A stretch of DNA of 64,000 bases, from contig NC_080702.1 in assembly GCF_030445035.2 (NCBI RefSeq), positions 11,974,029 to 12,038,028 on the forward strand. Reading direction: 5' to 3'. This DNA comes from Dasypus novemcinctus. Taxonomy: Eukaryota > Chordata > Mammalia > Cingulata > Dasypodidae. The translations under genes were made by a program, and so were the position numbers. Under the pieces are notes generated by a model, which saw only the letters and a list, made by a program, of their open reading frames with translations, did not search any database and was not told where the DNA came from. Positions within the stretch are counted from its first letter, which is position 1. Every line of letters starts with the position of its first letter. Shown one piece after another: positions 1-64,000 of this stretch.

Positions 1-141
1 GATGGAGAGTTCAAAATATTCACAGATAAACAGAAACTGAAAGAGTATGCCAACAAGAAACCTCCCCTTCAAGAAATTCTAAAGGGAGTTCTGCAGGAAG
101 AAAGGAAAAAACAGGAAAGGCAGAGTTGGAGGAGAATGTAT
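1..141 (+). pseudogene. L1 ORF1 C-terminal remnant
   Basis: The frame starting at base 1 matches the last ~47 codons of the intact ORF1 at 50067-51035. ORF1p is the L1 RNA-binding chaperone that coats the L1 RNA. The stop codon that ends ORF1 in the younger copies (GTA TAA) aligns here with ATG TAT, so the frame would run through the spacer to a TGA near 235. This is most simply mutational decay. Confidence 0.8.
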
Positions 142-218
142 GAGCAACAAAAGAGAAAATCAGAAGGAAAAAAATGCAAACAAAATATTACAAACACAAC
201 TCCAATCAAAATACGGCT

Positions 219-3200
219 AACACAAATAATTCCTTGAAAGTAATAACACTGAATGTCAATGGATTAAACTCACCTATCAAAAGATTCAGACTGGGACATT
301 GGATAAGGAAATATGACCCACCTCTATGCTGTCTACAAGAGACACATCTTAGACCCAGAGACTCATGGAGGTTGAAAGTGAATGGCTGAAAACAATCATA
401 CAAGCAAACAATAACCAAAAAAAGGCAAGAGTAGCTATATTAATATCAGACAAAATAGACTTTAAATGTGAAACAATTGTGAGAGACAAAGAAGGATACT
501 ACATGTCAGTGAAAGGGACAATCTGTCAAGAAGATCGAACAATCATAAATATTTATGCTCCTAACAAGGGCACCTCTAAACACGTGAGGCAAACGCTGGA
601 AAAACTAAGTGAAAAAATAGATGCATTTACAATTATAGTGGGGGATTTTAATACAACACTATCAATTCTTGACAGAACGTCTCAAAAGAGAATCACTAAA
701 GAAAGAAAACATTTGAACAGTATATTAGAGGAGCTGGATCTAATAGACATATATAGATCATTACACTTAAATACAGCAGGATATACATTTTTCTCAAGCG
801 CACATGGATCGTTCTTCAAGATATACCATGTGCTAGGCCACAAAGAAAGGCTTAGTCAATTCAGAAAGATTGAAATCATACAAAACAATATCTCTGACCA
901 CAGTGGAGTGAAGCTGGAAAGTTTCAAGGGACGGAGGCCCAGATTTCATACCATGATTTGGAAATTAAACAGCGCACTCTTAGAAAAACAGTGGGTCAAA
1001 GAGGAAATCTCAAAAGAAATCAATGACAACCTTGAAACAAATAATGATAAGACAACATACCAAAATTTATGGAATGCGGCAAAAGCAGTACTGAGAAGGA
1101 AATTTATAGCCATAAATTCATATATCATAAAAGAAGAAGGAGCAAAAATTGAAGAACTAACTGCACATTTGAAGGAATTAGAAAAACAACAACAAAGTAA
1201 CCCAACAGGAAGAAGAAGGAAGGACATAACAAAGATAAGAGCAGAAACAAATGAAATGGAAAATAAGAAAGCACTTGAATAGATAAACAACACCAAGAGC
1301 TGGTTTTTTGAGAAGATCAACAAAATAGACAAACCTTTAGTGAGACTAACAAAGAAAAAAAGAGAGAAGATGCAAATACACAAAATAAGAAATGAGAAAA
1401 GTGATATCACCACTGACCCCACAGAAATAAAGACTATCATAAGAGGATACTTTGAAAAACTATATTCCAACAAAAATGACAATTCAGAGGAAATGGACAA
1501 ATTCCTAGAAACGCATAAGCAGCCCATATTGATGAAAGAAGAAATTGGTGATCTTAAAAAACAATCACAACAAAAAGATAGAATCAGTCATTAAAAACCT
1601 CCCAACTAAGAAGAGCCCAGGGCCAAACGGCTTCACAGGTGAATTCTACAAAACATTCCGGAAAAACTAACACCAATCCTGCTGAAATTCTTCCAAAAAA
1701 TCAAAACAGAGGGAACATTGCCGAGCTCCTTCTATGATGCCAACATTACCCTAGTACCGAAGCCAAACAAAGACACCACAAGAAAGGAAAATTACAGATC
1801 AATTTCTCTAATGAACCTAAAACCAAAAATACTTAACAAAATACTTGCTAATCATATTCAACAACACATTAAATGAATTATACACCACGACCAAGTGGGA
1901 TTTATTCCAGGTATGCAAGGATGGTTCAACGTAAGAAAATCAATCAATGTAATACACCATATAAACAGACTGAAGGAAAAAAATCACATGATTATATCTA
2001 TAGATGCAGAAAAAGCATTTGACAAAATACAGCACCCTTTCTTGATAAAAAACTCCAAAAGATGGGAATACAAGGAAAGTTTTTGAACATGATAAAGAGT
2101 ATATATGAAAAACCTACAGCCAACATTATTTACAATGGAGAAATCCTAAAATCCTTCCCTCTAAACTCAGGAACAAGACAAGGATGCCCATTGTCTCCCC
2201 TTCTATTTAACATTGTCTTAGAAATACTGGCTTGAGCACTGAGACAAGAACCAGATATAAAAGGCATTCAAATTGGAAAGGAAGAAGTCAAAATCTCATT
2301 ATTTGCAGATGACATGATCCTATACATAGAAAACCCTAAGCGATCTACAACAAAGCTTCTAGAACTCATAAATGAGTTTAGTAAAGTCACAGGTTATAAG
2401 ATCAATGCACAAAAATCAGTAGCATTTCTGTACACTAATAATGAGCAAGATCAGGAGGAAGTCAAGAAACAAATACCATTCACAATAGTAAATAAAAAAA
2501 TCAAATACTTAGGAATAAATTTAACTAAATAGTAAAAAACTTATACACCGAGAACTATACAAGACTCTTCAAGGAAATCAAAGAAGACCTAAATAAATGG
2601 AAGACTATTCCTTGTCAATGGATAGGAAGACTGAATATTATTAAGATGTCTATCCTACCAAAACTGACCTACACATTCAATGCAATCCCAATAAAAATCA
2701 ACACAGCCTTCTTTAAGGAACTAGAAAAACTAACTATGAAATTTATTTGGAAAGGAAAGAGGCCCTGAATAGCCAAAGACATATTGAAAAAGAAAAACGA
2801 AATTGGAGGAATCACACTTCCTGACTTCAAAACATACTACAAAGCTACAGTAGTGAAAACAGCATGGTATTGGCATAAGGAGAGACACACAGACCAATGG
2901 AATCGAATTGAAAGTGCTGATATAGGACCTCATATATATAGCCATATAATATTTGATACAGCCAGCAAACACTCTCAACTGGGAGAGAATGGCCTTTTCA
3001 ACAAATGGTGCCTGGAGAACTGGAAATCCATATGTAGAAGAATGAAAGAGGATTACCATCTCACACCTTATACAAAGATCAACTCAAGATGGAACAAAAA
3101 CCTAAATGTAAGAGCCAAGACCATAAATATCTTGGAAAGCAGTGTAGGGAAACATCTACAGGACCTTGTAATAGGAAATGGCTTCATGAATATCACACCA

Positions 3201-4022
3201 AAAGCACGAGCAGCAAAAGAACTAATAGATAAATGGGACGTCCTCAAAATTAAAGCCTTCTGCACCTCAAAGGAGTTTTTCAAAAAAGTAAAAAGGGAGC
3301 CCACACAGTGGGAGAAAATATTTGGCAACCATATATCTGATAAGAAACTTATAACTTGCATATATAAAGAACCCCTATATCTTGAAAATAAAAAGATAAA
3401 CAACCCATTTAAAAAATGGGAAAAAGTTTTAAACAGACACTTCTCCAAAGAAGACATACAAATGGCTAAAAAGCACCTGAAAAAATGCTCCAAATCTCTA
3501 GCTATCAGGGAAATGCGAATCAAAACTACAATGAAATACCATCTTACTCCCATAAGATTGGCAGCTATGAAAAAAGCAGAAGAATACAAATGCTGGAGAG
3601 GATGTGAAGAAAGAGGAACACTCATCCACTGCTGGTGGGAATGTAGAAGGATTCAACCATTCTAGAGGACAGTTTGGTGTTTCCTCAAAAAACTAACCAC
3701 AGATTTGCCATATGACCCAGCAATACCACTGCTGGGTATATAGCCAGCAGAACTTTAAACAAGGACACAAACCAATATATGTACACCAATGTTCATAGCA
3801 GCATTGTTCACTATCACCAAAAGTTGGAATCTACCCAAATGCTCATCAACAGATGAGTGGATCAATAAAATGTGGTATATACATACAATGGAATACTACT
3901 CGGCTTTAAGAACAAATACATTATGAACACATGTGATAACATGGATGAATCTTGAGAACCTTATGTTGAGTGAAGCAACCCAGGTATTGAAGGACAAAAA
4001 ATACATGACCTCAATGATATGA
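219..4022 (+). pseudogene. L1 ORF2 pseudogene (endonuclease and reverse transcriptase)
   Basis: This is a collinear but dead copy of ORF2, the protein that nicks target DNA and reverse-transcribes L1 RNA. The start codon ATG has become ACG (218-220). A one-base loss near 388 breaks the endonuclease frame. The residue that should be the endonuclease catalytic Asp before His-x-Leu-Gly-His (about 820-830) is Tyr. Further in-frame stops include 1280 (CAG to TAG), 1874 (CAA to TGA), 2233 (CGA to TGA) and about 2530. The reverse-transcriptase motif Phe-Ala-Asp-Asp survives at 2302-2313, and the C-terminal Cys/His cluster is visible at about 3590-3650. The pattern of C-to-T changes fits methylated-CpG decay over a long residence time. 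Confidence 0.92.
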
Positions 4023-6798
4023 AATAAGCAAGCTGCCTCAGAGAGCTAGAGACTGGAAAATAGGCTTACAGGAAATTGGGGGTGGAGCAAGGATGTGAGC
4101 TGACGTCTGCAGGGGTGGAATCTATGATGAGCTGGCGGTAAGTATGACCACAAAGAAGAGATAAAATGGGGGCAAGCGGTTGCCTTTGGGTGGGGCTTTG
4201 TGGGTTTGACGGGGCCTGGGGATGGGCGGATGGGTAATATTGCCCAAAAAATTGGGGGGAGGGAGGGGCAAAATATGAACATGGGAGAATGTCATGTGGT
4301 GGTTGAGAGTAAAATGCTGAGAAAATAGTATCAAAATATAGTTACGATGGTTACCTGTTTGGGATGCTCGGAGGGGATGGTCTGATGTGGGACAGACTCC
4401 TGGGGAATGTCTGAATGCTCATTTTGCCAGGGTGGGTTTTACCATTGGTTAGAGACCCAAGAAGTGAGAGTTGGGGTGGACCCACATACTGGGGAGGACT
4501 AATGCCATCAAATAGAGCAAATTGTATCTCTCGAGAGAAAGGGTGGCTCCCAGAGCATTAGGGCCGTTGAGCAAGTCAGGCCCTGAACACTGTTGCAAGT
4601 ATCTTTGGACGTGGCTCCTCAGGAAATGGAGATTGGCTGTTGCTGTGGGCCCCAAGGGGAGGGGAAAATGGATGTTGAATGGATGGAACCAAGGTAAATG
4701 TAGGGGCAAGAGAGGAGTTTCGCAAGAGTACACGAGGATGAATATAAAACATGTAATATTACACCAAAAAGATATAGGGGAGGACAGACTAATAATGTAA
4801 ACCATAATGTAAAACATAGGATAACTAAAAAATTTAGAAAACTGTACATCCTAAAGTATGGGCCACATTGTAAGCCCAGATGTTACCTTGTTTGAAAGCT
4901 ATTGTTTCGGAGTCTGTACATCAGTTTCAGTAAATATGATATGAATTAAGTTAAAACATTATTGCTGTGGAAGGGAACAGGTTTTATGGTGGATTTATGG
5001 GAGTACTGTATATTGTATATATGAATTACTGTGATCTGAGACTCATGTGAAGAGAAGCTCAATAATTAGGAAAAAGGAAAAGAAAAAGGTAGGATATAGA
5101 ATTTTCCCAAATCAATACGTACTCTAGATCTAACCTTTAAACTCATCGCTATATTCCATTTTAGTAGTAAGGGAACCTGACATTATATTGGGCTTCACTT
5201 TACAGGAAGTTCTGGATCACAGAGTGGTTCAACAATGGCAGCAGAGGAATACGGGTATGGGATGTTATTGACAGGTGATATATGGTTGACAGGGAGTTAT
5301 ACAGGGCATATATCCAGGGTGCATGGTAATGTTTGGATATACTCATAGGGGAAACAATTAAAAACAACAGCTGGGGGGGTACAGGGTTCCTGGCCGGGGT
5401 GCTCTGTCATGGTCCCTAGGGGATCAGCAGCAGTCCCCCAGGTGCAACGGTAAGAACCAGGAAGGAATGAGGGTCCAACAGTGGGCTCCTGATACTAATG
5501 ACTATGCTTGTGAGCCTATACGCCTGAAATAAGAACAAGGCCTAGAGCAGCACTGTGCCTGGGAGTTTCCTCCTGACAGCCTCCATGTTACTCAAATGTG
5601 GGCAGTCTCGAAGCCAAACTCAGCATGTAGATGCAGTGCATTCCCTCCAGCATGGGACATGACACCCAGGGATGAGCCTCTCTGGCACCAAGGGATGACT
5701 ACCAAATACCAGCTGAAGATGCAACTAGAAAATGACCTTGAATTAAAGGTTCAACAAGGATCAGCAGAATATCCCTCTCTACAAATAATAACATGACTTT
5801 AAAATACAAATAATAACATGACCTAATGTAAGGGGGAAATTGAAAGGAGAAATGAGTTTATATGGCTATGAGTCTCTAAAAAAGAGTCTGGAGGTTGTCA
5901 GAAGGATTGCCCTTATGCATACCTGAGCAGAGTCACAGAGACAGATAAAGTAGATACAACCCCAGGCAGGTATTGGTCTTTTGAGGGCTAAAGAGACCCA
6001 CGGGTTCTATGGTCATGGCAGATGGGGTTCACTGCCATGTGAGTTGGCAATTCTTTGGATCCGGTGTTTCTGCATGATGGAACTGGACTCAGATGGGATC
6101 TCTTTTCACAAGAATTTCATGCTAATTTACTGGAATTGTAGTTGGTGTTGGGGTTTAAGATATATTTAGGGGATTTGAATCTCTGGACTGACAATATGAT
6201 AGCCATGCCCTGAACCTCAGCAGACTTCAACTCCTACACTCTGATTTATTGGACTTACCCCACTAAGCTAACATGGAGTTGAAGAAGGTCAACCACCACA
6301 CCATGGGGCCTAGAGTGCCTACAACTGAAAGCAGGAGGATTGCATCCAGTATCCATGTGGAATCTAAGCCCCCTCTTGACATAGATGTGCAATGGACACA
6401 ATCAATCCAATGTCCACAGAGAAAATGTGGCATTGGTGTGGGAAGGGTGGCCATGGTGGCTGCTGGGTGTGGGGAATTGGAGGAAGAGTTGAGATGTTGA
6501 GGCATTTTCGGGACTTGGAGTTGTCTTGGGTGGTGCTTCATGGTCTATTACGGGACATTGTAGATCCCCCCAGGTCCCACTGGATGGAACTTGGTAGAGT
6601 GTGGGCTATGATGTAGACCATTAACTATGAGGTGCAGTGATTCCCAGAGATGTACTTACCAAATGCAATGGATGTGTCATGATGATGGGAGAGAGTGTTG
6701 CTGTGGGGGGAGTAGGGGGTGGGTCGGTGGGGTTGAATGGGACTTCATATTTTTTGAATGTAATATATTTTAAAAAATGAATTAAAAAATAATAAATT
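4023..6798 (+). other. Long L1 3'UTR of unit 1
   Basis: About 2.78 kb lies between the ORF2 stop (4020-4022) and the A-rich end. It aligns along its full length with 54928-58080 of the younger L1 once that copy's SINE is removed. G-rich tracts occur near the start (4254-4268) and near the end (about 6698-6736). Most of the line can be traced in truncated L1 copies elsewhere in the window, so it is a constant part of the family and not flanking DNA. Confidence 0.88.
4254..4268 (+). other. G-rich polypurine tract early in L1 3'UTR
   Basis: The tract is GGGGGGAGGGAGGGG. A matching tract is at 55156-55170 in the younger copy. Guanine-rich polypurine tracts able to form quadruplexes are a conserved feature of mammalian L1 3'UTRs. 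Confidence 0.7.
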
Positions 6799-8340
6799 GC
6801 CATAAACAGACTGTACTTAAATATTAGCAATTAATATTCCACTATCTGTACACATAAAAGCAGAAATCTTCTGTGTAAGAGATTCTTACAGAATCAGTTC
6901 TTATACTGAGAAGTAAGCATTTTGAAGTTTGATGTAATCTATGAAAGAGTAATTTTAAAAATAAAAGTAGAGTCATAGATATAAAAAATTGGATTTTTTC
7001 ATTGGAAATGAACGGGGAAATTTTATGTAACCGAAATGACAATATATACATTTCTATATCTATCTCTTTACTCATTGATCATACAGACTATTATTACTGT
7101 GGCTTAAAAATGGGAGCGAATAGGCATAGGGAATTGGAATAAGCTTTACAGGGTTATAACTTGCAATGTAAGTCCTAGGCAAAATTTCAGAATCCAGAGG
7201 TAAGTACATCATTGTGAAAACAAGGCAGACTGAGAATTTTGGAATTGGGGGTAGTCAGCATCACTGCCACACAGGGAACGTAATATTCAAAACAAAGCAG
7301 GATATTGGGGGATTTTCAAAGCCCTTTCCCATCAGGAAGCATCAAGGCAGATTGGCCATAGAAAGAGACCTGTGATGGCAGAGGGGTCACGAAAGGCTGC
7401 AGGATGGGCTGCAAGTAGACCACTGATTACTTCACTGGTGGTGGAGAGGTCCTCCAGGCAAGGGACACCTCTATGGGGAAAACTCTGAGGTGAGAATTAA
7501 GGCAGTATTTTTGGAACAACCAGGAAGAAAGACATACTGAATTAGTTTATTTAATAGAAGTAGGAAGATTACTAAGGTAGAAAATGTTTAATATGAGTGA
7601 GAAGATTAGTTCTAGGAACTGACAAGCAGTAGTAGGGGCTCCTGCTCTGTTACTGTCTCTGAGAAATTGAACCAGTGACTGAATGTACTTCTGCATCATT
7701 TCTCCATGGATGAGAAGGTGATATTAGTTGTATGAACTTCAAGATGCTGTTCTGAAATTCAATCCAAACATAACCCCAGTTATTGTTTATATACAGAGTC
7801 AATTATAGGCAGAAGACTCAAAATAACAGTTTTCAGGAGGCATTGGTAAACAGAGTAGAGGCAAGAAAAACAAAGACATCTTGAATATGGTGGTGTGAGG
7901 ACAGGAAGCATGAAAAGAATGGACAGATATAATTGATGGAACAAAACCAGATGCTCTTTCATTTCCAAGTGCTATATTTCATGGTTAATTCTTCCAATAT
8001 TAGACCAAGAATAAAATATTTAGAAAATTTACTAGGTTTTCTTGCCTTGGTATTCCTATGTTACTAAATTTAGCAATTTTTCATTACTTTTTATCCATTT
8101 ATGTGTTTATATTCAGTTCTACATGACAACTCAAAAGCCACCTAATCTGAGCGACCTTGCCAGACCACCCTTTCCTGCATAGGGCATCTGCTGTCATTCG
8201 ATGGCCTTCTCCTCTGCATTTTTTTGCTTCATAAATCAGGGCACCAACTGAAAGATAAAATATAAACTCTAAATACTAACTCACTAAAATATTAAATTGG
8301 AGGGCCAAAATTAAAATTAAAATTGGTGACTTGAACATTT
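6799..8340. other. Unassigned AT-rich sequence
   Basis: I see no long reading frame, tail or recognisable repeat consensus here. It may be unique intergenic DNA or unrecognised old repeats. Confidence 0.4.
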
Positions 8341-8352
8341 AAAATATGTTTT

Positions 8353-9337
8353 TTTTTTAAATTAAATTTTTTATTATTATTTTTTTTTAATTTTTTTATT
8401 TTTTATTGACTTTGTAATAATATTACATTAAAAACATATATGTGAGGTCCCATTCAACCCCACCCCCCACCCCCCCTCTCCCCCCCCCAACAACACTCGT
8501 TCCCATCATCATGACACATCCATTGGATTTGGTAAGTACATCTTTGGGCACCTCTGCACCTCATATACATTGGTTCACATCATGGCCCATACTCTCCTCT
8601 ATTCCATCAAGTGGGCCCTGTGAGGATTTACAATGTCCGGTGATTACCTCTGAAGCACCATCCAGGGCAGCTCCATGTCCCAAAGACGCCTCCACCTCTC
8701 ATCTCTTCCTGCCTTTCCCCATACCCTTTGTCCATTATGTCCACTTTTCCCAATCCAATGCCACCTCTTCTATGTGGACATTGGATTGGTTGTGTCCATT
8801 GCACCTCTATGTCAAGAGGAGGGTCAGATTCCACCTGGATGCTGGATGCAATCCTCCCATTTTCAGTTGTAATCACTCTAGGCTCCATGGTGTGGTGGTT
8901 GTCCTTCTTCAACTCCATCTTAGCTGAGTGTGGTAAGTCCAATAAATCAGATTGTAGGTGCTGGAGTCTGTTGAGGCTCAGGATCTGGCTATCACATTGT
9001 CAGTCCAGAGATTCAAATCCCCTAAATATATCTTAAACCCCAACATTAACTGCACCTCCAGCACATTAGCATGAAAGTCTTATGAAGGGAGATCCCATCT
9101 GAGTCCATATTCATCACACATAAACACCATTTCCAAAGAGGGGCCATCTGCCCTGGTAGTTAACCCCATCGGCCATGACCATAACTCCCATGGGTCTCTT
9201 TAGCCCTCAAAGGAACCAATATCTGGGGGTTGTATCTGCTTTATCTGTCTCTCTGACTCTGCTCAGTTGTGCATGAGGGCAAACCTTCTGCCAGCCTCCA
9301 GACTCTTTTTTAGAAACTCGTAGCCATATAAACTCAT
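8353..9337 (-). mobile_element. 5'-truncated L1 (3'UTR only), nested next to a SINE
   Basis: Read on the minus strand this matches about the last 1 kb of the long L1 3'UTR, including the G-rich tract (complement of 8457-8490) and a degenerate poly(A) tail (complement of about 8353-8405). It is flanked by AAAATATGTTTT at 8341 and a T-rich variant of the same word at 9338. The L1 thus seems to have landed in the left TSD of the adjacent SINE. Confidence 0.9.
8628..8918 (-). other. Conserved 96-codon ORF inside L1 3'UTR fragment
   Basis: This ATG-started open frame is homologous to 43954-44244 and 57539-57829, with the same start and stop positions. It begins Met-Glu-Leu-Lys-Lys and has no known domain that I recognise. 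It lies in a truncated, promoterless L1 copy, so it is unlikely to be expressed here. Confidence 0.4.
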
Positions 9338-9345
9338 AAAATATT

Positions 9346-9950
9346 TTTTTTTAAGATTTATTTATCCTCCCTCCCCTCTCCCTCCCCTCCCCCCCTCCCT
9401 ACCCCACCCTGCTATTTTTGCTGTCTGTATCCATTCACTGTGTGATCTTCTGTATCTATTTCTCTTTTTGTCTTCTTTTCTCATTTCTTCTCTTGGATTT
9501 GATCCTGGGGACCTCTGATGTGGAGGGAGTTTCCCTGAGTCTCCCTGTCAGCTGCACCACCTCAGTTCCTGGTCTCTGTTGTGCTTCACCTTGACTCTCC
9601 CCTTCATCTCTCTTGTTGCATCATCATCTTGCTATGTGATTCACTTGTGCGGGCACTGGCTCACTGTGGGGACACTCAGCTCACTGCATGGGCACTGACT
9701 CACTCCACAGGCACTGGCTCACCACACAGATACTCATGCAGGCACTGGCCTTGCCATACATGCACTCAGCTCGCTGTGCAGGTACGTGCATGGGAACTTG
9801 TGTGGGCACTCGGCTTGCTGTGCAGACACTGGCTCACCACGCAGGCATGCTTTCTCTTCTTCATTTTCACCAGGAGGCCCCAGCGATTGAAGCCAGGTCC
9901 TCCCATATGGTAGGCAGAAGCCGTATCACTTGAGCCACATCGCTTCTCTC
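9346..9950 (-). mobile_element. DAS-type SINE, long variant
   Basis: On the minus strand it begins with a tRNA-like head (complement of 9880-9950) and ends with a poly(A)-like tail seen as T-rich sequence at 9346-9365. The body is lengthened by several imperfect repeats of a unit like CACTGGCTCACTGTGCAGG (about 9655-9845). The right TSD AAAATATGTTTT is at 9951-9962; its partner is at 8341 or 9338 because an L1 later split the left side. Confidence 0.82.
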
Positions 9951-9962
9951 AAAATATGTTTT

Positions 9963-10682
9963 AATGAATTGAAGCATGTAAAATGTTCCTATGCTAATAA
10001 TGAAGAAAATTTCCTCCAATTAATGTCCTGAACAGTAAATATTAAAAACGAACATACACTAGAGACTGAAAGATTTTGCTTTTTTGACACTTTCCTCACT
10101 TTTTGTGCAAGATAAGTTAAGATTTTGCTATCATGTGAAACAATACTTCCTGAAATCACATATTTTTCTTTCCTTTTTTGAGTTGGTATTAGCTGTGTAC
10201 TTGGCTATCCCGTTGTTGGAAACTGAGGCATGGTGGTCTCACAAAGGGAGATGTGCTGTTTCCAGGGCTAAGCTTTTAACATAGGAATGCAGCAATTAAG
10301 CCTTTCGAGTCAGCAGGACAGAGCTGTCCCGGGCAGGGAGAAATATGAGTAAACACACTTTGTAGTTTGAAAGGAATACTAAATCTTTGTATTTAGAGAT
10401 AAGTTCTTTAATTTACCAGTCTTGTTAATGGGTAGTTACACTGTTTGTTTTCTCAATAGTTTGAGTATATATAATGCCACAGGTAGAAAATAAAGTTGTC
10501 TGATGAGTGACTACTCGCAGACCCCCTGATCCCAGCTTTCTCTTTCTTTCTTTGTTTCACTCTCTCCTTTTCTCTTTCTTTCATTCCTGATACCCTTCAG
10601 GTCCAAATCTCCAACATCCAGTTTTCCACTCTCTTGACCTTTGTTTTGCTTATAAAATCTTAATGTGCTTCTCTGCAGTGTT
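9963..10682. other. Unassigned sequence
   Basis: No coding or repeat identity was recognised. There is a pyrimidine-rich stretch of TTTC/CTTT repeats at about 10535-10585. Confidence 0.35.
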
Positions 10683-10697
10683 CCCAGGTGTAATTTG

Positions 10698-11077
10698 TTT
10701 TTGTTTTTTAAAGATTTATTTTTTATTTATTCCTCTCCCCTTTCCCCCAACCCCCCATTGTCTGCTCTATGTGTCTATTTGCTGGGTGTTCTTCTTTGTC
10801 CGCTTCTGTTGTCAGAGCATCAGCTTTCCGTGTGTACAGTGCCATTCTTGGGCAAGTTGAACTTTTTTTCACCCTCGGCTGCTCTCCTTATGGGGCGCAC
10901 TCCTTGCACATGGGGCTCCCCTATGCAGGGATACCCCTGCGTGGCACGGCACTCCTTGCGTGCATCACCGCTGCGCATGGGCCAGCTGCACATGCGTCAA
11001 GGAGGCCAGGGATTTGAACCGTGGACCTCCCATGTGGTAAACGGATGCCCTAACCACTGGGCCAAGTTCTCTTCCCT
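10698..11077 (-). mobile_element. DAS-SINE with 15-bp TSD
   Basis: Exact duplicated target CCCAGGTGTAATTTG flanks it at 10683-10697 and 11078-11092. The minus strand carries the tRNA-like head (complement of about 11010-11075) and an A-rich tail. The exact TSD suggests a fairly recent insertion. Confidence 0.93.
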
Positions 11078-11092
11078 CCCAGGTGTAATTTG

Positions 11093-11570
11093 ATGCAGTC
11101 TCCAGTTTTGCTCATTTTTCATACAGAATAAATAATTTTATCTTCATGGTCTGTAACCCTCCCTTCCTTTTTCTCTCCAGTTCTATCTCTCTTCACCCTT
11201 TATTACCAGCTAGAAATCCATGCCATCTATGCCATTTATGTGAAGCAATAAAGCAATATACATTTTTTGTGATAACCTTCATATGGCAAGATCCTGAGTG
11301 CCTTCGGAATCATCAGTGCATGATATTCTAACAAAACTTTGAGAATTAATATTTCAATAAAGTACTGTGATAACTTGCAACTAAAATTGGGAGTCCTGAC
11401 TCCATTGTCATATTGGATAATAGAGTTTGAGGTATGCAAGTTTATTTATCTTTTACCACAGACTGCGTTTGGATTCTGTTGCTCACACTGATTAATCAAA
11501 TCATTAATACTGTAGAATATAGGGTAGGGTAAAAGGTAATAAAAGATTGAGTTTTTTTAGCTAGTAATGA
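11093..11570. other. Unassigned sequence
   Basis: No gene or repeat was recognised in this stretch. Confidence 0.3.
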
Positions 11571-11574
11571 TAAT

Positions 11575-11770
11575 TATTATTTTAGCTAACATTATTGTCC
11601 CAGGCCTGATATTGAGTGCTTTAGTATGCACTTGTTCATTTCATTCTTACAGCAATCCTATGAAACAGATACCAGTATAAATCTCATTGCACAGAGAGGA
11701 AATGGAATACATGGAGAGCTTTTTAAAAATTCTCAAGACCACAGAACTAGAGTGAGATGGATCTAGGACT
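11575..11770 (+). repeat. MIR SINE remnant
   Basis: The order of words matches the MIR core: a 'gagtgctt..ttatgcactt' region, 'tcattcttacagcaatcctatg', then a gradient of 'cagagaggaaa' and 'cacagaactag'. It is diverged, as expected for this ancient mammalian family. Confidence 0.75.
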
Positions 11771-12849
11771 TGACACTACTCCGGTTTGACTCTAAAGTCT
11801 ATCCTCCTAACTTTATCCTTGTTATCATTTGGTTGTATCTATTTTATCTACTGATCTGTTCATCTCTCTGTGAATCATTTGCAAGTAAGTTGCAGACATC
11901 AAACCACCTCACCCTTAAATACTTTAGTTTGCATATTCTAAAAGAAGAATATTTTCCCACACCTAAGAAAACTGACAATAACCTTCTAATTCTATAATCT
12001 TATGTAAATGCTGACCAAATTAAAATTTCTTCTTTAGTTTCATTTAATCTAGACTAGTCCCCCACTTTTTCTTTTATTTTTTTGAAAATGATATTGACTT
12101 ATGAGAAGACCTGGCCAGTTGTCTTTCAGAAATTCCCCTTCTTGTATTGGTCTTATCGTTCTGCCATGTCATTAACTTGTTTTTCTATGCCATGTGTTTT
12201 TAGTAAACTGAAAGATTAATCTAAAGGCTTGCCTAGATTGGGGTTGCAATTATTGAAAAGAATACTTCATAGAAAATGTTGAATTTCATGCTGTCACTAC
12301 TGTATTGTCTCAGTATAAATGATGCTACCTATGACGATTTGGTTAAAGTGGTGACCACTTCATTGAAGCCCATTTTTGGTTTATGATTTTTTCCTAACTA
12401 AAAAATAATCTGTAGGATGATACTGTGGCAAGATATAAATAGTGTATTCTCCAGTAATGTTTGGGTGATCACAATAATCCTTGCGTGATTCAATTATTAC
12501 TCTGGAGCTGCAAAATACATATTTCTAGCATATCATATTTCTATTATTCCTTTCATATTTCTTGCATTATTCTTTAAAGGAGTGTCCATGATTAATTTGT
12601 GATGTTTACACATGAGCAGGAGTAAATGGTGAAATGTGATTATTTTTGTTTCATTTCTGATGTAATATACTCTCAAGTTTCAGAATTTAATGTTTAAAAT
12701 GGCTTAATTTTCATTCAATGTGCTGAATAGCTGCCATATACCCACTAATCTCTGTTTTATACATAATTGATAAGTTATGATTGCCTATATCAGATTATTA
12801 AGTTTTACTGATGAAACCTTAAAATAAGTTTTCCAGGTATTTCATATAA
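11771..12849. other. Mostly unassigned; possible old LINE remnant after 12290
   Basis: The segment from about 12290 leads into a recognisable L1 3' end at 12850-12985, so it may be the upstream part of the same old L1. I cannot identify reading frames. Confidence 0.3.
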
Positions 12850-12985
12850 GTGAGTCATATAATATTTGTCTTTTTGAGTTTGTGAATGTAATTAATACCA
12901 GTGAGTTGTGTACTTGAAATTAGTTAAAATGGGAAACTTTGAGTTGTATATATATTACTACAATAAAAAGTTTAAAAAAAAACTG
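12850..12985 (+). repeat. Old L1 (L1M-type) 3' end
   Basis: The terminal pattern 'gtgtacttgaaattagttaaaatggg' followed by 'tactacaataaaaagttt' and a run of A matches the 3' end shared by old mammalian L1M subfamilies. Confidence 0.65.
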
Positions 12986-13059
12986 CCAGTGATTTTCACC
13001 AATTTATAAATCTGGAAAATTTCATTTTATATTTGGTATAATTTCCAAGAGTTTCATGA

Positions 13060-13210
13060 CTGTTATCTGATTTAATTCTTTAATGATTATGTGAGATTGC
13101 TTTGACTACAGGTGAAAAAATATTAAGGATGAGTAAACTCGGAGTCAGACAATGCATAACTAATCCATGGTTAATCTGGCATTGAACCCTAAGTCCTCAG
13201 AGTTTTTAAA
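13060..13210 (+). repeat. Probable MIR-like remnant
   Basis: It has the MIR order: a 'ttaattctttaatgattatg' segment, 'aggatgagtaaact', then 'gcattgaaccctaagtcc'. Similarity is weak. Confidence 0.4.
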
Positions 13211-13509
13211 AAGTTTTCCACTCTAGAATATAGGTTCAACATAAGTTCCATAGACTTGAATATAGGTCCTAGAGCTGCAGGTCAACATCAGAGTTGTGCC
13301 AGGTACTATGAGCTGGAATTGATAGGCTGGTTGTTGTTTCATATTTACCAATAGTTTAGATGTGGTCAAAATCACCTAGGTGACCAGATGGCAGCATCTT
13401 TGTCTTATAGCTGATACAGCATCAACTTCCCTTATCTCCATTTAAAAATTATGGAATAGTATGGAAAATACACACATATATTTAAACTTTATAAATGTTC
13501 ATACTAAAA

Positions 13510-13893
13510 TGTATGATATGGGAATCAGCTGTACCTCAATCAGTTGGGCTCCAATCTACCATGTGGGAGGCCCTGTGTTCACATCCCAGGGCCGCCTTGG
13601 AAGGCAGGCTCGCCCACATGCTGCAGAGAGCCCCTGGCCTGGGCACCGTGGAGTGCCACCCGGCTCACAAGCACTGCAGAGAGCCAACTCAGCAAGGTGA
13701 TGCAACAAAAAGGGAGACAAGCAAAAATGCAGAAGAGAGTGCAGTGAATGAATGCAGAGAGCAGACAGCAAACAAGTCACAAGGGGGGATAAATAAAAAT
13801 AAATACAGACACAGAAGAAAGCACAACAAATGTACACAGAGAGCAGACAGTATGCAAAAAAAAAAAAAAAAGCCACAAGGGAGGGGAATTTAA
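13510..13893 (+). mobile_element. DAS-like SINE, older subfamily
   Basis: A tRNA-like head (ACCTCAATCAGTTGGG at about 13530, GTTCACATCCC at about 13577) is followed by a body with repeated 'cagagagcagacag' words and an A-run at 13857-13871. The clear TSD seen for younger copies is absent, which fits greater age. Confidence 0.78.
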
Positions 13894-14095
13894 AAGCGTG
13901 TTATGATTAACCATAGGAGTTACATTTCACTATTTCATACAATCAAAAAACATGAAATAACCAGAATGCACAAGAAATTATGGCACGTTCATAAGTTTAC
14001 ATTACACAGCATTATAAATAAAGTTGTAAAAATATATAAAGCTTTGTAAAGCACATTAACTTTATCTACTCAAGCTGAAAAATATTTATACCTCA

Positions 14096-15190
14096 TGTGG
14101 TAAGTAGAATAATGACTTCCCAAAGATGTCCATATTCTAATTCCTAGAACTTGTGGATATATTAGATTACATGATAAAGAGGAATTAAGGTAGCCAATAG
14201 AAATATAGCTGCTAATTAACCTTAAGATAGGGAGATTGTTCTAGGTTATTTGGGTGAACACAGTAGATGTAACAAGGGCCCTTGGAGATGGAAGAGGGAA
14301 GCAAGAAGGTCAGTGTGAGAGTATTAGGATATGAGAAAGACTTAAACAGTTAGAGCTGGTTTTAGAAGTTGGAAGAGGACTGTTTTAGTAAGCCAAAGGG
14401 GTGTTGATGCAAAATACCAGAAATTGGTTGGCTTTCATAAAGGGTATTTATTTGCGGGTAGAAGCTTACAGTTACCAGGCCATAAAGTTTAAGTTACTTC
14501 TCTTACCAAAGTCTTTTGCCACATGTTGGAGTAAGATGGCTGCCAATGTCTGCCAGGGTTTGTGCTTAGGTTCCTCTCTTCATGGACTTGCTTCTCTCTG
14601 GGTGAGGGTTCCTCTCTTCATGGGGCTGCATATCTCTTCGGACTTAGTTGCTGTGCTCACTCCACAAGGCCAGCTGTAGACTATCAGGCAAATGGCTCCA
14701 TCTCTCTGACCAGGGATTCTGCCATGTGTAAGGAGCTGTCTCTTTTCCTCTGTGTTCATCTCCTGTGTGTACACTTCCTGGGCTCCAGCTCCAAATTCCA
14801 ACATCAAAATTCCAACACCACAAAATCCAACATCAAAATCCCCATCTCTGTCCTTTGCCATGTCTTTTATTTGTGAGTCCCCACCCATCAACACCCTACT
14901 GATGTGGCCAAAGAGAAGCAGTAATCATAATTTAATCATTCCCAGGTATAGACCAGTTTACAAACAAAATCCAATATCTAATTTTGGAATTCATAGCTAT
15001 ATCAAACTGCTACAGGGACTCTAGCCAAGGAATGTGGGCAGTCTATAGAAACTGGAAAGAGCAAGGAAATGGATATTCCCCTAGAGCCTCCATAAAATAA
15101 CAGCCCTGTTGACACCTTGTTATTAACCTAAGGAGGCCCATTTAAAAAAATCTAATTGGTACATCAGTTATAGGAAACTAATAATTTGCA
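14096..15190 (+). mobile_element. MaLR/MLT1-like LTR, split by another LTR
   Basis: The outer parts (14096-14380 and 15015-15190) together follow the MLT1 pattern: 'gtaagtagaataatgacttcc', 'aaagatgtccatattctaattcc', later 'cctagagcctccataaaataacagcc' and 'ggaaactaat'. It carries no gag or pol sequence, so it is a solo LTR. A second LTR sits in the middle. Confidence 0.75.
14381..15014 (-). mobile_element. Solo LTR (MaLR/ERVL-like) inserted in an older LTR
   Basis: The insert runs from TGTTTTAGTAAGCC to GCTACA, with TG...CA ends, and is flanked by AGGAC (14376-14380) and GGGAC (15015-15019), a near-perfect 5-bp duplication as expected for integrase-mediated insertion. Its left end resembles the start of fragments at about 42657 and about 37840, so this is a repeated family in this genome. 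It is non-coding. Confidence 0.75.
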
Positions 15191-16329
15191 ACCAATAATA
15201 CTCCTTATAGGACATTAGATCATGAGAGCGTGAACAAAATGTTCGTTTGTTTTAGCATTTTTATGGCAAATTATGAACATTGCTGTTTCAAACACTCTTA
15301 ATAAAATTTAAAAAAAAGAATCCTTAAGTCCAAGGTTGGATTATATCAAAAACTTATCTACAGTTATTGGATGCAGTATTGCATATATGCCTGTCAGTTT
15401 AAGTTCATCAATTCTATTATTCAAATTTTCTATATCCTTTCTGATTTTTTTTTGGATTGCTTGATCTAACAATTACTGAAAGATGGTGTAAAAATAATTG
15501 ACTGTGGAGGTGAATTTATCTATTCTGTTTGATAATTCTTTCAATTTTTGCAGTATATACTCTTGAGACTAACATTATGTACATTATATTTCAGAATTGC
15601 TTTTGTTTTCTTCCCAGTGTATTTAATCTCTTTTGATTAAGAAGTAATCCTCTCTACCTCCCCTCAAACTTTTTGTTTTTTAGCCTATGTTGCCTTAAAT
15701 GTCATCATAAAGTACATAACTGGATTTGCTTAATTCCAGTTTTTAATCTTTCACATTTAACAAGTGCACCTAGTCCATCTACATTTCTTATAATTCTTTC
15801 TGCTATTTTTATTTCATGATTTCTATTTTTCTTGCATTTTCTATGTTTCTTCTTTCTCCGTTAACTATTAAACTTTTCATATTTTTTAAATTCATGTAAC
15901 GACATTTTAGTGTTTATCATAGAAAGTCAAGTGTTTTTAAGTTTTTCAACTCTAAAGTTACTTAATAACTTATGCTCCTCTTGAAGAATATGAGAACATT
16001 AGGCCTTAGACTATTTTAAACATTTTAACTCCTTGTTTGAGATATCACTTGCATATTTTTGATCTACCATTTTTTAACTTGATAGTACATTTTCATTTAT
16101 TCTGTTTGGAATTAATTGGGAATTTGGATTCTGTGGTTTGCTACCTTTAATCATTTCTGAACATTTCTCCATTATTTCATCAAAACATTTTCTCTGATCC
16201 AATAATTTACAGTTATTCATTTGAAACCCCTAGTAGCTGTATTTGAACACCCTCATTCTCTTCTCCATGTTCAATACACTCCTTTTAAAAATATTTTCCA
16301 TCTTTCTGTTCTTTTGGTACTTCATTTTT

Positions 16330-16723
16330 TTTTTTTTTTGGATTTTAGAATAGTAATTTATTAGAGTAAAAGCTTACAGTTCTGAGGCTGTGAAAATGTC
16401 CAAATCAAATCATCATCAAGAGATGCTGTCTCACCAAGTTGCAACTGTGGGCAATCAGGCACATGGCAGGGCATAATGGTGGTCCACTCATCTCTCCACT
16501 CTCCCACAGGGCTGTGGCTAGTTCTGCTTCAGGCCACCCCATCTGTGACTTTTTTTTTCTTTTTTTTTTATATACTTTGTAATAATATTACATTAAAAAT
16601 ATATATGTGAGGTCCCATTCAACCCCACCCCCCCACCCCACCTCTCCCTCCCCCCCCAGCAACACTCGTTCCCATCATCATGACACATCCATTGGATTTG
16701 GTAAGTACATCTTTGGGCACCTC
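16330..16723 (-). mobile_element. 5'-truncated L1 with 3' transduction
   Basis: Exact 16-bp target duplications TTGGTACTTCATTTTT lie at 16314-16329 and 16724-16739. Read on the minus strand the insert is: about 150 bp of L1 3' end (16723-16570), an A-tract (16569-16550), 210 bp of non-L1 LTR-derived sequence (16549-16340) with AATAAA close to its end, then a second A-tract. This order is that of an L1 transcript that read past its own weak poly(A) site and used a downstream one. Confidence 0.88.
16340..16549 (-). other. Transduced LTR segment with polyadenylation signal
   Basis: This minus-strand segment resembles the terminal part of the MaLR-like LTR family (compare the complement of 42700-42760). 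It contains AATAAA about 20 nt before the second A-tract, and so could have supplied the 3' end of the transduced RNA. Confidence 0.75.
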
Positions 16724-17283
16724 TTGGTACTTCATTTTTGGATAATTTCCAGTTCTATCTTTCAGGCTGTTAATTTATTCAACTGTATTATGTCTGCACC
16801 TAAACTGCTTTTAGCCCTATTTAGCTTATTATTGCTTCAATTATATATTTCATATATATTTATAAATCATAATCATATATTTCAGTTATAAAAATATTCA
16901 TTCCTAGAACATTCTACTTTGTTTTTCAAATACTCTTAGTCACTATACTTTACCTCAGTGTTTTTAAAAATATTTATATATTAAAAAATACTTATTTTAT
17001 ATTGTGTTTGACAGTTCCAATATTGGAATTTATAGGTCACATTTTACTCTCTTGTTTCTGTTGGTTGTTATTCATAGTACATTGTTTTCACCTGAATCTT
17101 GTATTGTTTGCTGTGAGCCCATATTTATTGGAATTTTAACACTGTGAATACTTTTCAGCCTGGGATGAATGTGGGTTCTTTCAGAGAATATTTCCAGTAG
17201 TTCTTGCTATATGACTGGTAGCACCACCAAATTGAGACCATAAATCTGAGGAACTATTCAAAGGAAGGCTGTTTGTGGTTATT

Positions 17284-17410
17284 AGTTCTCAAAGAGAACA
17301 TTTTTTAATTTTTAACCTTTTTTTGTAGAGACATATACACAACTCAAAATTTCCCATTTTAACCACTTTCAAGTGTATAGTTCAGTAGTATTAAGTACAT
17401 TCACATTGTT
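17284..17410 (-). repeat. Old L1M 3' end fragment
   Basis: The complement carries the L1M pattern 'aactatacacttgaaagtgg'. The plus strand reads 'cccattttaaccactttcaa' and 'tattaagtacattcacattg'. It is related to 42950-43640. Confidence 0.5.
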
Positions 17411-18270
17411 GGACTTTTCTCCCTTATAGTGACAGAACTTGAGATAGCCAGTCTTCTTGCAGGACCCTGTTGGTAGGAGAAGGCAAGGGAGCAGAGCTTT
17501 TTTTCTGATCTACCTTGCATTGATATGTCTAGCCCTGTAGGGGTCACAGGCTTATAAATGACTGTCCTGTCATATTCCCCATATTGGAGGTGGGTCCTGG
17601 TCTTTGTCTCTGTTCTCTGATATTCTTCTGAGTCCATAAAATCTAAGCTTAAGTTCCCTGGGTTCAATAAATGCCTTAAATGCAAATGTGAGCTTTTACT
17701 TATTTCTGTAGGTTCCTGCCTTTCTCTGAATTTTGGCCCAAATATGCCCTATGTAATGTATTGAAGAAGATATTTTTATATTTCATCTGGAAATTTTAAG
17801 GCAAATTAATTTTTATTCTATGATTCTATTTATCATTATCTTATTTGACTGGATAAGTTTTCCTTATCATTTTTATTTTATTTTTGCATCCCTGCCTTGG
17901 AAGTTATACATTCTAAAATTTCAAAATATTCTAAAATTTAAAAAATGATAACATACACATTTGACATGAATTCTAAAGCAATTTATATCCTTTTCTCCTA
18001 AGAATACAAAGATTAAAATGCTTTTATATCTTATTTGACTTCTGGCATTTTAATTTTTCTCCCCGCCCCATCCAACCAGAAATCATTTTTATTATTATCT
18101 TATATAGTCAACCCTTCTTTAGATGTAGCACTGTATCCAGTACATTCCTTTCTCACCACTCCTTCTTCCAATACATTTCTTCCTTCTGAAATTAACTTCT
18201 TTTACCATGAAGTATATCCTTAATTAGAGGAAATCTTCTCATTTTTGTTCTTGATTTAAAATTGTTTTTT
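17411..18270. other. Unassigned, probably ancient repeat DNA
   Basis: The segment is AT-rich with no clear consensus and no supported gene. Confidence 0.3.
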
Positions 18271-18399
18271 TTTTAATTTTTTCCTTATTTCAGAATCAAA
18301 GTTAAGTTGGATAGTGATTATAAACAATTTTCTTTTAGCACATTAATTTTATTCCCATATATTCTGGACTCCATTATTGCTACTAAAATATTAGTAAAG

Positions 18400-18960
18400 G
18401 TAAAATTTCTTTTTTTTAAGAAAATTAGTCTGTTTCTTTCTCTTTGACTATTTTTACAAACTCTTCTTTGCCTTTTTATTCAGCAGTTTAATTTCAATGT
18501 GGTCAGGTGTACATTTTACTTTTATTTTTTTCTCTATTTTATTAAATATGTTTCCCTAGTCAAGGACCCTTATCTTTAATCAGTTATGTGAAATTCTCAG
18601 TAGTAATCTTTAATATCAGGTTTTTCTGTTTTCTGGATTCTTTTCTTCAGATACTTTAATTAATATGTTAGATCTCCTTCTATCTTCAAGGTCTGTTAAC
18701 TTTTCTTCCTTGTCTTCTATTTAACTGTGTTCATTCCTGGGTAGTTTCATCACATACATATTCAAAGGTACTAAACCTTTTCTGAGGATGTATTTTTTAT
18801 TTCCAGAAGTCTAACTTCATTCTTTTTAAAATTTCTCAGGTCTTTTGTGATTATGCCTTTTTGATTATAACTTATGCCTTCAATTTCTTTTTCCTATTAA
18901 TATAATCATTGATATTTAAATCTATCTGACGTGTCTTTTAAAGAGTTTAGAAAGGAAATA
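18400..18960 (-). repeat. Probable ancient L1 remnant
   Basis: The T-rich plus strand with words such as 'cagaagtctaacttcattc' and 'aatttctcaggtcttttgtg' resembles the complement of old L1 sequence. The assignment is tentative. Confidence 0.35.
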
Positions 18961-19059
18961 CAAATATTTTATTAAAGAATTTATAGAAGAACATACACAA
19001 ACACAGTAGTTCTCTGTATGGTGAAATTAGAGTGGATTTTTCATTTTGCTTATTTGTTG

Positions 19060-21990
19060 TTGTTGTTTTTACTTTATTTCTTCATTGCTTATGTAATAAC
19101 AGATACCCTTCAAAGCCAGAGAAAATAACTAGTTTTATGGTGCCATGTTACCTATCATACAAACATCCTGATAATAAATAAATGTCAAATAACCAAACCT
19201 ACCATATGACAATCTACTGAGATCATTCAGATACCTAAACTGATTAGGGATCAGGCATAACTGTGGTTTAATACCACACATTGGATATCAAAAAAAAAAA
19301 AAAAAAGTCAAGGCTTTAAAAAAAGACACACTTTCTAAGATATTTTCAAATACATTTTATATCCACCTCTAAAGTGTTTTCAAGCCAATGGAATGTCTGT
19401 AGCTTTCAGAATATTGTGCAATTTTCCTTTTCATATAATAATATTTCCCATTATGCATAATCTAACTGCAGTATGATTTTGTTTTAATACAAATCAATAA
19501 TTCTCAAGCATTTTTAACAACATACTTCATGCCATTTTAGAAAAGCACACATAAACATACAGCCCAGAGTATACACCTCTGATTTATATAAGAGGAATTA
19601 TCCATTTAGCTTTTCTACAAAATACTTTAGGCTAAAGAAAATAAGAAATAATTTGAAAATTGCATAAAGACAGAAAAATCATTGTGGCATCTTCCAGCTA
19701 ACAATTTTCAAATATAGCAAAACCTTTTTTCCTTATATATTATACTACTATGCTTCAAGAATTCTTTACAGTCATCCTGTAAGAATTTCTATTGAAATTT
19801 ATGAAGCATGTATATTAAGACAATGAAAAATTCACCAATTTTGATTAGTACACCTCAACAAAAAAATTTTTTTAGCTTAAATGGCCAGAGCATTACTTCA
19901 CGTACATATACATTTTATTGGACCCAGAAGCTGACAAGTTTGTTCAAAAGTGATTATGGACAGATTTCTGAAACAAAAGAAAGGCTCAATAGCAACTTTA
20001 AAAGAAAAATCTTTGTTCAAAGAAACATTTTAATGTCCCACATAGTGAGAACTTTCTTCCTTTTCCAGTTTTAAAGTGTTTTTTTATGGCAACGTCCATA
20101 TTTTCTTGAAATTCTTTAAACGTATTAGTTATTGGAAGAGATACTACACTTGTTTCTAATAGGAAAATCCATATGCAGGCACTCAGTTGAAGGAGTGAGT
20201 TTAAATTCAGTAGGTGGACTGGAACTGCAACCAGTTGCAAAAAATAAGATTATCTTTCATTGTTGTTGCAGATTTACAATTTTCAGTAGCTTGTAAGTAA
20301 CAGTTCCAAAATCCCAAAGTTGTATGTTAGACAATGGATAAACTGTAAAAAGATCACTAAGAATTTTCACAGAAAGATTATAAGGTTTATGATAGGATGC
20401 TGCAAAATACTTCTGGAGAAGTCAGAATTCTCTCTAAAATGTAGGGTTTTCAGACCCTGCTTAAAACTTCCAAAAGGTGTTTGGGCTCTCTTAATTACAT
20501 GGTCAAAAAGTATGTCTTTTACCAACATATATTTATCACTTAATGTCTAAGACATCCAATAAGCTGTAGGTAGTTAGAGCATTCATTTATTGCTGAGTTA
20601 AAGTCAGCCATATTTGTTGTAGTATTTATCTTGTGCATTAAGGGACAAGTTCTTTGACAAGGACCCTTCAAATAATGATGAGCTTTCAAGATGCTGCATT
20701 GAAAGACTCAAAAACTCTTGTTTTGATCCAGGATGCTCTTGGCCAAATTTATCATTTTCATTTACATAAGCTATTTCAATTGAGTATACAGGATTAAAGC
20801 TTTGATTTCTGAATCTATCTAAGGCACTATTCCAGATATAGGCTTTGTTGATATATAATCTTTTAGTTTTTCTTTTAATTCTAACTCTATTAATACAGTT
20901 TAAAAACTCTTCTAAATTTGCCGCCTTCCCTTCTTCTAACAGGTTGATTCCTTGCTCCTTTCCAGACCAGTGGGACTTCCAGGGGTGTTCTCATTAGATC
21001 TGGGCTCCAGGTGACTGAGTAATTTCGGTGATGACCCTTCTAACAGACAATCAGTAATATCCATGTTATTTGAATTAGGCTAAGTGTGCTTTTTGGCTTC
21101 TTTTGAAATCCCCTGAATTGTAGGTGATACCTTCCACATTCCAAACACTCCCAATTTTGTTCCCATGATTGTGGTGAGCAACAGTCTAAATGGGTTCCAC
21201 TAGAACCACAACATTGACAGTGTTTTATTTCTCATTTGCTGTCAGGTGCATTCTATTCTTGCCCTTTACAGCGACATCCTTGGACATCACAAGGCTCATG
21301 GTGCTGCAAAAGCTCTCAATAAGCATTTTCCCCTAGTTCTCAAGACACATCTTTTTCAGGAATATGAATTCCATTCTCAACATCTCTTTCTGAAATGTAT
21401 CACTATCATTGCATACATGCATCTGAAGAAAAACACTCCTGCGTTTACTGCTTGAAACTGTAAACCGTTTCTGTGAAACCAAGCATTCTTACTACAAGGA
21501 TTTCCTAATATACTATATGTTGGACTAGGCTCAATAAATTCCAAATGGCACATGGTAAGGACTGTCTATAACAATTAGATGTAATTATTTGAACAGGTTG
21601 ATGGTTCCAACGAAATAACCCAAAATTGCCAGTAATCTGGAAAATATATTCTCTCTGAAGGCCACATGGAAAATGATAATAACTTTTTACATCGGAGTGC
21701 AACATATTCAATTAAAGCACCAGATTCCTTGCAAAGACAGGTTTTCAGTTTAGAACCTCTCTTCACTTACTTCCTGACGTCTTCTATAGAAAACCATAAA
21801 CTCCTTTTTCTTTACCTCTCTGCCAAATTCCACTTGACATCAACGAAGTTCTGTGTGTCACCCGATTAATTTTCATTCATTTTACAATGCGGCTTTGGCA
21901 GAAGTTCCAGGACCGGGGGTAGCACTTTTCCATTCTCGCGCCACGGGACACGCCAACTGGGAGCAGCCCCATCCAACGGCCAGTAAGATT
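19060..21990 (-). pseudogene. G2E3P: G2E3 processed pseudogene (retrocopy)
   Basis: G2E3 is a cell-cycle ubiquitin ligase with PHD-type zinc fingers and a HECT-like domain. Minus-strand reading, allowing frame changes, gives residues typical of it: the PHD part [13 protein letters not shown] (about 21660-21620), [17 protein letters not shown] (about 20860-20810), [14 protein letters not shown] (about 20650-20610), [10 protein letters not shown] (about 20240) and KEFQENMD (about 20120-20095). The CDS-like part runs from ATG at 21880-21878 to a stop at 20032-20030. It is continuous without introns, and has frameshifts, stops and a deletion just after the start codon (about 30 codons missing after about codon 13). 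A 5'UTR-like GC-rich piece lies at 21881-21990. A plausible 3'UTR reaches an AATAAA (complement of about 19073) followed by an A-rich tract. No TSD was found, so the outer limits are uncertain. Confidence 0.8.
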
Positions 21991-22600
21991 CAAATGCCCC
22001 TGCAGTTTTATTTAAAATCTTTTGTTTTTGTCAGGTCTGCTGACCATATGGTCTACCCTGCAAGAAACAAGCTCTCAGGTAAGTTATATCCTTTAGTGTT
22101 CAGTAACGTTGTGTTTTGCGCGATTGTTGTTACAAGACCTTTATCCTTTAAAGGAGGTTTGCATCTGTGTCTCCCAAATGTCTTTAATGATTATCACTGG
22201 CCCTTTTATGTTCATTTTACAGATTAGCAGTACCTAGAGCGAGCAAATTTGAAACACAGGCCTGTAACTTCTCAGGGAAGACTGTTTTCCCAATCAGAAT
22301 TCAACCTTAGAAAGTTACCATTCCCTCTCATTAACTTGTACCATTTGTTGGATGATTGGTCATTTAGAGGATTTTCACTGATTTATTAATCACCAAAATG
22401 TACTGCCTTCATCTGTGAATCTGAATGTTAACACCCTCTCCTCTCCTGTATTTGAATGATTTTAAATTCTAAGCCCTTTGATTTTGAGACTAGTAACTCT
22501 TCATACAGCTTCTATGGATTCAGCTCATTCACTAGATCATCTGGTTTCCAGTTTTCTTGTGGCTTTTATTCCTTGAGGGAGACAAATGCATTCACATAGC
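21991..22600. other. Unassigned sequence, faint MIR-like part
   Basis: The region around 22180-22260 ('tttatgttcattttacagatta') is weakly MIR-like. Nothing else was recognised. Confidence 0.25.
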
Positions 22601-22609
22601 TTTGCACTT

Positions 22610-23760
22610 TTTTTTTCTTTATTTTTAAAGAAGTTTTATATTATATAAAAGTTACATAAAAAATACAGGGATTCCCATATACCCCACCCCTTCCCCATTA
22701 ACAGCATCTTTCATTAGTGTTAAAATTGATGAACAAATATTGAAGTGTTGCTGCTGACCATGTTCTCTAGTTTATGTTATGGTTTACACATTACACATAC
22801 AACTTTTAGATTTTGACAAAATGTATAATGGCCTGTATCTGTCACTGCAGTATAATGCAGAACAAGCCCAATGCCCCTCAAATGCCACATTTTATACCTA
22901 TTCCTTCTTCCTCCCCTCAGAACCTCTGGTGACCACTGCCTTTATATCAGTGTTACAAGCTCTTCCATTACTAGAATAATAAAAAGTCTACTTTGGTCCA
23001 TAGTTGCATTCCCCCCTTATGTTTGTTCATTCCTCAATCTTGAGGATTTGGGGATAATGATGCCCACTCTGCTTCTGATTGAGAGGGGGCTTAGATCCCA
23101 TGGGGCAGATGGATGGAACTGTCTTGCTTGTAGATGTAGATACTCTGGGTTTTGGAATGGGAGCTGTCCATCCTCATTTCCTTGTTAGTTGTCCTGGGTG
23201 AGTTCAATGAACTGGAGAACAGGTATTTAGCTGCAACTCTGCTGAGATTTGGGCATATGAACAGACCAAAGATTTAAGCCTCTGGGACATAAATTTAATA
23301 GGTGTAGTGCTAATTATAGGTTCAAATAAAGGGGCAAAAGAACCAAGTGTAGGGAAATTATAAATGAATCTAACTCTGATTCTTTGGGGAGATGGGTTAT
23401 CATATATTTCAAGGTAAGGTCTATCAATGGGGTGCCAATTTACTGGGTTTGTCTGTCTTACTTATTGGGTCCAGATGTCTCTAGACCCCTTTGGAGCACT
23501 CCTGCTTGAGGCATTGTTTACTGTGGCAGAAATGAGATCTTTCAGAGAGGTGAATAAGCACAACCTCTGGAAATATCTCTTGATTCACTTTGAAATCTCT
23601 TAACTATAAGAAATAATTTGTATTTAGTATGTCTCCCTTTTGGTCAAGAAGCATCACTAATTGGTGCTCTTTAATACTCCCTTGGTGCCAGGGAGGCTCA
23701 TCTCATGTCCCTTATCAGGGGGAAGGCATGGAAGTTATGCTTTTAGAAGAATGCTTGCTG
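22610..23760 (-). mobile_element. Older L1 3'UTR fragment
   Basis: The beginning (22610-22720) gives, on the complement, a 3' end with A-rich and 'ggtatatgggaatccctg' sequence. Further in, 'ttggtgccagggaggctcat' (23682) is the same segment as 'cggtgccagggaggtgcatc' at 28094 in the young L1 3'UTR. It is thus an older relative of the long-3'UTR L1 family. No ORF2 is present. Confidence 0.65.
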
Positions 23761-25380
23761 TACTTCTTCTAGAATTTCTCTGCATTTTGTAGCAAGGTTT
23801 TTAGTCAATATTACAGAAATGGAAGTCGACGGTTGTTATACAAATCCCTAATAGAAAGAACTACTTTTCAAGAAGCAGACTTTCAGTCAGATGAAGTGGA
23901 TGAGAAAGGCCAAAGACCACTTCACTGGGATTAGACAGAGGTTTGTGCAAGATCATTTCAACTCTAATATTCTATGATAGAAATTTTACTTTGTAATTCA
24001 TATAGGGATGAAATTGTCAATTGTGTACTAATAAACTGGATCTCAAACAAATGAGCAAAACGAAAATAAATAATTCCCCAAAGTACTATTTGTAGCATTT
24101 GCTAATTTTCATGTTGTAAACACTGCCACTGATAGCTGATTCCTGGATATGGCCAGCCTGGTCTTACTATTATGAACCAGTTCCAGTACATCACTGCACT
24201 TAGTATATATTCCCAGATATGTATTTGTGATATAAATGATATTTTCACTTTTTCTTGGCAAAAGATATCCTGAGTTTGAATTTCAGACTGCACTTCAGAA
24301 CAGATATCATCAAACTTTTAAAAATAAACGGCATGTTAATAAATATTTTAGGCCTCATATACTCTCTGTTGCATATTCTTTCTTTACAACCCTTTAAAAT
24401 GAAATGACTGCTCCACAACAAGCCCAAAGCTGGATTTGATCGAGGGCTAGAGTTTGCTGGACCCTGCTCTGACAGCTTGTGATTATTTTGCCTAATAACA
24501 AACTGTGATTGAGCTTTCTTAGAGAAAATAAGAAAATCACAGTCTCTCCTAATGTTTTGTACCATTTCTGCAATTATCAAACCAAGAAATTTCTTCTGGC
24601 ATCAGTGACCTGGCATAGGAAAAAAATACATGCTTTAAAAATTCATTAAGAAACTTCCCATAAAAAATGAACATATACATTGCTACCTTATTATTATAGA
24701 AATACTTTCTGACCAGCTGCAGTTATCAGTTTTAAGATTTCAGTATCACTGAAACAAAATTGATGAAGATACAGGACATTGTAAATTGAATACAGAAAAT
24801 TCCACTTCCTATCAGAAATAAAAAACTAAAAATCAGATCAAATGAGACAAAGGGGCAACTGGGAGGAGGAAAATGGAAAAGAAACTTGTTTTTCCTTTAT
24901 CTATAAAGTGAGATTAGGTAGCAAATTTGAGATGGTTGTCAGAATAAACAGCTAGAAATCAGAGCATAAATCACAAGGTATATACTATTCATTAGCTGAT
25001 AGCTGTGTTAGTGTATTTTAACTCAGAATTAATTGCTAGTAGTTACTTGAGTAGTTGAGAGATGTACCCATTTTCTAAGTAAGTAGAAAGCTTTAAGCCC
25101 AAATCAGTAATTTCTTGTATAGTTTTGAACTTGGTCATCTCTTAAAGGCTCAGCAAAAGTGTTTGCTATTGCCTTGGTGAATATTGAGAAATAAATATCT
25201 TTCTTTCAGAATGGTGGTGATTTCCATAACACATATATTCTAAAACAAAATGAAATTTTCTTATACCAGCAATGGCTGCCTTATAGAAGATATCTCTAGG
25301 TTATTAAATAGGGATAACTAACTTCTATGATGTATTTGTATCCTTGTGATAAAGCTAGTTTACCTTTAAAGAATATTCCA
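23761..25380. other. Unassigned sequence
   Basis: No reading frame, tail or repeat was recognised across this 1.6 kb. It is one of the longer stretches without visible repeats and may be ordinary unique DNA. Confidence 0.35.
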
Positions 25381-25384
25381 GGTA

Positions 25385-25830
25385 AAGAAGGTACTCATTT
25401 TTTAACTCAGAAAATATTAATTGATTTCCTCTTTTGTGCTAGACAGTGTTTCAGGCACTAAAGATAGAGCAGTGAATAAGACAAAGTCTATGCTTTCCTG
25501 TTATTTATAGTCAGAGATATTGGGTGGAGAGTGGGAGGGAAAAGAGAGAGAACAAAAATAAATATATAATATATCAACTGGTGATCAGGTCTAAGAAGAA
25601 AAATATAGAAGGATGGAGAAGTTCTATCTGATATGATTGCAGCAAAACTCTGAAAGATGGTGAGGGAATGAGCCATTTGTATATCTGTTGGACAAGAGCT
25701 CTTGGGAAGAGAAACAGTAAGGGTCTGATGAATGATGAGTGAAAGAAGAGATGCAAGATTGTGGAGCTAGCTGGGACAATACTACCTAGAGCCTAAAGGT
25801 TTTATTCTGAAGGATAAGGTTGGCTTTGAA
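25385..25830 (+). repeat. Ancient interspersed repeat, family not named
   Basis: The order 'tgctagacagtgtttcaggcac', 'gatagagcagtgaataagac', 'caactggtgatcaggtctaag' and 'gagggaatgagccatttgta' is a widespread old mammalian repeat pattern. A related piece is at about 33640-33920. I am not certain of the family name. Confidence 0.45.
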
Positions 25831-25850
25831 GTATTCCAAGTAGAGAGGTG

Positions 25851-26779
25851 TGGTGTTTAAAGCTGTATGTACACCAGAAAAACATGTCCTTAAATTTAAT
25901 CCATTCCTGGGAAGGTGAACCCATTATAAATGGAAGCTTAGGATGAGAATACTTCAGTTCATGTGCTACCCACGTAAATCAGGATGACTCTTTAGTGTAC
26001 CACTGGAGTCCTCTATGAGAGAATGAAATTTAGAGATGTAGAAAGCCATGGCAGCAAGAAGCTAAAATCAATGAATCCTGGAAAAGTAGGAAAAGACTAG
26101 CAGTGCTGCCATATGTCTTGCTGTATGACAGAATGAAGGATTGCCAGCAACTGATCTTCAGGAAGAAAGCATTGTTTTGATAGTGTCTTTTTGTTGTTGC
26201 TGTTTATTTATTTTATTATTTATTTCTCCCCCACCCCCATTCCTCCCATTGTCTACTCTCTGTGTCCATTCACTGTGTTTTCTTCTGTGTCTGCTTGTAT
26301 TTTCATTAATTGGCTCCAGGAACTGATCCTGGGACTTTCTGAAATGGGAGAGAGGAGATTACTCTCTTGTGCCACCTCAACTCCCTGTTCTGCTATGTCT
26401 TCTTCTTTTCTCTCCTCTGTGTCACTTGTTGCATCATCTTGCTGCACCACCTCTCTGCATCAGCTGGCACTCCTGTGCAGGGAGGCTTTCCTGCACTGGG
26501 TGGGATTCCACACAGGGTGGCACTCATGCGTGGGGCAGCATTCCCACATGGGCCAGAATTGGTGTGGGCCAGCTAGCCATGTGGGCCATCTTGCCCTCAC
26601 CAGGAGGCCCTGGGCATCAAACTCTGGATCTTCTATATGGTAGAAGGAGTCCAATTGGTTGAGCCACATCTGTTTCCTGATAGTGTCTTGATTTGGAAAT
26701 TTTCCTCCTCAAAACAGAGTAAATCAATTATTATTGTTTAACAATGCCTAGGAAGTCAAAACAGTTTTGATACCAGGAG
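25851..26779 (+). mobile_element. MaLR-like 5' LTR, carrying a SINE
   Basis: The LTR runs from TGGTGTTTAAAGCTG to about GTCAAAACA (end about 26766). It is followed at about 26768 by GATACCAGGAGTGGGG, which resembles a tRNA-Leu-type primer-binding site used by ERVL/MaLR elements. It is non-coding. The SINE at 26191-26677 splits it. Confidence 0.65.
26191..26677 (-). mobile_element. DAS-like SINE with 12-bp TSD
   Basis: TGATAGTGTCTT occurs at 26179-26190 and 26678-26689. On the minus strand a tRNA-like head (complement of about 26600-26675) is followed by a long body and an A-rich tail. The copy belongs to the longer, older SINE type. Confidence 0.88.
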
Positions 26780-26996
26780 TGGGGGGCTGCTATTGAGAAA
26801 AGAAAAATGTGGAATGGGTTTTGAATTGCATAATAGGTAGAGACTGGATGGATTGTAAGGCATTTGATAGAAAAGGCCTTGATTGCTTTGACAAAACTGT
26901 TTATAGAACATATATGCTAAAAGTACTTCCCATGAGGACTTTGAAGAAAATAATGAATGTGATATTGGGAACTGGTGGAAAGGTGATCCTTGTTTT

Positions 26997-28468
26997 TTTT
27001 TCTTTTTTTTTAATTCATTTTTTAAAAATATTACATTCAAAACATCTGAAGTCCCATTCAACCCCACCACCCCCACCCCTCACTCCCCCCACAGCAACAC
27101 TCTCTCCCATCATCATGACACATCCATTGCATTTGGTAAGTACATCTCTGGGAATCGCTGCACCTCATGGTCAATGGTCCACATCATAGCCCATACTCTC
27201 CCATGTTCCATCCAGTGGGCCCTGGGGAGATCTACATTGTCCCATAATTGTCCATGAAGCACCACCCAGGAAAACTCCAAGTCCCGAAAACGCCTCCACA
27301 TCTCATCTTTTCCACCCATTCCCCACACCCAGAAGCCACCATGGCTACTTTCCCCACACCAATGCCACATTTTCTCTGTGGACCTTGGATTGTTTGTGTC
27401 CGTTGCACATCTATGTCAAGAGGGGACTTAGATTCCACATGGATACTGGATGCAATCCTCCTGCTTTCAGTTGTAGGCACTCTAGGCTCCATGGTGTGGT
27501 GGTTGACATTCTTCAACTCCGTGTTAGCTGAGTGGGATAAGTCCAATAAATCAGAGTGTAGGAGTTGAAGTCTGTTGAGGTTCAGGGCGTGGCTATCATA
27601 TTGTCAGTCCAGAGATTCAAATCCCCTAGATATATCTTAAACCCCAGCACCAACTACAATTCCAGTAAAGTAGCATGAAAGTCTTGTGAAAAGAGATCCC
27701 ATCTGAGTCCAGTTCCACCACACAGAAACACCAGCTCCAAAGAAGAGCCAACTGACATGGCAGTGAACCCCATCTGCCATGACCATAGAACCTGTGGGTC
27801 TCTTTAGCCCTCAAAAGAACCAATACTTGGGGTTGTATCTACTTTATCTGTCTCTGAGACTCTGCTCAGGTGTGCATAAGGGCAATCCATCTGACAACCT
27901 CCAGACTCTTTTTTACAGACTTATAGCCATATAAACTCATTTCTCCTTTCCAGTTCCCCTTACATTAGGTCAAACAGCATTTTAAACTCCTGTTATTATA
28001 TGTAGACAGGGATATTCTGCTGGTCCACGTTGAACCTTTAATTCAAGGTCATTTTCTAGTTACACCATCAGCTGGTACTTGGTAGTGATCTCTCGGTGCC
28101 AGGGAGGTGCATCCCCGGGTGTCATGTCCCATGCTGGGGGGAATGCATTGCATTTGCATGCTGAATTTGGCTTCAAGACTGGCCACATTTGAGTAACATG
28201 AAGGCTGTCAGGAGGAAACTCCCAAGCACAGTGCTGCTCTAGGCCTTGTTCTTATTTCAGGTGTATAGGCTCACAAGCATAGTCCTTAGTATCAGGGGCT
28301 CACTGTTGGACCCTCATTCCTTCCTGGTCCTTACCGTTGCACCTGGGGGACTGCTGCTGCTCCCCTAGGGACCACAACAGAGCACCCCTGGCCAGGAACC
28401 CAGTACCCCCAGCTGTTGTTTCTAATTGTTTCCACTATGAGTATATCCAAACATTACCATGCACCCTG
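26997..28468 (-). mobile_element. 5'-truncated L1 (3'UTR only) with 17-bp TSD
   Basis: Exact duplication AAGGTGATCCTTGTTTT at 26980-26996 and 28469-28485. The insert is 1,472 bp of L1 3'UTR on the minus strand and ends at its 5' side at 'catggtaatgtttgg', matching about 5320 in unit 1. It is more like unit 1 than unit 3 in several positions, suggesting an older L1 subfamily. Confidence 0.95.
27232..27522 (-). other. 3'UTR open frame, start codon lost
   Basis: It is homologous to the 96-codon frame at 57539-57829. The codon at the start position is ACG in place of ATG, but the frame stays open to the same stop position. It shows that the frame is not fully maintained in every copy. Confidence 0.35.
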
Positions 28469-29279
28469 AAGGTGATCCTTGTTTTAAAGTTGCATAGAAC
28501 TTGGAAAATTGAGTTCTGATATCAGATGGAAAGCATAACTTGAAGACTATGAACTGGGATATTAATCTGAAAGATTTCCAAGCTAAATGTAGACAGTGCA
28601 ACTGGTTTCTCCTGGCAGCTTCTAATAAAATGCAAGAGGAAAGAAATTAACTGAGAACTGAACTCCTGGGCACAAAGGAACTGTAAATTGATGGTTTGAA
28701 AAATTCGTAGTTTCTGGAAAACCAGTCCCCAGACAAGAATTCTCCAGGGGATGATTTAACTTAAAATGGAGTTAATCAGCAATTTCCATGCAACTCAAAA
28801 TTGGGGGTGCAATTATGCATAAAGGATCTATGGAAAGTTATTTTATCTGTTGGTTTGGGACCCCATGTAGTACATGCAAAAGTGCCAGGTTTTTCTGTGA
28901 GATCGCTGTGAATAGAACCACTGCCAACCTGGATTACAAAGGACAGAAAAGGGACAGAACCATGGAAGCTGAGGTCTAGATCTAAGACAACTTCTCAGGC
29001 CAAGAGAATGGGCCCACCCATGTGTGTGGAAAGGATAATTCTTCCCTGGCTCTTGGAGAAGATGTGCTTTCTTCACCATTGTTCAGGATGAGTGCTGCCA
29101 CACCAGTATTCTGAGAGGGTGGAGCTTGTGCTCAAGAATTTGCAGAGAGCTTGGCTGCCATCCCAGTGCTTAGAGAGTGTGGAGTCTTAATCCCAGGGTT
29201 CGAGGAGAGGATGGCTGCTGGGCAAGTGATTGGATGGGGTGGGGCTGCCACTGCATTCTGTGTTTATGGATTGGGAGAT

Positions 29280-31560
29280 TACATATCATTAAGATGTCAA
29301 TAATACCCAAAGCAATTTATAGATTCAATGCAATCCCCATCAAAATTCCAGCAACAATCTTTGCAGAAATGGAAAAGCCAATCATCAAATTTAAATGTAA
29401 AGTTAATGGGCCCCAGAGAGCTAATGCCATCTTGAAAAAGAATGAAGTTGGAGGACTCACACTTCCTGATCTTAAAACTTATTACAAACTCTTGGTAAAC
29501 AAAAGAGCATGGTACTGGCACAAGGGCAGACATATACACAAAAGAAATAGAAGTGAGAGCTGAGAAATCAACCCTCAATCAGTTTATGGCCAACTGATTT
29601 TTGACAAGGTGGCAAAGACTCCTCCGTTGGGAAAGAATAGTCTCTTTAACAAATGATGCTGGGAGAACTGGCTCTCCATTAAAAAAAAAAAAAGGCAAGG
29701 AAGACTCCTACTTCACATCATATACAAAAATCAATTCAAAATTGATCTAAGACCTAAATATAAGAGAAAACTATTAAACTCCAATTTAAAAAATTGTAGA
29801 AAAGCATCTTAAGGACCTTGTGCTAGGCAATGGCTTCTTGGACTTTATACCCAAAACACAAGCCCTAAAAGAAAAATTAATAGGACCTCATCAAAATTAA
29901 AAACTTTTGTTATTCAAAGGAATTTATCATGATAGTAAAATGACAACCCATACAAAAGTAGAAAATATTTCAAAACCACATATCTGATAGTGGATTAATA
30001 TGCAGCATATATAAAGAAATGCTTCTACTTATCAAAAAGACAACCCAATTACAAAATGGGCAAAAGGCCTGAACAGACATCTCACCAAAGAAGATATACA
30101 AATGGGCAGAAAGCATATGAAAAGATTCTCAACATCATTAGCCATCAGGAAAATGCAAATCGAAACCACAATGAGGGAAGCGGACTTGGCCCAATGGATA
30201 GGGCATCCGCCTACCAGATGGGAAGTCTGCAGTTTAAACCCCCAGCCTGCTTGACCCATGTGGATCTGGCCCATGCACAGTGCTGATGTGCACAAGGAGT
30301 GCCATGCCACGCAGGGGTGTCCCCCACATAAGGGAGGCCCATGCCCAAGGAGTGTGACCCATAAGGAGAGCACCCAATGTGAAAGAAAGTGCAGCCTGCC
30401 CAAGAATGGTGCCACACACATGAAGACCTGACACAGCAAGATGATGCAACAAAAAGAAACACAGATTCCTGGTGCTGCTGATAAGGATAGAAGCCATCAC
30501 AGAAGAACACACAGCAAATGGACACAGAGAGCAGACAACTGGGCAGGTGGGAGGAGGGGAAGGAGAGAGATATAAATAAAAACAAAACAAAAAAACCCCA
30601 CAATGAGATACCATTTCGTACCCATTAGAACAGCAGTTATTGAAAAACTGGAAAATAGCAAATATTACAGAAGATGCAGAGAAATAGGAATACTCATTCG
30701 TTGCTGCTGGCAATGTAAAATTGTACAGTTTCTGCGGAAGACATTTTGGCAGTTCCTCACAAAGTTAAGTATAAAACTAAAATATGATCTGGCAATTCCA
30801 CTACTACGTATATACCCCAAAAGAATTGAAAATAAGAACTCAAACAACTATTTACACACTGATCTTCATAGTGGCATTATTCACAATTTACAAAAGATGG
30901 AAGCAACCCAGGTGTCCATCAACCAATGAATGGATAAATAAAATGTATATACATTCAATGGAATGTTATTCAGTCTTAAAAAGGAAAGCAATTCTGATAC
31001 ATACAGCAACATGGATGGCCACTGAAGACATCTTGTTGAGTGAAATAAGCCAGACAAAAACATAACAAATATTGTGTGATCTCACTGATTTGAAACAATT
31101 GGAATAAGCAAACTCATAGAGTCAGAACCTACAATATAGGTTACCAGGCATTGGGGTGGGGATATGGAATGGGAACTACTTCAAAAGTACTGTGTTCCTA
31201 TTTGGAAGGATAGAAATATTTTGGAAAGGGATGGTGATAATGATAGAACAACACTGGGAACACAACAGCACTGTAATATATGTCTGAATATGTTTAATAG
31301 GAGAAACATTAGATTGTATATATGGTAACAGATTACAAATTTTTAAAAATCTAGGGAAATACACTGCACAAACAAGCAACCCTAAGTTAAACCATGGACT
31401 TTAATTAATAGTATAATTATAAAACTGTGCCATCATCAATTGTAACAAATATTCCAAACCAATGCAAAGTATTGATGGTAGGGTGATATATGGTAATCCT
31501 GTATTTACACCTGATTTTTCTATTAATGCACAATTTTTCTAATTAAAAAAACCCAAACTA
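29280..31560 (+). mobile_element. Older L1 3' part (ORF2 C-terminal half and 3'UTR)
   Basis: From 29280 the frame reads Lys-x-Met-Ser-Ile-Ile-Pro-Lys-Ala and continues as L1 ORF2 (Asn-Ala-Ile-Pro-Ile-Lys at 29325) with the Cys/His region at about 30690. It is a 5'-truncated old L1 distinct from the long-3'UTR family: its 3'UTR is short (about 31070-31560). A DAS-SINE splits it at 30176-30597. Stops and frameshifts are frequent. Confidence 0.85.
30176..30597 (+). mobile_element. DAS-SINE inside old L1, 10-bp TSD
   Basis: CCACAATGAG at 30166-30175 and 30598-30607 flanks it; the L1 reading resumes after it. The head has A-box-like TGGCCCAATGGATAGGG (30187) and a B-box-like GTTTAAACCCC (30232). 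The tail is A-rich, about 30570-30597. Confidence 0.92.
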
Positions 31561-31574
31561 AACACATAAATGAA

Positions 31575-31651
31575 ACATAAGCAAATAAATTCCCATTGTT
31601 TAACCTGACCAATTTCACGGTATTTGCTTTAAGCACCCTGGAAATAGAACA
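31575..31651 (+). repeat. 3' end of a MaLR-like LTR
   Basis: The terminal words 'gcaaataaattcccattgttt' and 'ggtatttgctttaagcaccc' match the end of the xenarthran MaLR-like LTR type seen at 25851. It may be the last piece of that element's 3' LTR, but the start is missing. Confidence 0.5.
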
Positions 31652-31859
31652 ACAGCCTTCTGGCTGTTATCTGAGATGAGGACGATGGGATGAGTGGGGG
31701 GAACTGTAGACATGAGCTATGTAAAGTGTTCAGATAGGCATTAATGTTAATTTTGAGAATTTTATTTGATACTAGCCACCATTATATGTCCAGCTGCTGG
31801 AAATATTTTTGGAATGTAGGAAAGTTTAAAACCAGAGAGGTATTTTATGATGATATTTA

Positions 31860-32005
31860 AAAACATCAGTTGATGATGATGACATGTAGTGGTTCCTATG
31901 GGACAGGCACAGTTTTAATCCTCAGAGCAACCCTGGAGGACAGGTATTAATATTTACATTTTATGAATGAGAAACCTGAGGCACAGGGAGGTTAATTATA
32001 TTCCT
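31860..32005 (+). repeat. MIR SINE
   Basis: It contains 'cctatgggacaggcac', 'aatcctcagagcaaccctgg', 'acattttatgaatgagaaac' and 'tgaggcacagggaggttaa', the classic MIR core order. Confidence 0.85.
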
Positions 32006-32029
32006 AATAATCTGCTTACACTTAGTATG

Positions 32030-32195
32030 AAGCAGTATTGTTACAAATGTTACATTAATTGTAACAATTGTTCCACAGCAAAGCAAGTGGTGTTGTGGTG
32101 GGGTGGTATATGGGAATCCTGTACCACATTGTTTTGTAAACCCGCAACTTCTCTAATAAAGAAAAAACATTTTTCAAACTGTAAAAAATAGGAAA
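32030..32195 (+). repeat. Old L1 3'-end fragment
   Basis: It has the sequence 'gttgtggtggggtggtatat', 'gggaatcctgtaccac' and 'cttctctaataaagaaaaaa', parallel to the end of the older L1 at 31440-31550. Truncated. Confidence 0.65.
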
Positions 32196-32249
32196 GGACC
32201 TGCATTTTTAAAAAGACAGTTGCTAAATATTTATAATGTGGCATCTTTT

Positions 32250-32830
32250 GTTAAGATGGATTTTCTAGTTACCATTCTTGTGCTCTATTGTCTGGACTAG
32301 GAGTGGATAACTGGGGTAGGCTAGCACAGGGAAAGGGAAGATTTGGGTCACAGCTGAAGACCTGGCAGACAACATGGCAGATGAACAACATGGCTGTGAG
32401 ATTTCACCCAGAAACCTCCTGAGGGCAAGGCTGCTTGAAAGATTTCCCAAGACCTGGCTACAAGAGTCTACTTCGAACTCTTTCTGGGGTCAAGGAGATG
32501 CCCCAGATAACCCCAAAGAGGCCTCCTCATTTGGCCTCTGAGAGCTAAAAGGTGGGGATCATAAGGCAATCAATCAGAAGAGCAAAAGGTTGGAGCTTTT
32601 TCCAACATTTGGAAGGGGGAAGAGTCAAGGTTCTAAAAGGCCTAACGTGAGCCTTCTGCCTGCATGACTCACCCTGCAGCATGCTGCAGTCCATATCTAT
32701 GAAAATCCATTCTTTTCTTGTTTCTTAATAAACTCTTTATTCCCTTTCCTACTCTATGGCTGTCTTTAAATTCTTTCATGTGACATAAGTCAAGAACGTA
32801 GAAGCCCAGGACCCAGAGGGTTCTCATAGC
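32250..32830 (+). mobile_element. Probable solo LTR, ERV1-like
   Basis: A ~580-bp unit begins about TGTTAAGATGG and ends near GGTTCTCA. AATAAA lies at 32727-32732, and the segment after it has the U5-like pattern of 'ctctttattccc' and 'ccaggacccagagggttctc'. No coding sequence. The boundaries and the class are uncertain, as I found no target duplication. Confidence 0.5.
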
Positions 32831-33640
32831 ATAACCAAAAGTCCATGGGCAAAATCCAACTCACCCTTTGATTTTGTAAATAAAGTTTCACACGCACATG
32901 CAAAGACACTGAGTTGGGATGTAAACTCACGTAGAATGACTTCCTGAATCACACTATATTCTTCCACATGAGAATCATGGGAATAGCCAATACCATGTAC
33001 CTCCTGATAGGATGCATTGGGAATAAATCAGCATCATTTCATCACATCTGAGATGCTCCTGCCAAAAATGCACAATCTGAATCTAATAATAAGGAAACAT
33101 CATGCAAATCCAAATTGAGAGACATTCTGCAAGATAACTGGACTACACCTTTTAAAATGTCGAGGTCATAATATACAAAACTCAGCCAAATTAAAGATTA
33201 AAGTAACCTGAGAACTGAATGCCAAGCATTCTTTTGGATTTTCTGTTGCTATAAAAATCATCACTTTGACATTGGCAATATTTAAATAAAAGTTGTGGAT
33301 TAGAGAATAATATCGTGTCACTAATGTCTACATTTTATATCTCTTAAACCATACTTAACATGCTTTAAAACATGTCTGAAATTATTGGCCAAGATTTCTA
33401 GGCAGAATAGACACTTGATAAATATATGTGGACTGCGTGAATGAAATGTGTAAGAATTTGAAGTGATTTTTCAAATTTGATTTCTTAATACCAAAGCTGG
33501 GAATTCTCCTATAGTGAGGATTTTCCAAGTACAGTGTCTGGTAGCTAATAAGAATAGCTATAATTATTGAGAAAGTGATACTTTACCATCACCATATGCT
33601 GGCACCATCTGTGGAAGTCTTGAAGGAAAGTGTCACTTGT
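32831..33640. other. Unassigned sequence
   Basis: No gene or repeat was recognised. Confidence 0.3.
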
Positions 33641-33930
33641 ACATGTAGAGAGGAATGAACAGGTAGAAAGAATGGTGTGAACAAACTCCTAAGGGAATGT
33701 TGACATTTTGTTCTAGCAACAATGACTTGAAGAATTTGACTGAGAAGATTTAGCCCATGTAGAGGAGTTAAATTTAGAGATGTTGGGAGAGGGCAGCTTA
33801 CCATATCTTGGGTTCCATGATGAGAAGATTGGACTTCACCCAGTGCCTACTAAGGAGGGACTAAAGAATTTTGAATAGGGGTGAAATGTCCTGAGCATTA
33901 AGAGAATTAATTTAATAATAAAAGAGTGAA
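33641..33930 (+). repeat. Ancient repeat, related to 25385-25830
   Basis: Words such as 'agggaatgttgacattttg', 'gaggagttaaatttagag' and 'aattttgaataggggtgaaa' place it in the same kind of old interspersed repeat. The identity is tentative. Confidence 0.3.
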
Positions 33931-34740
33931 GTTTTCACAGAGATAGGGAATGAGCTAGGATATTATTACATTACCTTTCATTATTTAACTGTAGTTAAGT
34001 GTGCCTACTATTAAATATATTTGAAAATTTTCATTTGGGCTATAACAGTTCTTTTTAAAAATGGCCTCTATTCTATATAATTCTTGCTTTATATTGAGGT
34101 ATGACAAAAAACATACCAGGCGAAAGGTGACAGTGGTTTACCCTTGAAACTAAGGTGGGTCATCTATAACCCTTGGCATCCTTTTATTTATTTTAATGGC
34201 AGCTGAAACACTAGGATATTTCTACTAGCCCACTACATTTAATAACCATCATAGTTATGGTTTCCTGGAAGCAACAGATATGTCCAGAGAAACTTATTCC
34301 TTCATAAAAAGTTCATCTTTTAGAGTTTTCCAGACATGATGAAATATTTAGGGTCTTGGTTAGGTCTCCAGAGTATAACAGAAGTCTAGTAAATGGACTT
34401 AGAAAATGCAAAACCTCTACATTTCAGAAGGTTGCTGTAAGTTATTTGTTACATCCTGACTACACCCATAAAACACCTCATTCTTGTGTATTTCCTTAGG
34501 GAATGCCTCTATTCCACATACAAATAAGAAAGAGATTGGCTTGGGAAAGTTGTAACAGATGACCAAGCTGGGTGGTAAATGTGAGGCAGATGCAGAACTG
34601 AGATGTCTCCATCATACAAGTGTTTTCTTAAGCTTGTCTACTCAGAGTGGGACCACCAGAACTCCTGGGAGAAACTCCTGTTATATATCTACAGACATAA
34701 TTGTTTCACTGTGGATCCCTCTTTCATCCTGTAATATTCA
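33931..34740. other. Unassigned sequence
   Basis: Nothing was recognised. Confidence 0.3.
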
Positions 34741-34787
34741 ATGTGTGTGACAGTTTGCTCAGTTGGTAGAGGTGGGGTCTGGCTGCA

Positions 34788-34879
34788 GACGAGGGGTCAG
34801 TCCCGCTTGGGACGAGGGGTCGGTCCCACTTGGGACGAGGGGTCGGTCCGGCAGCAGACGAGGGGTCGGTCTCACAGGG
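34788..34879. repeat. Tandem 23-bp repeat, four copies
   Basis: GACGAGGGGTCGGTC-type units start at 34788, 34811, 34834 and 34857, exactly 23 bp apart. They lie in the R/U5 side of the LTR. Confidence 0.9.
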
Positions 34880-35055
34880 GTTGCGCTGTTCGGCTGACGG
34901 GGTCGCCCAGAGAAGCCGGCGATGAGGGGGTCACCCGGAGAAGCAGGCGATGAACTGGGGACAAGGGAGGCCAGGCCCTTGTCGGGGGCTCTCAGGACTG
35001 GAGGGCACACGGCAGAAGAACTACCGCGGAGACAAGGTAAACATGCAAGTCCAAC

Positions 35056-35135
35056 TTTATTGAGGGAGAGGCAACAGTTTTATAGGGGCTGGGGAAGGCT
35101 GATTGGTTGAAGCCACGCCCTGTTCTGATTGGTTG
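35056..35135 (-). promoter_or_regulatory. LTR core promoter and poly(A) signal
   Basis: On the minus strand, two CCAAT boxes (35135, 35109) precede TATAAA (35083-35078), and AATAAA follows about 17 nt later (35061-35056). The closeness of TATA and AATAAA implies the RNA start lies close to the signal or just past it. Confidence 0.65.
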
Positions 35136-35633
35136 CCAGAGAAAGGTCAGTGGGAGGTACTGGACAGGGGAGGGGTGGTGGTTAGGGATTGGCTGTTGCT
35201 GTTGCTGGGGGAAGTGGCAGGGTTTAGGGATTGGTGGCTGCTGTTGCTGGGGTAGAGGGCAGACTTGAGTTTCCCACCCACGCCTGGCTGTTGTTGCTGT
35301 GGGGGGGTGGGGGGAAAGCAGACTGGAATTTTCTGCCCTGTGCCTGCGCAGGGAGAAAGAAGAAGAAGGGTGTTGCATCCTAAGGCATTGTGGCGCTATC
35401 TGGGAGGAGGGGCGGCCGCGGAAGCGTGGCTGCCGAGAAGGGGAGACCCGAGGGCACTCTGCGCCCATGCCGAGCTTCCTTCAGGGGTGGCGGTGGGCCC
35501 AACCAACCACCCTATTATGGGGGCAGCGGTTTGGAATAGGTCTACCGTGGCCGCCGCCCCCCACCAGGCCAGCAAACCACACTTCAGCCCGAGGGGTGAC
35601 CGCAAATGTGTTCATTTTTTAAACCCACAAAAT

Positions 35634-35966
35634 CCTACAAGCTCTCTGGAATAGCTGGACTGATTGGTTAATTTGATGTGAAATTGTTTAGACACCAGTT
35701 TAGTTGGCCCACGTGGTATGAAGACTAAGAGGAACATTAGTTAAAACAAAACACACAAAAACTAGAGGTTTATTTATACACCACTGACTTTTGTTCATAT
35801 ATTCCAAAAGGCAATTTAAGGAAGAAGTGTAAACACATTTATACAATTTCCTTGATGTCCATCACCACACATACAAAAAGAGATACCTAGTTTATTTCTA
35901 TTTTCTAGAATTTGGCCTTTGCCTTGATTTTTATTTCACACTGATATCTAGAAATAGGACTAGTTA
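35634..35966. other. Unassigned sequence
   Basis: Nothing was recognised. Confidence 0.3.
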
Positions 35967-36002
35967 ATTGCTTCTTGGCCTTTTGGCTAAGATCAAGTGT
36001 AG
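35967..36002 (+). pseudogene. RNU2P: U2 snRNA 5' fragment
   Basis: About 36 nt match the 5' end of U2 spliceosomal RNA, including GGCCTTTTGGCTAAGATCAA and AGTGTAG. The two visible mismatches are both T in place of the C of a CpG, as expected from decay. The rest of U2 is missing, so it is a truncated dead copy. Confidence 0.85.
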
Positions 36003-36749
36003 AAATAGTGTTAGGAATCTGTCATTTTAATTAATTTAAATTCATTTTCTATAAGGAAAAACAATTAGCATACAGTATATTTTAATGTGCATTTTCTTAC
36101 TATGAGGAAAACTCCAGTGAAGTTTTTTAGTAATACCTTATTCTGAGTTCTTTTGTGTGATGCAGGAAAACAGCTATTTTTTTGGGGGGGTGCCATTTTT
36201 AAAGTCCTCCCTCAAGAAGACCAATTGCACAGGGACTTGACGTTTGGGGAAAGTTGTGCAGATTTCTAGAAAGCACATTTGTGGCTTGGAAGAGAGTGAT
36301 AGTCTTGCACAAGACTTAAACATCAAGACATCAGTAGATGGTAAGTGACTTAAGAGCCTTAAAGGATGTGATTTGTTACTGAATGTCAAATGCAGCTCTT
36401 CAAAGGGACTAGCAGGTAAAGTGGAAAGAAATCAGATAAGTGATATTTGTTCAGAGGCATGCTAAATGATCAAGAGATTCTGAGACGGAGTTGCGGGTTT
36501 AGGATTTTTTTTGCCCCTCACCTTGAGTCTTGCTGAAACATGCCACAGTGGCGGTGTTTCCATTCCCTGGGAACAGGAATAATGAGAAAGATTTTAGTTC
36601 TTAACTCTTTTGGAGTTTTTCAGGAATGCTTTCACCCATGTTTTTATTTTTTGTTTCTATCATCTATAAGGGTAACTTGGTGGCAGATATCTGGAGAAAG
36701 AGTGTAACGATTTGGCCCTTTATTGCATCTTATCTTTCTAAGATGGTAT
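36003..36749. other. Unassigned sequence
   Basis: No gene or repeat was recognised. Confidence 0.3.
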
Positions 36750-36759
36750 AGCATGTTTT

Positions 36760-37136
36760 TTTTTGTTGTTTTTTTTTTAAGATTTATTTATTTATTTAAT
36801 TTCCCCCTCCCCTGGTTGTCTGTTCTTGGTGTCTATTTGCTGTGTCTTGTTTCTTTGTCCGCTTCTGTTGTCGTCAGCGGCACGGGAAGTGTGGGCAGCG
36901 CCATTCCTGGGCAGGCTGCTCTTTCTTTTCACACTGGGCGGCTTTCCTCACGGGCGCACTCCTTGCACGTGGGGCTCCCCCACGCGGGGGACACCCTTGC
37001 GTGGCACGGCACTCCTTGCACGCATCAGCGCTGCGCATGGCCAGCTCCACACGGGTCAAGGAGGCCCGGGGTTTCAACTGCGGACCTCCCATATGGTAGA
37101 CGGACGCCCTAACCACTGGGCCAAAGTCCGTTTCCC
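36760..37136 (-). mobile_element. DAS-SINE, young type, 10-bp TSD
   Basis: AGCATGTTTT lies at 36750-36759 and 37137-37146. The minus strand starts GGGAAACGGACTTTGGCCCA and ends in an A-rich tail. It is very like the copies at 45025 and 56020. Confidence 0.94.
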
Positions 37137-37146
37137 AGCATGTTTT

Positions 37147-37840
37147 ATATCTTAGGGGCAAATAAAGATTACAGGAACAAGGGACTCAATTTTATTCTAT
37201 TAATTCATATTAGCAACACAAGAGTGTTCATGTATCAATAGCTACATAACAGTAATTTATTTATTTGTCTCACTAACAATATACAAAATAAGAACCTATA
37301 TTATGTAAGTACATGTCGATAACTTGATTCAACCTCATGTTCACTGATGGAGTAAATAGTTATTAAAATGATGTCATTTTAGTTGAGAGGATATGGAGTT
37401 CTTACGGATAAAAGAACTATTTCCTCTCTACTGTCACCTTGAGTTGTCACCAGGAAACCAAACATTAGATGGGCACTCATTTGTGTTATTCAGTATTTTA
37501 TCACCTGTTTTTTTGGATGCGTTAAAGAAATAATAAACACCACTACATTTTCCACACTGTGCAAAGGCACTGATTATAAATTTAATGCTGGTGTGAGGTG
37601 CCAGTGATATATTCCAATTCATACTTTTCCCTTAATTCTTTGAATAATTTGGAATTAAGATGATTATAGATAGATAGATACCTTATCTATATCTTAACTG
37701 TAAATATACTCCACTTTACGAATGGATTTTGGGGGTTCTTCCTGTAATGATTAATGGTTTGGTAATGCATCCAGTTTTTTTTTTTACTTTTAAAATAGAA
37801 GAGATTATTTAAGAAATATATGTTGGATCTGTCTTACTTT
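37147..37840. other. Unassigned sequence with a short GATA-type microsatellite
   Basis: A small (TAGA)n run is at about 37666-37680. A minus-strand open frame at 37434-37622 has no recognisable domain, and I do not claim it as a gene. Confidence 0.35.
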
Positions 37841-37844
37841 GCCA

Positions 37845-38160
37845 GCTCTAGGACAATACCACACATGGTGTGGCTTAACAACAGGAATGTTTTAGCTCAT
37901 GGTTTCAGAGACTTGCAGGCTTTCTCCCAGGATTTGTAGGTTTTGCCTGGCCATCAGTCTTTGGGTTCCTTGGCTTTCCCATCACACGGTGATGTCCTCT
38001 CCTTTCTTTTTTGGGCTCAGTTGACTTCCAGCTTCTTCTCCTCCATAAAGACTCTAAGAATAGGATTAAAGCCCAACCTCATTCTAGGAGTTTAGCATCG
38101 GAGCACTCACCAAGCAGAACTGATTAACTTTAACACTGCAACAACTCATCAGGAAAGTGG
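37845..38160 (-). repeat. MaLR-like LTR fragment
   Basis: The left part 'aataccacacatggtgtggc' and 'ttaacaacaggaatgttttagc' is the complement of the MLT1 end pattern, with 'cacggtgatgtcctctcctt' and 'taggattaaagcccaacc' following. Related to 14381-15014 in general layout. Confidence 0.55.
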
Positions 38161-39530
38161 AACATTATGTTTCCCTTTGAATGAAAATCCTTTCCTTAAT
38201 CTTCTATTATTTCAATTCAATAACAAATCTCCATCTTGAGTAACCTTTTCCTTTCTTATCTCTCCTACATACTTAGTATGTTGAAGAACATAGTAATATC
38301 TTACCATCAATTTTATGACTATTTTACACTAGAACAATCTTACATATCTATGAAATAACCTTATTTTGTTATTCTTACAGAGGAGACAGGCTCTGGTAGA
38401 CTTTTAAAAAATATTTAATTTGAGCAGAATTACAGGGAATTTATTTTTAGGGAGATGTAAATGCTTAAATTAGAAATGAGTTATATATATTCATAAACAT
38501 TAGCAAGGTTATAATTTTGGCTAGCAAAGGCTGTATCAAAGTCTTGATTATGTTCATAAAGATATCAGAGGAAAAGAAAATAGCCTTATGTCTGAGTTAT
38601 ATGCTTCTGCAGATCAGTATCCTCAATCATATAGGTTATGGAATATTTTAAATTGTTTCTTTTTTTCTGGGTTCTTATTTATATTTATAAGTATAGACTT
38701 CTTTTTCCTGTTTTCCCTGTCAAAGTAACTTACAGTCTCATTGGAATATAGCAAACAGAACTGCCTCAGAGGCAAGGAAGATTCCTTAATGTGGTATTAA
38801 GCAACACAACCTAACACATTCCGTAAACTCTTCCAACTGCCAATTCTCTCTTGCACTGCATCAAAAATGAGATGTACACAGCAATTGTATCATTAATTAC
38901 AAAGAATAAAGCTACAATGGCTGAAATATAATACTATCACATCTTCAGGCAATTTTCCTCCAGTTGAAATGATAGTAAAATTCAACTGGAGAGTAAATTC
39001 CACACTAAGAAAGTTGGTTGCCCTAAAGTGAAAATATACATAGCATGACCACTACTTTATTGAAGCCATATGTTTGAGTATTTGCCTACTCATCAAGGAG
39101 ATAGCAGTTTTCAGGGGGACATTGCTGCAAATAAGATCTACATCGAGGGGTGTTGGAGAAGCTGTAGATTTTCATCCCAGGGAATAGTTTGGAAAACAAT
39201 TTCCTGGCTGTCTATCAAAGTGAATGTAGTAGTTTTGATAAGCAATGGGTTGAAAGTTGTGGTGACTTTGAAACGCAGTCACACAGGTTAGTGTTTCTTT
39301 CTTGAACTCTTCCCTCCAGCTACACTGATCACTGGTTGGAAAGCTCATAGCCAAGATCTGACTGCTTTGTTTTTGGTCTATTCATGTAAATGCATTTCTG
39401 TATTTATTAGCGAGTTGCTGGATCTTTTGAGTAAAGAGTCCAGCATCGAGTCAAGCAAAAGTCACTTCTTATATTTTAGATCAAGTGTCATAAGTGTCCT
39501 TCCAATTCTATTGTTTGTGTTCCTTTTACA
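38161..39530. other. Unassigned sequence
   Basis: No repeat was recognised. The plus-strand frame at 39070-39291 lacks any known domain and is not claimed as a gene. Confidence 0.3.
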
Positions 39531-39534
39531 GAAC

Positions 39535-39770
39535 AGTTTCTAAACCCTGGCAATATTGATATTTTGGGCCAGAGAGGGCATTGTGGGGCGAATGAGGCTT
39601 CACATTGTGGGATATTTAGTAGCATCTCTGGCTTCTGCCTACTAGATCCAGTATCACCCCCTCATTGTTATAATAAAAAATGGCTCCAGACATTGTCAAG
39701 TGTCCCTGGAGGACAAAACTCATCCTTGGCTGAAAACCATTCTTTGCAAAACAAGTCAGCAGCTTTTGAA
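39535..39770 (-). mobile_element. MER5A-type hAT-Charlie DNA transposon remnant
   Basis: It contains 'gatattttgggccagag', 'tgtgggatatttagtagcat', 'cctactagatccagtatcac', 'ggctccagacattgtcaag' and 'ccttggctgaaaaccattc', in the known MER5A order. Non-autonomous and ancient. The strand is given by convention only. Confidence 0.85.
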
Positions 39771-39869
39771 TTTTGAAGTATGAGGGAAAACACTTACATT
39801 CTTTGTAATTAAAAAAAAATTTACTTCCTATGAAATGTAGAATTAGGGACAGTGGGATTGAAGAAACAA

Positions 39870-40490
39870 TATAGAAACTGGATCCAATCATTCCCATGCT
39901 CAAAGCCCTGCAGTGGCTACTCAAGTCACAGAATGTAAGATCCAATGTTTTTACAATGGTCTATAAAAGTAAAATTTTTCACACTCTGGCCTCTGTTCTC
40001 ACTTCACCCTGTACCCTTTGCCTCTTGCTCTCTCCAGCCTCTTAGCCACTAACTTTCTGAAAGTCTGCTTGTTGAACAAACCAAGACTTTTCTTGCCTTA
40101 GGGCTTATGCACAAGCTTTTATTTCTTCCTGGAATATTCTTCACCTTGTGTACAGCTCTTTTTCCTCCTTGTCATTCAAATTTTAGCTTAAATATCATCT
40201 CTTCATTAAAAAACTTTCTGACAATCCTATCTTGATAGCAAATCCCCATCCAAGCTTCCTACTCTATTCCATTACTAGAATATTCCCCACAGCATCAACA
40301 CTATCTGAAATGACACTGTTTATTCACTTGTTTTTCTTCTACCTTTCCCTTCTCCAACCACCTGTATTTCTTTTGAATATAAGCTCTATGAGGACAGGGG
40401 TCTTGACCATTTTGCTCACTGCATTATCCCCAGGACCTAGAATGTACCCAACACAGAACTGATAATTTATACATATTGGTTGACATTGAA
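39870..40490 (+). repeat. LINE-2 3' end
   Basis: The region has the L2 word order: 'caaagccctgcagtggctac', 'ctctgttctcacttcaccc', 'ttcttcctggaatattcttc', 'aaattttagcttaaatatc', 'cccaggacctagaatgtacc'. No reading frame persists. Confidence 0.87.
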
Positions 40491-41375
40491 CTATTTCAGT
40501 AAAGAAATATTTAGGTTTGCTTGTAAGGCTTATTATTATAGAAGTCTCATGCTTTTCTTCTCTTTGTTCTTTTAATATTACCCTTGTCTAACTAAGGGCT
40601 CCTGGGGAAGAGGAAGAAAGAAATCACCCCTAACAAATAAAGTGTTGGAGACATAGTTGTAGTATATAATGTCAAGCCAGTTAATGAAATCTAAGAGAGA
40701 GGGTTAAAACACAAATCCTATTCTTTTGTTTAAAACACACAGGTTTCTAATTCCTTTGCAAAGAGTCTTCTGAGATTTCAGATTTTAATGAAAGATAATT
40801 TTTATTTTCCAGAAATGAAAACATATGAAAAGAAAATATCTAGATCTCCAAGCTTGAAAGTATATTACTGATACCAAAAATACTTGCAAAGTGGTGTAAT
40901 AGATAAAACTCCACAGAACTGCATTTCATTTGACAGTCCTGAGACTTTTTTCAGTGAAAGCACAAAAGCATTAAATAGAAATGACCTAGGGATAGGTATT
41001 GGATTAATACGCACCAGTAAGTTTGTGAAATCAATTTTTTGCTCCTCAGATACAGGAAAATTGATATAACAAAAGCTGTATAGCTCCCATTAATTGCCCA
41101 CACTAACAGAAAAGTTATCAATTAATTATTGACATGTTCAAAACCATGGGAAAACAGCAGTAGCTCCAAGTTTAAGTGTGTAATGTAGAAGCCTTCCCTG
41201 CTGAGTGAAGGTGCAACTAGAAGCCAAACAGATTTTATAAAACTAAATAGTTCCAAAAATTGACAGCTCTATATTTGGGTTCATGTCCCTCCCCAACTCA
41301 TGTCTTGCCTCAGACATTAGGGATCTCAAGTGTATGCCTCTTAAGGCTTTTGATAGAATCCCTGCTAACAATATC
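40491..41375. other. Unassigned sequence
   Basis: Nothing was recognised. Confidence 0.3.
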
Positions 41376-41450
41376 AGTAATTAACATTTCCTAGCATTTA
41401 CCATGTGCTAAATATTTTGATAAGCAAATAACATTAAGTATGATGCCATA
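41376..41450 (+). repeat. MIR-like remnant
   Basis: 'cctagcatttaccatgtgct' followed by 'aaatattttgataagc' is the MIR core pattern. The fragment is short. Confidence 0.45.
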
Positions 41451-41929
41451 ATATCAGAACGGGAGACTATTAGAATGTGCTCTGTGGCAAGCAACAGAAA
41501 ACCTAGAAAAAAGGGGCTTAAGCAAATGAGATTTTAAGTTTTAATCAAAAGTTCAGAGGTTAATGTCTAGGGATGGTGCATTTGCTCCATGCTGTGTAAG
41601 AAATCCTCTGCCATCTTACTGTATAGTGTGCTTCCTCATGTACAATATAGCTGCTTCTAGTCCAGGTACTGTGTCTACACCAGAAACAAAGGGGGAAGCA
41701 AAAGAGAAAGGGCTAAAATTGATTGCCTGGTGATTCTGCTCCTAGATGAGAATCTTTCTTGGAAGCTCCTCTCAAGAATTTCCTCATATAGCTCAATGGC
41801 TAGCGTCAAGCCAGGGAAAATTGAATATTAAGTTGGCACATTGATGCCAAAAACTAATTGGGGTTTGTGTATAAGGACGAACGGGAGAATGGATATTGGG
41901 TAGTCAATTTGCTGCCACTGAGATTAACC
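41451..41929. other. Unassigned sequence
   Basis: Nothing was recognised. It lies between two MIR-like pieces. Confidence 0.3.
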
Positions 41930-42045
41930 AAGATAAAGTAATTTGTCAAAGTCACATGACATATAAAAGGCCAACCTGGGTTTTGAATCAGGTCTGTCCA
42001 ACTCCAAAGCACATGTTGCATGTCTCTTGACCTCTGCTCAACAAT
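41930..42045 (+). repeat. MIR SINE 3' part
   Basis: 'taatttgtcaaagtcacatg' and 'ctgggttttgaatcaggtct' then 'caaagcacatgttgcatg' match the second half of MIR. Confidence 0.65.
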
Positions 42046-42539
42046 TAACACGTTAAAGAGGAATGATTGTTGGTGTGTTTCTTTGTGATTCTAAAATTAA
42101 GTGCTTGACAAAAAATATAAAGTTTATTAAATTCAAACACACTTGTGAAATTGTGAAATACCAATTCACAATTTCCCTTATTTATACCGGTCAGGTTAGA
42201 AATAGAATATTTTGATTATGTCACTGATAACAAACCCATTGTTAGAAATACAACATATGAATTTGACATTGCATCTTGTTCTGCTATAACTGCTCATTTT
42301 TTCCTACCATGGTGTCCATAGGTATGGTTATATATTCTTTCTGTTACCATAATTTTGAAAGACACACATTTTAATGAAATGGGTTAAACTTGGCTTTCTA
42401 AAAGTCCATTTTCATTATTTAAGTCTAAAATCTTTGTCAAAAGCATCATAAATGACCCAAATATTCTAGAACAGAGAAACACTTTGAACAGTCCAAATGT
42501 ATTTGCTGTATAGATAGGAATTAGCTGAGCCAGATCTGT

Positions 42540-42655
42540 CTTTGGCTAAATGAAGTTAAATGTTCAGTTCAGGGTTACCCAGCTATTAACTGACAGAGCT
42601 GAGATTTGACCTGAGGTCTCTCTGGCTCCATAGCACATAGTCAAACATTGTAACT
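42540..42655 (+). repeat. MIR SINE remnant
   Basis: 'agggttacccagctattaac', 'gagatttgacctgaggtctc' and 'ctccatagcacatagtc' follow the second half of MIR. Confidence 0.6.
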
Positions 42656-42656
42656 T

Positions 42657-42945
42657 GTTCTAGTTTGCTAAGCTACTGTAGCAGCTACGGTGAAATGTGT
42701 TGACTTTTACAAAGGGAATTTATTAGATTACAAGCTTACAGTTCTGAGGTCCTGAAAACATCCAAACCAAGGCATCATCAAAATGATGCCTTCTTCCTGA
42801 AGTCCCACTGTTGGTGATCCTGGACTCCTCTATCACATGGCAAGGCATGTGGTGACATCTGCTGGTCTCTCCTTTCTTTTCCAGGTTTCATTGCTTCAGC
42901 TTCTTGCTCTGTGGCTTTCTCTCCCCTGCCTCTCAGTTTTATTGA
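42657..42945 (-). mobile_element. MaLR-like LTR fragment
   Basis: It starts TTGTTCTAGTTTGCTAAGC with 'gcttacagttctgaggtcct', the same sequence type as the terminal part of the LTR at 14381 and of the transduced piece at 16340-16549. It ends abruptly at an old L1 end. Confidence 0.65.
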
Positions 42946-43640
42946 GGTGTAATTCATATACCATACAATTAATTTATTTTAAGTGTGTGCTTCAATGGTT
43001 TCTAGCATACTCACAGACTTGTGTATCCATCACCACAACTAATTTTAGAACATTTTTATCATCCCCAAAAGAAATCTCATACCCCATTGGCAGTCATCAC
43101 CCTTTCTGCCACCCAACCCCCAGCTCAGCCCTAGGCAACCACTAATCTACTTTTTGTCTGCATGGATTTGCCTAGTCTGGACATTTCACATAAATGGAGT
43201 CATGGAATCATACACTATGTGGTCTTTTGTGACTGGCTTCTTTCACTTAGCATAATGTTTCTAAGGTTTATCCATGTTGTAGCAAATATCAAAAGTACAT
43301 TCTTTTTAATGGTAAAATAACATTCCATTGTATGCATATACCACATTTTATATATCATCAGTTGATGGACATTTGGGTTGTTTATACCTTTTGGTTGTTA
43401 TAATTAAGGCAGCTAAGAACATTCATTTACAAGTTTTTGTGTGGATATATGTTCTCATTTTCCTTGGGTCCACAGCTAGGAGCAGGATTGGTCATATGGT
43501 AACTCTGAGTTTAATATTTTGAGTAACAGCCAGATTATTTTCCTAAGTGGCTACACCATTTTACATTTCCACCAACAGTGTATGAAGGATCCATTTCCTG
43601 TAGTTCTTGATGTTGTTTATCATTAAATATGTTTTCCTGT
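42946..43640 (-). repeat. L1M-type 3' part
   Basis: The sequence carries the well-known old L1 complement pattern: 'ttattgaggtgtaattcata', 'catcaccacaactaatttta', 'cttagcataatgtttctaag', 'gatggacatttgggttg', 'ccaccaacagtgtatgaag'. Decayed and without reading frames. Confidence 0.88.
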
Positions 43641-43845
43641 AAGTGTATAATTTTCTCAGCATGTTTTTCTGATACTTTGGGTAGAAGAAAAGCTATTCTT
43701 CTTTGAGAAAATCCAGGTTGGTCACAAGTAGAGAAGATTCTAACTAATGAGGTGCATTAACCTCAGGAATGCATGGAATCTTGTCCAAGGAGTCATGAGA
43801 GAAGGGGACATGTGTGAATGACTGAAGTCAAGAATTCGTGGAGGA

Positions 43846-44489
43846 TTTGGGGGATTTGAATCTCTGGACTGACAGTGTGATGGCCAGGTCCTGAGCCTCA
43901 GCAGACTCCAGCACCTACAGTATGATTCACTGGACTCACCACACTCAGCTAAGATGGAGTTGAAGAGGGACAACCACCACACCATGGAGCCTAGAGTGAT
44001 TACAACTGAAAGTGGGAGGATTGCATACAGCATCCATGTGGAATCTGAGCCTCCTCTTGACATAGAGGTGCAATGGACACAACCAATCCAGTGTCCACAT
44101 AGAAAAGGTGGCATTGGATTGGGAAAAGTGGACATGGTGGCTGATGGGTATGGGGAAAGGTGGGGGGAGATGAGAAGTGGAGGCATCTTTGGGACATGGA
44201 GCTGCCCTGGATGGTGCTTCAGGGGCAGTCACCGGACAGTGTAAATCCTCACAGGGCCCACTGGATGGAATGGGGGAGAGGATGGGCCATGGTGTGGACC
44301 ATTGACCATGAGGTGCAGAGGTGCCCAGGGATGTGCTTACCAAGTGCAATGGATGTGTCATTATGATGGGAATGAGTGTTGCTGCGGGGGGGGGGGGAGA
44401 GGTGGGGTGGGGGTGGTGGGGTTGAATGGGACCTCATATATATATATATTTTAATGTAATATTATTACAAAGTCAATAATAAAAAAAAA
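43846..44489 (+). mobile_element. 5'-truncated young L1 (3'UTR only), 16-bp TSD
   Basis: Exact duplication AAGAATTCGTGGAGGA at 43830-43845 and 44490-44505. The 644-bp insert matches 57440-58060, including the G-rich tract at 44383-44422 and a poly(A) tail ending at 44489. A recent insertion by a relative of the L1 at 49769-58080. Confidence 0.96.
43954..44244 (+). other. Conserved 96-codon ORF in L1 3'UTR
   Basis: The open frame has the same start and stop positions as 57539-57829 and differs by a modest number of residues. Unknown function. Confidence 0.4.
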
Positions 44490-44505
44490 AAGAATTCGTG
44501 GAGGA

Positions 44506-45013
44506 AGACTGTCCACGGTGTTTTCATGTTTTCAAGACAGAGAGAGTTTGGTTTAGTTATCTTGTATCAAGTAATTCCCCATGAAAACCATCTCAGCCTT
44601 TTTAGTGCCATTAACAAGTTTAAAAATGTTATTGATTAAAGATAAGCAGATACTGGGTCTACAAATTTATATTCAGTGAAAGACACCAATGTACCCTATA
44701 AAATATCAGCATTTAGTAATGAAATTACAAAAATTTCCTGAAGAGTTTCAGGCTAAAATTTATTTCCATGATCCTTTGTTGGAAGCTTGATCAATTGGAT
44801 TTAATTTAAAGGACTGACGGGCAAAATGAATTTAATGAAAGTCAATGCAGAACAGAAGCACATTGTTTATCCTGTATAAGCTCACTTTATGTCTAGATGC
44901 ATTGAAATGTAACAAAAACCAAATTGTATATTTGGCTTCTATAAAGCCTGAGATCCTGTTAGCTTTTTATTGCAAGATGGCAAAGAGCAACAGCAGCAAC
45001 AACAAAAAATAAT
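44506..45013. other. Unassigned sequence
   Basis: Nothing was recognised. Confidence 0.3.
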
Positions 45014-45024
45014 AAAGAATTTCA

Positions 45025-45396
45025 GGGAAACGGACTTTGCCCAGTGGTTAGGGCGTCTGTCTACCATATGGGAGGTCCACGGTTCAAACCCCGGGCCTCC
45101 TTGACCCGTGTGGAGCTGGCCCATGCGCAGTGCTGATGCGCGCAAGGAGTGCCGTGCCACGCAAGGGTGTCCCCCGCGTGGGGGAGCCCCACGCGCAAGG
45201 AGTGCGCCCATAAGAAGAGCCACCCAGCGTGAAAAGAAAGTGCAGCCTGCCCAGGAATGGCACCGCCCACGCTTCCCGTGCCACTGATGACAACAGAAGC
45301 GGACAAAGAAACAAGACGCAGCAAATAGACACCAAGAACAGACAACCAGGGGAGGGGGGGAAATTAAATAAAATAAATAAATCTTTAAAAAAAAAA
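45025..45396 (+). mobile_element. DAS-SINE, young type, with Pol III boxes and TSD
   Basis: AAAGAATTTCA flanks it at 45014-45024 and 45397-45407. The head begins GGGAAACGGACTTTGCCCAG, with an A-box-like TTGCCCAGTGGTTAGG and a B-box GGTTCAAACCC at 45081-45091, as in a tRNA gene. The body is followed by a tail of AAATAAATAAATCTTTAAAA and A's. CpGs are well kept, so it is young. Confidence 0.96.
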
Positions 45397-45504
45397 AAAG
45401 AATTTCAAAGGACCACAAAAGAACTTTTTCTGGTAAATGCATAAACAAATATGAGATATTATCTGTTTTTATCAGTAATATATATATATATATTTTAGAG
45501 TTAT

Positions 45505-45908
45505 TTCTTTTTTATTTATTTCTCTCTTTCACCCCAGTTGTCTGCTCTCTGTGTCCATTCGCAGTGTGTTCTTTTGTGTCTGCTTGTATTCTTGTCAGTG
45601 GCACCGGGAATCTATGTGTTGTTTTGTTTTGTTTTTGTGTCATCTTGCTGCATCAGCTCTCCATGTGTGCAGCCCCATAGCCCCACTCCTGGGCAGGCTG
45701 CGCTTTTGTCTCACCGGGCTGTTCTCCTTACGGGATGCCTCCTTACATGTGGGGCTCCCCTACGTGGGGGACACCCCTGTATGGCGCCGCACTCCTTGTG
45801 CACATCAGCACTGCATGTGGGCCAGCTCACCCCATGGGTCAGGAGGCCCTGGGTTTGAACCTTGGACCTCCCATGTGGTTGGTGAATGCTCTATCCATTG
45901 AGCCAAAT
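45505..45908 (-). mobile_element. DAS-like SINE, variant
   Basis: Minus-strand head (complement of 45840-45905, with 'caaggttcaaacccag') and A-rich tail (complement of about 45505-45530). The left flank is an (AT)n run at 45479-45494. A clear TSD is not seen. Confidence 0.8.
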
Positions 45909-45915
45909 TTTAAAT

Positions 45916-45953
45916 ATTGTATTATACCATAATGATTGTATTATACCATAATG
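45916..45953. repeat. 19-bp perfect tandem duplication
   Basis: ATTGTATTATACCATAATG is repeated exactly at 45916-45934 and 45935-45953, just beyond the SINE. Simple local duplication. Confidence 0.9.
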
Positions 45954-46712
45954 ATAGTAAAGGTAAATTCTTCACTTAGAGTATATATCATTTCAAGAGA
46001 CAATCTCACTAACAAGAAGCAGAACTTTCATTGTTATTATTTTTGCAAATGTTGCCAATGCCTTCCCTACCTAACTCCTGCATATCCAGTGAGTTACTTT
46101 TTCAATAATATGTTATTTGAATTAGTAAAGCATCTTTTCTTCTCCATTGCTGGTTTAAAAGGCATTTCCAAATTCACTCTCCTTTCACAGGAAGGCAGTT
46201 AGGTAGACATCATTCATAATTTTCTGTCTAGTGAATCTTCCTGCTTTTATCTATGGTCTCTTCAAATACCCCTTTGAGGTCCCAAATCCATTTAATACCT
46301 TTATTATGAATCCACACTAACACCTTGTTAAATAAGACCATCAAGATCTTACCATTTGCCAATTTTTCATGCCTTCTAGTGTTTATGGGCTGAATTTAAC
46401 AAACTGATTGAAAAGTAATCCTTAGCAACACGGTTTTAATGGAAACAAATTACATCTGTGATACTTCTATATAACAGTAAAAATCAACACTTAGGTTTGG
46501 GTTCTAGAATATGTAATATATTCAAGAAGAAATTAGAAACAGGTATTTCAAATCACAGTTCATTGGTGATGAATGAAATGCATAATGCATATGGAAATCA
46601 TTTATTAAATTAGTGCCTAGAGGAGAGATGGAGATGGAAGTAAATTTGGGAAAAATCTTTTTATTTAAAAGTCCTGGGCATATCAAATAAATAACATAAT
46701 CAATAATTTAAA
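45954..46712. other. Unassigned sequence
   Basis: Nothing certain was recognised. The end is the left flank of the tandem L1 insertion. Confidence 0.3.
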
Positions 46713-46726
46713 ACAGGAGGAAGAAG

Positions 46727-46734
46727 CAAGATGG
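46727..46734 (+). promoter_or_regulatory. YY1-like site at L1 5' end
   Basis: CAAGATGG near the L1 start resembles the YY1 core that sets the RNA start in human L1 (CAAGATGGC); base 9 here is T. The same word is at 49782-49789 in unit 3 and, as CAAGATGGCGG, at 61565-61555 in the half-L1. Confidence 0.55.
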
Positions 46735-48789
46735 TCACTGAGTGAACTTGCCTTGTGGTCTCTCCTGGGAAGAGATGGCTGAGCGCAGCTGGAGGTTCAC
46801 CGAGGCAGGGCTTTTTTGGGATTTTTGCAGGGCAGGAAGTGTCTGGACATCGATTTGGTGGAAAGGTAATGGACAGGATTGGTCTATAAGATATAATTTG
46901 GGTTCTGTTGCATGGAGGTGAGGCCCGCACACGGGTTCCTCCCTCTTGGGGGTGGGGGGAGCCGCGGTGCCTTGCAGCAGCTCAGCTTTCTGGTGACTCT
47001 GCAGTACTGGGGAGTTCGCGAGTCCTGGGTGGGCTGTTGGCGGGTTGATGCGACGGGTCGCCTTTGCGGATCGATTTGGGGAGATAGATGGTGTTTTGTT
47101 GTGAAGCGGGGGAAATTTTTGATTGCGGACACAAATAATAGCATTTCCACCTGAAGCCCCACCCCCACAAGCCCGGCTGCCGATCTGCAACCGAATTACT
47201 CTGTAGGCAGTAAAGGGACATAATTGGGAAGTTGTTTCAGGGTGCGGCGAGGGAGGGGGACACGTCTGGAAGCCGATTAGGGAATATTTTGTGAAGCTTG
47301 GGAATTCTGGTTTTGGAATCTGTTTCTGGCATCAGGGGCCGGGCTTCGGATCTCTGCCAGTAAAGTGGCTGAGGTGTAAAGGCGCCCACAAGTGGCAGTG
47401 CTGTGGAAGCACAGGGTGGGAGCTGTCCAAAAGCTGAAGTGACGATATACCCACATTAATGAGCCCTACTAAGTAAGTGAATTGCAGGGTTCAGTCACAA
47501 TATAGAGTTTGCGGATCTGACTTCCCCCATAAGGCTGGCACCCAGCTGTGGGGATCCCTGCGGGCTGTGTTACACTACGGGGCTCCTAGGCATCCTGTTG
47601 ACCAGATTGGAGGTTGCCAGGTCTGAATTCCCTAAACTCTGGTGGCCCACACCACAAAGACTCACACCTCTTGAGTCTTTAATATCTCAGACTTTCCACC
47701 CCTGAATCCATCACACCCTGAGGTCCATCTGAGGTCCTTGAATGCCCTAGCCTTCAACGTTGGCATTTTTTCTTTATCGTTTCATTTTCTTTTGTTTTTA
47801 TTTTCATTTTGTCTTATTTTTTACTTTTTTTAATGTCCTGATTGCTAACACCACATTATCCCCTAGTCTTTTCTCACAGCGTATCCCACAAAGTCTTTTT
47901 TTTTATTCAGTTATTTAGGGTTTTTTTTGTGGTTGTTGTTGTGTAGTTGTTGTTTTAATTGTGTTTCATGTATATCTGTTCTTTTTTTCTTTCCCCTACC
48001 TATTCCCCACCCTTTGCCCACCTACTTTACCTTTCTTCCTTTCTTCTCTTCCCCCCTTTTTTAATTTTTTTAATTTTTTTTCTTTTTCTGTTTTCTCTCT
48101 CTCGTGTCCCTCATCTTCTACTTATTTTATTTTAATTCAATTATACAATAGGTGCGGCAGGAAACACCTCACATTTCCTGGGGTTTTCTCATCCTCTACT
48201 GCCTCATTTCTGTATGAACTTTAGGCTAACTACACTATACTCTTTCCCCTACATCTTGATATCTGCCATCATCTACTGTCTCTCCTATATTCCACCTCCC
48301 ACCTCCCTTTCTTTAATCCATGAAGTGTCTAAGTCTTAATTTCTAATACATTTGTGTTGTTTTCTGTCTATTATCCACTCTTGAAACTATTACCTTTCTT
48401 TTCTTTTTCCCTCTCTTGAAAACAATAGCTTTTTACTCATGCCATATTCCTCCCATATTCAATCATCTACCTCATAATAGGTACTCTACCTACTGCTATA
48501 ACTCTACACAATTTACATGAATCGAACCTCCATCCTCCCAGATCTCATATTCTTGCTTTGTTAACATTTATCACCAATACTACTTTACACTTTTCCTTGC
48601 TTACACAATTGCCTTTCCCTAGCACTAATACTTTCCTTTAAAGTGAACTTAACCAACAACAAGAAATTAGAATAAGAAGAACAAAGTGACAAAGAGAAGA
48701 TATAACACTTATGCAAAAACAACAGCTAATTAATCTCCAAGAGTAGACAAAGAAGCTAAGGAACTCATTAAATCCGTCAAGATTAAATA
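46735..48789 (+). promoter_or_regulatory. L1 5'UTR and internal promoter region
   Basis: The first part (46735-47640) is GC-rich; the second (about 47760-48640) is strongly pyrimidine-rich on the plus strand. It contains a candidate intron of 1,778 bp (46866-48643). ORF1 starts at 48790. Confidence 0.8.
46866..48643 (+). other. Cryptic GT-AG intron in L1 5'UTR
   Basis: Donor GGAAAG|GTAATG at 46866; acceptor TTTCCTTTAAAG|TGAAC ending at 48643. There are branch-site candidates CTTAC (A at 48603) and CTAAT (about 48627), and a pyrimidine-rich stretch between them. Unit 3 lacks exactly this segment, its sequence reading GGTGGAAAG|TGAACTTAACC at 49912-49931. It is still present in unit 2. Confidence 0.9.
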
Positions 48790-49757
48790 ATGACCAGAAA
48801 GCAACAAAAATCTACAAACCAAACTAGTAATCAGGAAAACATGGCTGAATCCAATCAACAAACCAAAAATCAGGAAGGGGAGCAGAACTTTGCACAAGCA
48901 ATGAAAGATTTCAGAACATTTGTCACTGACAAATTTGATGAAGTAATGAAAGAGGTTAACAACATGAAGACATCACTTGGAGGGGAAATTGCAGACATAC
49001 GCAAAAACATAACAGATATGATGGGAATGAACACCACAGTTCAAGAAATCAAAAATACACTTGCAGCAAATATCAGCAGACTAGAAGAGACAGAGCAGAG
49101 AATTAGTGATGTGGAAGACAGTACATCAGAAATCAAACAGATAGTAGAAGGGGTCGATAAGAAGATAGAAAAAATCCAATTAGGATTTAGGGACCTGAAT
49201 GACAATGCAAAACGCTCAAACATACGTATTATAGGCATTCCAGAAGGCGAAGAGAAGGGAAAGGGGTCAGAAGGAGTGTTGCAGGAAATAATGAATGAAA
49301 ACTTCCCAAATCTACTGAAAGAGACAGATGTACATATCCAAGAAGCACAGTGCAATCCACTAGTCATAAACCCCAACAGGCCCACCCCAAGACATATACT
49401 TGTCATATTATCCAATGCTCAAGACAAAGAGAAAATCCTAAAAGCAGCAAGAGAAAAGAAAACCATCACATACAAGGGAAGCTCAATTAGATTAAGTGCT
49501 GATTTCTCATCTGAAACCATGGAGGCAAGAAGGCAGTGGTATGATATAGTCAAGATACTAAAGGAAAAAAATTTCCAACGAAGAATACTCTATCCAGCTA
49601 AACTAGCATTCAAACATGATGGAGAGTTCAAAATATTCGAGACAAACAGAAACTGAAAGAGTATACCAACAAGAAACCTCCCCTTCAAGAAATTCTAAAG
49701 GGAGTTCTGCAGGAAGAAAGGAAAAAACAGGAAAGGCAGAGTTGGAGGAGAGTATAA
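48790..49757 (+). pseudogene. L1 ORF1 with a frameshift near its end
   Basis: The frame reads as ORF1p from the ATG at 48790, with the coiled-coil part (about codons 50-150), the RNA-recognition part with NIRIIGIPEG (about codons 145-160) and most of the C-terminal domain. Relative to unit 3, one base is missing in 'attcgagac' (about 49636), giving a TGA at 49654. The original stop is at 49755-49757. The protein would thus lose about the last 33 residues. It is about as well kept as unit 3 otherwise. Confidence 0.93.
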
Positions 49758-49920
49758 GACCAACAACAGGTACAGTGGAGGCAAGATGGTCGCTGAGTGA
49801 ACTTGCCTTTGCGGTAGGTCCCGGGAGGAGACGGTTGGGCGTGGCTGCAGGCTCTCCAAAGCCGGGCTTTTTCGGGATTTTTGCAGGGCAGAAGTGCCTG
49901 GACATCGATTGGGTGGAAAG

Positions 49921-50066
49921 TGAACTTAACCAACAACAAGAAACTAGAATAAGAAGAAAAAAGTGACAAAGAGAAGATATAACACCTATGCGAAAATAAC
50001 AGCTAATTAACCTCCAAGAGCAGACAAAGAAGCTAAGGAACTGATTAAATCCGTCAAGATAAAGAG
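49921..50066 (+). promoter_or_regulatory. Shortened L1 5'UTR, post-splice part
   Basis: Bases 49921-50066 align with 48644-48789 of unit 2, and 49769-49920 with 46713-46865. The break between the two is the splice join at 49920/49921. Confidence 0.9.
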
Positions 50067-51035
50067 ATGACCAGAAAGCAACAAAAATCTACAAACCAAA
50101 CCAGTAATCAGGAAAACATGGCTGAATCCAATCAACAAACCAATAATCACGAAGGGGAGCAAAACTTGGCACAAGCAATGAAAGATCTCAGAACATTTAT
50201 CACCGACAAATTTGACGAAGTAATGAAAGAGGTTAACAACATGAAGACATCACTTGGAGGGGAAATTGAAGACATACGCAAAAACATAACAGATATGATG
50301 GGAATGAACACCACAGTTCAAGAAATCAAAAATACACTTGCAGCAAATATCAGCAGACTAGAAGAGACAGAGCAGAGAATTAGTGATGTCGAAGACAGTA
50401 CTTCAGAAATCAAACAGATAGTAGAAGGGGTCAATAAGAAGATAGAAAAAATCCAATTAGGATTTAGGGACCTGAATGACAATGCAAAACACTCAAACAT
50501 ACGTATTATAGGCATTCCAGAAGGTGAAGAGAAGGGAAAGGGGTCAGAAGGAATGCTGCAGGAAATAATGGCTGAAAACTTCCCAAATCTACTGAAAGAG
50601 ACAGATGTACATATACAAGAAGCACAGCACACTCCACAAGTCATAAACCCCAACAGGCCCACCCCAAGACATATACTTGTCAAATTATCCAATGCTCAAG
50701 ACAAAGAGAAAATCCTAAAAGCAGCAAGAGAAAAGAAAACCATCACATACAAGGGAAGCTCAATTAGATTAACTGCTGATTTCTCTTCTGAAACCATGGA
50801 GGCAAGAAGGCAGTGGTATGATATAGTCAAGGTACTAAAGGAAAGAAATTTCCAACCAAGAATACTCTATCTAGCAAAATTAGCATTCAAACATGATGGA
50901 GAGTTCAAAATATTCGCAGACAAACAGAAACTGAAAGAGTATACCAACAAGAAACCTCCCCTTCAAGAAATTCTAAAGGGAGTTCTACAGGAAGAAAGGA
51001 AAAAACAGGAAAGGCAGAGTTGGAGGAGAGTATAA
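50067..51035 (+). CDS. ORF1: L1 ORF1 protein (RNA-binding chaperone), intact
   Basis: ORF1p binds L1 RNA as trimers and forms the retrotransposition RNP with ORF2p. The 322-residue frame is near the usual length (human 338). A Met-rich, coiled-coil-like segment runs about residues 50-150 (heptads such as MNTTVQEIKNTLAANISRLEE). An RNA-recognition-type motif follows with NIRIIGIPEGEEKG, then a C-terminal basic domain with IRLTADFSSETMEARRQ. The ATG at 50067 is the first in frame; unit 2 has the same start. A 73-nt spacer separates it from ORF2. No stop or shift is present, so it could be translated. Confidence 0.94.
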   Translation: MTRKQQKSTNQTSNQENMAESNQQTNNHEGEQNLAQAMKDLRTFITDKFDEVMKEVNNMKTSLGGEIEDIRKNITDMMGMNTTVQEIKNTLAANISRLEETEQRISDVEDSTSEIKQIVEGVNKKIEKIQLGFRDLNDNAKHSNIRIIGIPEGEEKGKGSEGMLQEIMAENFPNLLKETDVHIQEAQHTPQVINPNRPTPRHILVKLSNAQDKEKILKAAREKKTITYKGSSIRLTADFSSETMEARRQWYDIVKVLKERNFQPRILYLAKLAFKHDGEFKIFADKQKLKEYTNKKPPLQEILKGVLQEERKKQERQSWRRV

Positions 51036-51108
51036 GACCAACAACAATAACAAAAAAGACAAAAAAAATATACAAACAAAATATGACAAACACAAATCCA
51101 ATCAAAAT

Positions 51109-54100
51109 ATGGCTAGCACAAATAATTCCTTGACAGTAATAACACTGAATGTCAATGGATTAAACTCACCTATCAAAAGATTCAGACTGGGACATTGGAT
51201 AAGGAAATATGACCCATCCATATGCTGTCTACAAGAGACACATCTTAGACCCAGAGACGCATGGAGATTGAAAGTGAATGGCTGGAAAACAATCATACAA
51301 GCTAACAATAACCAAAAAAAGGCAGGAGTAGCTATATTAATATCAGACAAAATAGACTTTAAATGTGAAACAATTGTGAGAGACAAAGAAGGATACTACA
51401 TTTTAGTGAAAGGAAAAATCTGTCAAGAAGATCGAACAATCATAAATATCTATGCCCCTAACAAGGGTGCCTCTAAATACGTCAGGCAAATGCTGGAAAA
51501 ACTAAGTGAAAGAATAGATACATCTACAATTATAGTGGGAGATTTTAATACACCACTATCAACTCTGGACAGAACATCTCAAAAGAGAATCACCAAAGAA
51601 ACAAAACATCTGAATAGTATATTATAGGAGCTGGATCTAATAGATATATATAGATCGCTACACCCAAACACAGCAGGATATACATTTTTCTCAAGCGCAC
51701 ATGGATCATTCTCCAAGATAGATCATATGCTAGGCCACAAAGAAAGGCTGAACGAATTCAGAAAGATTGAAATCATACAAAACATTATCTCTGACCACAG
51801 TGGAGTCAAGCTGGAGATTTGCAAGGGACAGAAGCCCAGATTTCACACCACGATTTGGAAATTAAACAGCACACTCTTAGAAAAACAGTGGGTCAAAGAG
51901 GAAATCTCAAAAGAAATCAATCACTACCTTGAAACAAATGATAATGATAACACAACATACCAAAATTTATGGGATGCAGCAAAAGCAGTACTGAGAGGGA
52001 AGTTTATAGCCATAAATTCATATATCAAAAAAGAAGAAAGAGCAAAAATTGAAGAACTAACTGCACATTTGAAGGAATTAGAAAAACAACAACAAAGTAA
52101 CCCAACAGGAAGAAGAAGGAAGGAAATAACAAAGATAAGAGCAGAACTAAATGAAATAGAAAATAAGAAAGCACTTGAACAGATAAACAAGACCAAGAGC
52201 TGGTTTTTTGAGAAGATTAACAAAATTGACAAACCTTTTGCAACACTAACAAAGAAAAAAAGAGAGAAGATGCAAATACACAAAATAAGAAATGAGAAAG
52301 GCGATATCACCACTGACCCCACAGAAATAAAGACTATCATAAGAGGATATTTTGAAAAACTATATTCCAACAAAAATGACAATCTAGAGAAAATGGACAA
52401 ATTCCTAGAAACACATAAGAAGCCCATATTGACAAAAGAAGAAATTGATGATCTTAACAAACCAATCACAAGCAGAGAGATAGAATCAGTTATTAAAAAT
52501 CTCCCAACTAAGAAGAGCCCAGGGCCAGATGGCTTCACAGGTGAATTCTACAAAACATTCCGGAAAGAACTGACACCAATCCTGCTGAAACTATTCCAAA
52601 AAATCGAAACAGAAAGAACATTACCCAACTCCTTCTACGATGCCAACATTACCCTAGTACCAAAGCCAAACAAAGACATCACAAGAAAGGAAAATTACAG
52701 ACCAATTTCTCTAATGAATCTAGACGCAAAAATACTTAACAAAATACTTGCGAATCGTATTCAACAACACGTTAAACAAATTATACACCATGACCAAGTG
52801 AGATTCATTCCAAGTATGCAAGGATGGTTTAACATAAGAAAATTAATCAACGTAATACACCATATAAACAGATTGAAGGAAAAAAATCACATGATTATAT
52901 CTATTGATGCAGAAAAAGCATTTGACAAAATACAGCACCCTTTCTTGATAAAAACACTCCAAAAGATTGGAATACAAGGAAATTTTTTGAACATGATAAA
53001 GAGTATATATGAAAAACCTAAAGCCAATATTGTTTACAATGGAGAAATCCTAGACTCCTTCCCTCTAAACTCAGGAACAAGACAAGGATGCCCACTGTCT
53101 CTGCTCCTATTTAACATTGTCTTAGAAGTACTTGCTCGAGCACTGAGGCAAGAACCAGAAATAAAAGGCATTCAAATTGGAAAGGAAGAAGTCAAAATTT
53201 CATTATTTGCAGATGACATGATCCTATACATAGAAAACCCTGAGAGATCTACAACGAAGATTCTAGAACTCATAAATGAGTTTAGTAAAGTCGCAGGTTA
53301 TAAGATCAATGCGCAAAAATCAGTAGCATTTCTGTACACTAAAAATGAGCAAGATCAGGAGGAAATCAAGAAACAAATACCATTCACAATAGTAAATAAA
53401 AAAATCAAATACTTAGGAATAAATTTAACTAAAGAGGTAAAGAACTTATACACCGAGAACTATACAAGATTGTTCAAGGAAATCAAAGAAGACCTAAATA
53501 AATGGAAGACTATTCCTTGTTCATGGATAGGAAGACTGAATATTATTAAGATGTCTATCCTACCAAAACTGATCTACACATTCAATGCAATCCCAATAAA
53601 AATCAACACAGCCTTCTTTAAGGAACTAGAAAAACTAACTATGAAATTTATTTGGAAAGGAAAGAGACCCCGAATAGCCAAAGACATACTGAAAAAGAAA
53701 AACGAAATTGGAGGAATCACACTACCTGACTTCAAAACATACTACAAAGCTACGGTGGTGAAAACAGCATGGTATTGGCATAAGGAGAGACACAAAGACA
53801 AATGGATTCGAATTGAAAGCTCTGATATAGAACCTCACATATATAGCCACATAATATTTGATAAAGCCACCAAACCCTCTCAACTGGGAGAGAGTGACCT
53901 ATTCATCAAATGGTGTCTGGAGAACTGGATAGCCATATGTAGAAGAATGAAAGAGGATTACCATCTCACACCTTATACAAAGATCAACTCAAGATGGATC
54001 AAAGACCTAAATATAAGAGCCAAGACCATAAAGACCTTGGAAAGCAGTGTAGGGAAACATCTACAGGACCTTGTAATAGGAAATGGATTTATGAATATCT

Positions 54101-54927
54101 CACCAAAAGCACGAGCAGCAAAAGAACTAATAGATAAATGGGACTTCCTCAAAATTAAAGCCTTTTGCACCTCAAAGGAGTTTGTCGAGAAAGTAAAAAG
54201 GGAGCCCACACAATGGGAGAAAATATTTGGCAACCATATATCTGATAAGAAACTTATAACTTGCATATATAAAGAACTCCTATATCTTGAAAATAAAAAG
54301 ATAAACAACCCATTTAAAAAATGGGAAAAAGACTTAAACAGACACTTCTCCAAAGAAGAAATACAAATGGCAAAAAAGCACATGAAAAAATGTTCCAAAT
54401 CTCTAGCTATCAGGGAAATGCAAATCAAAACCACAATGAGATACCATCTTACACCCATAAGATTGGCAGCTATGAAAAAAACAGAAGAATACAAGTGCTG
54501 GAGAGGATGTGAAGAAAGGGGAACACTCATCCACTGCTGGTGGGAATGCAGAAGGATCCAACCATTCTGGAGGACAGTATGGCGGTTTCTCAAAAAACTA
54601 GCCATAGATTTGCCATATGACCCAGCAATACCACTGCTGGGTATATACCCAGCAGAACTGAAAACAAGGACGCAAACCGATATATGTACACCAATGTTCA
54701 TAGCAGCATTGTTCACTATTGCCAAAAGTTGGAATCAACCCAAATGCCCATCAACAGATGAGTGGATCAATAAAATGTGGTATATACACACAATGGAATA
54801 CTACTCGGCTGTAAGAACAAACACACTACAAACACATGTGATAACATGGATGAATCTTGAGAACCTTATGTTGAGTGAAGCAACCCAGACATTAAAGGAC
54901 AAATACTACATGACCTCAATGATTTGA
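51109..54927 (+). pseudogene. ORF2: L1 ORF2 (endonuclease and reverse transcriptase), one nonsense codon
   Basis: ORF2p nicks DNA with its N-terminal endonuclease and primes cDNA by its reverse transcriptase. The frame has 1,272 codons (human 1,275) and only one break: TAG at 51625-51627, codon 173, where unit 1 has GAG (Glu). Endonuclease residues N14 and E43 (QETH) lie at the human positions. Beyond the stop come the SKIDHMLGH and ISDHSG motifs, and the RT site Phe-Ala-Asp-Asp is at codons 700-703, at the human position. A C-terminal Cys/His motif, [18 protein letters not shown], is at about 54499-54555. The stop removes most of the endonuclease and all of the RT. A frame restarts at ATG 51727, but it lacks the endonuclease's first part. 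Confidence 0.95.
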
Positions 54928-55155
54928 AATAACCAAGCTGCCCTAGATAGCAAGAGACTGAACGATAGGCTTACAGGAAATCGGAGGGTGGAGGAAGGAT
55001 GTGAGCCGATTTCTGCAGGGGTGGAAATTAAGACGAGATGGTGGTAAGTATGAACACAAAGAAGAGGTAAAAGGGGGCAGGGGTTGCCTTTGGTTGGGGC
55101 TTTGCGGGTTTGAGGGAGGCTGGGGATGGGCGGATGGGTAACATCACCCAAAAGT

Positions 55156-55170
55156 GGGGGGAGGGAGGGG
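55156..55170 (+). other. G-rich polypurine tract, L1 3'UTR
   Basis: GGGGGGAGGGAGGGG-like, same place as 4254-4268 in unit 1. Confidence 0.65.
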
Positions 55171-56019
55171 TAGCATACGAACACAAGAGAGGGTCAGGTG
55201 TTGGTGGAGAGTAAAATGCCGAGAAAATCATATCAAAATATAATAAAGAGGGTTACCTGTTTAGAATGCTCGGAGGGGAGGGTCTGATGCAGGACGGGCT
55301 CCTGGGGAATGTCTAAATGCTCATTCTGCCAGAGTGGGTGACACCATGGGGTAGAAACCCAAGTAGTGAGAGTGGGGGTGGACCCACATCCTGGGGAGGA
55401 CTAATGCCATCAAATAGAGGGAACTGTATCCCTCAAAAGAAAGGGTGGCTCCCAGGGCATTGGGGCAGTTGAGCAAGTTAGACCCTGAACACTATTCCAT
55501 CTATATCTGGAAGGGGCTCCTCGGGAAACGGAGGTTGGCTGTCACTGTGGGCACCAAGGTGGAAGGGAAAATGGATGTTAAATGTGTGTAACCAAGGTAA
55601 ATGGGGGGTAAGAGAGGAGTTTCTTCAGAGTACACAAGGATGGATATAAAACATGTAATATTACACCATAACATATAGGAGATGACAGACTGATAATGTA
55701 AACCATAATGTAAAACATAGGATAACTAAGAATGTAAAAAACTGTGTATCCTAAATTATGCACCACAATGTAAGCACAGATGTCACCTTGTTTGAAAGCT
55801 ATTGTCTCATCCTCTGTACATTACGTTAAGTAAATATGATGTGAATAGGGTGTAAGAGTATGGCTTTGGAAGGGAAAGGTTTTGTGGTGGATGTATGGGA
55901 GTGCTGTATGCTATATATATGCATTGCTGTGGTCTAGGGCTCCTGTGAAGAGAAGCTCAATAATTAGGGGGGGGGAAAGATAGGATGTAGAATTTTTTCC
56001 AAGTCAACACGTATTCTTT

Positions 56020-56392
56020 TTTTTTTTTTTTAAAGATTTATTTATTTATTTAACTTCCCCCCCTCCCCTGGTTGTCTGTTCTTGGTGTCTATTTGCTGCG
56101 TCTTGTTTCTTTGTCCGCTTCTGTTGTCGTCAGCGGCATGGGAAGTGTGGGTGGCACCATTCATGGGCAGGCTGCACTTTCTTTTCACGCTGGGCGGCTT
56201 TCCTCACGGGTGCACTCCTTGCGCGTGGGGCTCCCTCACGCGGGGGACACCCTTGCGTGGCACAGCACTCCTTGCGCGCATCAGCACTGCGCATGACCAG
56301 CTCCACACGGGTCAAGGAGGCCCGGGATTTGAACCGTGGACCTCCCATATGGTAGACGGACGCCCTAACCACTGGGCCAAAGTCCATTTCCC
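56020..56392 (-). mobile_element. DAS-SINE inside L1 3'UTR, 10-bp TSD
   Basis: CGTATTCTTT lies at 56010-56019 and 56393-56402. On the minus strand it has the young DAS head GGGAAATGGACTTTGGCCCA and an A-rich tail. It inserted after unit 3 did, so it dates the L1 as older than this SINE. Confidence 0.96.
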
Positions 56393-57538
56393 CGTATTCT
56401 TTATATAACCTTTAAACCCATCGCTATATGCCATTTCCTAGTAAGGGACCCTGACATTATATTGGGCTTCAAATTTCAGGGAGTTCTGGATCACAGAGTG
56501 GTTCAACAAAGGCAATGGAGGAATACTGGTATGGGATACCATTGACAGGGGATATATGGCTGACAGGGAGCTGTACAGAACATATGTCCAGGGTGCATGG
56601 CAATGTTTGGATATACTCATAGTGGCAACAATTAAAAACCACAGCAGGGGGGGTACTGGGTTCCTGGCCAGGGGTGCTCTGTCGTGGTCCCTAGGGGAGC
56701 AGTGACAGTCTCCCAGGTGCAGCGGCAGGGACCGGGAGGGAGTGAGGGTTCAACAGTGAGCCCCTGATGCTAATGACTATGCTTGTGAGCTGATAAGCCT
56801 AAAATAAGAACAAGGCCTAGAGCAGCATTGTGCCTGGGAATTTCCTCCTGTCAGCAATCATGTTACTCAAATGTGGCCAGTCTCGAAGCCAAACTCAGCA
56901 TGTAAATGCAATGCCTTCTCCCCAGCGTGGGACATGACACCCGGGGATGAGCCTCCCTGGCACCAAGGGACCACTATCAACTACCAACTGATGATGCAAC
57001 TGGAAAATGACCTCATACGGAAGGTTCAACGTGGATCAGCAGAATATCCCTGTCTACATAAAATAACATGACTTTAAAATGCTGTTTGACCTAATGTAAA
57101 GGGGAAATGGAAAGGAGAAATGAGTTTATATGGCTACGAGTCTCTAAAAAAGAGTCTGGAGGCTGTCAGAAGGATTGCCCTTATGCACAACTGAGCAGAG
57201 TCTGAGAGACAGATAAAGCAGATACAACCCCCAGATATCGGTTCCTTCGAGGGCTAAAGAGACCCATGGGAGTTATGGTCATGGCCGATGGGGTTAACTA
57301 CCAGGTCAGATGGCCCCTCTTTGGAACTGGTGTTTATGTGTGATGAATCTGGACTCAGATGGGATCTCTCTTCATAAGACTTTCATGCTAATGTGCTGGA
57401 AGTGCAGTTAGTGACGGGGTTCAAGATATATTTATGCGATTTGAATCTCTGGACTGACAATGTGATAGCCAGGTCCTGAGCCTCAACAGACTCCAGCACC
57501 TACAATCTGACTTATTGGGCTCACCACACTCAGCTAAG

Positions 57539-57829
57539 ATGGAGTTGAAGAAGGACAACCACCACACCATGGAGCCTAGAGTGATTACAACTGAAAGTGG
57601 GAGGATTGCATCCAGCATCCATGTGGAATCTGAGCCTCCTCTTGACATAGAGGTGCAATGGACACAACCAATCCAATGTCCACATAGAAAAGGTGGCATT
57701 GGATTGAGAAAAGTGGACATGATGGCTGATGGGTATGGGGAAAGGCAGGAAGAGATGAGAGGTGGAGGCGTCTTTGGGACATGGAGCTGCCCTGGATGGT
57801 GCTTCAGGGGCAATCACCAGACATTGTAA
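57539..57829 (+). other. Candidate third ORF in L1 3'UTR, 96 codons
   Basis: ATG at 57539 to TAA at 57827-57829. The start residues are MELKKDNHHTMEP. Homologous frames: 43954-44244, complement of 8628-8918 (both open, same ends), complement of 27232-27522 (open, start lost), and 6273-6500 (shifted, ends early). It has no known domain. The antisense strand is also open (about 138 codons), so composition may explain some of it. Confidence 0.4.
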
Positions 57830-57968
57830 ATCCTCACAGGGCCCACTGGATGGAATGGGGGAGAGTATGGGCCATGATGTGGACCATTGACCATGAGGTG
57901 CAGACGTGCCCAAAGATGTACTTGCCAAATGCAATGGATATGTCATGATGATGGGAAGGAGTGTTGCT

Positions 57969-58005
57969 GGGGGGGGGGGGGGGAGGTGGGGTGGGGGTGG
58001 TAGGG
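57969..58005 (+). other. G-quadruplex-prone tract near L1 3' end
   Basis: The run G15-A-GG-T-GGGG-T-GGGGG-T-GG-TA-GGG is about 75-110 nt from the poly(A) tail. Equivalents exist at 6698-6736, 44383-44422 and on the minus strand at about 8457-8490, 16620-16655 and 27060-27095. Confidence 0.75.
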
Positions 58006-58689
58006 TTCAAAGGGACCTCATATATATATTTTTTTAATGTAATATTTTTACAAAATCAATAAAAAAATAAAATAAAATAAAACAATCATGTACATGTGCA
58101 GAATTCCCAAACAACACCCCTCCATCAACACACCGCAATGAGGTGTGTCATTTGCTACAGATACAATAATATCATCAGATTTTTACCATGTCCATAGTGT
58201 ACATTTGGCTCACATTTTCCATACTGCCTCAGTATCAACACAGTACATCTTTGCATAGATGCAAGAATAATATATTATTACTACTAACCACAGTCCATAG
58301 GTCACTCCAGTTCTTTTTTTCCATGCTTCTCCACATTCCCAACACCCTTCAGTAGGGATATACATTTGCTCTGGCTAACAAAGGACACTCTTGCATCTTT
58401 ACCATCAACCACAATTCTCATCCACCTCTTGGTTTACTGTGCTATCCAGTTCCTAGATTATTCTCTAACTTTCTGTCAATAGGCATTTACATAACTAGGC
58501 TACTATTTTCAGTCACATCCCCATTTATAAACTAGCTGTTACTCACTGTGTTTTACTATCCACTCTATACATTTCCATTCTTTTACAGTAAAGCTAATTA
58601 AAACTTCTACATACATTAAACATCAGTAGTCCACTCAGACCTCCTCCTATCTCCTTTAAAAATCCATCACCTATCACGAGGTCTTGAAG

Positions 58690-59400
58690 ATATTTTTCAA
58701 TCATTTCTTCTAGAAGTTTTATGGGTCTTGCTTTTATTTTTAGTTTTTTTAAAAATCCATTTTGAGTTAATTTTTGGATAAGGGGTGAGATAGGTGTGCT
58801 CTTTCCTTCTTTCAGCTATGGATTTCCAATTCTTTCAGCACCATTTATTGAATGAATTGTTCTCCCTGAGCTGTGTGAGTTTGACAGGCTAGTCAATAAT
58901 CACTTGACCATACCTGGTCTGTTTCTGAACCATAAATTTGGATCCATTGGTCTATTGTGTCTGTCTTTAGGCCACTACCATCCTGTTTTTACCACTACAG
59001 GTAGGTATTATGATTTAAAGTCTGGAGATGAGGGTTCACTTTTCCTTTTTATGATGTTTCTGGCTAGTCAGGATTCTTTACCCTTCCAAATAAATGTAAT
59101 GATGCTGTTTTCCATTTTTTCTATAATGCTGGTGTACTTTTTATTGGGATTGCATTAAATCTTTATATCAATTTGAGTAGAATTGACAACTTGATGATAT
59201 TTAGTCTTCCAATGCATGAGCATGGAATGTTCTTCCAGTGATTTAGGGTTTTTTTTATTTGTTTTAACATTGAGTTGCAGTTTTCTGAATACAAGTGCTT
59301 TACATCATTGGTTAAGTTTATTCCTGACTATTTGAGTTTTATCTGTCATATTTTATTTTCACCACTCTTTTGACATGTTTAGTTACCTTTATTGATATAA
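58690..59400 (-). pseudogene. L1 ORF2 C-terminal remnant (minus strand)
   Basis: The complement contains the usual old-L1 words, e.g. around 'cttccaatgcatgagcatgg' (59204) and 'cagcaccatttattgaatga' (58837). It is decayed, with no open frame. It lies next to ORF1 without the endonuclease and N-terminal RT portion. Confidence 0.75.
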
Positions 59401-59439
59401 TCATCATTTCTAGGTGTTGATATATCAGACTACGGTCTT

Positions 59440-60240
59440 CTTGCCTCCATGGTTTCTGGTGAGAAATCAGCACTTAATCTTATTGCATATCCCTTATATG
59501 TTATGCATTGCTTTTCTCTTGCTGTTCTCAGAATTCTCTCTGTCTTGGCATTTGACATTCTGATGAGTATGTGTCTTGGAGTTGGTCTATTCAGATTTTT
59601 TCAGATTGGAATACATTGTGCTTCATGGACAGAGATATCTGTATCATTCAATAGGTTAGGAAATTTTCTACCATTATTTCTTCAAATATTCCTTCTGCCC
59701 CTTTTCCCTTCTCATCTCCTTCTGGGACACCATGACACATATGTTTGCCTGCCTTTTGCTGTCATTTAGTTCCCTGAGACCCTGTGCAACTTTTTTCTCT
59801 TCCTTTCTTCATCTATTCTTTTGTATGTTCACTTTCAGAGGCCATTTCTTCAAGCTCACCAATCTTTTCTTCTGCTTCCTCAAATCTGCTATTATATGAT
59901 TCCAGTGTTTTCTTAATTTCATTTATTGCATCTTTCATTCCCATAAGATCTGCTATTTTCCTATGTATGCTTTCAAATTCCTCTTTGTGCTCATCCAGTG
60001 TCTTCTTAACATCCTTAATCTCTTTAGCCATCTCATTGAATTTATTAAGGATATTTGATAGAACATCTGTGATTAGTTATCTCAACTCCTTTATGTCATC
60101 TGGAGGCTTATCTTATTCCTTTAACTGGGCCATAGCTTCTTGTTTCTTGGTGTGGATTGTAATTTTTTGTCGGTGTCTTCGCATCTGGCTTACTAGAGTA
60201 TTTTTCTCTGGGTGCAGTTTTTCTCTTTAGCTTAGGGCTT
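59440..60240 (-). pseudogene. Half-L1 ORF1 remnant
   Basis: On the minus strand, the end carries the ORF1-like 'RLSADFSPETMEARR' region (complement of 59430-59475) as in 49490-49540. The earlier part has a coiled-coil frame (60031-59813) with KEIKDVKKTLDEHKEEFESI and IADLMGMKDAINEIKKTLES, parallel to the young ORF1's MGMNTTVQEIKNTL. The frame is broken in several places. Confidence 0.8.
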
Positions 60241-60605
60241 CCTATCCTTTCTCCCTTGCTGGTTATGCAGTAGGAGCCAAGCATGTAGTGGGTACTGTAA
60301 GCTGTGGGGGCTCAAGCTGCCCTCATTGCACCAGGGACCAATGAAGCTTCTTCCAACTTTCTCATTTGCCAGGGGTAGGTACAGAGTCAAAGTTATGTGG
60401 AATAATCCAAGTGCAGGACTAGGCTGTAGTTGCCCAGAGAGACGGATGAAGATTCACATCCCTTTCTCCTATGCCTGGGGCAGGGAAGGAGCTGCAGATG
60501 TGGGCAGCAATCTGCAGTGTGGGTTCAAGATGACCACAGTTGCTGGTAGACTGCTAATTTTCAGTCCATGCCAGCCAAAGTTACCTGCAGTTACATGTAT
60601 AGGCT

Positions 60606-61400
60606 GGTGCAGGGCTCCTCAGCCTCCTCCCTGCCAGAGGCAGGGCTGAAGCCTAGGCTAGGGCTGCAGGCTGATCTGTGTAAAAGAAACTGGTACCTGC
60701 TGACACTGAGAGTTTCATTCATCCCAGTTTCCCCTCATGCTGGTGGCAGAGTCAGAATGGGGGCTATTGGCCTCTCTCTGACTTGGGCTGGTTCACACCC
60801 CAGCTGTTCCCAGGGTTATGTCTCAGTCAGTTGAGTCTACTAATAAGTAGCCACAGTTGGCAGTCAACCATCTCCTCCTACCCTGTTTCTAGGAAATAGA
60901 GCTTCTAATTCCAGCCACAGAATACCCCCTGGGGTGACTCATGCCACCAGAGTAAGACAGTCACTGGCCTCTGTGGCTTGGTCGGTAATTTCCCAAAGAG
61001 GCTGGCACAGGTCTCTGCAGCTTCCTCCCTGCCAGAGGGGGCAATGGGTCCTAGGCTAGACCTGCAATCTGACCTGGGTTGGAAGAAGCCGGTCCCCACC
61101 AGCACTGGGATGTTCAGTCCACCCCACATCCCCTCATGCCAGGCACGGAGTTAAGATGGCAGCTCCCAGCCTCTTTCTGACTTTGACAGGCTCAAACTTT
61201 AGGATTATACGGTAGCCCGCTGAATTTACTCATGAGTAGCTGAAACTGGTGCTCAACCATCTCTTTCTCCCCAGTTTTGGGGAAGTGGATCTTTCAATTC
61301 CAGCCACAGAACAGCTCCTGAGGCAGCTTGTGCCTCCAGTAGAGGATGGGCACTGGCCTCCAGGGCGTGGAACCTCTACTTACAATCTTCTTTGCAGATG
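60606..61400 (-). repeat. Duplicated ~390-400 bp units in the half-L1 5'UTR
   Basis: TCCTCCCTGCCAGAGG occurs at 60625 and 61023 (398 bp apart), and TCCAGCCACAGAA at 60910 and 61299 (389 bp apart). Many intervening segments align in order. The arrangement resembles the tandem promoter monomers of rodent L1. Confidence 0.8.
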
Positions 61401-61554
61401 GGCAGTTGCCTCCTTCCACTCCCCCAAGGACATTGCAGGATGCTCTTCTGGTCTCCTGGAACCCCAAAACAGGTGCTTCAGCTAGCTCCAGAGAGTTCTG
61501 GGTGTTTACTGTCTGCCCTGTAGCAGGAGCTGACCCTAGGAGCTTCTTACTCCA

Positions 61555-61565
61555 CCGCCATCTTG
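61555..61565 (-). promoter_or_regulatory. YY1-like site at half-L1 5' end
   Basis: CAAGATGGCGG on the minus strand at the 5' edge of the element, the position used by YY1 in L1 promoters. Confidence 0.6.
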
Positions 61566-61577
61566 CTGGTTCTCCCT

Positions 61578-61624
61578 ACTAATATACTTTTGAAATATTA
61601 GATTTAATGCTTACAACAGCATAT
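61578..61624. other. Short unassigned spacer
   Basis: Right flank of the half-L1. No target duplication was established. Confidence 0.3.
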
Positions 61625-61775
61625 AAGAGAAAAAGAATCACTCCATTTCATAGACGGGGAAACTGAGGCTTAAGGAAGTAAAGCACTTTCCAAAGTTTGC
61701 ACAACTGATAAGTGGGAGGACCTTTATTTTCTGATCTGTCTGATCGAAAACTTGAGTTCATAGTCATTAAAGCAC
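61625..61775 (+). repeat. MIR SINE
   Basis: 'ccatttcatagacggggaaa', 'ctgaggcttaaggaagtaa', 'cacaactgataagtgggagg' follow the MIR consensus order. Confidence 0.85.
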
Positions 61776-62707
61776 ATCATCTCTAGAGTATGTTATCCTG
61801 ATCATGAACAATTCACTCAGAATGTTCTGAATAGTTCTGTAGGTTTGTATGGCCCTAAATATTTTTCCTTGTGTGAATATGAGTGAGGTGATGAGCCCTT
61901 TGAAATCATATGGCATGATTTAGACTAGAGTTAGCTCCAATGATTCAATTAATTCATGAAAATTAGTGACCAGACTAATTGCCAAGATTCAATCTGTGAA
62001 AGGTCTGAGATTTTACCCTATTTGCAAGCTAATAAGTTAGGCAGTAGCAATTTCATGGATGCTGGCAGAAGACACAAGGTTCCAGATTGATATCTGCTCA
62101 CACGGTGGGTAGCATTATAAGGGAGAAATCCTGAATTTAGGGAACCGGAATCTTTTCCAATGGTAGTAAGAATGACTTCCTTCCTTCAGGAGGGCATCAC
62201 TAGCTCTATCCCCCAACTCTATTCCTTACACAGACGTTTCTGAGATGATTGTGCATAAAAGGCAACAGTACCTTGAGCAGAAGATATGAAGAAATACAGG
62301 AGACCCATGGAGAATTATCTCCCAATACCACTACTACTTGGACTTAATTGACAAGGAAATGTAAAAGTAAATGTAAATAAATGGTCAGCGTATGAACTGT
62401 TACTTTTCTACATTATAATAACAAGCTGCTTTGGAGTTGTGTAAACATTGACTAATCTTTATCTTTTCAGGAAAACTTATCCCTATGATTACATGCTTTA
62501 GAACAACAACAACAAAACAAATTCAAGTGCGTACAAATGTCCTACAAGTAACATAAATGAGTAAAATGGATTGGGTATAAAATGATAAAAGTCTTTTATT
62601 AATTGGGTTCAGTGTTGGCAACACAATCAAGAATGCCGAGGTCTATGTACAGTGCAAATGTGTGTTCCATTTAAAGAGAGAGGGCTGGCTTAGGTTTGGT
62701 TATTTTT
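61776..62707. other. Unassigned sequence
   Basis: Nothing was recognised. Confidence 0.3.
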
Positions 62708-62717
62708 AGATTTTCCA

Positions 62718-63077
62718 ATTTTTTTTTAAGATTTATTTATTTCTTCTCCCACTCTCTCCTTGTCTGCTCTCTGTGTCCATTCGCTGTGTGTTCTTCTGTG
62801 TCTGCCTGTCTTCTCTTTAGGTGGCACCAAGAACTCGTCCTAGGACCTTTCAGAGTGGGAGAGAGGCAATCATATTCTTGGGCCACCTCAGCTCCCTGGT
62901 CTGCTGTGTCTCTTATTGTCTCTCCTCTGTGTCTCTTTGTTGTGTCATCTTACTGTGACAGCTCTCTGCTTGGGCCAGCTCACCATGTAGGCCTTCACCA
63001 GGAGGTCCCAGGAATTGGACCCCAGACCTCCCATATGGTAGATGAGAGCCCACTCACTTGAGCCACATTCACTTCCC
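62718..63077 (-). mobile_element. DAS-like SINE with 10-bp TSD
   Basis: AGATTTTCCA occurs at 62708-62717 and 63078-63087. The minus strand has a tRNA-like head (complement of 63005-63075) and an A-rich tail ending in 'aaatcttaaaaaaaaa'. Confidence 0.92.
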
Positions 63078-63087
63078 AGATTTTCCA

Positions 63088-64000
63088 GTTATTTAAGAGA
63101 AGTCAGAATCAAACGTGCATGGAAAATTTCATGAGTTTTAAAGTGGGAAATTCAATAATTCCAATAACAATCTCACCAAAATAGCAGCAAATATTTCCTA
63201 CATACCACATGCAAAAATGTACACAGGCTAGTTATGGCCTGTGGACTCCCAGTTTTCAATCTCTGCCTTTCTAAAGGGAGAAAAAGTAGCGGGAATGCAG
63301 TTCCTGGGACCCTCAGGTCTGAAAATATTCTGATCATTTAATGGGATTATAAGTAATTCAAGCAGGTTTTTTTCCAAACATAGTGATTTTCATTTTTACT
63401 ATTCATCAATTTTCATTCTTGTTGAGCAATATTATATTAAAAAAAGGACCCATGTGTACATTTTTTTCTTGTAGTGTTTGAATAACTGTGGTTTAAAAAA
63501 TACTGTGGCCACCCACTTTAAAAGCAAAATCAAAGATCATCTCTTGTGGCCAATGCTAATTTTTTTCCTCCATATTTTGGACAACTACCAGCTACTCATA
63601 TTTTTCTAACTGGTTCATATTTGAGAAGCCAAATTCAAGCTGCTGGTCAAAATTGACAATGTATCCAAAGGAATAGATCAATTTTGACTCACCAGAGTGT
63701 TGTTTTACTGAGCTGTCAGGATTAGCATTCTTCCACTGTGATTTGAACACTGCCCAGGAGGGAGTAACCATACATTTCAGGCAAAGAATTTAAGAAGGGG
63801 AAGGATATTGCTTATAATAATGGGAACACAATGGAGGTATTGTCCTATGCATATGCAGAATCCAATATTTTCTAATTACTTTTCACATTGTTAAAAGTCT
63901 TCTATTGTTTGTATAGACATGTAATAGATTTAGTATAATTTATTATAAATTAAATAATTTAATATTATATATTAAATACTATATAAATAAACAGAAATAA
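63088..64000. other. Unassigned sequence, very AT-rich at the end
   Basis: No gene or repeat was recognised. The last ~100 bases are almost only A and T. Confidence 0.3.

Follow-up and report, generated by a model that had tools for sequence, protein, structure and literature searches.

The question raised by this locus is whether an L1 element that lacks most of its 5′UTR was copied from a spliced L1 RNA. The window is the whole stretch of DNA that was analysed (C45:11974029-12038028 of Dasypus novemcinctus, 64,000 nt); the genome searches covered 3.61 Gb. Positions in the window refer to the + strand, and a slash marks a splice boundary or a join. Comparison of the window with itself gives two matching blocks that relate adjoining L1 units, named unit 2 and unit 3: 46723-46865 against 49778-49920 (83% identity) and 48640-49768 against 49917-51046 (95.8% identity). 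Between these blocks, unit 2 carries 1,778 bp that start with GT and end with AG (46866-48643) and unit 3 carries nothing. The initial annotation had claimed both the segment kept in unit 2 and its absence from unit 3; the self-comparison bears out both, with the two sides of unit 3 joined exactly at 49920/49921. AAAG ends both exon 1 and the segment, which leaves five possible placements of the join; GT...AG is obtained in one of them.

Unit 2 is a long form. Its exon 1, of A type, extends from the L1 5′ end to the putative splice donor (46713-46865; self-comparison and alignment). The presumed 5′UTR intron, retained here (46866-48643; comparison with unit 3 and with long and older copies), has the donor AAAG/GTAATG and the acceptor CTTTAAAG/TGAAC. 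It is followed by the exon 2 portion of the 5′UTR (48644-48789) and by an ORF1 that starts at 48790 and is shortened by a frameshift, with a stop at 49656 (48790-49768; reading frames and subfamily letters). The distances first reported stand: the L1 start lies about 153 nt from the donor, and the acceptor lies 146 nt from the ORF1 ATG. The junction between the units (49769-49777) consists of a few unmatched bases without poly(A) and is also present in the segmental duplicates L009 and L010. Unit 3 is a short form. It includes exon 1 (49778-49920; alignment), the putative spliced join GGTGGAAAG/TGAACTTAACC (49920-49921), the exon 2 portion of the 5′UTR (49921-50066), an open ORF1 (50067-51035; reading frames), the ORF2 region (51060-54927; reading frames) and a 3′UTR with an A-rich tail (54928-58080; self-comparison). 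The ORF2 frame is open except for one in-frame TAG (51625-51627). A SINE is inserted in the 3′UTR at about 56014-56406; the SINEs of the window resemble the DAS elements of armadillos.

The two splice sites are fair, not outstanding, by a simple position-weight score: over 46713-48790, the donor is the third of 105 GTs and the acceptor the tenth of 102 AGs. A GT scoring above the donor is located 52 nt downstream (46918). A branch-site candidate had been announced ahead of the acceptor, and the CTAAT at 48625-48629 matches yUnAy, the human branch consensus; the segment ends about 15 nt further on. The donor AAG/GTAA is found in 24 of the 24 long copies compared, and GTAA is kept at 51 of 53 long exon 1 ends (GT mutated in two). 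The acceptor AAAG/TGAAC is found in 40 of 40 copies, most of which were retrieved with probes containing the acceptor. The window opens with the 3′ part of an older L1, and L051 is the upstream part of that element. The last 40 nt of the intron are identical to L051 at 36 positions; adjacent 50-nt bins are 86-95% identical. Conservation of the acceptor does not clearly exceed that of its surroundings, and argues at most weakly for selection.

A young type B L1 (L022:2185-2738, minus strand; C36:6089421-6097492) is nested in a short-form L1. Its intron is mostly a GC-rich array (10.9 copies of a 51-bp monomer), with related repeats; donor and acceptor are kept despite the replaced interior. Mouse L1 has monomer promoters, which this 51-bp array recalls.

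Unit 2 had been proposed as the unspliced counterpart of unit 3, placed side by side with it. This pairing had to be abandoned: the 5′ part of unit 2 belongs to subfamily A, and unit 3 clusters with subfamily C long copies. Unit 2 is chimeric: its letters are A-type as far as 48939 and S/C-type from 49008 onwards, apart from an exception at 49156 and an undecided site at 49248 (alignment made without L022_S, L022_B and L051; reference groups made without unit 2, unit 3, L009 and L010). Of the 20 fetched short copies, only L009 and L010, both of which share the 5′ flank of the window, show the complete arrangement of units 2 and 3. At C45:8930299, the same flank is found with an L1 that runs from ORF1 straight into ORF2, without unit 3. 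This relative is A-type at the compared sites, and its downstream flank has no match to the window after 58085. The restriction to L009 and L010 and the relative at C45:8930299 rule out that units 2 and 3 are parent and product or result from one simple insertion. They adjoin in a rearranged, segmentally duplicated locus. An insertion with target deletion and recombination with a resident L1 would fit, and unit 2, with an ORF1 that turns S/C-type after about 49000, looks like a new L1 copy recombined with a resident one. Elsewhere in the genome, one A-type L1 is present at four places on different contigs, where the 5′ flanks are identical too (L031/L032, L033/L034, L039/L040 and L047/L048; C76, C48, C14 and C1), which probably reflects segmental duplication.

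The genome search proposed for the same join found it at at least 49 places, a lower bound in which segmental duplicates are counted. With a 72-nt probe crossing the join, the best 40 of 1,575 first-look candidates all cross it (97-100% identity); a second probe gave nine further places. Twenty further short copies were fetched from the 39 other places matched by the 72-nt probe. All 20 carry the join (up to two substitutions allowed) and the 16 aligned rows are identical there, so the join is not due to chance. Two duplicates and the three short copies whose exon 1 is truncated were left out of the alignment. The 5′-end region of L1 is reached by 17 of the 20 copies; L013, L017 and L024 are truncated inside exon 1. 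The flanks of the 20 copies differ, except within the duplicate groups L009/L010/window and L020/L021. Among the best 40 matches to an A-type exon 1 in short form, none reaches 97% identity; the best has 96%, and most are known C-type short copies.

The 1,575 candidates suggested that the short form could be the dominant one. This is ruled out by the frequency of the join after exon 1, which was counted with two exon 1 sequences. For the C-type exon 1, the best 40 of 1,197 candidates (37 fetched, three already known) include 37 long ends, one short (L014) and two with other joins. For the exon 1 of unit 3, the best 40 of 1,412 candidates include 35 long ends and five short (unit 3, its two duplicates, L012 and L021); the 16 fetched for this list are all long, two of them with a mutated GT. 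The lists share 19 places. A range of unrelated breakpoints, which the initial annotation set against splicing, is not what the resulting 61 best-match ends contain: 53 are long, six have the same join and two have other joins, both beginning exactly at the end of exon 1. Once both probe sequences themselves and both duplicates of unit 3 are removed, 57 ends remain (52 long, three short, two other). The share of short forms is roughly 5% (3/57) among the best matches to these two exon 1 sequences.

One of the two other joins leads from the same donor to the 3′UTR. In L108 (C34:26720769-26721130), exon 1 is followed by GGAGTTCTGG of the 3′UTR, and ORF1 and ORF2 are skipped. In the window, GGAGTTCTGG comes after TTTCAG, a putative acceptor whose AG is at 56478-56479 in the 3′UTR of unit 3 (TTTCAG/GGAGTTCTGG). 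The join GGAAAG/GGAGTTCTGG is found at three places (100, 92 and 91% identity); the remaining 37 of the best 40 matches cover only the 3′UTR half. The two other places are C43:24222020-24222138 and C28:16945774-16945889; their divergence suggests older events. In the second case, L113 (C24:73322194-73322555), exon 1 is joined to TAATACTTTCC, 18 nt upstream of the usual acceptor end, in the predicted branch-site region. This join is found at one place among the best 40 matches. It fits no known acceptor and has no AG; it may be either a deletion or the trace of a splicing intermediate.

Target-site duplications were sought in six short copies and in L108. Exact duplications are found in three of the five short copies with readable 3′ ends (L014, 18 nt; L027, 13-15 nt; L028, 11 nt); the 3′ end of L018 was not reached. 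L108 has a 14-nt duplication and an A-rich tail. Equally long duplications were obtained in shuffles in 0/2,000 cases for L108, 3/2,000 for L028 and 1/2,000 for L027 (the shuffle test covered these three elements, not L014). L015 has an imperfect duplication, identified by eye. None was seen in L016, and none was seen for unit 3.

A join shared by many insertions could have been inherited. One deletion or one splicing event would then have founded a short lineage that amplified itself, with the join shared by descent. A first tree of 36 rows, in which the long copies were A-type apart from one of B type, did unite all 21 short rows in a single clade, within which the B-type long copy also fell. 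Long copies with the exon 1 of the short copies (type C) do exist, and are near-identical to short copies in exon 2 and ORF1: with a probe made of the acceptor end and the exon 2 of unit 3, the best 40 matches have 98-99% identity, and the ten fetched are all of type C. Trees including them were built on exon 1, exon 2 and ORF1. In a tree of 60 rows (23 A, 21 S, 14 C, 1 B, 1 older), the short rows need eight changes, at least six of which are forced by well-supported branches. In a tree of 52 rows, made by dropping seven duplicate or near-identical rows and the truncated L022_S, a single clade of short rows is rejected (AU p = 3.7e-5). It is also rejected when the same 52 rows are compared over exon 2 and ORF1 only (AU p = 3.4e-4); only two changes are forced there, and the bootstrap is unsettled. 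In a tree of 41 rows (17 S, 17 C, 5 A, 1 B, 1 older; the same eight rows and 15 further A rows left out), there are nine changes, at least seven of them forced, and one short clade is again rejected (AU p = 3.5e-7).

In this last tree, the clade of unit 3 (100/96) includes six short and four long rows; the four added C copies, picked for an exon 1 like that of unit 3, fall in it. A separate clade for the six short rows that resemble unit 3 has AU p = 0.021. The short rows are scattered among the long ones. Two pairs of short rows persist (L017/L019 and L024/L027), so a little short-to-short spread may have occurred. With close long relatives in most subgroups as well, a single short lineage is very improbable, and a self-propagating short lineage was dropped as the whole explanation after the trees with C-type long copies. 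The trees strongly support repeated formation of short copies out of long elements, as opposed to inheritance from one short copy to the next.

Repeated origin could also be due to recurrent DNA deletion between the two AAAG repeats, without splicing. The microhomology at both edges of the segment is in line with such deletions. However, 4 nt of it fail to explain why the same two points, 1.8 kb apart, were reused, and the GT...AG fit is left unexplained. Furthermore, the same exon 1 end is joined to the CAG acceptor of the 3′UTR at three places, with only AG shared. Deletion is for these reasons as improbable as a single lineage.

L051 and the L1 upstream of L012 are both older elements, and both contain the segment between the same splice sites (about 80% and 77% identity over aligned bases; donor GAAG/GTAAC, acceptor AAAG/TGAAC), so the long form is ancestral. 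The initial annotation had named a reading opposed to its own, in which the promoter was originally short and a 1.8-kb insertion produced the long form. This is scarcely conceivable: nothing was found in its favour, and the long rows also root the tree.

The explanation retained is recurrent RNA splicing and retrotransposition (SpIRE formation) of the L1s of this genome, which very probably accounts for the short copies, unit 3 being one insertion among them. Transcripts of long, intron-bearing L1s would occasionally undergo splicing in the 5′UTR that links a donor at the end of exon 1 (about 142-153 nt) with the acceptor located 146 nt ahead of ORF1. ORF1 and ORF2 would remain in the shortened RNA, which would be copied to new sites by target-primed reverse transcription. 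Such events would have been repeated in successive C-type subgroups, from long copies very close to the short products. Use of this donor with the 3′UTR acceptor would be rarer and would give insertions without either ORF. Removal of the segment by RNA splicing is here deduced from DNA, and most short copies appear to have founded no lineages. The central proposal of the initial annotation, that unit 3 derives from a spliced and retrotransposed L1 RNA and that the 5′UTR is spliced in this L1 family, is upheld by a join that recurs on several branches, by near-identical long relatives, by target-site duplications and by a second acceptor.

A broader reading is rather doubtful. The donor would predate subfamilies A, B and C, and the intron would be a long-lived, maintained part of the L1 lineage and not splicing noise. 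Spliced RNAs, including those joining 5′UTR to 3′UTR without any ORF, would then be a regular output, and the latter would be mobilised as non-autonomous elements.

Human SpIREs, as described by Larson et al. 2018 (PMC5860796), are joined exactly at splice sites, carry poly(A) and have target-site duplications of about 6-25 bp; they are regarded as dead ends. The armadillo copies resemble human SpIRE97/622 and 97/790 in having a donor near the L1 start, a 5′UTR acceptor before ORF1 and an exact recurrent join, and resemble human intra-5′UTR SpIREs in their target-site duplications and A-rich tails (PMC5860796). The share is small in both cases and of the same order: 116/6,609 full-length copies (1.8%) for human SpIRE97/622, against 3/57 in the best-match sample considered here (PMC5860796). 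They differ from the human intra-5′UTR elements in their host and in the length of the intron (1.8 kb versus about 0.5-0.7 kb; PMC5860796). As for human SpIRE97/976 (PMC5860796), the 5′UTR donor is also used with a farther acceptor; unlike in this 5′UTR/ORF1 class, the farther acceptor is in the 3′UTR, and neither ORF is kept in L108 or at the two other places. A SpIRE that took over the RAP1GDS1 promoter is likewise a 5′UTR-deleted L1 that keeps its coding length; a host promoter rescued that one copy (PMC13174262).

The available parts of PMC5860796 and PMC13174262 name no species other than human for SpIREs, and that of PMC1764860 contains neither 'splic' nor 'UTR'. A search of titles and abstract beginnings, with most subscription journals and preprints outside its range, returned no literature on L1 5′UTR splicing in xenarthrans, armadillo or sloth. 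The mechanism is already known in human; the armadillo adds a solid case for SpIRE formation in a second L1 lineage, with recurrence and one further class of join.

The joins between 5′UTR and 3′UTR mean that RNAs without either ORF were also inserted. That a second L1 lineage follows the human plan, with a comparably low share of short forms, suggests that mammalian L1s recurrently undergo splicing near their start. With this second lineage, the reason why the splice sites are kept becomes testable by comparison.
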